DNA of 64,000 nt from positions 868,001 to 932,000 of the forward strand of contig NC_019791.1 of the NCBI RefSeq assembly GCF_000317795.1, given 5' to 3'. This stretch comes from Caldisphaera lagunensis DSM 15908. Its GTDB lineage: Archaea > Thermoproteota > Thermoprotei_A > Sulfolobales > Acidilobaceae. Below, one piece after another: positions 1-64,000 of this stretch (position 1 is the stretch's first letter; every line of letters begins with the position of its first letter). Made by a program: the position numbers and the translations under genes. The notes beneath the pieces are model-generated. The model did no database searches, was not told the DNA's origin, and saw only the letters and a program-made list of their open reading frames with translations.

Positions 1-1
1 T

Positions 2-409
2 GTTTACCCATTGATGTTAAATGGAATAGGCTTAATTGCTAAAAATAATGCGGAAGGAAGCTTAATAATAATTAATGGAACTATAATAGGATCTTATTTG
101 ATAGCAGGGAAAATAAATAATAGTGCGTTCTTTTGGGCTAATTATAATAATTCTTTTGTATCAGGATATGATCCTTATATAACGGTTAATCAAGCTTTAA
201 GCCAAGTAAATAGGATAAGCAATTCAACTGGAATTTCTAAACAATTTTTAATAAATATAATATATGAAAATTCTGAGCAAATAGAGGAGCAAGATCTTTT
301 TATATTCTCTCCAGGACAAAGAGTTGTTAATGTAATGGAGTTGAATGCAATATTGATAAGAAAATATCCTAATATATATGATAAATATTTGAAATTAAAT
401 TCAAAATAA
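2..409 (+). CDS. kdpC: Potassium-transporting ATPase subunit C (KdpC), 5' end outside the window
   Basis: KdpC is the single-span subunit that stabilises the KdpFABC high-affinity K+ pump in the cytoplasmic membrane. The frame is open to the left edge (it begins V-Y-P-L), so the N-terminal membrane helix is mostly missing from view. Recognisable KdpC blocks are A-E-G-S-L-I, then G-S-Y-L-I-A-G-K, then SGYDPYIT followed by QALSQVNRIS, and finally GQRVVNVMELNAIL, which matches the family C-terminal RVNVLxLN block. The middle segment that normally carries the SGGSNLGP-like motif is absent: GKINNSAFFWANYNN runs straight into SGYDP, so the protein is some 40-50 residues shorter than the usual ~190. 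kdpA and kdpB should lie upstream, outside the window. Family assignment is fairly secure; whether the short form is functional is not known. Confidence 0.82.
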   Translation, partial: VYPLMLNGIGLIAKNNAEGSLIIINGTIIGSYLIAGKINNSAFFWANYNNSFVSGYDPYITVNQALSQVNRISNSTGISKQFLINIIYENSEQIEEQDLFIFSPGQRVVNVMELNAILIRKYPNIYDKYLKLNSK

Positions 410-474
410 TTCTTTATATAAATAATACATTTTTAAATTAACATTTAAAATTGTTTTTAACATTAATTATCTAG

Positions 475-564
475 GTGGTAAAAATCAGCATATTAGACAT
501 AATATTCATAGTATTTTTATTAGTATCAGGAGGGGTGTTATTCAGGTCCCTTTTAAAATCGTAA
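475..564 (+). CDS. Possible 29-residue membrane peptide, KdpF-like in size and place
   Basis: A GTG-initiated frame of 29 codons lies 65 bases after kdpC and in the same direction. It reads as one hydrophobic helix (ISILDIIFIVFLLVSGGVLF) with a basic tail (R-S-L-L-K-S). KdpF, the smallest Kdp subunit in bacteria, is also about 29 residues with one helix, although it normally precedes kdpA. The sequence AGGTGGT around the start could be a ribosome binding site for a slightly later start instead. A short hydrophobic frame can arise by chance in AT-rich DNA, so the assignment rests mainly on position. No other gene is seen between 410 and 752. Confidence 0.35.
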   Translation: MVKISILDIIFIVFLLVSGGVLFRSLLKS

Positions 565-752
565 CTTATATTTATATTCAAGGATTCGTATCTTTTAATA
601 ATAACAAACTTCTTGAGAACTTATAAACAAAAAGAAATTAAATAGCTAACTAAGAAAAATATTCTAATGCATCTCTACTAAAATATTGATATAAATTGAT
701 TAGTTTTAAAATTTATAAATTAATAAAATTATAATTTTATTTATTTATTAAA

Positions 753-1859
753 TTATTTTTTATTGATATTTAATATTTTCTCTAATTTATCTCTAATATA
801 TTGTTGTGAAACATCTTTAATATTTTCTAGATGATTTGCCATGTTAATGCTTTTTTCATATACTAGGAGAGAAATTATTTCATCATTTGATAATCCTCTT
901 GATTGTAAATAAAACAATACATCATCGCTGACCCTATATTGCGCTGATCTATGAGTTGCAGAAATTACATCCCCAGTTTCTATTTTCATCATAGGCATTG
1001 TATATGCCTTAGCAGCATCTCCTAAGATTAAGGCTTCTACTAAAAATTTAGACTTGCTTTTTTTAGCATCATATGTTATTACTGCAGTACCTCTAACAGA
1101 TGATAAAGAGGAGTCAAATGCAAAGCCAAGACCTGAAATATCGCTATCAGAGTTCTTACCAACTTGAATTGTATCAATTATATTATCAACCCTAGTGTTT
1201 TTATATGAGAAAGATAATGAGTTATGTTTTAAAATTGAGTTTTCAAATAGCACAGCTTTTTCTTCTATTCTATTCATAGATGTAGGTGTTGAAAATGTAA
1301 GGGAATTCATAGAAGAGGAATCATATAAGGCTTTCCTTATTAAATATACAGTAGGATATTTAATGTCTGGATTTAATAATAATGCAACATTTGATTTTGA
1401 TTTTCTATGTGCATTTATCTCGACAGCGGTTGAGCCTGGAGATTTTCTTTCATCATATAAAATAAGAGAAACATCTGCGCCTTCCTTTATATTTATTATT
1501 AAGTGTTGTGAAACCCAGCTCTCGCTTTCACTATTGCAAAAAGATATTTTATATATACCAGAATCTAAGGTAATTTCATTAATTTCTTTTAAATAATAAA
1601 AATGATATCCTGCAATCTTACTTTCTTCAGGCATTATTAGCTTAGGTTCATATGTCCTATTGGTATTTCCACATTTACCAACTATATAATCAAATTTTCC
1701 TTCAGGAATCTTAAAAGTTGCTTCGCTTTGATTTTTCAATATCTTTTCATATTGATTCCAATCAGTATAATATTTTGTTGTTGGTGAGTCCCCTATATCT
1801 TGCCATTTAATTTTATTTAATTTATTGATGTCTACAGTTATTGAACTCAATATAATCAC
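753..1859 (-). CDS. sufD: Fe-S cluster assembly protein SufD
   Basis: SufD is the second scaffold-like partner of the SufBC2D complex, which builds Fe-S clusters in the cytoplasm. The 368-residue protein shows the SufB/SufD beta-helix core and the family's C-terminal signature: ATHRSAQYRVSDDVLFYLQSRG, here split as A-T-H-R followed by the D-x-x-x-F-Y-L-x-S-R-G motif, close to the equivalent GEDQLFYMASRG motif of the neighbouring SufB. It is the last gene of a sufC-sufB-sufD operon; its start overlaps the sufB stop by four bases, which suggests translational coupling. No SufS or SufE gene is present nearby, as is common for archaeal suf loci. Confidence 0.87.
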   Translation of the reverse strand: MIILSSITVDINKLNKIKWQDIGDSPTTKYYTDWNQYEKILKNQSEATFKIPEGKFDYIVGKCGNTNRTYEPKLIMPEESKIAGYHFYYLKEINEITLDSGIYKISFCNSESESWVSQHLIINIKEGADVSLILYDERKSPGSTAVEINAHRKSKSNVALLLNPDIKYPTVYLIRKALYDSSSMNSLTFSTPTSMNRIEEKAVLFENSILKHNSLSFSYKNTRVDNIIDTIQVGKNSDSDISGLGFAFDSSLSSVRGTAVITYDAKKSKSKFLVEALILGDAAKAYTMPMMKIETGDVISATHRSAQYRVSDDVLFYLQSRGLSNDEIISLLVYEKSINMANHLENIKDVSQQYIRDKLEKILNINKK

Positions 1860-3313
1860 CCTACGCTTCCGAATTCGCTGAACTCCATTCCTATGACTCT
1901 TGTTAATATGCTAACTGTTTCTAATGGCAAGCTTTTTAATACATCCCTTATAAATCCATTTACTATTAATGCCTTAGCTTCCCCTTCTCTAATCCCTCTA
2001 CTTGCCATATAGAATAATTGATCCTCACCCAATCTTCCAACTGTTGCTTCATGAGAAACAATCGCAGTTGGTTCATCAACCTCATTTCTTGGTAACGTAT
2101 ATGCGGAACTTTTTTCGTCAAGTATTAAGCTATCACACTGCACATGAGCAAAACTTCTTTCTGCTCCCTTTAATACCTTGACTAAACCTCTATAAGCAGC
2201 TATCCCTCCATTTGAGCTTATGCTTTTTGAAATTATTATACTCTTTGTATCTGGTGCTGCATGAATTGCTTTAGAACCTACATCTTTTATGTATGGCCCA
2301 TTTGAAATACCAATTGAGACATTTTTTGTTGATGCCCCTCTACCCCTTAATACTGTGCTTGGATAAGTATATGTCATCTTACTTCCAATACTACCCTCTA
2401 CCCATTCTACGTGAGCATTTTCCATTGCTACTGCCCTTTTATTATTAAAATTAATAATGCTTCTGCTCCAGTTCTGTAAAGTTGAGAAATATACTTGAGA
2501 ATTCTTACCTGCATAAATTTCTACCATACCATCATGGAAACTAAAGTTCCTTAAAACTGGTGCTGCACATCCTTCTATGAAGTGTATATAGCTTGTTCCA
2601 ACCGAGCTATTATCGTCAGCAACAAGTAATGTATGTTCAAATTGTCCTTCCATTTCTCCTCCTATTATAAAAAATGCCTCAACAGGGTTTACCAGTTTAG
2701 TATTTTTGGGCACATAAACAAATGCTCCACCACTCCATAAAGCATAATGTAGTGCTGCGAATTTATGATCTGCCATTGGAAACTGCTTACCGAAATATTC
2801 TTTTACCAAATCAGGATATTTTTGAACAGCCTCATCCATAGGCATGAATATAACCTTTTTCTGCTTAAGTTCTTCCTTTAATCTGCTTATAATATTTTCG
2901 CTATCAAATACTGCAGTTAATCCTGACAATACTTTTGCTTCAGTTTCAGGAAGTCCTATTCTAGAATACATGTCTCTCATCCAATCTGGTAATTGATCCC
3001 AATTTTCTGCTACTTCAACCTTTGGCTTAACGTATTGAGAAAATTCTTCTAAATCTATGCTCTCAATTCCTTGAATCCAATTTGGCATCGGCAATTTTTC
3101 AAATAATTCTAAAGCTTTTAGTCTTAAATTAAGCATCCATTGAGGTTCTTTCTTTGACTTAGAAATTTCCTCTATTATATCTCTAGTTATTTTTCCTTTT
3201 ATTTCAATATCTTTAGGATATGGGACTGATTTACCTAATATCTCTTCTATTCCTCTATTTTCCACTATTTCTTTTAGTTCTTTATCCTTAGCTAATTCTA
3301 TTGGTGAACCCAT
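1856..3313 (-). CDS. sufB: Fe-S cluster assembly scaffold SufB
   Basis: SufB (485 aa here, close to the usual length) is the scaffold on which the SufBCD complex assembles nascent Fe-S clusters. The sequence has the conserved blocks ALHYALWSGGAFVYVPK, FFIIGGEMEGQFEHTLLVAD, EGCAAP, and a QCDSLIL segment containing the conserved cysteine region used in cluster assembly, then HEATVGRLGEDQLFYMASRG near the C-terminus. It begins immediately after the sufC stop and overlaps sufD by four bases, so all three are almost certainly one transcript. Confidence 0.95.
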   Translation of the reverse strand: MGSPIELAKDKELKEIVENRGIEEILGKSVPYPKDIEIKGKITRDIIEEISKSKKEPQWMLNLRLKALELFEKLPMPNWIQGIESIDLEEFSQYVKPKVEVAENWDQLPDWMRDMYSRIGLPETEAKVLSGLTAVFDSENIISRLKEELKQKKVIFMPMDEAVQKYPDLVKEYFGKQFPMADHKFAALHYALWSGGAFVYVPKNTKLVNPVEAFFIIGGEMEGQFEHTLLVADDNSSVGTSYIHFIEGCAAPVLRNFSFHDGMVEIYAGKNSQVYFSTLQNWSRSIINFNNKRAVAMENAHVEWVEGSIGSKMTYTYPSTVLRGRGASTKNVSIGISNGPYIKDVGSKAIHAAPDTKSIIISKSISSNGGIAAYRGLVKVLKGAERSFAHVQCDSLILDEKSSAYTLPRNEVDEPTAIVSHEATVGRLGEDQLFYMASRGIREGEAKALIVNGFIRDVLKSLPLETVSILTRVIGMEFSEFGSVG

Positions 3314-4063
3314 TTACTGCACCTCTTCATAATCTTTATATCCATATTCTTCAATCTTTTTGATCAATTCTTCTCCTCCTTCATCAACTATCTTTCCTTT
3401 TGAAATAACTATTACTTTGTCAGGATAAACAAACTTCGTTATTTCTGCATGATGAGTGATTATTAGAATTCCTTTTCCTGAATTTCTCAGGCTATTTATA
3501 AGCTCACCAATAATCCTTATTCCATCAACGTCTAGACCACTATCGGGTTCATCAAAAATAATATATTTAGGATCCATAACTAGCATTTGAAGCATTTCAG
3601 ATCTCTTTTTTTCTCCTCCACTAAACCCAACATTAACTTCCCTTTCTAAAATTGACGGAACTAATCCAAGTTCTTTTGCTTTATTTCTTGCCCATATAAT
3701 AAGTTTTGGATCTATAGATGAAATATCAAAATCAGATTTGTTCCTTTTCATAGATATTGCATTGATAAGCATGGATAGCATTAAACCAGGAACTTCTACT
3801 GGATTTTGGAATGCTAATCCTAAACCCATTAATGCTCTCTGATATGTTGGAAGATCTGTTATATCGTTGTTATCTAATAATATCTTTCCTTTATTTATTT
3901 GATACTTAGGATGCCCTAATAATGAAAATGCTAATGTTGTTTTACCACTTCCATTAGGCCCCATTAATATTAGAGCTTCTCCTTTTTCTACCTTTAAGTT
4001 CATATTATTCAATATTTGCTTTTCTCCTACGTTAACTGTTAAATCAATTGTCTCTAAAGCCAT
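3314..4063 (-). CDS. sufC: Fe-S cluster assembly ATPase SufC
   Basis: SufC is the ABC-type ATPase that drives conformational change in the SufBCD complex. The 249-residue protein carries Walker A GPNGSGKT (residues 35-42), a Q-loop in LAFQNPVEVPG, the signature FSGGEKKR, Walker B YIIFDEPDSGLD, and the switch histidine in IITHHAE. FSGGEKKR plus DEPDSGLD is characteristic of SufC rather than transport ABC proteins. The start is supported by a strong GGAGGT ribosome binding site 8 bases upstream. It is the first gene of sufCBD and has its own promoter region. Confidence 0.96.
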   Translation of the reverse strand: MALETIDLTVNVGEKQILNNMNLKVEKGEALILMGPNGSGKTTLAFSLLGHPKYQINKGKILLDNNDITDLPTYQRALMGLGLAFQNPVEVPGLMLSMLINAISMKRNKSDFDISSIDPKLIIWARNKAKELGLVPSILEREVNVGFSGGEKKRSEMLQMLVMDPKYIIFDEPDSGLDVDGIRIIGELINSLRNSGKGILIITHHAEITKFVYPDKVIVISKGKIVDEGGEELIKKIEEYGYKDYEEVQ

Positions 4064-4138
4064 AGTGTTTTACCTCCATAGTGTTTTAACCCCTGTACAT
4101 TAACACGCGTTAAAGTTAATAAATTAAAATATAGAGCT
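4064..4138 (-). promoter_or_regulatory. sufC promoter with near-palindrome and an overlapping short upstream frame
   Basis: Read on the minus strand, an A/T stretch (ATTTTAATTTATTAA, about 4118-4132) can serve as a TATA box. About 20-25 bases downstream, at 4100-4113, lies the near-palindrome TTAACGCGTGTTAA (half-sites TTAAC and GTTAA), placed where a repressor would cover the transcription start. The phrase AAAACACTATGG occurs twice: the first copy starts an 11-codon reading frame that overlaps the sufC start in another frame, the second contains the sufC ATG. What is seen is the sequence; regulation by iron or oxidative stress is inference. Confidence 0.45.
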
Positions 4139-4534
4139 TTAACTAATAATTCTGAAAACAAAATCTTTTATTTCATTGCTACATTTATAAGCCCTAAATG
4201 AATCATCATAATTTACATAATCTAAAACTTCTGCTCCTGGGATTTCATCAGAGCAATATGTATCACAATAGTTTACCTCCAAATTTTTTAAAGAATCTAA
4301 ATAATCAATACAATATCTTATGCTTGATAAATTTACAATTTTGTTTATTTGTTTATAAATTTCCCTTAAATTACTTCCATTTATTTCTATATTTAAATAA
4401 TTTGCTAAAATTTCCATTGAGTATATCGCTGAAAGCCTTGATTCATAGCAAGAAATACCATAATCTCCATTATTTAAATGATAATTTGCTGATTTTAATA
4501 ACCTTATTATTTCATTTGTATTCTTTTTCATCAT
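4139..4534 (-). CDS. HEPN-like small helical protein
   Basis: This 131-residue protein looks like a HEPN-domain helical bundle: an N-terminal helix with IIRLLKSANYHLNNGDYGIS, then CYESRLSAIYSMEILANYL as the second long helix, and a final FRAYKCSNEIKDFVFRII helix that resembles the A-x-x-x-A-x-E-I-x-x-F-V end of many HEPN proteins. The RX4-6H ribonuclease motif of toxin-type HEPN proteins is not evident, and no nucleotidyltransferase (MNT) partner sits next to it, so a toxin role is not supported. Its start lies inside the last codons of fumC (23-base overlap), so it is probably co-transcribed with fumC. The function is unknown. Confidence 0.6.
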   Translation of the reverse strand: MMKKNTNEIIRLLKSANYHLNNGDYGISCYESRLSAIYSMEILANYLNIEINGSNLREIYKQINKIVNLSSIRYCIDYLDSLKNLEVNYCDTYCSDEIPGAEVLDYVNYDDSFRAYKCSNEIKDFVFRIIS

Positions 4535-5858
4535 CTTTTTTCACTTTTAATACGGGTATCCCAGGTTTAACCAAAATATTAAGATCAGTTATTTTATTTA
4601 TAGTTTCTTGATCTAAACCCAATGATTTTGCAACATCTTCTAGTTTTTCTCCCTTTCTAATCCTTTCATATAATTTCTTCGCATTATCATAACCAATTAA
4701 TGGTGAGAAAACTGTTATTAATGAAGGGCTGCTCAAAGCCAATTGTTTCATCCTATCTTCTAATGGTTTAATGCTTGGTAAAACAACATCACTTAATTTC
4801 ATTAAAGATTCTTTCAGCAATAATGATTGTAAAGATATGTTATATATTAATGATGGATTGCCCATATTTAATTCAAATTCTCCCAATAATGAAATATATG
4901 AATTTGCATTATCTAGCCCTATTACTTCGCTAGAAGCTTGCATTATAGCCTCAACTGTTATGGGATTTATTTTTCCAGGCATTATACTACTTCCGGCTAG
5001 GCTTATATCCATATCAATTTCTCCTATTGCTGTATTTGGTCCTGAAAACATTAACCTTAAGTCATTACCTATTTTCCAAAGGTCAATAGCAATCTTCCTA
5101 TAAACAGAGCTTAATAGTAACAAATCACTTAATAATCTCATCGTCCTCATTAATGAATTTGAAGATTTCACATCTATGTTTAAAAATTCCCTTAGATGCT
5201 TTAAAGCGATATCCTTAAATTTCTCATGACTGTTAATTCCGGTTCCAACAGCAGTTCCTCCAAGTGGTATGTATAGGATCTGATCCATTGCATATTTTAA
5301 GTTATTATAATCATTATAGAATTCATCGTAGTAAGCATAGAGTTCTTGACCAAATGTTACAGGTAATGCATCCCTTAAATGAGTCCTACCAGGTTTTATT
5401 ATATTTTTATATTTTTCAGATAATTCTTCAAGTTTTTTTATTAAATTGTTTAAGTAAGGAAGAACCTTATCATTTGCTTCAATATATGACGCAATCCTAA
5501 TAGCAGATGGTATTACATCATTGCTACTTTGCGACATATTTACATGATCATTGGGATGAACTTTTTTATTTAAAATTTCTGAGGCATGCCTAGCAATTAT
5601 ATCATTAATATTCATATTAATACCTGTGCCAGATCCAGTTTGGAAAACATCTACTATTACCTCATCATAAAACTTACCTTCTGAAATCATTAGAGAGACT
5701 TTAACAATAGCATCTGCAATTTCTTTGTCTAATAGGTTTAATTCTTTATTTGCTAATGCAGCTGAGGCCTTTATTAGAGAAATTGCCTTTATTAAGCTAT
5801 TAGGTACCTTTAAACCAGTTTTCAAATAATATTTTTCAGCTTCTTCTTCGTAGGACAT
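4512..5858 (-). CDS. fumC: Class II fumarate hydratase
   Basis: The enzyme interconverts fumarate and malate in the citric acid cycle. The 448-residue product belongs to the fumarase/aspartase superfamily: GSGTGINMNIND early, the active-site TGRTHL-equivalent KPGRTHLRDALPVTFGQE, and the superfamily signature GSSIMPGKINP around residue 290 with the catalytic serine loop. GSGTGINMN, with N-x-N-D following, and the fumarase-type loop favour fumarase over aspartase or argininosuccinate lyase. The ATG is preceded by GGTGAT at good spacing. It is divergent from the radical SAM gene upstream and runs into the HEPN-like gene. With citrate synthase at 9.9 kb it points to a working citric acid cycle. 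Confidence 0.9.
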   Translation of the reverse strand: MSYEEEAEKYYLKTGLKVPNSLIKAISLIKASAALANKELNLLDKEIADAIVKVSLMISEGKFYDEVIVDVFQTGSGTGINMNINDIIARHASEILNKKVHPNDHVNMSQSSNDVIPSAIRIASYIEANDKVLPYLNNLIKKLEELSEKYKNIIKPGRTHLRDALPVTFGQELYAYYDEFYNDYNNLKYAMDQILYIPLGGTAVGTGINSHEKFKDIALKHLREFLNIDVKSSNSLMRTMRLLSDLLLLSSVYRKIAIDLWKIGNDLRLMFSGPNTAIGEIDMDISLAGSSIMPGKINPITVEAIMQASSEVIGLDNANSYISLLGEFELNMGNPSLIYNISLQSLLLKESLMKLSDVVLPSIKPLEDRMKQLALSSPSLITVFSPLIGYDNAKKLYERIRKGEKLEDVAKSLGLDQETINKITDLNILVKPGIPVLKVKKDDEKEYK

Positions 5859-6007
5859 AAAATCACCATATGATATATAAAAAAGAAAGATAATATTTAT
5901 CAGTATAAAATATCAAACGTTATGATTTAATATTAATAAAGTTTTATTAATAGTGGTTTTAAATATATATATTGTATATATAGAGTGTAAAGATAAAGGT
6001 GATCTAA
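5859..6007. promoter_or_regulatory. Divergent promoter region of fumC and the radical SAM gene
   Basis: The 149-base gap separates two divergent genes. Rightward, TTTAAATATATATATTG around 5960 is a plausible TATA element, and GGTGAT at about 5999-6004 sits 3-4 bases before the TTG start of the radical SAM gene. Leftward, a GGTGAT motif lies just ahead of the fumC ATG. No clear operator is visible. Confidence 0.5.
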
Positions 6008-7594
6008 TTGGGCAATGGCGTTAAGATAGTTTTAACAGCAGAAGGTGCGACTGCTAGCGAAACATTGGGATCAACTGTTGCAGGATTTATAAGTGCATTG
6101 CCCGATAATTATATTTTGCCTTTTATCTCTAGGTTTTATTTTAAAGTTGATAACAAAAGAGGTATCGTAAAAAAAGCACCATATGGATTATCAAAGGTCG
6201 AGGCTTCTTTATTGCAGTCTGGAATACCAAGGGAAGACATTGTTATAGCAAGTCCATATGAATTGGATAAATTTGTGGGAGATAATACTAGAATTTTAGG
6301 AATATACGTAATGGATCCCTTAGGTTTAAGTTTTGGGAGTGGTATTACCTATTGGATCTTAAAGCTTGCCAACTTACCTTATAAAGGAATGCCATATATA
6401 GCGAGGTCCTTCTTAAATATCTTGACAAACAAAAGCGTGTTAAGACATAGAAAACATATAAAGATATTAGTTGGAGGACCTGCAACATGGCAGTTAACGG
6501 ATACTGGTTTTAATAAAAGGTTAGGTATAGATGTAGTTTATGAAGGGGAGTTCGAATCATTAGGTCCAAGCATATTTAAAAATATATTAAATGGAATTGA
6601 TGTACCAAGTGTAGTTTATGGAGGACCAGCGCCACTAGAAAAGATACCTACAATAGTAACTCCTTCAAATGGAGGCCTTGTTGAGGTAACTAGAGGTTGC
6701 GGTAGAGGTTGTACTTTTTGCACCCCCACGCTTAGTGGTATGATAAAATCCCTTCCATTTGAAGGTCACATAGAAAAAGAAATAAAAATTAATATAGAAA
6801 AAGGAAATGCTAAGGATATAACACTTCATAGCGAAGAATTTTTCAGATATGGAGCAAAGGATATACACCCAAATCCTAATAAAGTTTTAGATCTTGTTGA
6901 AAAGTCATATAAATTAATAAAATCATATGGGGATGATTATACTTTATCTACAGATTTTACAACTGCTGCTGTTGCTGTAGAAGCACCTAAATTAGTTCAA
7001 GAAGTTGCTGATTATATGAATGAAGGTGGTAGATGGAGTTTTATAGAAATGGGCATTGAATCTGGATCTCCAAGAATTTTAAAGAAATTAATGCCTGGGA
7101 AAATGTTACCATATAAGCCAGAAGAATATCAAGATATTGTAGAACAAGGAATTGGAATTCTTAATGATAACCGCTGGGTTGTTGTAGGTACAATGATTTT
7201 AAACTTACCAGGAGAAAACGATTATGATATAATAAAGGATCTTGAATTACTAGATAGAATAAAGAAATTAAGGGTAATAACATTTCCACTACCATTTATA
7301 CCAATGGGTGCACTTAGACATAGGGACTTTACGATATTAGATAAAATGCTTGAGGATCCATTGAGAGGGGAATTTATTAGAAGAGCTTTGATAAAAGCAT
7401 TAAGCGAATCTAAGAGAAGCCTAACATTGGCTGTGGATAAAATGTATAATCCTATAATAAAGACAGTTATATTAAATATAGGGAATTATATAATGGATTT
7501 TGTAATAAATAGATACAAGATGGCTGAAAGGTCCATTGACAAATTAATTGAAATAAAAAAGGTAGAGATGGAAAGTTCACTCCAAATATCTTAA
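6008..7594 (+). CDS. Radical SAM protein with B12-binding-like N-terminal region
   Basis: The 528-residue protein has the radical SAM cysteine motif C-x3-C-x2-C in RGCGRGCTFC (Cys231, 235, 238), which binds a [4Fe-4S] cluster that cleaves S-adenosylmethionine. The region before it (LGIYVMDPLGLSFGSG, then ILVGGPATWQL and VVYEGEFESLG) resembles the Rossmann-like cobalamin-binding domain of B12-type radical SAM proteins, as in the MiaB/BchE-like superfamily. After the motif come the expected IEMGIESGSPRIL and MILNLPGEND blocks. Initiation is at TTG behind GGTGAT. Substrate and pathway cannot be told from sequence or neighbours; this is a conserved archaeal type of unknown role. Confidence 0.85.
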   Translation: MGNGVKIVLTAEGATASETLGSTVAGFISALPDNYILPFISRFYFKVDNKRGIVKKAPYGLSKVEASLLQSGIPREDIVIASPYELDKFVGDNTRILGIYVMDPLGLSFGSGITYWILKLANLPYKGMPYIARSFLNILTNKSVLRHRKHIKILVGGPATWQLTDTGFNKRLGIDVVYEGEFESLGPSIFKNILNGIDVPSVVYGGPAPLEKIPTIVTPSNGGLVEVTRGCGRGCTFCTPTLSGMIKSLPFEGHIEKEIKINIEKGNAKDITLHSEEFFRYGAKDIHPNPNKVLDLVEKSYKLIKSYGDDYTLSTDFTTAAVAVEAPKLVQEVADYMNEGGRWSFIEMGIESGSPRILKKLMPGKMLPYKPEEYQDIVEQGIGILNDNRWVVVGTMILNLPGENDYDIIKDLELLDRIKKLRVITFPLPFIPMGALRHRDFTILDKMLEDPLRGEFIRRALIKALSESKRSLTLAVDKMYNPIIKTVILNIGNYIMDFVINRYKMAERSIDKLIEIKKVEMESSLQIS

Positions 7595-7634
7595 TTAAAA
7601 TTTTATAATATAAAAATTTTATAATAATTAAGAA

Positions 7635-8204
7635 TTATGTGGAATGTAATTGTATAATAGCCAAATCCTCAATAGCCTCAATTATTTCTAATGCATGATA
7701 TATAGTTTCATTAGAATAAGCAACAACACCATGATTATCTAATATAATTGCATTGCATCCTTTTTTTGCAGAATTTGCGACAGCATCTGCTAACTCTTGA
7801 GTTCCTGGTTTAATTAATGGTACTTCATCAATACAGCTTATTCTTAATGAGGTTTCAGTTAAATAATCTAAATCAAGTTTTTTATGAGACCTATTCAATG
7901 CAAGTAAATAAGGTGGGTGGGCATGAACAACTGCTATTGCATCCTTTACCTCTTTATAAATAGATAGATGCATTCTCCATTCGCTGCTTGGAAAACCTAC
8001 AATAGCTTTACCGTTAATGTCAATCACAGATACATCATTATTGCTTATTTTATGTCTTGGTACTCCAGTTGGACTTATATAAACAATATTTCTTGTTCTA
8101 TCTATTATACTAGCATTTCCTCCTCTTATTTGAACAATGCCTCTATTATACATCAATTTCATTACATCACTTATTTGGGATAAATAAAATTCATTTAATT
8201 CCAT
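7635..8204 (-). CDS. Class II aldolase/adducin family protein, fuculose-phosphate aldolase-like
   Basis: The 189-residue protein is a zinc-dependent class II aldolase of the FucA/AraD fold. Visible features: RGGNASII near the N-terminus for phosphate binding, SPTGVPRHKI, SSEWRMHLSIYK with the catalytic glutamate, the zinc-binding HAHPPY, and a third zinc histidine in LDNHGVVAYS. In archaea such enzymes act as L-fuculose-1-phosphate aldolases or ribulose-phosphate epimerase-like enzymes; the natural substrate here is not known. It converges with the radical SAM gene (40-base gap). Confidence 0.82.
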   Translation of the reverse strand: MELNEFYLSQISDVMKLMYNRGIVQIRGGNASIIDRTRNIVYISPTGVPRHKISNNDVSVIDINGKAIVGFPSSEWRMHLSIYKEVKDAIAVVHAHPPYLLALNRSHKKLDLDYLTETSLRISCIDEVPLIKPGTQELADAVANSAKKGCNAIILDNHGVVAYSNETIYHALEIIEAIEDLAIIQLHST

Positions 8205-8345
8205 TTTAACCCCTTTTGATTATTAAATACATAGAATTAAAAATATTTTGTAATGCCAATGTATTAAAAATTTGGTTAGTTTTTAAAGAAATAATATTAT
8301 TAAATAAAAAGCATATACGGGATTGATAATTGTATAAAGGAGCCA

Positions 8346-8846
8346 TTATCCCCCTGGCGTGCCATGATACATAGAATCTTTCCATATTTGATCCCATATA
8401 TCTCTTTCAGTTAACGTTATATTTTTTATTAGTATATTGTAGAGATCTGATAACATTGCGTGATGCAATTTTTCATCTCTGAGAAGCATTTCAATTAAAA
8501 ACTTTAATGGTTTATCATCCTGTATTGCCTTATCTTTTAGTAAATTATTTAGTTCTTCTATTGATTCTTTTTCATTTTCTATATGTCTTTTCATATCATC
8601 TAAAACCATCTCAGATTCTTTTTCAGTTATTAGTTGAGGATTTTCTATTATTAATGACATTGTTTCATATATTTTAGAATGCTTTATTGAATCTTGAGAG
8701 ACTGCCTCCATTATCAATTTTACAATAGGATTTATTGAATTATTGCTTGTTTTTCTTACATCATCTGAATAATTAATTTCTCTTTTAGCTTCATTCTTAA
8801 AATAAGAAACTAATCTTCTCCTATCTTCAAACTTATATGATGACAA
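8346..8846 (-). CDS. Ferritin-like di-iron helical protein
   Basis: The 166-residue, entirely helical protein shows the spacing of a ferritin/rubrerythrin-like bundle: MEAVSQDSIKHSKIYE (E-x6-H), HIENEKESIEEL, and RDEKLHHAML (E-x2-H-H), the pattern of carboxylate and histidine ligands of a di-iron site. It lacks a rubredoxin-like CxxC module. Likely roles are iron or peroxide handling, but that is inference from the family. It ends before the aldolase gene; an overlapping 63-codon frame at 8206-8397 is not convincing. Confidence 0.6.
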   Translation of the reverse strand: MSSYKFEDRRRLVSYFKNEAKREINYSDDVRKTSNNSINPIVKLIMEAVSQDSIKHSKIYETMSLIIENPQLITEKESEMVLDDMKRHIENEKESIEELNNLLKDKAIQDDKPLKFLIEMLLRDEKLHHAMLSDLYNILIKNITLTERDIWDQIWKDSMYHGTPGG

Positions 8847-9289
8847 TTTTGGTCACATTGTTATTAATAAATGTTGTAGTTTATAAAGATGTTATTTATG
8901 TTTATAACAAATAGTTAAAGAATCTGATCTAAATTAATATTAATATGTTAAATGCCTAGATTTCTTCAAACATGAATAATTTCTTACGATTTTTATTAAT
9001 TCTTTCATATATGGCAACATAAACTCCAAAAATTTTTCAGGAATTTACTTGTTTCTCTGATATGATACCCTACTCTTTCCTCTTAAAATGCTTTATATTA
9101 TTTTTGCTGTAATCACTATGCAAGACTTTCATAATTGCAAATTTTTCTATGAATTATCATAAAATATATTTAGAATAATGCAAACTATAATACATTGGCT
9201 TTCTCCTCAACAAAGGATTAGTTTCCATTTTGCATATAAATAAAATCTCCTCCTTTTATTAAAAATTTAGAACATAAACTTTATTTTAA
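8847..9289. other. Gene-free stretch
   Basis: This 443-base spacer between the ferritin-like gene and hjc is AT-rich. Every frame is interrupted about as often as chance predicts, and no RNA gene, repeat or clear element was seen. Confidence 0.5.
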
Positions 9290-9754
9290 TTGGTGTTTAT
9301 AATTAAAAGTGTGAGAAAGTTGAGAGTAAAAGCTAAAGCAACAAGACTTGAAAATGATTTAGCAAACCTTCTGTGGGAAAACGGATTCGCTGTTGTTAGA
9401 GGTCCATCGAGCGGTGCTGGCGTATCTAAGAGATATCAGCCAGATTTAATTGCAATAAAAGAAGGGAAAATTTTAGTTATTGAGGTAAAGAGCAAAAGTA
9501 AGGAAGGTCCCTTGTATATAGATTCCTCTCAAATATTAAATTTGTTAGAATTTGCGAAAAGAGCAAATGGTATTCCAATTATAGCGTTTAAATTATCAAG
9601 AAAAGAGTGGAGGTTTCATCTTTTAGATAAGTTAGAGAGCACAGGCGTAAATTTTAAATTGGAAAATCCTTCAGAAGGGTTAAAGTATAGAGATTTAGAG
9701 GAGTTTATGATTAAAAAGCATAAAGAAATTTTGGAATTTATGAAAAATTCTTAA
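9290..9754 (+). CDS. hjc: Archaeal Holliday junction resolvase Hjc
   Basis: Hjc is the dimeric endonuclease that resolves four-way DNA junctions in archaea. The protein shows the full nuclease site of the family: R-L-E-N-D-L at the N-terminus, GFAVVRGPSSGAG, the catalytic aspartate in QPDLIA, the E-V-K of VIEVKSKSK, and a Q on the next helix, followed by FAKRANGIPIIAFKL. The start is uncertain: TTG 9290, GTG 9293 or GTG 9311 (V-R-K-L-R-V). The last fits the family N-terminus best. In Sulfolobales, Hjc works with the ATPase PINA, whose homologue lies 5 kb downstream here. Confidence 0.92.
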   Translation: MVFIIKSVRKLRVKAKATRLENDLANLLWENGFAVVRGPSSGAGVSKRYQPDLIAIKEGKILVIEVKSKSKEGPLYIDSSQILNLLEFAKRANGIPIIAFKLSRKEWRFHLLDKLESTGVNFKLENPSEGLKYRDLEEFMIKKHKEILEFMKNS

Positions 9755-9883
9755 CAATAATTTTAGAATAAAATTTATCTTTAAACAATAAAGGATTTTA
9801 GAATTTAATTAATATCTATTCATAACATTTTATTTTAAAACTTTATGTATTTATGAATACACTTATAAAAATGGGTCGATATT

Positions 9884-11116
9884 ATGGCTAGTAAGATAGA
9901 ATGTGATGTGGAAGAGACCCCTTTGGGAAAATTCCTAACTCCACCCCAACAAGGATATTATATAAGAGTTCCAAAAGGCCTTGTTGATGTGATAACTGAT
10001 ACAACAAATATTAGCGGAGTTGATCCTAAGGGAACAAGCACAATATATAGAGGGTATACAATTGATGATATAGGGGAACATGCAGACTTTTATGAAGCAG
10101 CTCACTTAATTCTTTATGGTCACTTACCAAATGAGGGTGAATATAAGGAAATAAAGAATAAAATAGATACATACAGGGGTCAGATACCAGAAAAAATATT
10201 TGACGCATTAAAATATGTACCTGCAACTCATCCAATGTACTATGCTCAAGTAGCTGTTAGTTTGATGGGTCAATATTATGCTCCTGAATGGAGATTTGAT
10301 AGAGATGAATTATATGATCATGCATTAAGATTAATAGCAGCGATGCCTGTATTTTTTGCAGCTGGTTGGCACCTATCGAGAGATGGTAATTTATACAGGC
10401 CAGATCCAAGTTTGCCCCATGGTAAAGATGCATTAAGAATGATAATTGGAAGAATGCCTACTGATACAGAAGCAAGGGCATTTGAAAGCACCTTAGTTTT
10501 ATACATGGATCACGGATTTAATGCAAGTACATTTACTGTAAGGGTAGTTGCAAGTACATTAACAGATATTTATAGCGCAATAGCAGCTGGAATTGGAGCA
10601 TTGAAAGGGCCATTACATGGAGGAGCTAACGAGCAAGCCATGGCAATGTTCTTAGATGCACAAGCTAAGGCTAAGGCCAAAGGTGTTCCATTAGATCAAT
10701 ATATAGAGGAATACATAAAAGAAAAACTTGCAAAGAAGGAATTAATTATGGGGTTCGGTCACAGAGTGTATAAAGTCCATGATCCAAGAACTGATGTAGC
10801 TGGAAAGTTTGTTAAGCAATTAAAAGATGGAGAAATGTGGCTAAACGTTTTAAAGAAAGCAGAAGAAGTTATGAAGAAAGAAAAGAACTTACCAGCAAAT
10901 ATTGATTTATACACAGGGGTTTTGTATTATCAACTAGGTATTCCAATACCAATGTATACACCAATATTTGCTATGGGAAGAATCGTTGGATGGTCTTCTC
11001 ATTATATAGAACAAGTAGGAGAAGGAGATACAAAGAAAAACAAGATAATGAGGCCAACAGAAGATTACAAAGGTCCTGTTGGACTAAAATATGTTCCGAT
11101 GTCACAAAGAAAGTAA
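9884..11116 (+). CDS. gltA: Citrate synthase
   Basis: This condenses acetyl-CoA and oxaloacetate to citrate. The 410-residue protein carries the catalytic triad region: GPLHGGANEQAM (His near 245), GFGHRVYKVHDPR (His near 293) and the aspartate in NIDLYTG (near 342), plus FAMGRIVGWSSHYIEQ in the C-terminal domain. N-terminal GLVDVITDTTNISGVD and RGYTIDDI are typical of the archaeal/Gram-positive type; related enzymes may also use propionyl-CoA (2-methylcitrate synthase). No clear ribosome binding site precedes the ATG, so the mRNA may be leaderless. Confidence 0.94.
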   Translation: MASKIECDVEETPLGKFLTPPQQGYYIRVPKGLVDVITDTTNISGVDPKGTSTIYRGYTIDDIGEHADFYEAAHLILYGHLPNEGEYKEIKNKIDTYRGQIPEKIFDALKYVPATHPMYYAQVAVSLMGQYYAPEWRFDRDELYDHALRLIAAMPVFFAAGWHLSRDGNLYRPDPSLPHGKDALRMIIGRMPTDTEARAFESTLVLYMDHGFNASTFTVRVVASTLTDIYSAIAAGIGALKGPLHGGANEQAMAMFLDAQAKAKAKGVPLDQYIEEYIKEKLAKKELIMGFGHRVYKVHDPRTDVAGKFVKQLKDGEMWLNVLKKAEEVMKKEKNLPANIDLYTGVLYYQLGIPIPMYTPIFAMGRIVGWSSHYIEQVGEGDTKKNKIMRPTEDYKGPVGLKYVPMSQRK

Positions 11117-11148
11117 TTTTTTTAAATTTTTTGTTTTTTTATTTTTTT
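11117..11148 (+). terminator. T-rich terminator after citrate synthase
   Basis: The stop codon is followed by four runs of 5-7 T residues within 30 bases, the usual form of an archaeal intrinsic terminator. It separates the citrate synthase gene from the convergent ABC permease gene, whose stop lies at its far end. Confidence 0.6.
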
Positions 11149-11983
11149 ATGCTCTTTCCATTGCATTTATGCTTGCAATCATTCCTATAATGAATAAAGC
11201 GGCAGATATAACTATTAATATAACCCAGCTTATCAAATAATTTGAAATTGGTGTTCCTATTAAGTTGTGTCTAACTATATCAGCTGCATATGTTATTGGG
11301 TTAAATTTTGCTATTTCTCGTAACCAGCTTGGCATTTGTTTTAATGGGAATAATGCGCTAGATGCAAACATTAATGGCAAGTTTATTAAATTAACAATTG
11401 CAAACATAATTTCTACATTATCTACATTAAAAGCAATTGCTGCAAAAATACTTACAAAACCTATTGCAATAAGAATTATTGCAATTCCTGCTAATATGAT
11501 ATTTAATGCGTTTATTCCTGAATAGAACCTGAATCCTAAACCATATGCTATTAATAATAGAACAACCTCATAAAACATTATTCTAACTAATGTACCGAAT
11601 ACCTTTGATAAGAATATTCCAGATCTAGGTGTTGGTGTCATTAATAATCTATTTAAATATCCAAGCCTTTTTTCAAAAACCAAATTTGTTCCTCCGAAAA
11701 CGCTTTGGAAGAAACCAAAAACAACTAACATACCGCTTGCTAGATATGTGAAATAGTTTGTTGTTCCAAATAGGTTTAAAAGTTGTTGATTAACGTATTG
11801 AGAAAGCAATGATGAATATTGAGGAGGGATATTAGTTGGAGTAAACATGGAAGCAAAGTTTAGGCTCTTTCCAAATAAGCCTAACCAAAATAGAGGTGTT
11901 ATTAATGATACTATAAATGTACCCCTTCTACTTAACCATTTTTTCAATTCCCTAATAGTTAATGTATAAACCTCCTGCATCAT
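11147..11983 (-). CDS. ABC-2 type transporter permease
   Basis: The 278-residue protein is an ABC-2 family permease: an amphipathic N-terminus (MMQEVYTLTIRELKKWL), a first helix, a long extracytoplasmic loop (about residues 40-90, rich in Q, S and N), and five further hydrophobic segments. The GFFQSVFGG and FEKRLGYLNRLLMTPTPR phrases are typical of the DrrB/YhhJ-like group. It overlaps the upstream ATPase gene by four bases, so the two make one exporter. The substrate is unknown; drugs, lipids or polysaccharide are all possible for this family. Confidence 0.85.
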   Translation of the reverse strand: MMQEVYTLTIRELKKWLSRRGTFIVSLITPLFWLGLFGKSLNFASMFTPTNIPPQYSSLLSQYVNQQLLNLFGTTNYFTYLASGMLVVFGFFQSVFGGTNLVFEKRLGYLNRLLMTPTPRSGIFLSKVFGTLVRIMFYEVVLLLIAYGLGFRFYSGINALNIILAGIAIILIAIGFVSIFAAIAFNVDNVEIMFAIVNLINLPLMFASSALFPLKQMPSWLREIAKFNPITYAADIVRHNLIGTPISNYLISWVILIVISAALFIIGMIASINAMERA

Positions 11984-12981
11984 CTTCTTGCACCCCTTAC
12001 AACTCTCATATATTTAAATCTATCAAATCCTCCTTCATCTTCCTTCAAGCCCTTCCCAGTTAATTCTAAAAAGACCTCCTCTAGATTAGGTTTAACAACT
12101 TTCAGCTCAACAACTTCATGGTCTGATAAAATTTTTATTAATTGAGGTAAAAATTCACTAGATGATTCCGTTTTAATTAGTATTTGTCCATCTACCTTAT
12201 TTGTAGAATTTGGCAATATATCATTTATTTTTGCTATTATTTCATCCATATGATCTGTATCTTTTAATGTTACATAAATTCTATCCCCTTTTATTTTTGC
12301 TTTTAATTCATCAGGGGTTCCAATGGCTATAATTTTCCCATGATCTATTATTGCAACCCTATCTGATAGCGATTCTGCTTCCTCCATATAATGTGTTGTA
12401 AGCAAAACAGTTGTTCCATTTTTCTTCAAATCTCTTATTAATTCCCATATATGCCTTCTTGATTGTACATCTAAACCTACAGTTGGTTCATCTAGAAAAA
12501 CAACAGCAGGATTGTGGACAATGCTCATAGAAACCTCTAATCTTCTTCTCATTCCACCGCTATATTCTCTAACCTTCTTAAATGCACTGTCCCACAGATC
12601 CATAAATTCTAAGGCCCATTTAGCTCTTTCTTCAGCATCTTTTCCTCTATAGCCAAAAAGTTTTGCCATTATCAAAACATTTTCATATCCTGTTAGTTCA
12701 TCATCCGCTGTTAAATCTTGGGGTGAAACTCCTATTAATTTTCTAACATAATACTTTTGTTTAACTATACTATGTCCTAAAATAAATGCGTCCCCCTCTG
12801 TTGGCCTCTTTATGGTTGATAACATACCTATAGTTGTTGTTTTTCCTGCCCCATTAGGACCCAACAATGAAAATACTTCTCCTTTATTTATGTTAAAGTT
12901 AATGTGATCCACTGCAACGAAGTCTCCATATTTCTTTGTTAAATTCTTAACTTCAATTACCGTCTCCATAGTATTCCCCAA
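11980..12981 (-). CDS. ABC transporter ATP-binding protein, DrrA type
   Basis: The 333-residue ATPase partners the ABC-2 permease. It has Walker A GPNGAGKTT, Q-loop SPQDLTADDELT, signature YSGGMRRR, Walker B VVFLDEPTVGLD and switch H in LLTTHYMEEAE. The C-terminal ~90 residues (from KIKGDRIYVTLKD) form the extra domain typical of DrrA-like proteins. The annotated start is TTG 12981, but the ATG twelve bases later (M-E-T-V-I-E-V) matches the family N-terminus better. Gene order is ATPase then permease, overlapping. Confidence 0.9.
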   Translation of the reverse strand: MGNTMETVIEVKNLTKKYGDFVAVDHINFNINKGEVFSLLGPNGAGKTTTIGMLSTIKRPTEGDAFILGHSIVKQKYYVRKLIGVSPQDLTADDELTGYENVLIMAKLFGYRGKDAEERAKWALEFMDLWDSAFKKVREYSGGMRRRLEVSMSIVHNPAVVFLDEPTVGLDVQSRRHIWELIRDLKKNGTTVLLTTHYMEEAESLSDRVAIIDHGKIIAIGTPDELKAKIKGDRIYVTLKDTDHMDEIIAKINDILPNSTNKVDGQILIKTESSSEFLPQLIKILSDHEVVELKVVKPNLEEVFLELTGKGLKEDEGGFDRFKYMRVVRGARR

Positions 12982-13051
12982 TTTAATGTATATAATCTAA
13001 ATATATAAGTTTTTTTATATATCTTAAACATATGTATAAATAATTTATCTT

Positions 13052-14011
13052 ATGAATAATTTTAATAGAAAATATACAGATATTAAACGAGGAAAAATGA
13101 TGGAAAATAAAAAGCAATTGCACGTATCAATAGGAAACATAAATATAGACTTTATTTCATTTATAAACAAAAAGATAAAGATAGATTCAAGTATTGAGTC
13201 AAAAGATGTGTGGATAGGATTAGGAGGAGCAGCAACAAACTATGCAATTGCTGTTTCAAGATTAAATCATGCATCTAAACTAATTGCAAGAACAGGTAAA
13301 GAAATAATTAAGCTAGGCTTCCTAGATAAACTTAAAGAAGAAGGTGTAGACATATCAGATATAAAAATAACTAAAGAAAAGCCCGGGGTTGTTATGATAA
13401 TTGTTAATAGGAGGAACTCAACTAGAACAATGATTTCATCTATAAATGCAAATAAAAGACTTGATTTAAAAGATATAAAAATTGTTGGGGATCACATTCA
13501 TTTTTCAAGCATTAATCCAAGATTGCTAAAGTATTGCAACGATATCAGAAAAATTAATGGAAAAGATGTAACTATCAGTTATGATCCGGGAGGAGAAGCA
13601 TGTTATAATAAAGAAATAATAAATAATTTGCATTTAATTGATTGGCTATTAATTAATGAAAAAGAATTTTCTTGCTTAAATTTGAAAAACAAATTAAATG
13701 AGTTATTTGATAATAGATTGAAATTTGTTGTCATTAAAAAAGGTTCATTAGGAGCAGAAATATTAGAAAAGAATAAGAAAATTTCTGCGAAAATTAATTT
13801 AAATATTAAACAATTAGATCCTACAGGTGCTGGAGATGCATTTGATGCATCTTATAATGTATTTTTTAAAGAGACAAATGATGAAGAATTAGCTTTGAAA
13901 TTTGCTATAGCCTCTGGTTCTTCAAAAGTTGAAAAAATTGGAAGCAGTAATATGCCTTATCTATATGAAATAAATCCTAAGATAAAATTTGTCGAAACTT
14001 TTCATCATTAG
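13052..14011 (+). CDS. PfkB-family (ribokinase-like) sugar kinase
   Basis: A cytoplasmic carbohydrate or nucleoside kinase of the PfkB family: GLGGAATNYAIAVSRL near the N-terminus and the signature DPTGAGDAFDASY, whose aspartate is the catalytic base and whose GAGD forms the anion hole. Residues LLINEKEFSCL and VVIKKGSLGAEI are the usual flanking blocks. Translation probably starts at ATG 13097 or 13100, where GAGG precedes at the right distance, rather than at 13052; that removes 15-16 residues. Substrate not determinable. Its 3' end overlaps the convergent amidohydrolase-like gene by 35 bases. Confidence 0.82.
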   Translation: MNNFNRKYTDIKRGKMMENKKQLHVSIGNINIDFISFINKKIKIDSSIESKDVWIGLGGAATNYAIAVSRLNHASKLIARTGKEIIKLGFLDKLKEEGVDISDIKITKEKPGVVMIIVNRRNSTRTMISSINANKRLDLKDIKIVGDHIHFSSINPRLLKYCNDIRKINGKDVTISYDPGGEACYNKEIINNLHLIDWLLINEKEFSCLNLKNKLNELFDNRLKFVVIKKGSLGAEILEKNKKISAKINLNIKQLDPTGAGDAFDASYNVFFKETNDEELALKFAIASGSSKVEKIGSSNMPYLYEINPKIKFVETFHH

Positions 14012-14855
14012 CTATTTTTTCAGCTAAACTTTCAGCTTCTTTTAAATGTTTTTGTCCAATCCTTAAATGTCCACCTATATCAACCAAAACATCTTCTCCT
14101 GCAATCAAGCTTTCTATTATGGCATTTTCATTATATACGTTTTTTATACAATCTAGATCACATTTGTAAAAATTCATAGCAGGGGGCTTTGATGTATCAT
14201 AAATAACAATTTCAGCATTATTATTTTCTTTTATCACATTAGGAGGTAAACCAGCTAGGGATCTTAACTTTTCGCTTTTTTCATAAATGTTATCAATGCC
14301 TGATATGCTATAACTGTTTTTACCTAAAAGCAACAAGTATTTGCTATCATTATCGCTAATTCCTTCTCCATCACATCCAAAACCTTTAACATCAATTTCT
14401 CCAATTAAACTTGGAGGTATTTTTAAGTCCTTTATACAAGCTGGCTTAGCAATACCATAATACCCGCCAATTTTATCTTTAAGATCTAAAACATAAGAAA
14501 TGTTTATTGCCTCTGCGAAAATTGTTGTAATTCCATGCATATTTAATTCATAAATAGCTGGCAAGGATAATGTAAAAAGATCTCTTTGAGTTAACATTTT
14601 ATAAAATTCAATCCTCTTATTCATTTTTAACTTATAAAATCTCATCAAAAAAATTGGTATATCTGCTATTGCTGAAAGTGATGGAGCAACAATCCTTCCT
14701 TTACCCCCTAATAATAGGGAGGGTTCACTAATTTCATCTGGAACTGGTTGTGTTCCAATTTCTTTTATCTTACCATCTTTTATGAAAACATACCCTTCTT
14801 TAATTAATTCTTTTCCAGTAAATATCGTTGAGCCTGTAATTAGCATTGAGACCAT
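13977..14855 (-). CDS. Amidohydrolase-like protein lacking the metal-binding HxH motif
   Basis: The 292-residue protein has the composite beta-sandwich ends of the amidohydrolase superfamily: LITGSTIFTGKELIKEGYVFIKDGKI at the N-terminus (shown here as separate strands LITGSTIFTG and GYVFIKDGKIKEIG) and NNAEIVIYDTSKPP near the C-terminus. Where active members have V-x-P-G-L-I-D-x-H-x-H, this protein has IVAPSLSAIADIP: neither histidine is present. It is also shorter than usual (380-450), with much of the barrel reduced. It is probably not a hydrolase; a structural or regulatory role, or decay, are possible. The 35-base tail-to-tail overlap with the kinase gene shows how compact the region is. 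Confidence 0.6.
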   Translation of the reverse strand: MVSMLITGSTIFTGKELIKEGYVFIKDGKIKEIGTQPVPDEISEPSLLLGGKGRIVAPSLSAIADIPIFLMRFYKLKMNKRIEFYKMLTQRDLFTLSLPAIYELNMHGITTIFAEAINISYVLDLKDKIGGYYGIAKPACIKDLKIPPSLIGEIDVKGFGCDGEGISDNDSKYLLLLGKNSYSISGIDNIYEKSEKLRSLAGLPPNVIKENNNAEIVIYDTSKPPAMNFYKCDLDCIKNVYNENAIIESLIAGEDVLVDIGGHLRIGQKHLKEAESLAEKIANDEKFRQILS

Positions 14856-14985
14856 TTTTTCACCATTTTTAATCTAATTCGTAAAGTATAAATGTTATAA
14901 ATATTTTTTATTTGATTAGATGTAAGAGAATATATAATATATTACTCTGTTTATATATTAAAAATAGTGTAAGGGGATTTAAAAA

Positions 14986-16563
14986 TTGGTAGAAAATTCA
15001 GGCCTATACTTACTTGATATTGAAGCAATATTAGATGGTAGTGCTAGGAAGGCAATTGAAGAAGGTATGGTTCCTATAGGAAGAGTTGTTATATTAAAAG
15101 ACTTAGTTGAATACTTTTATAATCAGGCCAAGAAAGGTATGAGTGTTGGATTTACAGGGCTTGATGAAATTAAAAAAATTGTTAACATAAAGAAAGGGGG
15201 GATTCAAATAGATATAATCGATTCAGATAAGAAGGTTTTAAAAGAATTAAGTTATGAAGAGATTAAAAAAGAGGTAAGAGATTATGCATGGAAATCAAAT
15301 GCAATAATTATAACTAGCGATTTGATGATGTTAGAATCGTCTGAGGCATTAAATTTACCTGTTTTATATACAGGTTCTAGAAAATATGGAAAATTAAAAA
15401 TAGAGGAATTCTTCGATGAAAAAACAATGAGCGTACATTTAAAAGAAGGTGCATTACCATTAGCAAAGTTAGGAAAACCTGGGAATTGGATATTTGTTAA
15501 ACTTTCAGACAAACAAATGGATAGATCTCAAATTGAGGAAATGTCAAGGGAGATTATAGAAAGAGCATCAACAATGGAAGAAGGTTTTGTTGAAATTGAT
15601 AGACCTGGATCAACAATTATACAGCTTAAAAATTATAGGATAATAATAACTAGACCTCCTTTAAGTGATGGATGGGAAATTACTGCTGTGAGACCAATAG
15701 CAAAGCTTAAACTCGAGGATTACAATTTGCCTGAAAAGTTAATGAAGAGATTATTAGAAAGAGCTGAAGGTATACTAATAAGTGGTTCTCCAGGCGCAGG
15801 AAAAACTACATTTGCACAAGCATTAGCAGAATTTTATTCATCAAAGGGAAAAATTGTTAAAACTATTGAATCCCCAAGAGATATGAGATTACCTCCAGAT
15901 GTTACCCAATACTCAAAAACTTATGCTAATATGACAGAATTGCATGATATTTTACTTTTATCAAGGCCTGATTATACCTTTTTTGATGAGTTAAGAGACG
16001 ACGATGATTTTAAGCTATATGTTGATTTAAGATTAGCAGGAATAGGTATGGTAGGCGTTACTCATGCAACTACCCCCATCGATGCTATACAAAGAATTGC
16101 AACAAGAGTTGAGCTTGGTATGATACCTAGCATAATAGATACAGTTATATTCATTAATAATGGTAGCGTTGAAAAGGTTTATGATGTTGAAATAACAGTA
16201 AAATTGCCAACAGGGTTAAGAGAAGCCGAGTTAGCAAGGCCAGTTGTAGAGGTAAAGAATTTCATAACAGGAGAACTTGAATATGAACTATACACATTTG
16301 GAGAACAAACTATGGTTATTCCAGTAAGGAAAAAGGGAAGAGAAGGGAGAAAATTAGGTAATGAAAACATCTCTGAAGAGGATGCATTAACTATAATTGA
16401 TAAAGTTAATAAAATAATACCAGATGCAAAGGTTGAGATAGGGGAAGGGAGTATTATAATAAGAATTTTAAGACGTTCAAAAGTAACTGCTAGAAAAGTT
16501 AAGGCAATTAAGAAAATAGCAGACCAATATAACTTAGATCTAAAGTTTATACCTTTAGATTAG
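14986..16563 (+). CDS. PIN/KH-domain ATPase (PINA type), Holliday junction branch-migration motor
   Basis: Domain order matches PINA of Sulfolobales: an N-terminal PIN-like domain (residues ~1-140, LLDIEAILDGSARKAIEEG and AIIITSDLMML), a PilT/VirB11-like ATPase core with Walker A SGSPGAGKTT (266-275), IESPRDMRLP, TFFDELRDDDDF as Walker B, and GVTHATTPIDAIQRIATRVELG, and a C-terminal KH-like domain from about residue 465 (DAKVEIGEGSIIIRILRRS). Known PINA forms hexameric rings, promotes branch migration and binds Hjc and Hjm. The TTG start has GGGGA about nine bases upstream. Hjc is encoded 5 kb away on the same strand. Confidence 0.88.
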   Translation: MVENSGLYLLDIEAILDGSARKAIEEGMVPIGRVVILKDLVEYFYNQAKKGMSVGFTGLDEIKKIVNIKKGGIQIDIIDSDKKVLKELSYEEIKKEVRDYAWKSNAIIITSDLMMLESSEALNLPVLYTGSRKYGKLKIEEFFDEKTMSVHLKEGALPLAKLGKPGNWIFVKLSDKQMDRSQIEEMSREIIERASTMEEGFVEIDRPGSTIIQLKNYRIIITRPPLSDGWEITAVRPIAKLKLEDYNLPEKLMKRLLERAEGILISGSPGAGKTTFAQALAEFYSSKGKIVKTIESPRDMRLPPDVTQYSKTYANMTELHDILLLSRPDYTFFDELRDDDDFKLYVDLRLAGIGMVGVTHATTPIDAIQRIATRVELGMIPSIIDTVIFINNGSVEKVYDVEITVKLPTGLREAELARPVVEVKNFITGELEYELYTFGEQTMVIPVRKKGREGRKLGNENISEEDALTIIDKVNKIIPDAKVEIGEGSIIIRILRRSKVTARKVKAIKKIADQYNLDLKFIPLD

Positions 16564-16579
16564 GAGGAAAAATTATTTA

Positions 16580-18091
16580 ATGATAAGTAATACCATATTA
16601 TCATTTTTATATATTGGGTTGATCATATTAATATCTAAAGTTCTAGAGGAGGCTTTGAAGAGATTTTATGTACCAGCATTTGTTAGCATAATAGTTTCTG
16701 GAATAATACTTGGACCAGCTGTTTTGAAATTTATAATCCCAAACCAATCAATAAATTTCTTATCTCAATTAGGTATTACTTTTATTTTATTTTTAGCAGG
16801 GGTAGAAGAATTTACTTTAGATAAGAAACCTAATTTAAGAATATTTGTTTCTTCTCTTATCCAAGTCTTCATTCCATTAATTTTTATTTTATTATTATTT
16901 AAAATATTAAATATAAATGAAGCCTTAATTCTAGCAATTCCATTGGCTATGACAAGTACTGGTCCATTAGCTAGAGCTTTATCAGAAATTAACATATCAA
17001 AAACAGAAATAGGAAATACACTATTTTATCAAGCAATAATAACAGAAATAATATTTATTGTATTGTTTGTAGGTTTTAGTCAAAAGGGAAGGATTTTAGA
17101 GGCATTTATTGGAACATCAATTGTTGTAATAGCAATATTTGCCTTAGGGCAGCTATATTCAAAAATTTTTGCAAAGGTAATGCACATTCTTAAGGCTAGA
17201 GAAATAGAAACTGCATTAATAATTTCTATTATTTTAATAGTTGGCTATTTTTCAGATTATTATGGATTTAACGCAGCTATATCAGCATTATTTTTAGGTT
17301 ACCTTTTTAGAGATTATTTCAAAGATAGACCTGAAATAATTGAAAGAATAAGAGGTATAACTTATGGATTTTTTGAGCCCATATTTTTTGCAGATATAGG
17401 CTTAGAAGTAGTTAAAATAACACCTGATATTGTATTTATATCTTTATCATTAATTGCTATAATAATGCTTACAAAAATTCTCTCAGGTTATTTATCAGCA
17501 AATATTATCAAATTAGATGATAAATGGCTAAATTCATGGGCTCAAACAGCAAAAGGAGGAGTAGATACTTCCCTTTTATTGGTCTCTTTATTAAGCGGTT
17601 TTATAAACAATCAACAATATTCTTTTTCTGTTTTAGCAATAGCTGTTGTTGCAATACTTTCTCCAATATTTTTAAGAAAATATAAGATTGTAGGAGAAGA
17701 AAAAATGAATATAAAATTATCAATGCCTTTATCTTCTCTTAAAAATGATAATTATGATATAGTTTATTGTGATACAAGTTTATCAGAAGTTGCAAAAATT
17801 TTTTCAAAAAAGGATATATCTGAAATAATTGTAGTAAATCGTGACAAAATTCCAATAGGAGTTTTTTCAGTTAAGAATTTAATATACATAGATTCTTATA
17901 ATTATGAATCAACAATAGTATGCGATACTTATTTGAAACCAGTTGATGCATTGCTTTATAACAATACAATAGGCGATGCTATGAGAAAAATAAGGGATAA
18001 TGATTTATCTGTTATAGCTGTAATAGATAAAGAAAAAAAACTATTATTCCCAGTTTATAGGAAGGATTTATTAAAACTACTTAACAAATAA
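16580..18091 (+). CDS. Kef/NhaP-type cation:proton antiporter with C-terminal CBS pair
   Basis: The first ~375 residues are a monovalent cation:proton antiporter-2 domain with about 12 hydrophobic segments (ISKVLEEALKRFYVPAFVS, FILFLAGVEEFTLDK, FFEPIFFADIGLEV). Residues ~390-503 form two CBS-like halves (SLSEVAKIFSKKDISEIIVV and GDAMRKIRDNDLSVIAVIDK), which in other transporters bind adenine nucleotides and gate transport. No TrkA-N/RCK domain is present. The gene follows PINA by 16 bases, with AGGAGG-like GATTAGGAGG just ahead, so it may be in the same transcript. The transported ion is not known. Confidence 0.87.
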   Translation: MISNTILSFLYIGLIILISKVLEEALKRFYVPAFVSIIVSGIILGPAVLKFIIPNQSINFLSQLGITFILFLAGVEEFTLDKKPNLRIFVSSLIQVFIPLIFILLLFKILNINEALILAIPLAMTSTGPLARALSEINISKTEIGNTLFYQAIITEIIFIVLFVGFSQKGRILEAFIGTSIVVIAIFALGQLYSKIFAKVMHILKAREIETALIISIILIVGYFSDYYGFNAAISALFLGYLFRDYFKDRPEIIERIRGITYGFFEPIFFADIGLEVVKITPDIVFISLSLIAIIMLTKILSGYLSANIIKLDDKWLNSWAQTAKGGVDTSLLLVSLLSGFINNQQYSFSVLAIAVVAILSPIFLRKYKIVGEEKMNIKLSMPLSSLKNDNYDIVYCDTSLSEVAKIFSKKDISEIIVVNRDKIPIGVFSVKNLIYIDSYNYESTIVCDTYLKPVDALLYNNTIGDAMRKIRDNDLSVIAVIDKEKKLLFPVYRKDLLKLLNK

Positions 18092-18113
18092 AAATTTCCG
18101 TTTTTTCTAATTT

Positions 18114-19157
18114 ATGGGGACAAAATTGATTGATAAAAATATCTTATCAAGGTTTTCAAGACAGATTTTAATGCAAGATATTGGATATGAAGGTATGGAA
18201 AAAATAAGGAATTCTAAGATTGCTATTGTAGGCTGCGGAGCCTTAGGTTCTACTCAAGGAGAAATTTTAGCTAGAGCTGGGGTTGGTAAAATAAAATTAA
18301 TTGATAGGGATTATATTGATTTAAGCAATCTTCACAGAACACACATGGCTAAAGAGGAAGATGCGTTAAATTCATTGCCAAAAGCTATAGTATGTGAAAA
18401 AGGCATTAAAGAAATTGATAACGATATAGAAGTTGAAACGCTTATAGATGATTTTGATTCAACAAATGCTGAAGAATTTTTGAAAGATGTTGATTTAATA
18501 ATAGATGGTACAGATAATTTGGATGCAAGATTTTTAATAAATGATGTATCAGTGAAAAATAATATTCCTTGGATTTATGCTGGGGTAAATTCATGGTATG
18601 GTAATGTAATGTTTATTAAACCCAATGTAGGGCCATGTTTAAGATGTTTAATACCTGAAAATAATAATGAAAATCAAAGCTGTGATATTATACCTTCAAT
18701 TGGAACTATGACTTCTTTGGTTTCATCCTTTTCATCTAATTTAGCTATAAGATATTTAGCAGGGAACGAAGTTCCTTATGGAGTCCTGTTTGTAATAGAT
18801 GGTAGGGATTTTAGCATTGAAAAAATAAAGATAGAAAAAAATGATAAATGCCCGACATGTGGTTTTCACTATTACGAATTTTTAAATAAAAAAGAAAAAA
18901 GAGGTGCTGAAAGAATATGTGGAACTCATGCAATAGAAATAAGGCCTGAAAGGTTTTTAAGTATAGATTTTTATAAAAATGTTGAGAAAATAAAAAGGAA
19001 ATATGATGTTATAACAATAAATAAATATAGTATAAGAATACAAAGAAATGCAATACAAATAATTTTAATGAATAATGGTCTAGCAATCGTTGAAAATGAA
19101 GATGATTTAAAAAAGGCTAAAGAATTATATGATGATGTTATAAAATTATTAGCTTAG
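18114..19157 (+). CDS. ThiF/MoeB/UbaA-type E1-like adenylyltransferase
   Basis: The protein activates the C-terminus of a ubiquitin-like sulfur carrier or modifier (SAMP/MoaD/ThiS type) by adenylation. Visible are the nucleotide-binding IAIVGCGALGSTQGEILARAG (quoted as GCGALGS within it), the D-R-D-x-I-D-x-S-N-L-H-R block, DGTDNLDARFLIND, and the two zinc-binding CxxC pairs (CLRC and CPTC). The C-terminal ~90 residues after CPTCGF are an extra region without rhodanese features. The 347-residue length is longer than MoeB. It probably serves tRNA thiolation, molybdopterin synthesis or protein modification. Confidence 0.88.
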   Translation: MGTKLIDKNILSRFSRQILMQDIGYEGMEKIRNSKIAIVGCGALGSTQGEILARAGVGKIKLIDRDYIDLSNLHRTHMAKEEDALNSLPKAIVCEKGIKEIDNDIEVETLIDDFDSTNAEEFLKDVDLIIDGTDNLDARFLINDVSVKNNIPWIYAGVNSWYGNVMFIKPNVGPCLRCLIPENNNENQSCDIIPSIGTMTSLVSSFSSNLAIRYLAGNEVPYGVLFVIDGRDFSIEKIKIEKNDKCPTCGFHYYEFLNKKEKRGAERICGTHAIEIRPERFLSIDFYKNVEKIKRKYDVITINKYSIRIQRNAIQIILMNNGLAIVENEDDLKKAKELYDDVIKLLA

Positions 19158-20366
19158 CTCATTATTTATTTCTTCTAATTTTTTATTTGTAGTTTCCATA
19201 CCATAGATGTACCATAAAATTGATGCTAGTCCTCCAATACCCCATAATATTAAATTATATATTAAATATTGCATAGCATTAAATGATGCAGCATAGAAAA
19301 TTGAAGCAGCATAAAGAAAATATGGTAAAAGCCTAGATAACGCTATTCCAGTCGATCTAAAACCTGTTGGAAAAATAACAGGCTCTAATGAAACCCTAGC
19401 TGCCCATGCAAATTCACCAAATAAACCATTTATAAATAATAGGGTGATGAAAATGTATAAAATACTTTTAAACAACATGAAATCGAGGATTGCAAATATC
19501 ATTGTTATAAATCCTCCTAGATATGAAAACAATGTAAAAATCCTTGTCCCTATTTTTTTAACTAAATATAGTGAAATAAAACCCCCAATGCTTTCGCCTA
19601 GATTGTAAACTATTAATAAAATTGATGTTAAATTAGGAAAAATATATGGACCAATAGTTAAGGCAAGCAAAGCATAGGTTAAAGCTGTTGCAATTATTAA
19701 AGATGTTAAAAAGTAAATTTTAAACCAAAGTTTCTCCACCTTTATCTGTTTTTTACCTTGAGTTTCTATTATTTTCCATCTAAGCGATTCTGGTATCATC
19801 AATCTAAATATGAGCATTAATATAATAGAAGCAATAAGGGAAATTAAATAATAAAATCTCTCTTGGCTTATTGATAGCAAGCCAAGCCTTAATGATAAGA
19901 TACCTCCCATTAAAACGCCAATATTAGCTATATTAGTTGTGAAAATTAATACAATTTCTCTATATTTTATAGGCATCATTTCAGATAAATATGTTAATAA
20001 TGTTGGCATTTCACCCCCTAAACCGATCTGAGAAACAAAAAGACCTATTATTAGAAAAGAAAAGCTATTTGATAATAAAACAATAAGTGACCCAACTCCA
20101 TAAAGGAGAAGGGTTAAGATGAACATATTTTTTCTTCCCTTTAAATCTGCAAATCTTCCAATAATTATATTGCCTATAAGGGTGCCTACAGGTATTGATA
20201 AAAATATATAAACATAATCATTGCTTGGAACAAAATTCCATGTTGTTGAAATTGATGGTAATGCTAAAACAAGTCCATAAATAAACATGCTAAAAGAAGA
20301 AGAGATTATGATAAGCCATTGATATTTGTTTAAAGGCCCAAAATCAATTTTATTAATCTCAGCCAT
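19149..20366 (-). CDS. Major facilitator superfamily transporter, sugar-porter-like
   Basis: The 405-residue membrane protein has 12 hydrophobic segments and the MFS motif A in GRFADLKGRKNMF after helix 2, with PESLRWKI following helix 6, typical of the sugar/organic acid porter subfamily (compare PESPRWL). Substrate not determinable. It overlaps the convergent E1-like gene by nine bases. It runs toward that gene and away from the aminotransferase gene upstream on the same strand (64-base gap). Confidence 0.82.
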   Translation of the reverse strand: MAEINKIDFGPLNKYQWLIIISSSFSMFIYGLVLALPSISTTWNFVPSNDYVYIFLSIPVGTLIGNIIIGRFADLKGRKNMFILTLLLYGVGSLIVLLSNSFSFLIIGLFVSQIGLGGEMPTLLTYLSEMMPIKYREIVLIFTTNIANIGVLMGGILSLRLGLLSISQERFYYLISLIASIILMLIFRLMIPESLRWKIIETQGKKQIKVEKLWFKIYFLTSLIIATALTYALLALTIGPYIFPNLTSILLIVYNLGESIGGFISLYLVKKIGTRIFTLFSYLGGFITMIFAILDFMLFKSILYIFITLLFINGLFGEFAWAARVSLEPVIFPTGFRSTGIALSRLLPYFLYAASIFYAASFNAMQYLIYNLILWGIGGLASILWYIYGMETTNKKLEEINNELS

Positions 20367-20429
20367 GATATTTCACAGATATATGATAAGAAAAATTAAA
20401 ATATTTGTATTGCTGAACGTTCAACAAAA

Positions 20430-21593
20430 TTAAGTATATACTTCTTCAATACTACCTAAAACTTCGCTTACAGAATTCTTATAGCCTAATTCATTTAAAG
20501 CCTTTGATAATGAAGAATAAGCTATGAGCAAGTTGTTTAATGAAGCTTGGTATCCCATATGGCCTATCCTTGCAACCTTACCTTCTAATTTACCCCAGCT
20601 TCCAGCTATCATAACTCCATATTTTTTCCACGTAATTTCCCTCAATTTTTTATCATTAATTCCTTGAGGTAAAAGAAAAGCTGTCACGCTTGGGGAAGAA
20701 TATCTTTCATCTTCAGGGTACAATTCTAAATTTAAAGATTTAAGAGCATTTAAGGAGGCTCTTTTAGCTAATTCATGTCTTTTATAAACATTTTCTAATC
20801 CTTCCTCAAATAACTTATCAATTGATGTATTTAAAGCATATATTAATGTATCATTCATAGTATAAGGGAAGGTTTTATTATAGTCAAACATCTCCTTCCA
20901 TAAACTTAAATTCATATAATATCCTTGATAATTTACTTTCTTAATTTTTTCCCATATTTCTTCGCTAATTGCCATTATTGTTAAACCAGCAGGTATATTT
21001 AATGCCTTTTGAGAACCACCAATTAATATATCTATATTTTGAAATTCAACATTTGTTGTAGCAATACTTGATACTGCATCTACAATCAAATATGAATCAT
21101 GAGATTTAACAATTTTTGATATTTCATTTAAATTATTTAACATACCAGAGGGAGTATCGCAATGAACTAAGGTTGCTAAGCTAATATCTTTGTTCTTTTC
21201 AAATGCTTTGTCAATTTCATTTGGATCAGCTTCCTTTCTCCAATCAAGACCCATGGTTATTGGAATTCCTCTATACATTTTGACTAGATCTTTAAATCCA
21301 TCACCATAAACCCCATTATCTATAATTAAAACCTTGTCCCCTTCTTTTACTGTATTAGCAACAGCAATTTCTAATCCAAGCATTGCTTCTCCTAACATAA
21401 TATAGATGTCCCCTTTTTTCATGTTTAATAAATTAAATACCTTTTTTCTCAAATCATTATAAAAATTAATGAAATCTTCATCTAGATCAGTATTTTTAGC
21501 CTTTGTTATCATGCTCTTATAGATATCCAAGGAAATTTGTGTCGGACCTGGAGTCATGAGAATCTCATCAGTATAATATTTAATCATGTTCAC
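20430..21593 (-). CDS. Class V aminotransferase, alanine-glyoxylate/serine-pyruvate type
   Basis: PLP-dependent enzyme of the AgxT/serine-glyoxylate aminotransferase group. The N-terminal LMTPGPTQIS, the LVHCDTPSGMLNNL block, VDAVSSIATT with the PLP-contacting aspartate, and GGSQKALNIPAG with the Schiff-base lysine are all present; the C-terminal RIGHMGYQASLNN matches the substrate-carboxylate arginine region. At 387 residues it is full length. It probably interconverts glycine/glyoxylate with alanine or serine/pyruvate. An MFS gene follows on the same strand. Confidence 0.87.
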   Translation of the reverse strand: MNMIKYYTDEILMTPGPTQISLDIYKSMITKAKNTDLDEDFINFYNDLRKKVFNLLNMKKGDIYIMLGEAMLGLEIAVANTVKEGDKVLIIDNGVYGDGFKDLVKMYRGIPITMGLDWRKEADPNEIDKAFEKNKDISLATLVHCDTPSGMLNNLNEISKIVKSHDSYLIVDAVSSIATTNVEFQNIDILIGGSQKALNIPAGLTIMAISEEIWEKIKKVNYQGYYMNLSLWKEMFDYNKTFPYTMNDTLIYALNTSIDKLFEEGLENVYKRHELAKRASLNALKSLNLELYPEDERYSSPSVTAFLLPQGINDKKLREITWKKYGVMIAGSWGKLEGKVARIGHMGYQASLNNLLIAYSSLSKALNELGYKNSVSEVLGSIEEVYT

Positions 21594-21669
21594 TCCCTAA
21601 ATTAAAATAGAATTTAAACTTTAAAATTTTTAGATAAAATTTTTTATCCCTTTATACAAAAAATTAATT

Positions 21670-22680
21670 GTGTTTAAAATGTGGAAGCTATTTTGCAAAA
21701 AATGTGGGTTTGAAGGAGAAGAAGATAAATATTATCCCTTTTGTCCAGTTTGTAAATCATCTCTATATATAAAAGGGGAAAAGCCAAAATTCAATTCTAT
21801 ATTAGGGGAAGGAAACACTCCTTCAGTAAAGGAAAATATAAATGGCTATGAAGTTTATTTCAAAATGGAGTATCTTAACCCTACAGGAAGCTTTAAAGAC
21901 AGAGGTGTTTCATACAGCCTACAATTAGCCTCATCGTTAAAATATAAATGCGCTGTAGAAGATTCTAGTGGAAATACTGGTATATCAACGGCTGCTTATT
22001 CATCTAGGCTTGGATTAAAAAGTAAGATTGTTATACCTAAGACAGCTCCCCAAGGTAAGAAAGCATTATTAAAGTCATTAAATGCCGAAATCATCGAATC
22101 TAATACAAGGGATGAAGCTTCTTTAATTGCTGAGGATTTATCAAGGAGCTGTTTTTATGTTTCCCATGCAAGGAATCCATTCTTTATTGAAGGGATGAAA
22201 AGTATTGCGAAAGAAATTGAGAAGATTAAACCTAGAGGTGTTATAATACCTTCCTCTAGCTTTTCTCTATTTTTAGGAACATATTATGGATTAAAGGAGA
22301 TTGGTATAAATGCAAAAATGTTTGCAGTTCAAGGAATTGAAACTGCATCGCTAAAAGAATTTATTGATCCTATTTATGAATCAAAAGGAAAAGAATCTAA
22401 GCTTGCAGATGGTTTAGCATTAAAAAAGTCTCCAAGAGGAGAAGATGCAATAAAAGCGTTAAAAGAAAGTAATGGGGGATTAATAGTATTAGATGATGAT
22501 GAAATAAAATTAGGATTGAAAAAACTTTGGCAAATGGGATATATGGTAGAGCCTACTTCAGCAACATCTTATATAGCATTAATTAGACTTATAGAGTTAA
22601 ATTATGATGTAAATGATTATGTATTAATGCTAACTGGAAATGGATTAAAGTTTTATGATTTAATTGAAAAAATACTTTAA
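21670..22680 (+). CDS. thrC: Threonine synthase
   Basis: PLP enzyme converting O-phosphohomoserine to threonine. It begins with a zinc-ribbon-like CKKCG...CPVCKS module (residues ~9-32), typical of archaeal threonine synthases, followed by GEGNTPS, NPTGSFKDRG with the PLP lysine, and DSSGNTGISTAAYS for phosphate binding. At 336 residues it is shorter than most (350-400). Two starts are possible: GTG 21670 and ATG 21679. No clear ribosome binding site is seen. Close relatives (cysteate synthase, threonine dehydratase) are less likely given the zinc ribbon. Confidence 0.88.
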   Translation: MFKMWKLFCKKCGFEGEEDKYYPFCPVCKSSLYIKGEKPKFNSILGEGNTPSVKENINGYEVYFKMEYLNPTGSFKDRGVSYSLQLASSLKYKCAVEDSSGNTGISTAAYSSRLGLKSKIVIPKTAPQGKKALLKSLNAEIIESNTRDEASLIAEDLSRSCFYVSHARNPFFIEGMKSIAKEIEKIKPRGVIIPSSSFSLFLGTYYGLKEIGINAKMFAVQGIETASLKEFIDPIYESKGKESKLADGLALKKSPRGEDAIKALKESNGGLIVLDDDEIKLGLKKLWQMGYMVEPTSATSYIALIRLIELNYDVNDYVLMLTGNGLKFYDLIEKIL

Positions 22681-22850
22681 TTTTTATTTTAAATTATTGT
22701 TTTTTAATACCTTTGAGCGAAAAGTCTATAAATGATAAATACAATAAGGACATTTAATATATTAATTTTATTAATTAATAATTAAATAAATTGAAAAAGT
22801 ATATAGAAAAACCTTTAAACAAATTCTCTAATTATATATTGGTGATTCAA

Positions 22851-23012
22851 TTGATAGATCCTGTTTGTGGTATGGAAGTTGATAAAAGCTCAAAATACAA
22901 AACATTGTATAAAGGACAAGTATATTATTTTTGCAGTGAAAATTGTTTAAATTCATTTAAAAAGGATCCAGAAAAGTATTTAAAGGAAGGCCCTAAAGGA
23001 ATGCCTCATTAA
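22851..23012 (+). CDS. YHS-domain metal-binding protein
   Basis: A 53-residue protein made of a single YHS domain: DPVCGMEVD, then [20 protein letters not shown]. Such domains bind copper or other soft metals and are often found beside or inside CopA ATPases. Translation most likely starts at TTG 22851, because GGTGAT lies at 22841-22846, four bases ahead; the longer frame from 22791 is not needed. The gene sits 50 bases before copA, so it probably encodes its metal chaperone or sensor. Confidence 0.88.
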
Positions 23013-23062
23013 TTTTATTAAACAGCATATAACCAATAAATTATAGCTACCAAGGGATCATA

Positions 23063-25336
23063 ATGAATAAAAACTATGAAGAAAATAAAGAAGAAAAGAA
23101 GGGGCTTAGAATAAACAAAGAACAACAAATAAAAGTAATTGGTATGCATTGTGCAACATGTGCAATAACTGTTTCAAATGCTATCAAAAAGGTTAATGGT
23201 GTTGAAAACGCAGAGGTTAATTTAGCAACTGGAGATGCAAAAATAACTGGTAATTTAAGATTAAAAGATGTTGTAAAAAACATAAGGAATTCAGGCTATG
23301 ATGTTTTAACTCAGAAAATAGTTGGTAAGATAAACATAAACCCTGAAGAAATCACAAATCTTAAAAATTATTTAGAATCAATCGATGGTATAATAGAGGC
23401 AAACATTTCTGCAGATGGTCTCTTAAAAGTTGAATTTAATCCACTTTCTATATCAACAAATGATATCATATCATTAATAAATCAAAAAGGTTATAAAATT
23501 AATTTAATTGAAAAAGAAATAAAAATTGAAGAATTGGAAAGAAAAGAATTTCATACCATGCTTTCAAGGCTTTTTGTTGCAGTTATTTTCTCTGCAATTT
23601 CTTTATTTTTTGAATTCACAGGTTTAAACCTATATGCATTGATAGCATCACTACCTGTTTATTTTTATTCTGGATACACTTATCATAAAGGTTTTATCAG
23701 GGCAACAAAAAATAAAAGTGGTAATATGGATACTCTCGTTTCACTATCATCAAGTATTGCATTCTTTTACAGCATTTATGCTTTAATATCAGGTTTACCT
23801 ATAATAATTGATGTAACAGTTTTACTAATAACATTTGTTTTAATTGGAAAAACGCTTGAATCGTACTTTAAATATAAGCTTTCAATGTCAGTAAAAAGTA
23901 GTGTAAATACAAAAGTAAAGAAGATCATTAATAATAAGGAAGTAATTGTTGATGTATCTGAGGTAAATGTTGGTGATACAATAATTTTAAAAAGCGGAGA
24001 TCAGGTACCTGTTGATGGAATAATTGATGAAGGGATTGTTGAAGTAAATGAATCTGTTTTAACAGGAGAGCCTATACCAGTTAAGAAAGGTAAAGGCCTA
24101 CCTTTATTTTCAGGATCAACAATTGTTAATGGCTATGCAAAGCTATATGTTACAAGGTCAGGAGAAAATTCTTATATAAATCAAGTGGCTAAATCAATTA
24201 GAGAAGCACAGGCAATAAAATTGCCAATACAAAACCTTGTTGATAGGGTTTCTGCTATCTTTGTCCCAATTATTTTAATTGCTTCTATATTATCGTTAAT
24301 AATATGGCACTTCTTTTTAGGAAAGAGCTTGTTTACATCAATGCTATTTGCAATAGCTGTATTAGCATCTGCTTGTCCATGTGCTTTAGGGTTAGCAACT
24401 CCAATGGCTGTTGTAGCAACTATAAATAAATCAGTTAAAAAAGGTATAATAATAAGGAATGGTGAAATATTTAGCAACATAAAAAACTTAGATACTATTG
24501 TATTTGACCTAACAGGTACGTTAACTGAAGGTAAAGTCCTTGTTAGATCATATAAAGAATTTTTGCCTAATGCAATCAAAATGGCTGCTAGCGTTGAAAG
24601 TCTTAGTAATCATCCAATAGCAAAGGCAATATCAGATCTAAGCAATGAGAAAGAAAAAGTAGAAGAATTTGAGGAATTTGTGGGAGAAGGAGTTTATGGA
24701 AAAATTAATGATAACATAGTTATTGTTGGTAGAAAGAGCTTTGTTAAAGAAAATTGCGATTTTAAAGAAATGGATGGAGATATTTTTATATGTATAAATG
24801 GAAAATTGGGCGGTATTATAAATATTGGGGATAAATTAAGAGAAGGAATTTATGATTTATTTAATAAATTAAGAGAAAGGAATGTAAATATAATTATCGC
24901 AACAGGTAAAGATAATGTTGATTATTTTAAAGAAATAAAGGTTTTTTCTGGCTTAAGGCCTGAGGACAAGGTTGAATTAATAAGAAAATTAAAAGATGAA
25001 AATCATTATGTTGCCTTTGTTGGCGATGGAATAAATGATGCTCAGGCCCTTGCAGAAGCAAACATAGGGATTGCTATAAATTCAGGAACTGATTTGGCAA
25101 AAACTGCAGGAGATGTAATAATTGGAGATATTAGATTGGTTGATGATCTTTTTGATATATCAAATAAGTTAGAAAATAAAATAAAGCAAAATTTGGCTTG
25201 GGCTTTTGGATATAATAGTGTTTTAGTTCCAATTGCTGCTGGAATTTTATATCCAATATTTTATCTACCACCTGAATTTGCAGCATTAGCAATGAGCTTT
25301 AGCAGTGTAATAGTTTCATTATGGTCTTATCTTTGA
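23063..25336 (+). CDS. copA: CopA-type heavy-metal P1B ATPase with a DLTGT phosphorylation motif
   Basis: A 757-residue copper-exporting P-type ATPase. Order of parts: an HMA domain with GMHCATC (Cys30, Cys33); a second HMA-like domain (~residues 90-150) with no CxxC; membrane helices; the TGEPIPV actuator motif; the transport motif CPC in SACPCALG (~438-440); the phosphorylated aspartate at ~482; SNHPIAKAI for nucleotide binding; and [10 protein letters not shown]. The phosphorylation motif reads F-D-L-T-G-T-L-T where D-K-T-G-T is close to invariant; GAC CTA ACA GGT is plain in the DNA. The rest of the protein looks intact. The stop codon abuts the remnant ATPase that follows. Confidence 0.92.
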
Positions 25337-27370
25337 TCATATAGTAATACCGGCTACCTTATTAATAGATTGGGGAACTGTTGATGAGAGGATAGCTGCC
25401 TATATATGGATATTATTAAGAGAAGGAATGAGCGGTTTTATATGTGGAGAAACTGCATCTGGAAAAACAACAGCATTAAATGCTATTGCAACATTTATAA
25501 AACCAACACATAAAATTGTTACAATTGAAGATACTGCGGAAATTCAACTACCTCATCCAAACTGGACAAGGGAGCTTGCTAGAGATACTGGTAGGCCAGA
25601 AACTAGCGTTACATTATTTGATTTGCTTAGGGCCGCTTTAAGACAAAGGCCAGATTATATAATTGTTGGTGAAATAAGAGGTGCTGAAGGGGCAATTGCA
25701 TTCCAAGCAATGCAATGTATAAAAGAAGGGAAAGTAATTTTAGGTGATGAAGCTAAGGAAATAAGAGAACTTTTTACAAACTATAAAAACAAATATGGAA
25801 GTATATTGTCAAATGGAAAAGAAATTGTTTATCTAAAGGATAAAATTGAAATACCAGGCTATGATAAAGGTGTTATCAAGAAAGCAAATGTTTTAGCTAT
25901 TGCAAAAATGCCAAAAGAAAAATTAATAAGAATTACATTAGATGATGGGAATGTTTTTGATGTAACAAGAAATCATAAATTTATAACGAATTTAGGTGAA
26001 ATAAGCAGTGAACAAATCGCATCCCTATACAAGAATAATGAAATTTTAGTTAAGAGAGTTGAAAACTTTGAGAATAAAATTATAAAAAGAAGATATAAAT
26101 TTAAAAAAGGTGTTTTAATGTTATCAAGCCCAATTTTTTGGTATCTAACAGGTTTGGTTTTAGGAGGCAAAATATATAGGAAAAAAGGAAGATTTTATAT
26201 AAAAGAAAAAATTGATGAATCATTTATAAGTTTATTGCCAATTAAAAAAATGAAAAAAAGTAAAGATGTTTATCAACTAGAATTGTATTTCGTTGATTGG
26301 CTAATAAAAAATGGATTTATAGAAATTAAAAACAAAAAATAATAAGAAATTGGCCTGAAATAAAAGAAGATGCAATAAAATATTTTCTATTAGGTCTTTT
26401 GAATGCAAAAAGTAATAAAAAAGTTGTTTTAATAAAAAAAGGATTTATTGATGGAAAAAACAACTTATTGACGAATTTAGATATAATCAATAATGAATTA
26501 AAGTTGAAAATTAATATCAAAATTGGAAAAATAATAATAAATAAGGAAGCAATAAAAGAAATTCAAACAGATGATATCAAAATTGGAAAAATAAAATCAT
26601 ATAAAAATATAAATTTATATTACTTAAGCGTGAAAAAAGAAGAATTTTCTAGGGTCCTTTTAGATTTATGGCTTTCTGGCTATATGTACTCAACAGATTT
26701 AGTTTTTTCAAAATATAGATTAATATTTTTAGATAATAGGAAGTATGCAAAAGTAATTAGTGTTGAAGATGGAGGAGAAGAAAATACATATGATTTAGTT
26801 CTTAATGGAGCACATTATTATATTGGCTTTAATAATGGATATCCAATACCAATTGAAGATACAGGACATCCAGTTATGGCAACATTTCACGCGGGAGACT
26901 TAACTAGACTAATACAAAGATTAACTGGTAATCCAATTAATATACCTAAACCATATATGGATAATCTTAATTTTGCATGGTTCCAGGCATCTACATATTC
27001 TAAAACAGGCCTACTCGTTAGAAGACTCTTATCATTATATGAGCTTGTAGGATATGATCCTAATAGCGATCAGGTAAGCGCAATACCAATTTTTAATTGG
27101 GATCCAAGCACAGACAAGTTTCTCTTCTCAGGTAAGGGTTCTTCCTATTTATTAGAAGAAAAAATTGCAAGGATGAGAGGTTTAAGCAGAAAAAATTTTG
27201 GATTAATATATGATGAACTTGAATATAGAGCTAAATATCTGAGAGAATTGGCTAATAAAAAAATATTTGATTATTATAAGGTTTTTAAAGCAATAACTAT
27301 AGCCGAATCAATTGGAATTGAAAATGCATTAAAAGAGTTAACATCAGGGAGGCTTAATCTAAATGAGTAA
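25337..27370 (+). pseudogene. GspE/VirB11-type secretion ATPase, 5'-truncated, interrupted by a frameshifted intein
   Basis: Extein sequence of a type II/IV secretion ATPase (archaeal pilus/UpsE-AapE group) is readable from about 25340 ([17 protein letters not shown]) through Walker [26 protein letters not shown], Walker [12 protein letters not shown] and FQAMQ, then after the intein TGHPVMATFHAGDLTRLIQR to the C-terminus. The N-terminal domain, usually 200 residues or more, is missing: homology begins directly at the copA stop, and the first usable start is ATG 25428, nine codons before the Walker lysine region. The intein (25716-26860) is also frameshifted. The gene is probably dead unless another full copy exists; its FlaJ-like partner downstream is intact and overlaps it by eight bases. 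Confidence 0.85.
25716..26860 (+). other. Decaying LAGLIDADG-type intein in the secretion ATPase
   Basis: The insertion splits the conserved AMQ|TGHPV of the ATPase. It begins with Cys (CIKEGKVI), has block B as [11 protein letters not shown] with T-x-x-H, and ends TYDLVLNGAHYYI...YPIPIED before Thr. Two degenerate LAGLIDADG helices are seen: [11 protein letters not shown] and YFLLGLLNAKS, both without the acidic metal ligand. Between them the frame breaks at an A6 run (26334-26339): adding one A joins both halves into a 382-residue intein. The 1145-base length is one short of a multiple of three. The last two residues are E-D instead of the usual H-N. Confidence 0.85.
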
Positions 27371-29003
27371 GATTCTAAAAAATATAAGGGGTATTAAGTT
27401 AAGTCCATTTAATATAATATCTATTGCTTTAATGTTTTTTGGTTTAATAATTATAATAATTTTTGGTAGAAGATTTTTAATTTATGGCTTTTCTATAATG
27501 GGCATAGGAATGCTATTGTTTTTAGCAAATTATTTAAGGAATAGAACTTATATTAAAATAGATTTTGATTTTTTATATGCATTACTTCATATGTATTCAG
27601 TATCAACAGGATCACAACCTCCAGGAGTTATTTTAAGGGTAACAGGTGATGGCCCTCATGGAAGGTATTCAAAAGTCTTCAAGAAGGCAGGGGAATTGTC
27701 AAAGAAGTGGGGATATACTGTTCCTGAATCAGTTAATTTGATTTCATTAAAGGAAAAAAATAAGGCATTTAAAGAGTTTTTAGAAAGGTTTGCTGTTGTA
27801 TCATCAGTTGGAGAAGAAATAACACAATTTTTAAAAGTAGAGTTTGAAACACTTAGATTTAATTTTGAAAACATGTATAATAGATCATTAGAATCATTAA
27901 ATGTATATTATGGTGTTTATACATCAACAATGGTTTCAGTTATCTTTGCTATATCAACTATGCTTATGCTGTCATTTTTCTTCGGAGGCTCAAGTCTAAA
28001 AATGATTATACTTGGTTATATCGCCGCTATGTTTATTATTGTTATTTTGGGTGCTCTAGTAATAATAAAGGCCCCAAAGGATTATTTTGAAGCAAAGGCA
28101 TCAAGAAATCCAACAGCTAGGTTTTCAGATATCTTAGCTTTAATTGGCGTTGTTGTTGGTTCAATTATGTCTTATTATATTATAACGGATGCGGTCAATT
28201 ATGTAACTATAGGTCTATCATTAATCATAATTGGTTTATTATTAATACCATCAGGATATATAATAAATGATATGGAAAATATAATAAATGATTATGATAC
28301 CTTTTTCCCTGTTATGATAAGAAGCTTAGGAAACTACTTATCTCAAGTACCAAATTTAAAGCAAGCAATAAAAGAAATGGCAAAGGTTGAGTTGGGTAAA
28401 CTAAAGGGTTTGCTTAAAAAATTACATTCAACTATTTCATTAGGGGTTGAAAACGATATTGCAATGCAGAAATTTGGGTTGGATACAAATAGCGAGACAA
28501 TTTATAGAGGATTAAAGATATTTTCAGATTCAGAGAAATATGGAGGTAATTTAATGGACGTAGGTGTAGCAATATCAGATTTCGATAACATGATTTTGTC
28601 TCTTAGGCAAAGGAAATTGCAGGTATTTGGAAATTTCTTTTCTGCATTAGTTATAATGCATGCTAGCATAATTGCTATACTAGAATTTATGGCATTAATA
28701 ACTTATTATTTTAACTCTCTCCTTGTCCCATTAAGCTCAGGTTTATCTTCAACATTTCCAGGATTTATTTCACCTCAACCAGGTATGATAGTATTATTAA
28801 ACATTGGTGCAATAGCATTTTCAGTAATTTTAGCTGTTATAAATGCATATATATTAGCAATAACAAAGGTTGGAAGTGTTAGATCATTTTATTTATTCTT
28901 ATCAGTAATGTTTATTTTAACAGGCATTACATTAGTAGGGGTTGATGCAATAACCATGTATATGTTCCATCTGTTCCCTGCATATTCAACCCCTACAATA
29001 TAA
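27363..29003 (+). CDS. FlaJ/TadC/GspF-type integral membrane protein of an archaeal pilus or secretion system
   Basis: The 546-residue protein has about nine hydrophobic segments arranged as in archaeal FlaJ-like proteins: two near the N-terminus, two around residues 185-235, two around 255-300, and three at the C-terminus, with two cytoplasmic T2SSF-like domains between (TGSQPPGVILRV and VMIRSLGNYLSQVPNLKQAI). It forms the membrane platform that the GspE-type ATPase powers. The ATPase gene just upstream overlaps it by eight bases but is truncated, so this platform either uses another ATPase or is a relic. No pilin or prepilin peptidase gene is near. Confidence 0.78.
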   Translation: MSKILKNIRGIKLSPFNIISIALMFFGLIIIIIFGRRFLIYGFSIMGIGMLLFLANYLRNRTYIKIDFDFLYALLHMYSVSTGSQPPGVILRVTGDGPHGRYSKVFKKAGELSKKWGYTVPESVNLISLKEKNKAFKEFLERFAVVSSVGEEITQFLKVEFETLRFNFENMYNRSLESLNVYYGVYTSTMVSVIFAISTMLMLSFFFGGSSLKMIILGYIAAMFIIVILGALVIIKAPKDYFEAKASRNPTARFSDILALIGVVVGSIMSYYIITDAVNYVTIGLSLIIIGLLLIPSGYIINDMENIINDYDTFFPVMIRSLGNYLSQVPNLKQAIKEMAKVELGKLKGLLKKLHSTISLGVENDIAMQKFGLDTNSETIYRGLKIFSDSEKYGGNLMDVGVAISDFDNMILSLRQRKLQVFGNFFSALVIMHASIIAILEFMALITYYFNSLLVPLSSGLSSTFPGFISPQPGMIVLLNIGAIAFSVILAVINAYILAITKVGSVRSFYLFLSVMFILTGITLVGVDAITMYMFHLFPAYSTPTI

Positions 29004-29045
29004 ACTATCCTTTTTCACGCAGGTTTTCCCCTAATTACCAACAAT

Positions 29046-29549
29046 TTAAATTCTTTGGTATTTTCCCATCAAGACTGCATATCCTATAACTTTTCCTTTC
29101 ATTGAGTTTAAAACCTTATTAGCATTTGCTTCCCCTCTTATATCAAGACTTTCAACATTTAGCCCATGCAAAGCAAAATAATATCTATGAAATCCGTGAC
29201 CCCTTGGAGGGCATGGACCATCGTAGCCTATTTCTCCAAAATCATTCCTACCTTGTTTTCCAACATCAACGTTTTCGTTTTTTGGTATTGCTTCATAAAG
29301 AGAATTTATTGAAGAAGGTATATCATAAATAACCCAATGAATGAATGTTTTCATAGGGGCATCTGGATCGTAAACAATTAATGTATAGCTTTTTGCTTCA
29401 TCAAATTTCCAACTTAATTTAGGGCTTATATTATCTCCTTCACATGTATGTCTCTTAGGTATAACCTCTCCATTTTTGAAACTATCTGAAATAAGAGAAA
29501 ATTCTTTACCTTCCTTAAATAAATATTCTTTAGCCAAGCTCTCACCCAT
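29046..29549 (-). CDS. PEBP family protein (YbhB/YbcL type)
   Basis: The 167-residue protein is a phosphatidylethanolamine-binding protein homologue. Signature parts are CEGDNISPKLSW, the DPDAP ligand-site motif in IVYDPDAP, IHWVIYDIP, and GPCPPRGHGFHRYYFALHGL with the conserved GxHRYxF. These proteins bind small anionic ligands; roles in archaea are unknown. It converges with the FlaJ-like gene (42-base gap). Confidence 0.88.
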   Translation of the reverse strand: MGESLAKEYLFKEGKEFSLISDSFKNGEVIPKRHTCEGDNISPKLSWKFDEAKSYTLIVYDPDAPMKTFIHWVIYDIPSSINSLYEAIPKNENVDVGKQGRNDFGEIGYDGPCPPRGHGFHRYYFALHGLNVESLDIRGEANANKVLNSMKGKVIGYAVLMGKYQRI

Positions 29550-29694
29550 TTATTTAGTATTTCTAAAAATTATAAATCTGGTCGGTTGAGACAGGTTCTT
29601 TCATCAATCAAACCCGTGGTATCTTCATCCCTGTATTCATTTATTTACCTGAATTAAAATATTTTTTCAAAATCAGATTTAACAATCAAAAAAA

Positions 29695-29949
29695 TTAACA
29701 TTCTGGAACTATACTTATTGAGATAAAACCATCTCTAACTCCATTTTCTTCAATTCTCAACTTGAATTGACTCTCCATTATCTTTAATATATATTTCAAA
29801 GAAACAAGAAAATCATAATCATTAAATTCTATTTCAACTTTTTCATCACAATTTTTTATCATCTTTATACTTTCTTGCATAATGCTTATAGGACTTTTAT
29901 TTCCGCACGCATCCATTTTATCAATTTTTATTTTATTAATTGTCCTCAT
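29695..29949 (-). CDS. TusA-like small protein without the canonical active-site cysteine
   Basis: 84 residues starting at ATG 29949, which overlaps the rhodanese stop as ATGA, so the longer frame to 29994 is not needed. The arrangement (IDKMDACGNKSPISIMQESI, then a predicted strand VEIEFND, helix, and a last strand FISISIVPE) matches the two-helix, four-strand TusA/SirA fold, where D-x-x-G-x-x-C-P-x-P holds the sulfur-carrying cysteine. Here that position is serine (N-K-S-P-I), and a cysteine sits four residues earlier. With the translationally coupled rhodanese, a role in sulfur transfer is likely but unproven. Confidence 0.6.
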   Translation of the reverse strand: MRTINKIKIDKMDACGNKSPISIMQESIKMIKNCDEKVEIEFNDYDFLVSLKYILKIMESQFKLRIEENGVRDGFISISIVPEC

Positions 29950-30830
29950 GGTTCTGTTCCTTTCTTTATTGGAGCACCAACAATATTTCCCCATTCAGCC
30001 CATGATCCATCATATACTCTAACTGAAGGATAATTTAACAAATATTTTAGAACAAACCATGTATGAGATGCTCTTTCTCCAATTCTACAATATGTTATTA
30101 CTTCTTTGTCTTTCTTTATACCAGCATTTTCGAATAATCTTTCTAATTCCTCCTTGCTTTTAAATTCTCCTGTATCAGGATTAACTGCCTGTGACCATGG
30201 AAAACTAATAGCTCCTGGAATATGGCCTCCAACCTGTGTTTGCTCATCTGCATATTCAGGAGGTGCCCTTATCTCACCACTAAATTCCTTTGGAGATCTA
30301 ACATCAACAAGTATTGTTGTCTTTCCTATTTCATTTTTTGTTACTTTTTGTAACAATTCCCAGAAGAATACTCTATGGCTTCCCCAATCAACTTTATTTA
30401 TTTTATATTTTCCTTCTTTATATTTAGTTTCCTTATCCCCATTTTCAATCGGTAAATCGTCTTTAGCCCATTTTGTTCTTCCTCCATTTAATATTCTAAC
30501 GTCATCGTGACCATATGCCTTAAATAGCCAAAATGCATACACTGCAAACCAATTGTTATAATCTCCATATAGAATAATGGTAGTATTATTGTTAACTCCC
30601 TTTGATTCCATAAGTCTTTCAAATTCTTCAGGCTCTAGGAAATCCCTTAAAACTTTATGCCTTAAATCTTCTCTCCATCTTATCAAAACAGAACCAGGTA
30701 TATGCCATATATTAAAGGCTGTGTTTGGATCATAGTCAACCTCAATAACTCTAACATTTTCATCTTTCAAGTGATCAAGAAGCCATTTATTATCTACTAT
30801 TTCCTTTAATTCACCCACATTTATCACCAA
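29946..30830 (-). CDS. Two-domain rhodanese, thiosulfate sulfurtransferase
   Basis: The 294-residue protein has two rhodanese domains. The N-terminal one is inactive-looking (GDYNNWFAVYAFWLFKAYGHDDVRILNGG); the C-terminal one has the active-site cysteine near 249 in TYCRIGERASHTWFVL, a loop known from archaeal and mycobacterial thiosulfate sulfurtransferases. Both DVR/EVD and DGSWAEWGN landmarks are present. It moves sulfane sulfur from thiosulfate to an acceptor in the cytoplasm. The TusA-like gene overlaps its stop and is probably the acceptor or partner. Confidence 0.88.
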   Translation of the reverse strand: MVINVGELKEIVDNKWLLDHLKDENVRVIEVDYDPNTAFNIWHIPGSVLIRWREDLRHKVLRDFLEPEEFERLMESKGVNNNTTIILYGDYNNWFAVYAFWLFKAYGHDDVRILNGGRTKWAKDDLPIENGDKETKYKEGKYKINKVDWGSHRVFFWELLQKVTKNEIGKTTILVDVRSPKEFSGEIRAPPEYADEQTQVGGHIPGAISFPWSQAVNPDTGEFKSKEELERLFENAGIKKDKEVITYCRIGERASHTWFVLKYLLNYPSVRVYDGSWAEWGNIVGAPIKKGTEP

Positions 30831-32370
30831 TTATTAAAAATAAAATTATGGTATTATCTATAATTACATATTTGTTTTTATTTTATCTCTCTATGTATAG
30901 ATTTCTCTAAAAAAATATAGTTCTCTTAATAAGAAATGCTATAAAGCTTAACAAATTACTATGATAATATAAAACACTTCGTTCTTTTTAATATAATTCC
31001 TTTTTTTAAAATAATTGCTATGATTATTATTTTTTAAGGTTATTCGGTTTTCCTTATAAAAAAAATTTAGTTAAAAGATAATTATTCAGAATCAATATTT
31101 TTCTATATCCTTTTCATGAAAAATGTGATAAATTAGTCACGTTTTATCTTATATAATGATAGGAAATTATTATGGTCTATACATGATAATCCTTAAACTA
31201 TGATTATCAAATAATCCATTGAGTGTAAAGTTTTAATTATAGAATTTTAAGAGAAATGTTTTGAAATTAGAGGAAATATAGATCCAAATACTAACACACA
31301 TGATAAACAATATTATAAGAGATAAAGGTTTTGAATATTGTTGGTTTATAATAGTATTATGGTGAACTATTCCATCCTTATTGATAGTGGATCATTTCTC
31401 AATGAGTTTTACTTATCAGGGTAACCTATATTCATTAATACACAGCGTTAGTTCCAATAACGTAAACTGTTTTGTTTCGATCCGTACTGAAAAGGTTAAG
31501 CATAGTTAGTTCTTCATGTATGTAAATTTTTCTAAATCTTCGATAACTTGAGTCTCATAATCAGGTAAGCCTATGTTATCATTTTTCTAAATCTTATTAT
31601 AAGAGAATCTTAAGGAAAGAGTATATTTACTTTATTAACTCCTAAAAGTTAAACATCTTTAAATGCAATTAACAATGAGTGAGGGTGAATAATGGTTTGT
31701 AATTGTTAACTCCCCAGTTAACAATGTGTATGCATTGGTTATAAGAAAAATTAATAAATAAACCTTTTACATCGAAATATTTGTACATTAATGAATCGTA
31801 TTGAAAGAAAAGAGATAAATAATAAAGGTTTTTCAAAATTGTTTTTCTGTATTTAATTAATTATATCATTCGTTACTCTAAATATATAAGAAAAATAAAT
31901 TATTCTAAAGGTTAAAAATGGAATCAAAATTTTGTATCAATTTACTACTATCTAATCTTAGAGTACCAATAGAAGAATTGTATTTATTTAAAATATCAAT
32001 ATTATTACCATACATCAAGTCTAGTGTTAATAATTCAAATTTTTATCAGGCTTGCAGTTTCAGATTTATAAGAAGTATTAATCATCTCTTAATTAACTAA
32101 AGCGTAGTCTTGATATATTTTATATCCTCTAAACCTAGTTTTATAAAAAATTATATTCTGGATTACCAATAACATAAATTTCCTTTTTCTTTATGTTAAT
32201 CTCACATATTAATTTACATTAAATATTTTTGAATCTTTTAGTTCAGTTTTCAAAAATTTTCGATATATTAAATAGTAGAAAATAATATATACCTTTAAAA
32301 TAAGGAGTTTAGATTTAGCTTAAAAAGGTAGTATAGTAAAATTAATAGACATGAACATTGTTTCATCCTC
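30831..32370. other. Gene-poor AT-rich stretch
   Basis: About 1.5 kb without a believable gene on either strand; a 60-codon frame at 31918-32100 has no protein-like features. The one structured element noticed is a perfect 10-base inverted repeat at 31702-31725. The stretch marks the left edge of the glycan-related half of the window. Confidence 0.5.
31702..31725. repeat. Perfect 10-base inverted repeat with 4-base loop
   Basis: Arms ATTGTTAACT and AGTTAACAAT flank CCCC. No gene adjoins it. It could be a transcription terminator stem, a protein-binding site, or the end of a vanished mobile element; a partial copy of one arm (ATTAACAATG) lies about 40 bases to the left. Confidence 0.6.
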
Positions 32371-32397
32371 CTCACCAGAGAACCCCTTCCGGTGAGG
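32370..32397. repeat. Inverted repeat CCTCACC/GGTGAGG next to a broken FkbM gene
   Basis: Seven-base arms CCTCACC and GGTGAGG enclose 14 bases. It lies ten bases past the stop of the leftward FkbM pseudogene, so it may be its terminator. On the minus strand it reads GGTGAGGAGGATG, similar to the GGTGAGGATG at the end of the TnpB relic near 55.7 kb, so an IS200/IS605 right-end remnant is the other reading. Confidence 0.4.
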
Positions 32398-32406
32398 CAT
32401 GATAAT

Positions 32407-33358
32407 TTACTGTTTTGAGCAATAAATCACAGCAAGATCTTTAGAATGTATACCTTTAGTTTTACATTTATACCCATCATTTTCTAATTTTTTAACCAAT
32501 GTCTCATGAGAAATATTGGTTTTTCCAGAATGAGATTCAAATATAACTTTTTCAAAATCTAATTTTGAATTGAGAATTACATCAGCTTCGCAACCTTCAC
32601 AATCCAATTTCTAAAAGATATGGATCTTTAATCATTTTCCTTATATTTTCTATCGAATATATTGGTATTTTAATATCACCTTTATTATTAACTGAAAAGT
32701 CATGTGATTTCTCTACATCAAAATTTGAAGGAACTAAAATTTCTCCCTCTTTTGATGCTATTCCCGCATTTATTATCTTGATTTTGTTTTCTAATCCGTT
32801 TAACTTAATATTTTCAATTGCAACATTATAAACATTTGGCAATGGTTCAAATGAATAAACGTATTTGCCGCCTTTTAAAGCAAAATAAATAGCTGAATCT
32901 CCTACGTTTCCTCCTATATCAACAACTTCTCTACCATTTACATCAATCCCTCCATAATCTTCTAAACAAAAGACCTCATAAATGGAATAATTAATTGGTT
33001 CTTTGAACTTTGCATTTAATTGGGGATGATACCATATATTTCCATTTTTCATAAATCCACAGATAGATATAAGAAAAGACAAATACGAGTCTTGAATTAC
33101 CTCATGGCCATTATAATAAAGTTTTCCATCAGAATTAAAATATAATAGTTTAGGATTAAGAAAGCCATGTTCAACAAGGTCTACCAATCCATAACTACAT
33201 GGTAACGTGCAAATCCCTGAATTTTTAATAGCTTTCTCGTTTCTAAATTTTACATGAATTAATTCCTTATGTCGTTTTACATTGAGAATCACGCTTATCC
33301 AATTAGCGTAAACTTTTCTATAATAATTTATCCGTTTTATTGTTGATAATATGCTCAT
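32407..33358 (-). pseudogene. FkbM-family methyltransferase, single frameshift
   Basis: Two adjoining frames make one FkbM-type SAM-dependent methyltransferase of about 316 residues. The first (to 32597) has the SAM-binding VVDIGGNVGDSAIYFALKGG and YSFEPLPNVYNVAIENIKLNG and ends at DPYLLEIGL; the second starts DCEGCEADVIL. Deleting one A in the AAA at the junction gives L-L-E-L-D-C-E-G-C-E, exactly the family's LK-x-D-C-E-G-x-E motif. Everything else is intact, which suggests a recent, reversible or erroneous indel. In archaea such enzymes probably methylate glycan sugars. Confidence 0.82.
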
Positions 33359-33896
33359 TAATCTTGCACCTTAATTATTCTATATAAAGAATTTGTTTAA
33401 CTAGTATAAAAAGCTTAATAAAATTTAAAAAATAAAATTAATAATTCTTATATGATATGTATTCCCAATCTAAAATCTTTTCATTTATTAAGTCTAATGA
33501 TAGTTAATGCTTATTCATGTAATTCTTACAATCCCATTACGGCATTATAATCTATACTTGTAATACTGCTAAATCACTTTTAGTATTTCCTTTTTGGTTT
33601 ATTGGCTTGATACTTATATGGTTCACCTTCAAAATCTAAAATAAACGTTATTTGAGGCTATTATTTGATATAAACATAAATCCAGAATTCTTATTAATTG
33701 CCTCTAGATAGCCTTTTCTAAGATTAGAAACAAGCTTAAAGCTATCCTATTAATATTTTAAAATTATTTATTCCTTGTTTATTTGGCTTACTCCTTGTTT
33801 TTATTTAGCTTTCTCCTCATCAGCAAAGCCTTCATTATTTGGTAAAATTTAAAATCCTTGTAAACTATAAATAAATGGAATTTTGAGGGAGAAATT
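33359..33896. other. Gene-free stretch upstream of glmS
   Basis: About 540 bases with no credible gene. Both strands have stops at about chance frequency. The last 60 bases hold the glmS leader with GAGGGAG immediately before its TTG start. Confidence 0.5.
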
Positions 33897-35750
33897 TTGT
33901 GCGGTATAATAGGTATAACTAATAAAAAATGCAATATTGTTGATAAACTTATTGTAGGACTTCAAAGATTAGAGTATAGAGGCTATGATAGCGTAGGAAT
34001 TGCAGTGATAAATAATGATTCTATAAATTATAAAAAAGGAGCTGGTGATTTACAATCTGTTATGAAAAGGGTAAACCTATCAGATTTAATTGGTTATACA
34101 GGAATTGCTCATACAAGATGGGCAACCCATGGAGGAGTTAATGATAAAAATGCTCATCCTCATCTAGATTGCACAGGTAACATAGCAGTTGTTCACAATG
34201 GAGTTATAAGAAATTTTGCCTCATTAAAATTTGAATTAGAAAGCAAAGGTCATAAAATAATTAGTGAAACAGATACAGAATTGTTTGCTCATCTGTTGGA
34301 AGAAGAAGTAAATAAAAATAACAATTTTATTGAAGCATTAGCAAATGCATTATCCAAAATTGATGGAACTTATTCATTTGGAATATTATATAAAAAAGAA
34401 AGCGAAAAAATTTATTTTGCAAAAATGAGATCACCATTAATCATTGGATTTAATGAAAACGTAAAGGCAATAGCAAGCGATTTACCTGCTTTACTTGATA
34501 TGACAAAGACTGTTTTATTGCTAGAAGATGGAGAATTTGGATATATAAGCCCAACAGGTTTTGAAATTTATAAGTTATTACCTGGAGGAGGGTTTAGAAA
34601 ATTAAGCGTTGAGGAAATAGCATTAAAAGTAAAAACTGTTGAATTAACACCAGAGGCAGCTAGTAAGGGTGGTTATCAGCACTTCATGATTAAAGAAATT
34701 TATGAACAACCTAATGCAATAAGGGAAACATTTGAAGGAAATATTGAGGATCCTGCATTAATAAAAGCAGCTGAAATGATCTCATCATCTAATAGAATTT
34801 TTTTGACAGCAGCAGGGACAAGTTATCATGCTTCTTTAGTTTTTTCTAAGATATTAGCAAGGAGAGCCCGGCTTTTTTCATATCCAATAATATCATCTGA
34901 GATGAGCTATGTTTCTTCTTCTCTTCAGAGCGATGATCTAGTTATTGCAGTTTCTCAAAGTGGAGAAACTTATGATACATTACAAGCAATAAGAGAAGCT
35001 AAAAAAATGGGGGCTAAAATTATAGCTGTAACAAATGTCTTAGGCAGCGCTATAGTTAGAGAATCTGATTTTTCATTATATACTAGGGCCGGACCTGAAA
35101 TTGGGGTAGCTGCAACAAAAACTTTTTTGTCTCAAATAATGCTCTTGGAAATGCTTTCCTCCTTTATTTCTTATGAAATAAAAACAATAGATAAAGATGA
35201 GAAAAATAATATATTAAATTATCTAAAATATGCACCTAATTTATTACAGTCATCATTAGAGGCAAGCGATACCTTAATTCCTTTTTTAATAAACTTTCAT
35301 AAAAAGAACTCATCATATATTTTAGGTAGAGGATTAGGATCTGCTATAGCAATGGAAGGGGCATTAAAAATTAAGGAAATAACTTATTTGCATGCAGAAT
35401 CATATCCAGCAGGAGAAAGCAAACATGGACCAATAGCTTTAATTGAAAAAGATTTCCCCGTTTACATAGTTTCTACAAGCGATGCATATGAGATAGCAGG
35501 AAATGCGATAGAAATGGCAGCTAGAAATGCTAAAGTAATAGTTGTGAAACCAGCTGATTTGAGATTGGAGTTAAAGGAAGATAAAAGAAATATTTATTTT
35601 GCAGAAATGCCCCCCTCAAATAATATCTTGGAATTAGAACCTTTTATTTTAACTCCGTTATTCCAAATACTTGCTTATAGATTAGCTGTTGAGAGGGGTT
35701 ATAATCCGGATAAGCCAAGGAATTTGGCTAAAACAGTAACTGTTGAGTAG
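33897..35750 (+). CDS. glmS: Glutamine-fructose-6-phosphate aminotransferase (isomerising)
   Basis: Makes glucosamine-6-phosphate from fructose-6-phosphate and glutamine, the entry to UDP-GlcNAc. Initiation is at TTG, giving M-C-G-I-I-G with the N-terminal nucleophile Cys next to the initiator; GAGGGAG lies just upstream. The 617-residue protein has the glutaminase domain (RLEYRGYDS, HTRWATHG, SETDTELFAHLL), two SIS domains (FLTAAGTSYHASL, VSQSGETYDTL, SQSGE-type; then LGRGLGSAIAMEGALKIKE), ESKHGPIAL, and the C-terminal DKPRNLAKTVTVE. It is followed at once by a GlmU-like gene. Confidence 0.97.
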   Translation: MCGIIGITNKKCNIVDKLIVGLQRLEYRGYDSVGIAVINNDSINYKKGAGDLQSVMKRVNLSDLIGYTGIAHTRWATHGGVNDKNAHPHLDCTGNIAVVHNGVIRNFASLKFELESKGHKIISETDTELFAHLLEEEVNKNNNFIEALANALSKIDGTYSFGILYKKESEKIYFAKMRSPLIIGFNENVKAIASDLPALLDMTKTVLLLEDGEFGYISPTGFEIYKLLPGGGFRKLSVEEIALKVKTVELTPEAASKGGYQHFMIKEIYEQPNAIRETFEGNIEDPALIKAAEMISSSNRIFLTAAGTSYHASLVFSKILARRARLFSYPIISSEMSYVSSSLQSDDLVIAVSQSGETYDTLQAIREAKKMGAKIIAVTNVLGSAIVRESDFSLYTRAGPEIGVAATKTFLSQIMLLEMLSSFISYEIKTIDKDEKNNILNYLKYAPNLLQSSLEASDTLIPFLINFHKKNSSYILGRGLGSAIAMEGALKIKEITYLHAESYPAGESKHGPIALIEKDFPVYIVSTSDAYEIAGNAIEMAARNAKVIVVKPADLRLELKEDKRNIYFAEMPPSNNILELEPFILTPLFQILAYRLAVERGYNPDKPRNLAKTVTVE

Positions 35751-35759
35751 GTGATAAAA

Positions 35760-36911
35760 ATGATTGGAGTAGTGTTAGCTGGAGGGTATGGAAAAAGGCT
35801 TTTGCCTTTAACTAAAGAAAAACCAAAGTCTTTTCTAGAAATTGGAGGTAAACAATTGCTAGATTATAGTGTTGAAATTTTGAGAAATGCAGGCATAAGG
35901 AAAATCGTTGTTATAGTTCCACCAGGTTATGAAAACATGGCAATTCCAAGAGATGAAGATGTTTATATTGTAGGGCAAAAAGGTGAAGACATAAGAGGGG
36001 GAATTTATACAGCTGTTTTAGAAGCTAAAAAGAGGAATGAAGATCAGGTTATGATAGCATATTCTGGTTTTTTAGCAAGCCCAGGCATTGGTAAAGCTGT
36101 TATAGATTATTATGCTTCATCAGGATATCCAATAGTCATAGGTGTTTCTTCTGTTTCAACAGGATTGGAAACATATGGATTTGTAACAATTGATTATAGG
36201 GGGCAAATAACAAGCTATAACCAGGCTGATGAAAAAACAAGAACATGGTTAAAAAATAGAGGTTATGTATTTGCTGGTTTAATTGTTTCAGATGTTAACC
36301 AATTAGAAAGATTATCAAAGGATCAATTTGAAAGTGCAATGGCTATGGTTTCAAAGGAAGGTATAGTTGGAGGTATAATATGGAATAATAAGTGGATTGA
36401 AGTGGGATATCCATGGGATTTATTGGATGCATTAAAAATTATTTTAAATACATCTGGAATTAAAATTAACAATACAGCAAACGTTAGCAGATCTGCAATA
36501 ATTTCTAATGGAGTTGTAATAGATGATTATGCAACAATAGAAGAAGGGGCGATAATTATTGGTCCAGCCTATATTGGTAGAAGGGCGCAGATATTAGCTG
36601 GAAGCATAATAAAACCTTATACAAGCATTGAGGAAAATGCAGTTATTGGGGAAAACACAATAGTTTCAAATTCTTTAATTATGAAAGATGCTTATGTAGG
36701 AGCATTATCAGAAATAAGGAATTCTGTAATTGGTGAAGGTGCTAAAATTGAAGAAAGTTCCCATCTAATAGAAGGTACCCCAGAAATGTTACCAGATAGA
36801 CTAAAGGGTATAACAGAATTTCTTGGAGAAGTAAAATTAGGTGCAATAATTGCTCCAAAAGAAAGAATTAATCCATTTACAGTTATAGGTAGTGGAAAAG
36901 TTGTTGAATAA
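35760..36911 (+). CDS. GlmU-like sugar-1-phosphate nucleotidyltransferase with left-handed beta-helix domain
   Basis: N-terminal nucleotidyltransferase domain with VVLAGGYGKRLLPLT and KPKSFLEIGGKQLLDY; C-terminal hexapeptide-repeat region (IISNGVVIDDYATIEEGAIII and IGRRAQILAGSIIKP) as in archaeal bifunctional enzymes that acetylate glucosamine-1-phosphate and make UDP-GlcNAc or dTDP-Glc. The start is best put at ATG 35760, since GGTGAT lies at 35750-35755. It follows glmS by nine bases, so both are probably in one operon that makes activated amino sugars for the glycan genes downstream. GlmM is not seen here. Confidence 0.85.
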   Translation: MIGVVLAGGYGKRLLPLTKEKPKSFLEIGGKQLLDYSVEILRNAGIRKIVVIVPPGYENMAIPRDEDVYIVGQKGEDIRGGIYTAVLEAKKRNEDQVMIAYSGFLASPGIGKAVIDYYASSGYPIVIGVSSVSTGLETYGFVTIDYRGQITSYNQADEKTRTWLKNRGYVFAGLIVSDVNQLERLSKDQFESAMAMVSKEGIVGGIIWNNKWIEVGYPWDLLDALKIILNTSGIKINNTANVSRSAIISNGVVIDDYATIEEGAIIIGPAYIGRRAQILAGSIIKPYTSIEENAVIGENTIVSNSLIMKDAYVGALSEIRNSVIGEGAKIEESSHLIEGTPEMLPDRLKGITEFLGEVKLGAIIAPKERINPFTVIGSGKVVE

Positions 36912-36912
36912 T

Positions 36913-39033
36913 TTAATGGAAAATAAATTTATAATTTACTTTTGGTAAATTATATACATTACATTCTCCATTTTTGCAAACAATTTTTGCCTCTACTTCA
37001 TAATCATAATAATCCATTTCAGCATCTTTGCCATATACGTGAAATTCCAATTCATCAAAGTACTTTTTATCTTCTATATAACTAATTTCCTTGCTTAACA
37101 TTGGAATAATTGAATTATATTTTACGAATAGAGGAAACTTATCTAAATCATATGTTAAATCATACCATTTGTTTCCTTCATAAATCTTATCTGAAAAGAA
37201 TTCAAAATATTCACCAGAAGGTAAATAGACTTTCCTTCTATTACCTTCTTGAGTAATAGGGGCAACTAGTAAGCTTTTACCAAAATAATATTCATCATCT
37301 ATATTATAAGTATTTGGATCATTATGATTTTCAAAAAATAGAGGCCTTATAAGTGGTATTTCTTCTTTAACAGATCTTATTGATTCACTATAAATATAAG
37401 GCAACAATTTATACCTTAATTTCAAAATCTTTTTTGTAATTTCCTCGTTATATTTCCATGGCTCTCTTTCACTATTTCCATGAGCCCTAACATGACTTAC
37501 CATAATTCCTGCTTGCAACCATCTTATGTATAGCTCTTCGCTAGGCTTTCCTATGAATCCACCAACATCAAATGAAGCAAACATACTACCTGATGAATGA
37601 AATGATAACAAACCCCTTATAGCTTGCCTTAACCCTTCCCAAGAAGATGGTGTATCTCCACCCCATTGTAATGGATATTGCCAAACACCAGTATAACCTG
37701 ACCTACCCCATACTATTCCATAACCTTTTGTTTCTTTTGTTGCATCATAAACAGCTTTCATATAATAAAGAGAAAATAAATTATGAAGCTCTTCACCACT
37801 TAATCCATTTGATATTGCATCATAAGGAACGCCTTCACCATAATCAGCCTTAATTACATCAGCATATTTTAGCACTTTTTCCTTTAATATATTCTTAAAT
37901 GTCTCAAATCCTTCCTTATCAAACAAATCAGGAATTCCTGCTTTTTCTATAGTTTGGCAATCAGCTAAAGGAACTGCTTTACCCCCATTTTTTGATTTCA
38001 TCAATTTATTTTTCATAGCTTCCCAAAGCTTAGTTTCTGGTTCAATATATGGATTTATCCATAAAGACAATTTAAAGCCCATTTCATGCAACTTTTTAAT
38101 CATTTCTTCAGGGTTTGGAAATGCTTTTTCATCCCATTCTAAATCTATTGTATCGCAACCATATTTATCCCAATTACCCTCCCATGGAGGATCTATGTGA
38201 ATTACATCTCCTGGATAACCTCTATTTCTTAATTCTTTAGAAACATTTAATACTTCTTCTTGGGTTTTATAAGCACACTTACTTTGCCAAAAACCAAAGC
38301 TCCATTTTGGTAATTCGTTACTTGGCTTTCCTGCTATTTTATATAAAGATTTAAATAATTCCTTTACATTCCCTAAAAATAGATATGCATCAAAATAACC
38401 TCTAGTTATTATTAATAATCTATCATAAGATGCTTTGCCTAAGTCAAAATAAACTGGTGAAGATGTATTTATTAAAATGGCCCAACCTTTAGGGGACCAA
38501 ATAAAAGGTATTGGAATATAAGTTGCATAGTTTGGAGTAGAAGGCATATCAGCTGCCCATGTTATGAAATCAAAACCTCTTTTGTTTAAATGCCCAAAAT
38601 GTTCTCCTAAACCATAAATAGGTTCATTTGGGGATAAAGAAAGAGCAAATGAATAACATGTTTTACCATCTTTGCAAGTTAATAATCCAGTTGTTATTGT
38701 TGATTTATTTTCTCCCATTAATTCTGGATCAAATAAAGGGTCAAACCAAGATCTATCTCCTTCTTTTTCTCCAGTTCCCCACTCTTCTAGAATTTTTTCA
38801 TTATTATAAATGGTTAGTTTTGGTAAAATACTTATTTTAAAACCATTTGTTATAAAGGTTTCATTTGTGTTTCCTTCAATATTGTTTCCAATTCTTATAA
38901 TACCTTTATCAACTAATGAGAAACATATTTTACCGTAATCTGAATAAATACAACCATCTTTAAAAAATCTTTTTTCATAGGGATGAAAAGATATTGGCTT
39001 AAATTTAGTTTCATCAAATTTTAGAGTTGCCAT
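36913..39033 (-). CDS. GH31 glycoside hydrolase, alpha-xylosidase/alpha-glucosidase
   Basis: The 706-residue protein is a GH31 retaining glycosidase without signal peptide. Catalytic region: the nucleophile aspartate in IKADYGEG (~397) and the acid/base aspartate in WGGDTPSSW (~459), with YGLGEHFGHLNKRG and DVIHIDPPWEGNWDKYG as the substrate-site blocks. The K-A-D-Y-G-E form is closer to the KTDFGE of YicI/XylS alpha-xylosidases than to the WxDMNE of alpha-glucosidases, so alpha-xylosidase is slightly preferred. It converges tail-to-tail with the nucleotidyltransferase gene, one base apart. Confidence 0.88.
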   Translation of the reverse strand: MATLKFDETKFKPISFHPYEKRFFKDGCIYSDYGKICFSLVDKGIIRIGNNIEGNTNETFITNGFKISILPKLTIYNNEKILEEWGTGEKEGDRSWFDPLFDPELMGENKSTITTGLLTCKDGKTCYSFALSLSPNEPIYGLGEHFGHLNKRGFDFITWAADMPSTPNYATYIPIPFIWSPKGWAILINTSSPVYFDLGKASYDRLLIITRGYFDAYLFLGNVKELFKSLYKIAGKPSNELPKWSFGFWQSKCAYKTQEEVLNVSKELRNRGYPGDVIHIDPPWEGNWDKYGCDTIDLEWDEKAFPNPEEMIKKLHEMGFKLSLWINPYIEPETKLWEAMKNKLMKSKNGGKAVPLADCQTIEKAGIPDLFDKEGFETFKNILKEKVLKYADVIKADYGEGVPYDAISNGLSGEELHNLFSLYYMKAVYDATKETKGYGIVWGRSGYTGVWQYPLQWGGDTPSSWEGLRQAIRGLLSFHSSGSMFASFDVGGFIGKPSEELYIRWLQAGIMVSHVRAHGNSEREPWKYNEEITKKILKLRYKLLPYIYSESIRSVKEEIPLIRPLFFENHNDPNTYNIDDEYYFGKSLLVAPITQEGNRRKVYLPSGEYFEFFSDKIYEGNKWYDLTYDLDKFPLFVKYNSIIPMLSKEISYIEDKKYFDELEFHVYGKDAEMDYYDYEVEAKIVCKNGECNVYNLPKVNYKFIFH

Positions 39034-39345
39034 TTTCTTACCCTTAATAGTAATTATTTAAGAAAATAATATTATTTGCTATTTAATATTATTTAAGATG
39101 TAGATAATAAAGATTTTAAAATAAAATAATCAAATCTAAATACATTTCCTATAAACAAGAAGATATATTTATTATAGAGAAAAATAAGTATAGCAAAGAA
39201 TAGACCTCAACATTATTGGCTTTTCTTGTATCAAGATCATTTTTATATATGGAAGTTTGCGTTTAATTTGATTGATAAAAAAACAAGTTTTGATAAGCAT
39301 TGCTTAGTAATATTTTTAAAATTTTCTATATTAATTTAATATGGA
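39034..39345. other. Spacer before the tRNA gene
   Basis: About 310 AT-rich bases between the glycosidase start and the tRNA. The last 25 bases (TATTTTTAAAATTTTCTATATTAA region) are a plausible TATA-containing promoter for the tRNA. Nothing else is seen. Confidence 0.45.
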
Positions 39346-39436
39346 GGGCCCGTAGTCCAGTTTGGCAGGATGCGGGGTATGCATATGCACCCGAATCGGG
39401 TCCCTGTGGTCGGGGGTTCAAATCCCCCCGGGCCCA
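39346..39436 (+). tRNA. tRNA-Pro(CGG) with a 17-base intron after position 32
   Basis: Cloverleaf: acceptor GGGCCCG pairs CGGGCCC with discriminator A; D-stem GTCC/GGAT; T-arm GGGGG-TTCAAAT-CCCCC; no encoded CCA. The anticodon stem CGGGG pairs CCCTG only if 17 bases (39379-39395) are removed, leaving loop T-T-C-G-G-G-T, anticodon CGG, Pro. The precursor forms a textbook bulge-helix-bulge: bulge G-T^A, 4-bp helix CGGG (39373-39376) with CCCG (39390-39393), bulge A-A^T, and a TGCA/TGCA inner stem. An Ala(TGC) reading with the intron at 37/38 gives A33 and lacks the G3-U70 identity pair, so it is rejected. Confidence 0.9.
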
Positions 39437-39753
39437 TAAATATTAATGAGCAGAATTTAAAGACCTCAATTTTAATTTTAAATAAAATAATTATAAAATA
39501 ACGTTAATTATGAATTAACTTGATATGTTTAATTAGAAAGCTTGATTAAGGATAAATTAATTTTTAGCTATATACTCTTGTTGTATCCTTTAGATCCATT
39601 ACTGCAGAATAAAACAAGTAATTCTTTTAAATTCTATCTTTCAGCATTCTTAGAAAAAAGGAACCTGCCAATTGCAGAAGTATCTATATCTTTATCTTAA
39701 CGTTATAATATATCTTTAATACGAATCTTCACTATGGCACCGAATCTCTTATT
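39437..39753. other. Gene-free stretch
   Basis: AT-rich spacer between the tRNA and the broken FkbM gene; no gene, repeat or integrase-type attachment duplicate of the tRNA 3' end was noticed. Confidence 0.45.
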
Positions 39754-40627
39754 TCATTTTGTTGCTTCAATTGTCCCATGATAATGTAAATCGTAATTTA
39801 AACAATTATGTTTAAAAACTCTTATTGATTTAAATCCATAATCTTTCAATCCTACTAGATCAGGAGAATATTCTATTCTAACTTTCCTAAAAAGGGATAA
39901 AGATTCATCATTAATTACTTCGAATTCTTTGCCTTTGATATCAAGATCTAATAAATATGGATCTGTTATATTAAATTCCTTAATTATTTGAGTGATTGAT
40001 ATACTTCTTACCTTAGTGGTTTTGCCTGTATTTAGATTATAAGCTGATGAGAATCCAGTACCAGTAATTGGAAAGTCAATTATTTCGTCTTTTCCAAGCG
40101 CGTAATTTTTCATAATAATATTTTGCGCTAGATGAGGATTAAGAGATATGTTCTTTAAAGCCAATTCATAGTTAATTGGATCTGGCTCAAAGGAATAAAC
40201 TCTTGCCCCTTTTGATGCATAATACAATGCCGTATCTCCAGTAAAACCGCCAGCTTGAATTACTATTTTACCATTAAGATTATCAGAATAATGTATATCA
40301 TAAATAAAGGTCTCTGAAAATATTAGCGGGTCGAAGTTCTCAATATAGAATTTTAACCCATTAGGGGTTAATAACAATATCATTTTCCTGATCTAGATGC
40401 CAAAAACCTTCTCTATCCCTAAATTCAGCTCCATGAAGAAAAGAAAGCAAGAATACTTGAAAAATATCCTTTTTATTTTGATAGTTATATTTCATTATAT
40501 ATCCATTGTTAGTAATTAATTTTCTGTTTCTTTTAAAGATAATATTGAAAGCGTTATGAAAACCATATTTCTGTCTCATAATTTCATAGTATAACTTTCG
40601 ATTTAAATATATTTGTTTAAAAATCAT
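39754..40627 (-). pseudogene. Second FkbM-family methyltransferase, single frameshift in a C4 run
   Basis: The upstream frame (40627-40361) has the N-terminal part ending HLDQENDIVINP; the downstream frame (from 40383) has PNGLKFYIENFDPLIF, the SAM-binding VIQAGGFTGDTALYYASKG and YSFEPDPINYELALKNISLNP. Removing one C from the CCCC at the junction joins them as D-I-V-I-N-P-N-G-L-K-F, giving a full-length protein of about 290 residues. The acidic LLDLDIKGKEFEVI motif replaces the usual D-C-E-G-x-E, as in some paralogues. Apart from that indel the frame is clean. Confidence 0.8.
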
Positions 40628-41512
40628 TAAAATTTCCCCCTGAAACTTTCTATTAAGTTAAAGTGTTTCCTCTCTTATATTTTTTTGATTCGAACAGTTT
40701 ATGCTGAAATTTTTGGTCATTAACCAACATCATCTTATGCCTCACGTCTACACTATTCATTCCATCGACCATTGTATCAAAAGCTAAGTCTTATTAATGC
40801 TATTCTACATAATCCCCATAGTTAGAAAAGATTTGACCATGTCCTCTATATGCTATCCAAATACTATAGAAACAGAAGAGAAGACAAAGATCACATTCAA
40901 TTTTACAGCTAATAATTTCATGAACTACTTGGGACTCGCAATGATAATACTAATAGTAAGTCTTAACCTGATATTAGAATTCATGTAAAAACAATCCAAT
41001 TTAACAGAATCATTTTGGCTCGGGATCTAATAGGTAGAGTTAACTGAAGTCACTCTCTTCTTGATGACCAATACGTAGAGTATCAAAATATGGAGATTTC
41101 TGCATTGGATTGAATTGCACATTCCAGAAATATGTAAAAATATGAATAGTTATTAGATTTTACTATGTTTTAATATGATCAATATAAATAAAATTATTAT
41201 AAATTGATGAATTTAGCAAGGCTTATGGGTAATGCATTATTATTAAATAAATTAAGTATTGATGTCTTTTATTATTATTTCAAAAATTCTTATCCATGTC
41301 TCATGAATGACACAACCTTGATATACAATAAATTTATATAACAAATTATAAATTTGTAGGATTATGTTTCTTCTAAGGAACTAATATCAAATCTTTATTT
41401 CTATCTTTTTCCTTGAAATATTGTTTTGATATTAATTTAGTATAATTCTTTAATGCTATCAAAAAATTTTTGATTTATAGAATTTCAAATTATAAAAGAC
41501 TTTTAAATTTTC
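40628..41512. other. Gene-poor stretch
   Basis: About 885 bases. A 63-codon plus-strand frame at 40797-40988 ends in a hydrophobic segment, and the opposite strand has a 43-codon run containing MNSVDVRHKMMLVNDQ, but neither is recognised, so both are left uncalled. Confidence 0.4.
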
Positions 41513-42874
41513 ATGATAGTTATGATAGTAGGATTAAAAATGGAAATCTTCACGATAGGACCTGCAGATATTAATGGAAAAATTGGTGGAGGTGGAATTC
41601 ATAATGCAGAAATAATAATTAGATTACCACATTTAGGTTTTAGAGTTATTTATTCTCCATATCCTTCTATATTATTTTGGGCTTTGAACGATGAAGTTTA
41701 TGCTGATTCATTACATAAAACATTAAGAATTATGGAACAAAATAAAGTTATTATTCCTAGCATAGTTTTTTCCTATTTGGAAGAAAAAAATAAAATATTA
41801 AAAAGGCATAATATTGAATCCAATTTCTTTAGCAAAGTTGATAAATTTATTAAAGAAAAATTAAAATATATTCATTATAAGGATTTTCCTCAATTAAGAG
41901 ATGAAGAAATAAAAATTATGAAAGATATTATAAGTGATGTGGGTAATGTTCAATATATAATGAATCCTACTGAATCGACATCAGAATTTATTTATTTTGC
42001 TAAGATTTTTAAAAAACCTATTTATAATATAATTCACCATAATCCTTTTAACTGGTATATGGCGTTACGTAAAACTGCATCTATGTTTTACATGAATTCT
42101 ATATCCAATATTATAAAATTGGTTAGATTAAGTCTTTTTTCTCCCTATTCTAGCATTAAATATTATTATGATAAATTAATTAGCCTAAATTTACCTATAA
42201 ATTTTATATGGATTAATCCTGCTTCATATTTTCAATTTAGAAATTCCATGAATTTAAATAAAAACATAAAAAATTACTTTATTTACCCAGCTAATGCAAT
42301 TGATCCTCTAGCTTTATCAAATGAAAGCTATGATAAAGAGAATTATTTTGTTTATGGAGGTTATCTAGATCTTCTTAAGGGTTTATATGATATGCCTTAT
42401 ATATTAAAAGAATTAAAAAATAAAATCGATGATTATATTGTTTTTGTTGGTCATTCTTCTAATGAAACAACTAAATATATAAATAAATTGAAGAAAATAT
42501 ACCCAAAAATTAAATTTTTAGGTTTTTTAAAAAATAAAGAAGAACTATTTAAAATATATTCAAAGGCAAAGGGTCTTATTTACCCAACACATATAGATGG
42601 CTATTCTTTGGTGATACTTGAATCTCTAGGAGTTAAAACACCAGTTATTACCTATGGAATTCCTGAATTAGTTTATTTATATAAAAACATTAAACCTGTT
42701 AGGATTGTGAATGAGTTTGATTTTAAATCATTTGCAAACGAAATAATTAAGCTTTCAAAAACAGATAATACAAGAGATCTTTTTGATAATACTGAAAGTT
42801 TTATAAGAATTCATAGCTCATGGGATAATGTCGCTAAACAATATGCAAAGATATTTAAAGAAACTATGAAATAA
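41513..42874 (+). CDS. Glycosyltransferase, GT4 type
   Basis: About 450 residues; the better start may be ATG 41540 (M-E-I-F-T-I-G). The N-terminal GKIGGGGIHNAEIIIRL is the GT-B donor/acceptor glycine loop, and the C-terminal half has the GT4 signature: FVYGGYLDLLKGLYDMP, IVFVGHSS, KFLGFLKNKEELFKIYSKAKGLIYPTHIDGYSLVILESLG (quoted in pieces), with the E-x7-E type motif GYSLVILE. It transfers a nucleotide-activated sugar onto a lipid-linked glycan at the cytoplasmic side. Converges with the GT2-wHTH gene. Confidence 0.82.
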   Translation: MIVMIVGLKMEIFTIGPADINGKIGGGGIHNAEIIIRLPHLGFRVIYSPYPSILFWALNDEVYADSLHKTLRIMEQNKVIIPSIVFSYLEEKNKILKRHNIESNFFSKVDKFIKEKLKYIHYKDFPQLRDEEIKIMKDIISDVGNVQYIMNPTESTSEFIYFAKIFKKPIYNIIHHNPFNWYMALRKTASMFYMNSISNIIKLVRLSLFSPYSSIKYYYDKLISLNLPINFIWINPASYFQFRNSMNLNKNIKNYFIYPANAIDPLALSNESYDKENYFVYGGYLDLLKGLYDMPYILKELKNKIDDYIVFVGHSSNETTKYINKLKKIYPKIKFLGFLKNKEELFKIYSKAKGLIYPTHIDGYSLVILESLGVKTPVITYGIPELVYLYKNIKPVRIVNEFDFKSFANEIIKLSKTDNTRDLFDNTESFIRIHSSWDNVAKQYAKIFKETMK

Positions 42875-42927
42875 AAGAAATAAAGTTAATAAATATCTGC
42901 AATTCTTTAGAAAGCTTTATCAAATTA

Positions 42928-44170
42928 TTATTTAATTCTATATTTCTTTACTCCATCAAAAAGAACTTCTTCTAAATATCCCCAATCAATAAGTTTTGAT
43001 AGTTTTCTATTCAATTTATTTTTATTAATATTTGTTTTAATCATTATTTGATTTATATCCATAATTCCTCCATTCTTTTTTATTGTATATAGGATTAGTT
43101 TATCTTCATCATCAAGATATTTATTAATCTTATCTTTAATATTTTTTATGAATAAACTAAGTGTTGAAGGTAAATTCTTATTAAATACAAAAAAAGATGA
43201 TTTTGCAAGATTTATAAATATGTTAAATAGGCTAGTACCAGATAAAATTGAACGTAATAGAGCAAATTTTAATATTCTCCATTGAGAAATAGGTAATTTT
43301 AGTTGTTTACTATCAAGATTTAAAGCCCAAATGTTGGCTAAATAATCAAATGCTAATTTCTCGCAAAACACATTTGATGATTTTTCACAATTATTTTGAA
43401 ATTTTTTAAAAAATGAAATATCTGTTTGGAAAAATTGATAATTTGCCAAAAAGGTAAATGACGTATTTGTATTGTATAATTGTTCATAGCTTTTTTGATT
43501 TTTTAATGCATTTTTATTAATATGTACTCTATAATATGTTAACCTTTTACTCGTATAGAATAAAAGACCTTCACTAAATGATGATATTACCATAATAGCT
43601 AAATCAATCATACTCCCTTTTAGACCTTTAATATTTTCAGCTATACTTCTATTTACAGCAATGGAACTATTATTACCATGAATTTCATATTTTGCAATAA
43701 TTTTTTCCCATCTAGGATCATCACTTTTCATTATTATGTTAAATGAAGGTTTAATGGCATATAATTTTCTATCTATTATATTATTGTTTTCATCAATTAC
43801 ATCAACATCATTACTTATATATATTAGGTTTTTAATTTTTTGAAAGCTTTTATATATACATTAACCTTTCTGGTTTATACATATCATCATCTTCCAAAAA
43901 GGTTATTATATCTCCTTTAGATTCATCTATACCTAAACTAAGTTTTTCTCCCAATGTATTGTTCTCTTCTATTACCATATTTTTCCAATTATTTCTTTCT
44001 ATTATTTTATCAGATAATTGATCTTCAAAATTTTTTATAACAATTACTTCAAACTTATCCTTATCTAAGGTTTGTTGTTCCAAACTTTGCAAAGCATATG
44101 GTAAATATTTCTTTCTATTATAAGCAGTAACTATGACTGAAATTTTTGGATATTCCATACTATACGCCAT
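42928..44170 (-). pseudogene. GT2 glycosyltransferase with C-terminal winged helix, frameshifted at a (TA)4 tract
   Basis: The N-terminal frame (44170-43850) is GT2: ISVIVTAYNRKKYLPYALQS, QTLDKDKFEVIVIKNFED, and the DxD-like FLEDDDMY, ending E-R-L-M-Y-I then stop. The next frame continues YKSFQKIKNLIYISNDVDVI to NNSSIAVNRSIAENI, LTYYRVHINK and beyond. Adding one TA to the (TA)4 at 43851-43858 gives RLMYIYKSFQKIKNLIY, which lines up with RLQYIYSTFQKYNDLIY of the intact copy at 46.2 kb. The last ~60 residues (LILYTIKKNGGIMDINQIM, KLSKLIDWGYLEEVLFDG) are a winged helix, an unusual fusion. Intact it would be about 415 residues. Confidence 0.85.
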
Positions 44171-44667
44171 TATTAATATTAATAGTAAGGCTTAAAAGAT
44201 TAATTGAAAAAATAAGATAAAATAACACTACATGTTTGATATTTTAATGGTTTAATCTATTTTATTTATGAATAAAATGCAGGACTTTATGATAACTAAA
44301 TCAGTCGAATACAACTTTATTGTATATTAAAATTTTTTATATAATTTATATAAAATTTAGATTATTAAAATCTTAATGTGTTTTGTATTTGATTGTAATA
44401 ATAAGTAATATTTGTAAAACCTAAATAAATGACATTTATTATCAAATCCCATTAATTTTTGGCATATAAAAATTTTATTTAATAAATATAAAACTTTTTA
44501 CAGTCAGCAAATCACTGAACATTCTATATTCTATTAAAATTTTACATAAAAATTATAATAATACCCCTTACATTGATATCATAATAATTAAAATATTTAA
44601 ATTAAATGTAACAATAAGAAATATTTTGTTAATTTAAGTTTTTAATTTAGCATATTTTCTTCTATAA
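44171..44667. other. Gene-free AT-rich stretch
   Basis: About 500 bases, very AT-rich, between divergent genes; it must contain the promoters for the flippase and for the broken GT2 gene, but no single element stands out. Confidence 0.45.
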
Positions 44668-46188
44668 TTGATGGCTATGTCAATTAGAGCAAAAGTATTT
44701 AAAGGTATGTCAAAGCTGCTTTCAGCAAATGCAGCAGTAACAATAATGCAATTCATATTTTATCTAACTATAGTTAGAATAATAGGATTTAACGGTTTAG
44801 GTTCTTATTTTGATTCAGTAATAATATTAACATTTATAAGCTTAGCTGCTACTTGGGAATCAAACGGTTTTTCTAGGTTTATTATTGGATATTATCAAGG
44901 TGGAAAAGAGAAAGAAGCAAGATATTTATATAGATTAGGAATTATTATTGGATTAACAAGCGGATTCGTTATATTTATAGTAATGTTTCTGTATTCATAT
45001 CAAATTTCTTCATTACTTTATAGATCTCCCGTTTATAGTAACATAGTTAAAATTTTAGGTATTGATATAGCTTTATCATCTTATAATTCATATGCTGGAA
45101 TAGGTCCTAATGCACTAATGAAGTTTGGTAAAATGGGAATAATACAGATCTTATGGGCATTAGGAAGATATCTTACCGGCATGCTATTACTCTTTATGGG
45201 ATATGGTGCTTTTGGATTAGTTGTAGGTTGGGTTATAGGTGATGCTATTAATTCAATTTTTTATACTATGTGGAGCAGAGAGCTCATATTTGGAAAGGAT
45301 ACAAGGAGCAAATTAAAGCCAATAATTTCTTATGCTATACCTTTAGTTTTGGGATCATTAATTGTTACATTATTAAGTAATGTAGACAAGTTGTTTGTCT
45401 TGTATAAGTTAGGTTTAGCTGAGTTGGGTATTTATTCAACTATTATGCTTGCATCTTCGGTTCCACAGATGTTACCAAATTCAATCGCGGCATCATTAAG
45501 TCCTGCATTATTAGGTTTAGAAGAGAAAAATGGTTTAAATAAAGAAATAGTAGAAAAATCTATAAGGTATACAACAATTTTATCAATACCTTTTTTATTA
45601 TTAGTTGGAGCTATGGGAAAACCTTTAATTTTATTATTGTTGGGACAAAGATTTGTTCATGATTGGAAAGCCTTTACTATACTCACTGTTGGACATGCAT
45701 TAATGAGCTATGATATACCTATAACAATTGCTTTAAGCGCTAAAAAAGACTCAAAGGCTTTAGCTTTACAATCAGTAATAGGAGCAATAATAATAGGTTT
45801 TCTTGCTCCATATCTTATAAATTTATACTTTGCTACTGGAGCCGCAATAGCATACGTTTTGTCTAGATTTATTAGCTTTATAGCTGTTGCATTACCTAGG
45901 GTGAGAAAGCATGGTTTACTAAAAATAAATTTAAATGAGTATTTAAAAGTTTCCATATCATCTCTTATCTTATTATTTGGCTTACTTTTTGTCGAATACT
46001 TAACTGGGTTTAATGTTATTTATTTACCTTTGTATATTACATTAGGTATTTTAATAATAATTTTTAATTTCAAATTTTTTAAAATGCTTGATAAAGAAGA
46101 TTATACTGCATTAAATGAAGTTTTGCCTAATAATTTAAAATTTTTCTTTGAGATCATTTGGAGTTTTTTGGATCTTCCTAAAGAATAG
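44668..46188 (+). CDS. Polysaccharide/oligosaccharide flippase, Wzx (RfbX) type
   Basis: The 506-residue protein has about 14 hydrophobic segments and the MATE-like architecture of Wzx/AglR-type flippases: N-terminal KVFKGMSKLLSANAAVTIMQF, FNGLGSYFDSV, SNGFSRFIIGYYQGGKEKEA, LLSNVDKLFVLYKLG, and ASLSPALLGLEEKNG. It would move a lipid-linked glycan across the cytoplasmic membrane, for S-layer protein glycosylation or surface polysaccharide. It is the one transporter in the glycan region and supports the reading of the neighbours as one pathway. Confidence 0.86.
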   Translation: MMAMSIRAKVFKGMSKLLSANAAVTIMQFIFYLTIVRIIGFNGLGSYFDSVIILTFISLAATWESNGFSRFIIGYYQGGKEKEARYLYRLGIIIGLTSGFVIFIVMFLYSYQISSLLYRSPVYSNIVKILGIDIALSSYNSYAGIGPNALMKFGKMGIIQILWALGRYLTGMLLLFMGYGAFGLVVGWVIGDAINSIFYTMWSRELIFGKDTRSKLKPIISYAIPLVLGSLIVTLLSNVDKLFVLYKLGLAELGIYSTIMLASSVPQMLPNSIAASLSPALLGLEEKNGLNKEIVEKSIRYTTILSIPFLLLVGAMGKPLILLLLGQRFVHDWKAFTILTVGHALMSYDIPITIALSAKKDSKALALQSVIGAIIIGFLAPYLINLYFATGAAIAYVLSRFISFIAVALPRVRKHGLLKINLNEYLKVSISSLILLFGLLFVEYLTGFNVIYLPLYITLGILIIIFNFKFFKMLDKEDYTALNEVLPNNLKFFFEIIWSFLDLPKE

Positions 46189-46235
46189 CATAGTAAATTT
46201 ATTATATCTCCGAGATAATCTAATAATAAATTGGT

Positions 46236-47297
46236 ATGTCTATGAATAATCAAAGCATTTCAGTTTTGGTAACCGCATATAAAAGAAAGGAGTATTTATT
46301 AGATGCATTAAAAAGCTTAAAAGATCAAACATTAGATGAAAATAAATTTGAGGTAATCGTAATAAAGAATTTTGAAGATCCTAAAATAGATAGCTTTATA
46401 GATTGCATGAATTGGAAAAATATTATTCCAGAAACAGCAGATTTGGGCTTAAAGTATGAAATAGGTATTAAGGAAGCAAAAGGACAAATTATTACATTTC
46501 TGGAGGATGATGATGTATATGAGAGCAATAGATTGCAATATATTTATTCAACATTTCAAAAATATAATGATTTAATATATTTTCATAATAACCAAAAAAT
46601 AATAAATGAAAATGGTAACATCATTGATCAGAATATGATATATCCAGATATATACATTCAAGATCCAAGCAGATATTGCGATAAGCTTTTTATAAATCCC
46701 GGTGGGTTTCATAATGCTAGCTCTATTGCGATAGCTAAAGAAATAATTGAAAGAAAAGAATCATTAAATTTATTAAAAACAATAAAGAGCTCTCCAGATT
46801 TAGCTATGCTATCTTTAGCAATTAAGCAAAAGGGTTCTTTATATTTATCAGGTCAAAGTTTAACTAGATACAGAATACACATGAGTTCATCTACGCCTCA
46901 TGGATATGTCTATAGAAAAGATTTTAAAAAGTCATTAATAACTCTTGCAGAAACATATAATAAATGGGCGGTTGATGCTAGAAAAATTATTGATTATACT
47001 AATAATATACCATGCATTGACTACATAAAACCATATGAACTAATAAGAAGAATCGAGGCATCTTCTACTCCGAGTTGGGCTATTAAAAATAGACCTATAT
47101 CATCATTTTATGATTTTCTAATTTTATATAAGCTGGGAAAAGAACATAAGTTTATTGGAGATAAAAAATTGTTAGCTGTTCTTTTCTTAGATATTATTGT
47201 CTCTAAATTACCTAGTGAATTAAGAGAATTATATTGGAGAATTAGATGGGTAAGCAAAAATAATCTTGCATTATTTAAAAGAAAAACAAATAATTAA
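46236..47297 (+). CDS. GT2 glycosyltransferase (intact member of the local family)
   Basis: 353 residues. N-terminal GT-A nucleotide-binding part: SISVLVTAYKRKEYLLDALKS, QTLDENKFEVIVIKNFEDP, then FLEDDDVYESNRLQYIY with the metal-binding acidic triad. Middle acceptor part has GGFHNASSIAIAK and SLTRYRIHMSSSTPHG, a motif block shared with the other local copies (x-L-T-x-Y-R-x-H). No membrane helix, so cytoplasmic or membrane-associated. It follows the flippase by 48 bases and is probably in its transcript. It is the template against which the broken copies can be judged. Confidence 0.87.
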   Translation: MSMNNQSISVLVTAYKRKEYLLDALKSLKDQTLDENKFEVIVIKNFEDPKIDSFIDCMNWKNIIPETADLGLKYEIGIKEAKGQIITFLEDDDVYESNRLQYIYSTFQKYNDLIYFHNNQKIINENGNIIDQNMIYPDIYIQDPSRYCDKLFINPGGFHNASSIAIAKEIIERKESLNLLKTIKSSPDLAMLSLAIKQKGSLYLSGQSLTRYRIHMSSSTPHGYVYRKDFKKSLITLAETYNKWAVDARKIIDYTNNIPCIDYIKPYELIRRIEASSTPSWAIKNRPISSFYDFLILYKLGKEHKFIGDKKLLAVLFLDIIVSKLPSELRELYWRIRWVSKNNLALFKRKTNN

Positions 47298-47393
47298 TTG
47301 TAAGATCATAATAAAGATTATTTCAAAATAATAGGAAAATAATATCAACTATTCATGTTATGAATAATTGTTAAAATATTCGAAACATAAATA
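47298..47393. other. Short spacer
   Basis: AT-rich spacer between the intact GT2 gene and a convergent wreck; nothing recognised. Confidence 0.4.
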
Positions 47394-48160
47394 TTAAATG
47401 AATTCATCTATGTTAAAATATTGTTTATATACGTAACCTAGCTTTTCATCAGTCCATGCATAAAAATCTAGAGATATGATTCTAAATACTCTTCTTTTAT
47501 ATTTTAAAAGTTCAATACTCATAAAGAACTTTAATTATGAATTACAATATAAAATTTTATTTTGTCATCAATAAATAGTACGGTATAATATTAAATAAAT
47601 TCTCAAAGGCGGTTCATAATCACCTGGCTCACTTTTTAAAAAAGTGTAATTTCTATATACCCTAATTCATGGTACATAGATACATAACTAGTGAATAAAC
47701 TTATATATCCTTTTTTCTTATGCCATAAAATATATCAAAGTCAGCTTGATCCTGAGAAACTTCTCCGTGCCAAACTTTAATTGTTTCAGATGACCATATA
47801 TGTAACTGAAAATATTCCATACATATTATAAAAATGTTTGCACTTATCTCTGCTAATGCCAATTGTAAATGCTGCTACTTTTTTAGTTAACTTTCTTAAA
47901 AATTTTTAAAAGACCTTACCGACATCTTAAGGTATTATTGCTTTATCTAAAAATAATAATAGTTCAGGATTGTATTTGTTAACAAAATAATTAACAACAA
48001 CTCTTAATCCATCAGATATACTAGAATTATAATCTATTTTTATAAAGTACAATTTGGAGGATATACAAAGTTTTTAATTTGATCTTTATCGTTTGAGTTA
48101 CTGTCAACTATAATTACATGACTTGCAAAACCATCTATGGAATTATTGGTTTAGCTAGTA
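47394..48160 (-). pseudogene. Heavily decayed GT2-type glycosyltransferase
   Basis: Read leftward, consecutive fragments in different frames resemble one GT2 protein of a subfamily different from the local family: DGFASHVIIVDSNSNDKDQ (with the D-S-x-S-x-D sugar-nucleotide site), then ISDGLRVVVNYFVNKYNPE, LLLFLDKAII, later ETIKVWHGEVSQDQADF, and a tail FYAWTDEKLGYVYKQYF. Several frameshifts and stops separate them, so the gene is dead. Confidence 0.6.
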
Positions 48161-48680
48161 AAGAAAGATTGGAATTATATGTAATAATTATATCTATCTG
48201 TATTATATTTTCACCTACACAATTTATTGTGTATCTCGTAAATAAAAGCTCTAACAATATTTGTTTATAAAGTAATAAGAATTATATAGCAAGTTTTATT
48301 CCTAATTATTTGTATTAAATTTAGAAATTTAAATTTATAAAAACAACATATTTGCCCATTCAAATTTACATTTAATGATATAGTTAATATGCGAATAATA
48401 ACTTTTAATATCCATACTGATTGGTTTGTAGGTATTATTGTTATGGATCTCTTAATTAAAGGAATTTATAAAGAAATAACCACGGTTATTGAAATAAAAT
48501 GAGAGTTTAAGTGTAATTCTCTCAATTAAATTGAGTAATGAAAAACAAAAGTACTAATCCTTTATCAATATTATAATCAATGAAAGGATAACTATCTCTG
48601 TTATTATGGGGAAAATGTAATATCTTAATATGTTGATATGTATTATAAAAATATTATAAAAATACTTTTAATAACCAAAA
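48161..48680. other. Gene-free AT-rich stretch
   Basis: About 520 bases in which no gene fragment could be recognised. Confidence 0.4.
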
Positions 48681-48953
48681 TCATAAGCTTAAAGAATAGA
48701 ATTTACAACCTAAGTAAGATTTTAAAATACGAATTGAGCCGTTAAATAAGCAATTTAGGTTTAACTCAAATTTTAGTTGAAATTGATTGCAAAAATTAAA
48801 TATTAAAATCCATATAGATAGATTTATATTATCAAAGTTATATATAAGGATTATATTATTTAAAAGATTGTTTATAATACAATCCTTTAGTTGACTAAAC
48901 ATTTCCTTATCTTTAGTTAAGAAAAGTAAGAAAATATTTATAAGGCAAGTCAT
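48681..48953 (-). pseudogene. Remnant of the C-terminus of a GT2 glycosyltransferase
   Basis: The end of this 90-codon frame (FELNLNCLFNGSIRILKSYL) resembles the end of the intact GT2 protein at 50.1 kb (SELNINCPYFNNPIYLIKNL), including an I-F/I-P-x-C-x-x-F lead-in. The rest is low-complexity and no N-terminal GT2 part adjoins it, so it is called as a C-terminal relic left by deletion. The match is short and the confidence correspondingly modest. Confidence 0.4.
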
Positions 48954-50071
48954 GCAAACAATTATAATTTATTGATATAGTAAAAATTTTACATTATAAC
49001 GAACAAGTTCAGTAAGTTTGAATTCCTTGAGACCTCATTCTATATAGCTGTTTTCTTCCTTGAGAGCAATTATTCTACAAATTACTATTGGAACACGAGT
49101 AGAATACCTCTGCATCCATTTCATTCTATTATTCATATTCTTCTTCTATTTATCCTGCATTTCTTTCCTATCGTGCGTATCCAATTTAAGAATACGAGTA
49201 TAAGGTCTTCCCTCATCTTGGTTTCTTATCTATTCCGATTGATATCTAATTATCTTATATTGCGTGCCCCTGCCTCACTACAACGCGCTAGATTTTACAG
49301 GTATTACTCCCTTGATTTAGAGCTATTTGCAATACTTAAAAATGTTGTTCCTATTGTATGCTTATGTGTCTACCTTTTCTATAATGTCAAATATACGATC
49401 TACAAGCAGTTCAAACTCTTTTGAGGGGCCTACAATGTCTTTTATTATAATGATGTTAACGCACTTTCTTATTTCCTCGCTCACGGTAGCATGGAATTTT
49501 GCCCTAGATTTTACCCTATTATACTTCTTCTTCGTTTTGTACTAGCTACAATACACTACTTTTAAATCGGAATAATCCTACAGTAATACTTATCAGTTGA
49601 TGATTCAGAAAACTTGACTCTCTGTTTTTCCAATTTGCATATTCTCCCACCAGAAAGTCCTGAGGTCGGACATAGGGAAATTGCATAAATCTTCCATGTA
49701 ACCTTGTAACTCTATCTTATCTAGGTGCAATACACATTTCATTTTAAACTTAATAATATTATTATGTTTGGATATTCGTATGATTTTCCCGTTTTATATT
49801 CGTTCAATTTTAGAAGCTCATCTTCCCAGCGCAGTTTCTTTTCTTTATAAAATATGGTTATTATTATTTCCTCTATCAGCCTGCTGTCTGTTGTATAAAT
49901 TCTAATTTCTATTTTTCATATATTACCAGCCTAGGTCACATGTATCCTGAGGTTTTTAAGCCTTAGACTGCTGAGTTATTGAATACTGCAGAGTTATATT
50001 TTTATAGTTAATCAGTAAAGAATATTATCATTAAAATAAATATTATAATATTATAAATTTCTATGAAAAAT
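48954..50071. other. Composition island with unrecognised decayed frames
   Basis: Between about 49,020 and 49,950 the DNA is visibly richer in G+C and has long pyrimidine-rich stretches on the plus strand, unlike its neighbours. On the minus strand a 48-codon run (49,380-49,530) contains SRAKFHATVSEEIRKCVN and PSKEFELLVDRIFDIIEK. It looks like the remains of a foreign gene, perhaps a transposase, but no family is recognised. Overlapping plus-strand frames look like shadows. Confidence 0.35.
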
Positions 50072-51124
50072 TTACAATCTTATTAGATTTTTAATCAAAT
50101 AAATTGGATTATTAAAATATGGACAATTTATATTTAATTCTGATTTTATTGAGAATAAATCACAAATAGGTATTTTTAAAACTTTTAAATATTCAAAAAA
50201 ATCATAGTCATGTATTTTTAAAAAATTATTTAATATTTGTTTTACTGCATAATGTTTTAATTCCCGAAAATCTTCATTATCTTTTCTAAATTTATATTTG
50301 TAATAAGAATCATATACCCTGTTTTTATATGATTCTAAATTCCAATTGTTTTTTAGTTTTTGTTCCATATAGCTTTTAACAATTCTATACATTATTAATG
50401 TATCTATTGCTAAGAGCAATTTATATCTTATATTTTTTCTATTATTATCATAATAATTGCTCCAGTCCTTCAAAATTGTACTTGATGAATTGTGCATTCT
50501 ATATAAAGAAAGACGTTTTGATGAAAAGAGTATTTTGTTTCCAAATATTAATGATGAAATATTTATTAATTTATCAGTCTCATACATCTTTAAGCATTTT
50601 AATTTATTTGATATGAACTCTATAATATCTTTTTTAATATTTATTGAACTATTATTCCATACAATGAACATTAAATTTATTAGTTTTTTATTAATTTTTT
50701 TCGAATAAAATATCCTATCAAAAAATATGCTATTTCTTGGCTGGTAATTTTTATCTAGGGGTTTTAAATTTTCATCAGTTATTAATACTTGATGTCTTAG
50801 GTAATCTAAATTGTATTCTTTAAATTTGTTATAAACAAACTTTAATTTATCTTTTAACCAGTAATCATCATCTTCTAGCAAGGATATAACTTCTCCTTTT
50901 GCTTCCTTACTACCTAAAACAATTTTAGTCCCTAATCTAGGATCCTTTGTATAGATCCAGTTGTATTTTAACTTATCATAATTAATATCTTCATAATTTG
51001 CAACAACAATTACTTCAAACTTATCTTTATCTAAAGTTTGCCTATAAATGCTGTCTAAAGCTTGTCTTATGTATTGCTTTCTATCATATGCTGTAACAAT
51101 AGCTGTTATATATGGTAAAGACAT
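50072..51124 (-). CDS. GT2 glycosyltransferase (second intact member of the local family)
   Basis: 350 residues with the family N-terminus YITAIVTAYDRKQYIRQALDS, QTLDKDKFEVIVVANYEDI, then SLLEDDDYWLKDKLKFVY with the metal-binding acidic triad, and NNSSINIKKDIIEF and RLSLYRMHNSSST in the middle. The N-terminal 100 residues are close to those of the copy at 46.2 kb; the C-terminal half is much more divergent, as expected if donor use is shared and acceptor differs. Flanked by long gene-free DNA on both sides. Confidence 0.86.
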   Translation of the reverse strand: MSLPYITAIVTAYDRKQYIRQALDSIYRQTLDKDKFEVIVVANYEDINYDKLKYNWIYTKDPRLGTKIVLGSKEAKGEVISLLEDDDYWLKDKLKFVYNKFKEYNLDYLRHQVLITDENLKPLDKNYQPRNSIFFDRIFYSKKINKKLINLMFIVWNNSSINIKKDIIEFISNKLKCLKMYETDKLINISSLIFGNKILFSSKRLSLYRMHNSSSTILKDWSNYYDNNRKNIRYKLLLAIDTLIMYRIVKSYMEQKLKNNWNLESYKNRVYDSYYKYKFRKDNEDFRELKHYAVKQILNNFLKIHDYDFFEYLKVLKIPICDLFSIKSELNINCPYFNNPIYLIKNLIRL

Positions 51125-52381
51125 TATAATTACCCTGTAGAATACTTATTTTTGGCATTATTTATGTTTTTAGTAATTATTTAATGTTATCATGTTATAT
51201 CTGTTATATTGTTAAATTAATTAAATTTTGGCTTAACGTTAATGTCTATGATTAATCAGCTATGTCTATTGATTTATAAAACAAAAATGTTTAAAGGATA
51301 CATTAAATTTTTTATAACATTATATCCATAGTAAATACGACTTACTTTACGCTATGCAGTAAAAAGTTTCAAATCAAAACAGCTAAGGCTTACCCCTTAA
51401 TTTTCTAAGATATTTCTATTACATAATCTAATATAGGATATCAAATTATTTTATTCACAAATATTTTAAATTAAAATAACTTATAATGCTTATAGACTTA
51501 AAATTTCTTATCTAAATAGACTAGTTCATACGTCTCTGATAATAATCAAATATAATTTTAGCCTTTATCTATTTTAATTGCATAAAACTAAGTCTTTTAC
51601 TTATTTTGGCTAATTAATGCTTGATTAATCAATAATTATGTATAAAAATATTAACAATGTTATAATCTTTTACTTAATGCCGTTTCTTAATCATTCCTGA
51701 ACATTCACTATATTTGATCAGTAGAAATTCTCAGGTAATTTATTATATTTTGTTAAATCCTTTAAGATTCCTGAACTACATATTCCTTAATGATCAAATC
51801 TTGATTAAAAATTCTTGAGATTTAGAAAATATTATAATTCTTTTCTATTTTATTTGCAATTTTTTTAAAGAATTGTATTCCATAATTGAATCAACATAAT
51901 AAAATCTACTTATTTGGATTTCAGAGTTATTTCGATAGCCTGATCAATAATTTTAACATATATATTAATTACTTAACGTCATATAAATCTTTTAAATAAT
52001 CATTATTATTTTTCACCTTTCATATAAATTTATGCTTAAAATAACCTTGAATATTATTATCTTTTTAATATTATTTTATTATTAAATGTTTTAATACGAT
52101 AGGATCAATTGGATCCTTATTTATCAGTTTATAAATCCTTTATTTAGCAAAGGAATCGCACCATACAAATAAGACTTAAGTATTTAACCAAAACTGTGAC
52201 TTAAAAATTTTAATATTGGAGATTATATAATCATGCTATATTTCATTAATTTAATGTTTTAAATTATGAAATTCTTTATTAAATTTTCTAAAAAGTTTTT
52301 ATATTTACTTTTATTTGAAAATTACCTAATAAATTTTAAACTAAAATACGCTAAATATAATTATGAGGCAAGGGAAAAACT
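51125..52381. other. Long gene-free AT-rich stretch
   Basis: About 1.25 kb between two divergent glycosyltransferase genes. No gene, fragment or repeat array was recognised on either strand. The end nearest 52,382 has AAGGGAA seven bases ahead of a TTG start. Confidence 0.45.
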
Positions 52382-53188
52382 TTGAAAAACTTAAAGATAT
52401 CAGTAATTATTCCCACCCTATGTAATGAGTTTTTATTAGGAGCCCTTAGTTCATTAGAAAATCAAAAAAGAAAGCCAGATGAAGTTATAGTTATATATAA
52501 ATGTAATAACATAATAGAAAAACTCATTGATAATATAGATCTATCTATGGAATTTGTTAAACAAGAGAAAGGACATGTTACAAATGCTCTTAATATTGGC
52601 AAAAATAAGGCCTCGGGCGATATAATAGTAATAACAGATGATGATGTAATTTTACCCAAGGATTGGATAAAAAATTATGAAATTTATTTTAATAGTTTAA
52701 AAGAAAACTATGCAGGAGTTTGCAGTAGGGATATATGGATAAATGAAAATAAAGAAATTATAAAAAGTCCAGATGATAAACTAATCACATCTTTATATAG
52801 GAATTTTTATGTAAAGTATTTTATTAAACCACATATATTATTTAAGGATTTTAAAAACGGTGTTTTTATATCGAAAAACTATAAAATATTTCATGGATCA
52901 TGTATTCCAAAGGGGAAATGTATATCTTTACCATTTAGGGGTGTAAATATGGCATTTTTTAGAGAAAAAATCAATGATATAGATTTTCCTGAAATTAATA
53001 ATGTAAAATATTATCATATGTATGAACAATACATAGGAGTAAAATTAGTCAAAAAAGGATTATCTTATTTATATGTACCAGATAATCCTGTTTTTCATTA
53101 TTATCATAAAAGCCTTTCAAAAAATAACAAAGCAAAAGAGGAAGATAAAATAATGCTAAATTTAATCAAAAATGAAATTGAATCATAG
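52382..53188 (+). CDS. GT2 glycosyltransferase, different subfamily
   Basis: 268 residues, TTG start. KISVIIPTLCNEFLLGALSS, QKRKPDEVIVIYK, VTNALNIGKNKASGDIIVITDDDVILPKDW give the GT-A fold with a D-D-D metal site. The C-terminal part has GVNMAFFREK and YVPDNPVFHYYHK with the conserved histidine. It does not belong to the QTLD-x-DKFEV family of the region. Converges with the following gene (12-base gap). Confidence 0.84.
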   Translation: MKNLKISVIIPTLCNEFLLGALSSLENQKRKPDEVIVIYKCNNIIEKLIDNIDLSMEFVKQEKGHVTNALNIGKNKASGDIIVITDDDVILPKDWIKNYEIYFNSLKENYAGVCSRDIWINENKEIIKSPDDKLITSLYRNFYVKYFIKPHILFKDFKNGVFISKNYKIFHGSCIPKGKCISLPFRGVNMAFFREKINDIDFPEINNVKYYHMYEQYIGVKLVKKGLSYLYVPDNPVFHYYHKSLSKNNKAKEEDKIMLNLIKNEIES

Positions 53189-53200
53189 TTTTATCATTAA

Positions 53201-54160
53201 TTATGTTGATAGATTATAATAAATTTTTACATTATTATTAATATAATAAATTTTTACATTATTATTAATATAATCACATTTGATATTGCTTATTTTCTTT
53301 TTTATTTCATTGTCAGCATATGTTATGAAATCTATTCCATAAATTTTTTTAGGAGAATAGGCCATAAATTTTTCATTATTTAATCCTACATCTTTTGGAT
53401 CAATGATCTTTTTATATATATTTAAATAAACATATAAATCGTTTGGGATCACATGGTTATGGTATTTTCCATAAAGATCTGATATTTTGAATAAAATGTT
53501 CCAAAATACTGGAGAAATTAACTTATATAGCATTTCTTTATTTTCATTATCGTTTTTTATTTTTAGCTTTAAATAATTTTTTGATATACCATTTCCTCTA
53601 ATATGATCAAGATAAATCCTATACTTTCTTTTTACATAATTGAAAAATCCATTGCTATACCTTCTTTCAGAATCCTTCATTTTCCAACTAGCATTATATC
53701 CAATAACAATTGGTATTGAATAATCAATACCTACCCGAGATATGAGATCCATTTCTTCTGCAGCCTGCAAATCTCTCCAATTTCCTTTATTAATTATCTC
53801 TTCTTTTTTTGCAACATAGCTCCATTGAAAGATATTTGATATTATTACTTTTGAGAGTTCAGTTTCCATAATTTTTATTAACATATTATTATATATTACA
53901 TCTAAATGTATATATGCAGTTAACGAATTATTTGGACATTTTTTTAACGAATATGCCATCCCTAAACCTCTTGATGATTTAAGCCTATAAATCTTTAAAT
54001 TGTAATCTTTTTTCATTTTTATAAGTTTCTCATATGTACCATCATTACTAAAATTATCAGTAATTACTATCTGGTCGAAAATTGCATCATATACTGATTC
54101 TATTGCTTTTTCTACAGTATTGACATTATTGTAAACTGTACCATATAGGCAATATTTCAT
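53201..54160 (-). CDS. GT2-like glycosyltransferase with a tandem repeat at its C-terminus
   Basis: 319 residues. YGTVYNNVNTVEKAIES and DQIVITDNFSNDGTYEKL make the nucleotide-sugar site; RGLGMAYSLKKCPNNSLTAYIHLDVIY carries an H-L-D where a D-x-D is usual, so it may be a distant or altered GT2. The C-terminus ends in two copies of INNNVKIYY, encoded by a 27-base tandem duplication. It starts two bases after the preceding GT4 gene (54162-55295), so they are translated together. Confidence 0.72.
   Translation of the reverse strand: MKYCLYGTVYNNVNTVEKAIESVYDAIFDQIVITDNFSNDGTYEKLIKMKKDYNLKIYRLKSSRGLGMAYSLKKCPNNSLTAYIHLDVIYNNMLIKIMETELSKVIISNIFQWSYVAKKEEIINKGNWRDLQAAEEMDLISRVGIDYSIPIVIGYNASWKMKDSERRYSNGFFNYVKRKYRIYLDHIRGNGISKNYLKLKIKNDNENKEMLYKLISPVFWNILFKISDLYGKYHNHVIPNDLYVYLNIYKKIIDPKDVGLNNEKFMAYSPKKIYGIDFITYADNEIKKKISNIKCDYINNNVKIYYINNNVKIYYNLST
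53215..53268. repeat. Two tandem copies of a 27-base unit inside a glycosyltransferase gene
   Basis: Positions 53215-53241 and 53242-53268 are identical 27-base copies, followed by six bases of a third. The unit length keeps the reading frame and duplicates nine residues just before the stop codon. Both copies are exact, which suggests a recent event or active expansion. Confidence 0.9.
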
Positions 54161-54161
54161 T

Positions 54162-55295
54162 TTATTCCCCCTTTACATTTATTATTTCATAAATGTATTT
54201 AAGCATTAAAATAGGAACATCATCCCATGTGGGTAACTTTATGTTTGCCCTTATTGCTTTTTCTTTTAAAGTTTCAATGTTTTTCATAATGTATTGTATA
54301 CCAGTTAAAAAGTCTTTATTTACTTCATCGTATACAAATATGGGATAATTACCTAGATCTTTAACGTTTATTCCCTCAATCCCCTTCCTTGTTGTAATAA
54401 TAGGCAACCTAGCAGATATATAGTCTAAAATCTTTGTTTTTACACCAGTTCCTTCCACTAAGGGGGCAATTGCAAAATCCGATAAACAAAGATAATGGTC
54501 TATATCTTCTACATACCCTAAATATTCTACGTTTTCACTTTTAAATGGTTTAATTTTTAACGAATTACCCAATATTATAAATTTTATATCTTGAAAATAT
54601 TTTGAAATATTTAAGATTTTTTGAAATGCAATAAGGTTTGGTTCATAATCAAGGTTACCATGAAATACTGCAATAATTTTAGAATTCTCATTATTTCTTA
54701 TTAAATCTTTGTTAAGTTTATTACATCTTATTTTTCTTATACCCATAGGTAATATTTTAAACTTTGAAATTGGCAAATTATAATAATAGCAAGCTTTTAT
54801 AGCATCTTCATAGCTTATTGAAAAAATGTAATCTGATAGCTTATAAAAACTGTATTCTACGGGATAAATTAATGATTTGCATCTAGAATTTTTACATACC
54901 TCAATTTCTTCTCCATGACTATTATAAATAATTTTTTCCCCCAAAAACTTAGATGCAAGTAATGATGGCCTGTTTATACCATAAATGTGCTCAAGTATTA
55001 TTAGATCTGGATTTATATTTTTGATAATTTTCATTATATTATTAAATAAATTAAGATTAAACAAAGATATGTAGTCCGTATATAATAAACTGTTTGTTCT
55101 TGAGAAATCATTTACTACATAAAAGTTTGCCCACCTTAATTTTGAAGGATTTGATAATTTTTGTAATAGAAAATTTATTTCTAAATATTTAGAAAGAGAA
55201 AAATAGGTATTATAAGTTCTGTATTGCTGCCCTTTGTCAAAGCTTGATAAATCTGTATCATCTATAACTAAAAGTTTTAATCTCATTATTATCAC
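54162..55295 (-). CDS. Glycosyltransferase, GT4 type
   Basis: 377 residues of GT-B type. The N-terminal domain has KGQQYRTYNTYFSLSKYL and LIILEHIYGINRPSLLAS; the C-terminal domain has AVFHGNLDYEPNLIAFQKIL, FIILGNS, YLGYVEDIDHYLCLSDFAIAPL, GTGVKTKILDYISARLPIITT. The EGTGVKTKILDY stretch holds the donor-binding E/G pattern common in GT4 enzymes with this short GxGxKxKxLEY form. It probably adds a sugar to the glycan assembled in this locus. Start may be M4 (MRLKLLVIDD). Confidence 0.83.
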   Translation of the reverse strand: MIIMRLKLLVIDDTDLSSFDKGQQYRTYNTYFSLSKYLEINFLLQKLSNPSKLRWANFYVVNDFSRTNSLLYTDYISLFNLNLFNNIMKIIKNINPDLIILEHIYGINRPSLLASKFLGEKIIYNSHGEEIEVCKNSRCKSLIYPVEYSFYKLSDYIFSISYEDAIKACYYYNLPISKFKILPMGIRKIRCNKLNKDLIRNNENSKIIAVFHGNLDYEPNLIAFQKILNISKYFQDIKFIILGNSLKIKPFKSENVEYLGYVEDIDHYLCLSDFAIAPLVEGTGVKTKILDYISARLPIITTRKGIEGINVKDLGNYPIFVYDEVNKDFLTGIQYIMKNIETLKEKAIRANIKLPTWDDVPILMLKYIYEIINVKGE

Positions 55296-55432
55296 TTATC
55301 GAGCAAATTCTGTATATACATAAAATTAAATATTTATCCAATTATCTATAATATTAATATAATTAATTAATAAAATAATTTAATTTCTTATAATTTGTCT
55401 ATATTTCTTTTGTATCTGCTATATCTTATTAG
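55296..55432. other. Intergenic spacer
   Basis: Short AT-rich spacer; would hold the promoter of the leftward GT4 gene. Confidence 0.4.
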
Positions 55433-56779
55433 CTAATAATACTTTTTAATAAAAATGGAAGAAAATCCTATTAGAAATTCTGCAGATTTTATTAAAAATA
55501 ATTTCGGATTAAAATCTTGATACATCATAGATTTATAATAGTTTATTAAGTCACATGGCGATCTAAAATAATTGTGTTTGTCTATAAAGCAAGTATTTAA
55601 TTCAATTTCGGTATTACAAACGTCTTTACTAAATAAATTTTTACCAAATTTCAATTCCAATAAATTAAGGCTTTGGATAGCAGTGAATTACCCCGCCCTT
55701 TCGGAGGGCATCCTCACCTCAAGATGGGGATTTCCTGCTTCTCAGAGCAACCTCGATCTCCCTACACATAGTGGAGGTTTCATCGAACGGAACCGTTTCG
55801 TTATGCCCCATGTGGAAGAGAGGTTATGGAGGGTTTGCTCACCACAGGTTTAATCCCCAGTCCCTAGGGTACGACCCAGCGCTTTCAGTTGAAGCCTAAT
55901 AATCTTCTCCCCGAAATAATAAATCCTTCTATAAGGAGACTATTCATCCCCTCACTCACGGTAGGAGACCCACCCTTAACCCCCATAAAGTTAAATCTTT
56001 GTAGGAAAAAAGAATGACAAGCGTTGGTCTTTATGGCAGGGAGGAGGTCAGAAACTTGCACTTTTTTCCTTATATCGAATTGTTCTATTGGAGCACGATT
56101 AGAGGTTGATGATAAAGAATGCCTAAAGTAAGTTAATTTTTTGATCGAATATCATACATACTTCGTAAGGATAGTTTAGTACAATATTAAAAATTAAATG
56201 ATAAGACACATTGATATTCCTTTTCAAAAATGAATCCCCTATTCAATAATATCTGTTTTTACGGCAATACTACTAAGATTAAAATAAAAAACCTCTTTTT
56301 AAGAATAAGTTTAGATAGTCAATTTTTCCTTAAACCTAGATTTACGATATATTCATATTCAAAATTTTTATTTTGCATGATTTCATTTCCAAATACATAG
56401 ATATCTTTTCTTCCATTATGAAAACATATCATTTCCCTACAATAGCGTTAATTCTTAACATGATTCTCATAATATAATATATAACTTAATCTTTCAGGCA
56501 TATATAAATCGTCATCTTCTAAGAATGTTATAATACTTCCTTTTGATTGCTCAATGCCTATAGATAATTTTCCACTATGGGTTGTATCGTTTGTAACTAT
56601 GTTTTTCCATGAGTTTCTATTGATTATATTATAGGAATTTATATCACTAAATTTTTTATAACTATTACTTCATATTTGTTGTGATCCAAAGTTTGATTTT
56701 CAAGGCTTTTTAAAGCTTAGGGAAGAAATTGTTTTCTATTATATGCAGTAACAATAACTGATATATAAGGCTCTGTCAT
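55433..56779 (-). pseudogene. GT2 glycosyltransferase of the local family, decayed and split by an IS605/TnpB relic
   Basis: Read leftward from 56779: M-T-E-P, YISVIVTAYNRKQFLP, an in-frame TAA, ALKSLENQTLDHNKYEVIVI, a frameshift, NSWKNIVTNDTTHSGKLSIG, SIITFLEDDDLYMPERLSYI, more shifts, and NLSSIAVKTDIIE near 56230. These are the N-terminal and middle parts of the local GT2 family. After the IS relic, the frame 55660-55433 (FRSPCDLINYYKSMMYQDF, then SAEFLIGFSSIF) resembles the C-terminal region of the intact copy at 46.2 kb (RPISSFYDFLILYKL). The gene was thus apparently interrupted by the element and then decayed. Confidence 0.65.
55661..56060 (-). mobile_element. IS200/IS605-type element relic: TnpB tail and right-end hairpin
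   Basis: A composition island richer in G+C than its surroundings. Leftward, 35 codons (55823-55719) read PLFHMGHNETVPFDET, S-T, MCREIEVALRSRKSPS, stop, similar in style to the C-terminal tail of crenarchaeal TnpB proteins. The stop is followed by GGTGAGGATG and the hairpin GCCCTTTCGGAGGGC (55695-55709), the kind of right-end structure from which omega-RNA is made. Upstream frames are broken by stops and shifts. The RuvC nuclease domain and TnpA are absent. Exact element ends were not determined. Confidence 0.6.
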
Positions 56780-56953
56780 ATTAATTCCCTAAATATATAT
56801 TTTGATATCTGCTATATATCTCTTCTATCATAGATTTAAAATTAATCAAAGCTAGGATCTTTACAAAGCTAGCACTTTTAAAAATTTTTAAAATCTTTTA
56901 TAAATTGTCTGAGAATCTAATATTACGATAAAAACGTAAATCAATAAAATGTT

Positions 56954-58084
56954 TTAAATAGTTTTGTATAATCTGATCGATTCTTGAGCTATTTTATCCC
57001 ACGTTTTTATCTCTTTATGCCCATTCTCTCCTAATTTCTTTCTTAAATTAGAATCTTGAATAAGCAATAACATAGCATTTGCAATATCAATAGGATCATA
57101 AGGCTTAACCAATATTCCGTTTTCCATGTTTTTTATTCTGTAAGATAACTCTCCAACATTTGTTGTTATAACGGCCTTTTTCCTAGCCCATGATTCAGAA
57201 ACTACAACAGAATAAACTTCTACATGATCACTTAGGCTAGGTAATACTAAAGCAATAGAAGAATCTATTGCTCCATATTTTAATTCCTCATCTAAAAAAC
57301 CTAAAAATTCTACATAATTCTGAATATTTAGTTTTTTTGCTAACTTTACAAATCTCCTGTTATCTCCTGGACCTATAAGCAATATCTTTAAATCTTTGAC
57401 TTCATTTATTACATGTGGTATTGCTTTCAATAATATTTCTATACCTTTTAAATAGTGCATTCTGCCAACATAAACAAAAATGTTTTCATTATAAATATTA
57501 AATTTCTTTCTAAATTCTTCTTCATGAGATGGCATCGTCATTATTTTTTCATCAATGGCATCTGGAAGATAATGTACATCATTTATTCCGTAGTTTTTCT
57601 TTAGTATTTCAATGTCTCTTTTACTTCTTGATAATTTTAAATCTGTATAATTAAAGCTTGTTTTTGTTAAATATCTTGCATATAAAAAGCCAACATTTCT
57701 TATTATTGGGTTAGGATGATCCCTTAAAGAATCTACTGCCATATAATATAGTGCAGTTTTTAATCCCTTCTTTTTTGCTTTTTTTATTATACTAATGTTA
57801 AAATATGATGAATGAGAGTGTGCATGTATTATATCAGCATCTTTAATTTTATTAAGGGTATCTTCAAGGGGAAACGATAAATCATTGTACCCAAGTTTAA
57901 AATACTTTATTCTAAGCACATTCTCATCATCAAAGTAAGCATTATTACCTATCTTTGGTGCTACTATATAAACTTCATGTCCAAGTTTCGTTTGTGCTTT
58001 TGATAGCTTATTAATTACATTCTCAAGTCCTCCAATATTTGGATAATAGGTATGTGTAATATGGTATATTTTCAAATTTTGCAC
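56954..58084 (-). CDS. Glycosyltransferase, GT4 type
   Basis: 376 residues. N-terminal HITHTYYPNIGGLENVINKLSK (given here in part) has the glycine-rich G-G-x-E-x-x-x loop; HAHSHSSYFNI is the typical second motif. The C-terminal domain has FVYVGRMHYLKGIEILL, LLIGPGDNRR, VEFLGFLDEELKYGAI, and PSLSDHVEVYSVVVSESWA with the E-x7-E donor-binding pair. Full length and intact; a lipid-linked glycan elongation enzyme at the cytoplasmic face is the likely role. Confidence 0.88.
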   Translation of the reverse strand: MQNLKIYHITHTYYPNIGGLENVINKLSKAQTKLGHEVYIVAPKIGNNAYFDDENVLRIKYFKLGYNDLSFPLEDTLNKIKDADIIHAHSHSSYFNISIIKKAKKKGLKTALYYMAVDSLRDHPNPIIRNVGFLYARYLTKTSFNYTDLKLSRSKRDIEILKKNYGINDVHYLPDAIDEKIMTMPSHEEEFRKKFNIYNENIFVYVGRMHYLKGIEILLKAIPHVINEVKDLKILLIGPGDNRRFVKLAKKLNIQNYVEFLGFLDEELKYGAIDSSIALVLPSLSDHVEVYSVVVSESWARKKAVITTNVGELSYRIKNMENGILVKPYDPIDIANAMLLLIQDSNLRKKLGENGHKEIKTWDKIAQESIRLYKTI

Positions 58085-58270
58085 CGTTTTATTATTGCTA
58101 TACTTTACTTAAATTTATTTTGTTTGCGTTTAAAATAAATTTATTGAGTTAAATTAGAAACCAAATAATATAGTAATAAGCTATTATCTAGTTCTATTTC
58201 ATAAAAATTTCATAAAAATTTTTAGCTTAATAAATATTGATTTATGGGTTAGATTGGAGCATGACCTTTT
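58085..58270. other. Intergenic spacer
   Basis: AT-rich region between the divergent GT4 gene and the rightward GT2 pseudogene; probably promoters. Confidence 0.4.
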
Positions 58271-58859
58271 ATGTCAGTTGCAGTTAAAGCATATAATTGA
58301 AATCAGTTTTTAAATCACGTAGAAGATAGTTTAAGGATTAAAATATTAGATAGAGATCAGTTTGATATGCTAGTAATTAGCAATTTTAGTTATTAATACG
58401 ATGGTTAAATAACGTAAATACTTAACAATAAATAAAAAATATTGTACATCAATATTCTGTTGGTATTGAAGAATAATAAGGTGAAGAGATTTCTTATCTT
58501 GAATATGATGATCTATTTCTACAAGCTAGCTTGGGTATTTATACACTCTTTGATAAAGTTAAATATTTAAAATACTACAGAAATAATTTTTCTTTCTTTG
58601 GAAACATATGAATTAATTATTATTAAAACTTGTTTTAGATAGAAAATTTAATAAATTTTATAAATTAAATAAAAAAGATTATTTTGTATTTAGATCTCCA
58701 AGTAATGAAAAAGAAACTGTGTATTTACTCTTGATATCTTGTGATAATAGTATAAATCTAGTTGATAATTCTCATTTGACTTTATATAGATTTCATTCTC
58801 ATATAGATTATGAGAATAAATTTTCAGTTAGGATTAAGGCTTGGCCACTGCTTATATGA
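58271..58859 (+). pseudogene. Decayed GT2 glycosyltransferase of the local family
   Basis: From ATG 58271: M-S-V-A-V-K-A-Y-N, stop (TGA where the family has Arg), then NQFLNHVEDSLRI, LDRDQFDMLVISNFSY, which is the family N-terminus TAYNRK...QTLDxDKFEVIVIxNF. Further on: EEISYLEYDDLFL and KVKYLKYYRNNFSFFGN, then HLTLYRFHSHIDYENK, matching the L-T-x-Y-R-x-H block of the live copies. The protein is about half the normal length and has several stops and deletions. Same family as 46.2, 50.1, 43.5 and 56.5 kb. Confidence 0.68.
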
Positions 58860-59203
58860 ATTACAAATTATTCAATTATATATAGAAAATTTTTGCAATA
58901 AAAAGAATTACCATTTATTTATGAATTTATTAGATCGCGAGCCGATTTAATTATTCTTTATTAATATCTTAATTACTAAAATTTGTTTTAGTTATATAGA
59001 TTATTAGAATAATTATTTGAATAATTTTAGATATTACTAAAAATTTTTAGGTGTTAAGTTGCTGAATTCATCCTATGATAGGACCTTCATTCAGTTACAT
59101 TTTTATTTCCGTTAGGTTTAAAAATGGGACCTAATATTTTGGAAAGATATTGCTACACTTAATGGATAAATATTAATGTCTCAAAATAAAAACAATATTA
59201 TTT
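58860..59203. other. Gene-free stretch
   Basis: AT-rich DNA between the GT2 wreck and the convergent FkbM gene; nothing recognised. Confidence 0.4.
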
Positions 59204-60100
59204 TCACTTCTTATTTATATATAAATAATGCAAAAATCCATTTGGGGTTATTCTTACAACCCTAAATCTATTAAAACCACATAGCTTAAACTTATCTATT
59301 ATTTTTGTAACGTTATCATAACTAAAATGTACTTCCATAACATATGAATTAACTCTGTTTAAATAACTGCATGGAGTGTTAACTAATGATATCTCGCGTC
59401 CTTCACAATCCATTTTAACTAAATCATAGTTATCTTGTATAATTTCTTCAGGAGTAATTAGTTGAAAGCATAAATTTCCTTTTCTTAATCCAGTTGCATT
59501 TAAATCTTCAGAGACACACATTTCTTTATCATATCCAACGCTTTTTGCTTCGACATCTATAGGCAATCCATTCCTTTCAAGGTTTTTAGCTGCTAAATCA
59601 TAATATACAGGTTCATAAACTTTAACGTGATTTGCTCCAAAGTTATAAAAGAATAAAGCTGAATCCCCTATATAACCACCAATGTCTATTATGTCATACC
59701 CTTTTACTTTTGTAGGATATGGGCAATTATTATTGTGTTTTTTGCAATTAATTAACATCTTAATATATTCCCAAAGAGGATCTAGGCCTGCTATTTTATT
59801 TATTGGAATTCCTATCTTATATTTCAAGAAATTGACTATTATTTCATTGCTTTCGATGTTATAACCAAAAATTTTAGCATATAGTATCGATTTTAATGTT
59901 GGAAAATCTGCATAGTAAATTTTGTTGTTAAATTTTAATTTGACTTTCCTACTTTTAGATTTATTGTATTTTAAGATTATATCAAAGCTTTTAATAGTTT
60001 CTAAAAACTTTGTATTTAGAAGGTATTTTAATGTCTGCATTTCGTAATTATTATTAAAACCATCTTCTATAATTAAACCATTATCCATAATTAAATCCAT
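59204..60100 (-). CDS. FkbM-family methyltransferase (intact)
   Basis: 298 residues. The SAM-binding core is IIDIGGYIGDSALFFYNFGA followed by VKVYEPVYYDLAAKNLERNG, and the FkbM motif is LVKMDCEGREISLV. The ~130-residue N-terminal extension (KYLLNTKFLETIKSFDIIL, KFNNKIYYADFPTLKSIL) resembles that of the two broken local FkbM genes. Probably O-methylates a sugar of the surface glycan. It is the only one of the three FkbM genes here with an uninterrupted frame. Confidence 0.85.
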   Translation of the reverse strand: MDLIMDNGLIIEDGFNNNYEMQTLKYLLNTKFLETIKSFDIILKYNKSKSRKVKLKFNNKIYYADFPTLKSILYAKIFGYNIESNEIIVNFLKYKIGIPINKIAGLDPLWEYIKMLINCKKHNNNCPYPTKVKGYDIIDIGGYIGDSALFFYNFGANHVKVYEPVYYDLAAKNLERNGLPIDVEAKSVGYDKEMCVSEDLNATGLRKGNLCFQLITPEEIIQDNYDLVKMDCEGREISLVNTPCSYLNRVNSYVMEVHFSYDNVTKIIDKFKLCGFNRFRVVRITPNGFLHYLYINKK

Positions 60101-60876
60101 TTATTAATGAGAAAACTAAGTTTTTATATTTATATAATTCCCTATATTATAAAATTATACGTGTTCATAATACAAAAAGATTTTTATAGATAAACTAAAC
60201 TCAAGATTATTAGATTTTAATAAATTAATCTCAAATGAACACTAAACTATTTTAAATTTTATTTTATTAGTGTTTAATAATATCATGACCAATATTTACG
60301 AAATATATTTTATTATATTAATTTTATTTATTCAATGCATAAGCTAAAATTGTTTTTGGATAGTATTATACAAATTTCTTTAATCAATATTTGGAAATTG
60401 TTTCCCAATATATAATAACATCGTGATATTTTGCAATAAGATCAAAATTGAACCATTATCTATTATATCACTTTTTAAACGCATAAAATATTTAGTTTTG
60501 TTTTTAATGCCCAGCCTAAAATAAAGCTTTATTTTTTATTAATTTATTGTATGCAAAATATAATATAAATATATATGGTTCTTAGTTATTATATTTATAT
60601 ACATTAATGATTATTTTAAGACAACAATCTTTATTATTTTTATAATATGTAAGTATTTAAATCCCTCTATATTGGCTAAATAATATTTTTTATAATAAAT
60701 TTTAATTTTATAGATTCTATTATGTCTATATATGAAGTATTTTATTTGAATTTATTTTAGAAAATTATTTTTACAAAATTAATGATTTAAAGTGTTTGGC
60801 TATTAATTTCTAATCTTTCATTTATTAATTTAATTAAACTTATAAACTTGCTTAAAATCTTTTATTTGGGATAAAA
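60101..60876. other. Gene-free AT-rich stretch
   Basis: About 775 bases of very AT-rich DNA between divergent genes; no fragments recognised. Confidence 0.45.
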
Positions 60877-61773
60877 ATGATTTGTGTTGGGATACCTACA
60901 TATAATAGATCCGAAATATTCAATAGATCCCTTTTAAGTTTTTACAACAATAATTATATAGATTTGATATTAGTGGTTGCTGATGCCGATAAAAAAGTTG
61001 AAGCAAATAGGTATAAGCAAATTTTGGACCAATTTAATAAAAAAATTTATTATCAAGTAAATATTGGCCGAAGTGGGAGTGTGAATTCAAGGAATAAAAT
61101 ACTTATCTTGGGCTACGAACTTGGATGCGACGAATTAATAATGGCAGATGATGATTATATTTTAATAGATAATAAAACGCCTCTAATACTTTCATTACAT
61201 ATAAAAAATGGTGCAGGTATGTGTGGAGGAAAAGTTATAAATCTGGCAAGAAGATCCATTGATCCTGATTTTTTCTTAAACACTATAATTGCAGATAACT
61301 TATCAGATATTACTGGCTATGTTTTTTTAGATATAAAGCATGGTCCAAGATATGCCAAGTATGTTCCACATTTCTTTTCTATAGATGGGGATATATTAAA
61401 TAAGGTCAGATACGATAAGTTATATGATACGCCAACGGCTTTTAGGGAAGAAAGTGATTTACAAAGACAAATAAGATCATTGGGCTTTAATATAGTTTTT
61501 GATCCGAGGGCTTGGATAATACATTTAGATATCGAAGAAGGTGGTGATAGGAATAATATGGATGAAAATAAAAGACTTTATTGGAAATCGTTCGGATCAA
61601 CATCATTTATACTTAAATGGGAAAAAAATATTAAACTCTTATCTAAACTCGTAATGGCGTCAATGATAATAATATCCTATAGACCAATGCGATTTATAAG
61701 TATATTTAAAGGAATAAGAGATTCTCTATATAATTTTAAAAACAAAAATAATGAAGTTTTGCCAGAAAAATAA
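60877..61773 (+). CDS. GT2-like glycosyltransferase
   Basis: 298 residues. MICVGIPTYNRSEIFNRSLLS gives the N-terminal nucleotide-binding strand, and GCDELIMADDDYILIDN the metal-binding D-D-D. RNKILILGYELG is the helix that precedes it. The C-terminal part has TAFREESDLQRQIRSLGFNI and DPRAWIIHLD, with the E-E/E-D and histidine residues typical of GT2 acceptor sites. Its family is distinct from the QTLD-type local family. Intact frame with flanking gene-free DNA. Confidence 0.8.
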   Translation: MICVGIPTYNRSEIFNRSLLSFYNNNYIDLILVVADADKKVEANRYKQILDQFNKKIYYQVNIGRSGSVNSRNKILILGYELGCDELIMADDDYILIDNKTPLILSLHIKNGAGMCGGKVINLARRSIDPDFFLNTIIADNLSDITGYVFLDIKHGPRYAKYVPHFFSIDGDILNKVRYDKLYDTPTAFREESDLQRQIRSLGFNIVFDPRAWIIHLDIEEGGDRNNMDENKRLYWKSFGSTSFILKWEKNIKLLSKLVMASMIIISYRPMRFISIFKGIRDSLYNFKNKNNEVLPEK

Positions 61774-62221
61774 TTAATATAATATTTTAAAAAATTAAAA
61801 ATGTGAATTCAAATATATTGAATTTCTTTAGTCTAATTTAGCCATAAATTTAAAAATTTTTAAAAATTATTATAATTAATATAATTTTTATTTTTAATAA
61901 CTATATGGCATATAAAATATTGATGAATAGAAATATCTTTATATTATTAACAAACTGTATAAATCTTTACATGATAATAAATTCTTTAACAAATTGTATA
62001 AAATGTAATTTATGTTTACTAATAATTTATTTTGAAACTATTAACAATCATTATTATGGGCTCTTTAAAATCTTTACATGATTTTTTACGATCTTCTATT
62101 ATTGATGATGTATCAAGGTTAAGTTCGTATCCAAACAAATCCTTATCTCGAGATAATTATATATTTAAATTTTCAATTAAATTAAATATATATGTAAATA
62201 AAGATTTTGATAAAAATTCGC
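61774..62221. other. Gene-free stretch
   Basis: About 450 AT-rich bases between two convergent glycosyltransferase genes. A minus-strand run with YELNLDTSSIIEDRKKSCK near 62,050-62,130 might be a relic but is not recognised. Confidence 0.4.
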
Positions 62222-63249
62222 CTATATTATAGAATTTAAAATGCTTTCAAATTTTTCGCCAATGTTATCAATATCAAATCTTTTAGAGAATATCATTGCA
62301 TTTGCCTTCATCAAATTATATAGTTTTTCATTTTTTATCAAATTGTATATTTCATTTGCATAATCTAAAGGATCTAGCGTATTTACTTTTATACCAGTAA
62401 GACCATCTATATATGCATCATCAGGTATTCCTGGTCCCGCTATAACTGGTACAAAGTTTTGTGCTTCAGCAATAGTATAAGCAAATCCTTCATATTCGTA
62501 TGGTGCTAACAATAAATAAGAATTGCAATAAAGATCTAATAGTTCTTTTAAGCTTATACAACATTTAGTTTCTATATCACTAAAGGTCTTATCTATTGGC
62601 CAGTTTAAAACAATCTTTAATTTTATTTGAAGATTAAACTTTTCATTCAAAATTTTTACAGCTTCGTAGGAAACTTCTGGGTGCTTTCTATAATCTGCTC
62701 CTGTATGTAAGATAAACTTTTCATTTTTATCTTTACAATTATTTATTGAAAAAAGTTCAGATTTTATAGGAGGATTAACTACATGATCACAATTAATGCC
62801 TTTTTTAACTGCCTCATATCTAACTTTATTTGAGACACAAACGTTTATTTTATTATTATTATAAAGAAATTTATAGATTAGAAATTTCATAGATTTTAAG
62901 TTTGGAGAAAGATGATGAATAATTCCAACTTTCCTTTTATGACTAATTGGAACAATGCCATTTAATATAACAACATCGTAATTCTTAACGGCTTTGCTAC
63001 CCTTATAGTACCACGAAAGAATATCTGATGTTTTATTATTAAATTTTCCAAAACTATAAAATCTTGCCTTTTCTAAGTTTACACTAAATATCTCTTTTCC
63101 AAACCTTATTGGATCTTTTGATATAATATTAGAGATAAGCAAAACATCGTGATTTTTGTTTATAAAATATTCTGCTAAGTTATATATATATATCTATTTA
63201 CTCCGTCTATAGTTGTTAGATCTCCGTATCGTGTTATGGCTATTTTCAA
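62222..63249 (-). pseudogene. GT4 glycosyltransferase, out of frame at a (TA)6.5 tract (possible phase-variable gene)
   Basis: The true start is TTG 63249, four bases behind GGGGAT: M-K-I-A-I-T-R-Y-G-D-L-T-T-I-D-G-V-N-R-Y-I-Y, the standard GT4 N-terminal glycine loop region. The frame then stops within a 13-base TA tract (63181-63193). Removing one TA gives NRYIYNLAEYFINKNHDVLL, which joins perfectly the downstream frame (IISKDPIRFGKEIF, VGIIHHLSPNLKS, FILHTGADYRKHPEVSYEA, APYEYEGFAYTIAEAQNF with the donor-site glutamates). No other lesion is seen, and the rest of the 340-residue protein is intact. Confidence 0.85.
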
Positions 63250-63589
63250 TAGTATCCCCTAATTTGATTATTTATTTTAATATATAAATATCTATTTGAA
63301 ATATATATTATTTTGCCTATATTTTTAATAATATTAAAGATTATTGAAATAAATTTTATAATAGATTATATTGAAAAAAATTCTAGGGATTTGTAATTAT
63401 TGTAATTTGAAATTGTCATATTTAAAAATTTTTCTCTAGGTTTTATTAAAATACCTAAATCAAAAAAGGTAAGAGGTAATCAAATTTATCTGATAAGAGT
63501 ATGTCTATAAATCCATAGAATAAATACGTCAATTGAAGATTATTAAAAATATAAATAAACAAAATCATTAACATGATTCTTATTTTAAT
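63250..63589. other. Gene-free stretch
   Basis: About 340 AT-rich bases between the GT4 gene and the stop of the next leftward gene; nothing recognised apart from the GGGGAT ribosome binding site at its left border. Confidence 0.45.
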
Positions 63590-64000
63590 TTATCTGAATT
63601 TCCCTATTATATAAACACTTGGAGTCATCAAAATTATATTTGATTCATTCGCAACATAATTTATTGAATTTATATCATATGTTGCATTAGGGTAAAAGGC
63701 GTAAACACCATATATAAAATAAGACCAAGAAAATTCATAATAACCTGTAGAGGAATTTACATTTAAAAATGGTGGGCCAAAGTCAATATAATAATGGAAA
63801 TCAAAATTTGGTGATAAATAACTAGTTATTCCTATACCTATACCAGCTTCACCAAAAGGCTCGCTATATGGAAAAGCTACAGTTGAATAACCTGCCCAAG
63901 TTGCATATAATGAAAATATTGAGACAAAAATTATTAATGAAACACCTAAAATTTTAACACCATAATTTATATTATTTGATTTATTTTTTTTATCTTTTTT
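63590..64000 (-). CDS. Unidentified membrane-anchored exported protein, 5' part outside the window
   Basis: A frame of 136 codons open to the right edge, with no start codon inside the window. After a Lys/Asn-rich cytoplasmic stretch there is one strong hydrophobic helix (VKILGVSLIIFVSIFSLYAT) and then a Tyr/Phe/Pro/Asn-rich segment likely outside the cell (FPYSEPFGEAGIGIGITSYL, then FHYYIDFGPPFLNVNSSTG), with several N-x-S/T sites. No family is recognised. The position at the edge of the glycan locus and the composition suggest a surface protein. Confidence 0.6.
   Translation of the reverse strand, partial: KKDKKNKSNNINYGVKILGVSLIIFVSIFSLYATWAGYSTVAFPYSEPFGEAGIGIGITSYLSPNFDFHYYIDFGPPFLNVNSSTGYYEFSWSYFIYGVYAFYPNATYDINSINYVANESNIILMTPSVYIIGKFR

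Follow-up and report, generated by a model that had tools for sequence, protein, structure and literature searches.

The island that lies within a GT2 glycosyltransferase pseudogene of Caldisphaera lagunensis DSM 15908 is a complete small non-autonomous element derived from the IS200/IS605 family, and not a tnpB stump. All positions below refer to the analyzed window, a stretch of 64,000 nucleotides (contig NC_019791.1, positions 868,001 to 932,000), and the features are listed in Table 1. Judged by its size, host group, ends, and published description, the element looks like SMN1, a 320-bp element of S. islandicus that needs a functional ISC1733 transposase according to the accessible part of its description (PMC3718332). 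Our preferred reading, to which we assign a probability of about 0.7, is that it is an SMN1-type element that has kept a guide scaffold and would use TnpA and TnpB in trans where a partner is present. In structure, it resembles an ISC1733-like TnpA+TnpB element with an internal deletion that left the transposition ends and the omega-RNA scaffold in place. We found a repeat family with common ends and target, an RNA region homologous to the 3′ end of tnpB, a covarying fold, and no conserved reading frame. The original prediction, a GT2 gene split by a TnpB/IS605 relic with an omega-RNA-like end, is partly confirmed as an observation and partly supported as an interpretation.

Table 1. Features of the element and of the split gene (positions in the window).
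Feature	Position	Strand	Basis
SMN1-like non-autonomous IS200/IS605 element, 308 bp, starting CTTTATGGGGG and ending AATTCAC	55683..55990	-	Repeat family in the genome and alignment; ends deduced from the pARN4 copy and the empty site in pARN3
TTTAA target motif (TAM), left of the element	55991..55995	-	Precedes all 10 copies in the genome; measured TAM of S. islandicus TnpB7 (PMC11043419)
Left end (LE) common to the TnpA/TnpB element	55933..55990	-	Family profile match to the TnpA/TnpB element of the same genome, E 8e-20
AT-rich spacer; candidate promoter region in relatives	55898..55932	-	Least conserved segment, mean pairwise identity 0.45
Structured RNA region, omega-RNA-like	55683..55897	-	RNAalifold and pair counts, 16 copies
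163-nt core, model R1: H1 (55829-55840 with 55745-55754), AGAAGCAGGAA, hairpins H2 and H3, AATTCAC	55683..55845	-	R1 matches; covariation, 50 copies
Hairpin H2 (ATCCCCATC TTGA GGTGAGGAT)	55710..55731	-	Fold model, covariation counts
Hairpin GCCCTTTCGGAGGGC (+ strand letters), at family hairpin H3 (55690-55709)	55695..55709	-	Sequence and family fold
Predicted guide, first 20 nt past TTCAC, the right flank of the insertion site	55663..55682	-	Homology to TnpB7 (PMC11043419)
GT2 pseudogene, upstream part	55991..56800	-	Several stops and at least one frameshift; protein matches and junction frame
GT2 pseudogene, probable downstream part	55433..55682	-	In-frame junction with the upstream part; nothing significant by BLASTP

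The island stands out by its G+C content of 0.50, against 0.21 and 0.27 in its 500-base flanks. No protein gene was found in the 308-bp element, and the family copies do not keep a reading frame. Because no gene for the Y1 transposase TnpA lies inside, the element is a non-autonomous derivative of IS200/IS605. Both GGTGAGGATG and the hairpin GCCCTTTCGGAGGGC, which had been singled out from the letters alone, are present and lie in conserved parts of the repeated element. A known Rfam RNA was rejected as a candidate: the island has no match at the gathering score, and two matches at E 2 and 4.1 are far under their gathering scores. An Rfam search of four other loci (L006, L110, L147, and L205) gave four matches, none to an omega or IS605 family. 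Elsewhere in the window, a stretch of 91 nt (39346-39436) matches a tRNA model of 71 positions and possibly contains an intron.

A search of the same genome (1,546,846 bp, one contig) with positions 55600-56130 returned, besides the query itself, six near-full-length matches at 77-86% identity, together with additional shorter matches at 69-82% and below. Ten full-length copies, including that in the window, were aligned end to end. All 10 have TTTAA on the left side. As for the right ends, six read TTCAC, and the others are TTTAC, TCCAC, TTCGC, and one unresolved end. The flanks of these copies differ, giving ten different guide positions.

The exact ends were taken from related plasmids. S. 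islandicus plasmid pARN4 carries, between TTTAA and TGAAGTT, a named 321-bp copy that is taken to be SMN1 and has 76% identity to that in the window (...GGTTTTAA/CTTAATTAGG...GTAGTTCAC/TGAAGTT...). Plasmid pARN3 has the same site with the element absent and no target duplication (...GGTTTTAA/TGAAGTT...), from which it follows that the element sits directly 3′ of TTTAA without duplication. The window copy has the same end and target motifs. Plasmids pYN01 and Saccharolobus shibatae pB12E5 are also element-free there, with CTGA and CTAA replacing TTAA. Further named copies are found in plasmid pHVE14 and in Acidianus tailed spindle virus; together with that of pARN4, these are 90-91% identical to the query copy from genome G192. 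The copy in the virus genome is a full SMN1-like one (L207:1501-1827), in which an annotated hypothetical protein of 57 aa runs antisense (L207 1654-1827); this may not be a real gene. Scanning viral contigs by pattern returned 21 stretches. We saw no empty allele of the window site, and a search of the three genomes of the G207 genus for the empty sites of two copies of G207 found none.

The family extends well beyond this genome. R1, a model of the last 163-167 nt, gave scaffold matches in at least 27 of the 214 genomes of the order in a genome search with stricter filters. We examined 67 loci, 27 returned by the R1 search and 40 picked among the matches listed; some of these (e.g., L109, L116, L120, and L124) are duplicates of copies aligned before. 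These comprise 45 contiguous solo elements, 13 3′ ends of TnpB elements, and 9 partial or rearranged copies. Two of the 45 solo loci also match TnpB, L130 in its tail and L153 in a neighboring gene. At the former (L051/L130:1501-1758; G042, C1 ~786.8 kb), the left end of a 258-bp solo element is joined to the last tnpB codons, and this TnpB-tail type is a second route to a guide-only element. Matches over 284-353 bp that include TTTAA define a set of 55 copies, which leaves out the four repeats named above, the TnpB-type L130, and L118 and L162, where the right end is not reached; L049, a near-identical copy in G002, was not added. The copies of G002 and G003 have common flanks. Reduction of the 55 elements at 93% identity gave a set of 50.

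The relationship to IS200/IS605 is evident from the partner elements. The family profile matches both ends of a TnpA/TnpB element in the same genome (C1 ~1272.8-1274.5 kb; left end E 8e-20, right end E 5e-11), and the contrary outcome named beforehand, an island unlike any IS200/IS605 element, did not occur. Both ends of a TnpA+TnpB element in G030 are matched as well, and in these two elements the middle of the profile (model ~92-216) is unmatched. Since matches occur at LE and RE, the window sequence is a whole short element. The solo elements and the 1.7-kb TnpA+TnpB elements have in common the left end, the right end, and parts of the tnpB 3′ end, i.e., the omega-RNA region. A truncated tnpB stump is rejected by the repeat family in this genome and in the order. 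We accordingly give almost no credence to the view that the island is the decayed 3′ remainder of one full TnpB element once inserted in the GT2 gene: the right end and the last codons are indeed common with intact TnpB, but the inner sequence that is unmatched in TnpB elements is present between these ends in copy after copy and in many genomes and therefore does not reflect independent decay. The TnpB tail proposed earlier holds insofar as the last codons of the island, RSRKSPS, resemble intact TnpB C-termini (GRSRKSPSRGGDAPSVRAG), but it belongs to a whole non-autonomous element rather than to a truncated tnpB gene. The overlap between the omega RNA and the 3′ end of tnpB accounts for this resemblance; no TnpB-like frame was found upstream of RSRKSPS in the translations, read by eye.

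Several comparisons connect the solo elements with the omega RNA of their partners. Among the matches listed, R1 matches cover 122-125 nt in the 13 TnpB ends and 144-168 nt in the 45 solo elements, the exception among the latter being the TnpB-type solo in G042 (125 nt). The TnpB ends fold into a long stem followed by the right-end hairpins and AGTTCAC, and a CCTGT/GCAGG helix surrounds the stem. These parts follow one another in the same way in the solo RNA, where the first stem is longer and 86.6% of cells in the CCTGT/GCAGG helix are paired. A 40-nt profile of the 5′ side of the solo scaffold had its best match collinear in the tnpB end in 8 of 10 TnpB elements (E 0.0013-0.33) and an 11-nt match in a ninth (E 0.75), with no collinear match in the TnpB element of G030. 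The scaffold is thus collinear with the tnpB 3′ end and right end, as expected of an omega RNA, and the 40-nt profile adds weakly to this. The guide position also adjoins the TAM in the empty site, given the TTTAA to the left of every copy in this genome and the TTTAA plus flank in pARN3. From these sequence comparisons, we conclude that the partner's omega-RNA region is present in the solo elements, with the first stem changed. An omega-RNA-like end, as originally proposed, is present, but it extends beyond the last hairpin to 163-215 nt with a covarying fold. The guide suggested at that time, AATTCACTG, turned out to be mostly scaffold and placed 7 nt off. By homology to TnpB7, the guide begins after TTCAC, and that of the window copy is predicted to be TGCTATCCAAAGCCTTAATT.

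The secondary structure is conserved with covariation, another feature expected of an omega RNA, although one of five measures fails the slide control. For 16 copies, RNAalifold gave 67 pairs, 22 of them double-changed (shuffled 12.4±2.3; slid 7-12), a figure that, like the other covariation figures below, is an indication and not a probability, because the shuffles keep relatedness and the fold was derived from part of the counted sequences. In the same copies, 94.2% of cells are paired (shuffled 90.7±0.4; slid 45-57%) and the covariation score is 0.326 (shuffled 0.255±0.008; slid 0.099-0.144), with further pair types not unusual against shuffles (80, mean 76.9; 68/500 as high). A variant in which the local hairpin H2 replaces the LE-RE helix has 21 double-changed pairs (12.8±2.2; 1/500 as high). 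For the 50 less similar copies and 47 pairs, paired cells amount to 89.0% (shuffled 86.1±0.3; slid 45-52%), double-changed cells to 77 (shuffled 34.0±5.0; slid 31-55), and the covariation score to 0.235 (shuffled 0.191±0.005; slid 0.083-0.127). Double-changed pairs number 23 of 47 against 14.2±2.4 in shuffles, and this is the measure not above the slid versions (17-25), the other four being higher. The long-range helix H1, which spans ~100 nt, has double changes in 7 of its 10 pairs, one of which is CG 16, AU 12, and GC 8 times. Folded alone, the window copy is no better than shuffles (z -1.21; 10/100 as good), and another copy of the same genome folds better than shuffles (z -4.14).

A conserved protein was rejected as an explanation of the RNA region, as most gap runs (109 of 134) are 1 or 2 long. 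In the last 195 nt, frames of at least 63 codons are open in 28 of 55 copies antisense and in 19 of 55 copies sense, both above expectation; for the antisense frame, gaps break the frame between copies.

SMN1 has been described as a MITE moved by a transposase, the only requirement named for it in the accessible part of that description (PMC3718332). The present elements could likewise be ordinary MITEs, which depend on nothing but TnpA in trans and whose inner RNA-like part is carried along passively or serves TnpA as a DNA structure. Micro-elements that consist of ends only do exist. An 80-bp TTTAA...TTCAC element in the same genome (L013:1506-1585; C1 ~1,001.4 kb) joins part of the left end directly to the final part of the right end and lacks the omega-RNA core, and a 107-bp one occurs in G001 (L135), so ends alone can be inserted or survive. 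However, conservation of the inner RNA region is close to that of the left end (mean pairwise identity 0.67-0.72 and 0.74, respectively, against 0.45 in the spacer), H1 covaries at a distance from the ends, and this genome has one micro-element, maybe a later deletion, against ten full copies. We consider the ordinary MITE rather unlikely and retain the reading in which the guide scaffold is kept.

Intact TnpA+TnpB elements with the same ends occur in related genomes. In G207, for example, such an element (L147 593-2325) contains a 147-codon TnpA frame with HFH, the motif of Y1 transposases, and a 414-codon TnpB, without stops. In C. lagunensis, the search with PF01797 gave one match, a truncated 96-codon open frame covering profile positions 48-121 with HFR where HFH is expected, and the matching TnpB is interrupted by three stops, one each of TGA, TAG, and TAA. 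One TnpB in this genome reaches E ≤ 1e-60. PF07282 gave three matches above the cut-off, the other two being open frames of 202 and 121 codons that are not close to the partner TnpB, and a contig search with a TnpB fragment gave two distant relatives (41-44%). With both partners broken, it is most likely that the window copy cannot move and that any RNA it makes goes unused; this copy is probably an inert fossil that carries little weight by itself. In G030, TnpB is split over two frames, and the PF01797 search found no match reaching E 1e-4. Elsewhere in that genome (L107; C1 ~63.4 kb), an SMN1-like right part abuts, antisense, the 3′ end of another TnpB family, as judged by eye.

Fifteen of the 27 genomes in which the scaffold was matched have a TnpB at E ≤ 1e-60, in part only ~38-40% identical, and 12 do not; a TnpA at E ≤ 1e-15 is found in 15, some ~35% identical. 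The 12 genomes, together with the distant TnpB proteins in part of the other 15, indicate that many copies persist without a close partner. G201 has at least 13 scaffold matches, yet its sole TnpB at E ≤ 1e-60 is only 39% identical, and many of its solo copies are without an evident close nuclease partner. The 12 genomes would also fit a host that took over the solo RNA for regulation, acting with TnpB in trans or with a different protein, but the ten copies with ten different guide positions in C. lagunensis make this very improbable.

The surrounding gene agrees with a GT2 gene split by the element. On the minus strand, ~56337-56800 holds an N-terminal GT2 remnant, as had been read from the sequence, in two frames with stops inside; it is 36-69% identical to five GT2 proteins from this and related genomes (E 4e-12 to 7e-31). 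From its start at ~56800, the first ~40-50 residues are 58-69% identical to all five and the next ~60-100 residues 36-57% identical to four of them. At 56242-56283, there is a weak match to the NNSSI block of the GT2 family (E 0.07). A GT2-like C-terminus had been assigned to 55433-55660, and this open frame is not significantly similar to any of the GT2 proteins compared (best BLASTP E 0.11 and 0.32), but it does join across the junction. When 55683-55990 is removed, the flanks form a single 136-codon open frame starting YSIKKLTYFRHSLSST / YSIKKLTYFRHSLSSTSN, which falls to 63 or 95 codons when the junction is moved by 1 or 2 bases. The start of this frame resembles KRLTYYRVH or KRLTLYRVHSASTS of the GT2 family by eye only, and BLASTP of the frame gave nothing significant (best E 1.0). 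Because a single frame runs across the junction, the split of a GT2 gene by the element is likely correct.

The cycle that we propose for SMN1-type elements is as follows. The Y1 transposase TnpA of a full element would excise the solo element and insert it next to TTTAA, on the 3′ side, and no target sequence would be duplicated. The solo RNA would be transcribed from a promoter within the left end or close to it, and the first 15-25 nt past UUCAC, which are the flanking DNA of each copy, would be used as the guide. TnpB made elsewhere may then bind the solo RNA in trans and would cut TTTAA plus guide, i.e., the empty site left after excision, and repair from a sister copy would restore the element. 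Transcription from near the left end is suggested by the TATA-like motif TTTWWA in the spacer of relatives, which occurs in 16 of the 21 parsed copies (out of 55; window copy not among them) against 5.1 expected; the motif was not found in the spacer of the window copy (55898-55932). In solo copies, H1 has another length and another sequence than in TnpB elements, and TnpB might therefore reject the solo RNA.

The nearest characterized systems cover parts of this cycle. The available portion of the TnpB7 report gives TTTAA as the TAM of this S. islandicus nuclease, TTCAC as the right end, and the guide directly after it, an RNA of ~176 nt as needed, and activity with a guide RNA transcribed elsewhere (PMC11043419). 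By this description rather than by sequence comparison, the TnpB7 reRNA (omega RNA) resembles the solo RNA in TAM, UUCAC end, and scaffold size class, whereas it is part of the tnpB region there and a separate unit without tnpB here. ISC1733-like IS605 elements (TnpA+TnpB), so named after the description in PMC3718332, share the left end, right end, TTTAA/TTCAC, and omega-RNA parts, whereas the window element has no tnpA or tnpB and a longer, different inner helix H1. SMN1 itself is alike in size class, related archaeal hosts, lack of genes, and an IS605-type partner; unlike it, the window copy is diverged and its genome has no intact partner. Stand-alone omega RNAs away from the nuclease gene were reportedly described by Altae-Tran and colleagues in 2021; the guide scaffold is likewise away from the nuclease gene here, where it lies inside an element with transposition ends. 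Archaeal IS200/IS605-associated omega RNAs, including circles, have been reported (PMC12558985, in the part available), and omega RNA is not mentioned for SMN1 in the accessible part of its description (PMC3718332). By titles and the starts of abstracts, with most subscription papers outside the scope, we found no literature tying SMN1 to omega RNA, which is no proof of novelty.

We see roughly an even chance that SMN1-type elements are guide-only selfish elements, which would jump by means of TnpA and persist by means of TnpB, both acting in trans, and that selection on the guide RNA, not the ends alone, maintains them across the order, plasmids, and a virus. In plasmids, TnpB acts as a retention factor and drive, according to the available portion of a recent report (PMC11870625). 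If the inner part is a working omega RNA, SMN1 would also be a parasite of an RNA-guided nuclease, and TnpB could drive the plasmid and virus copies into new replicons. Within the family, one guide scaffold occurs naturally in long and short forms, which may be used for finding the parts that TnpB needs.
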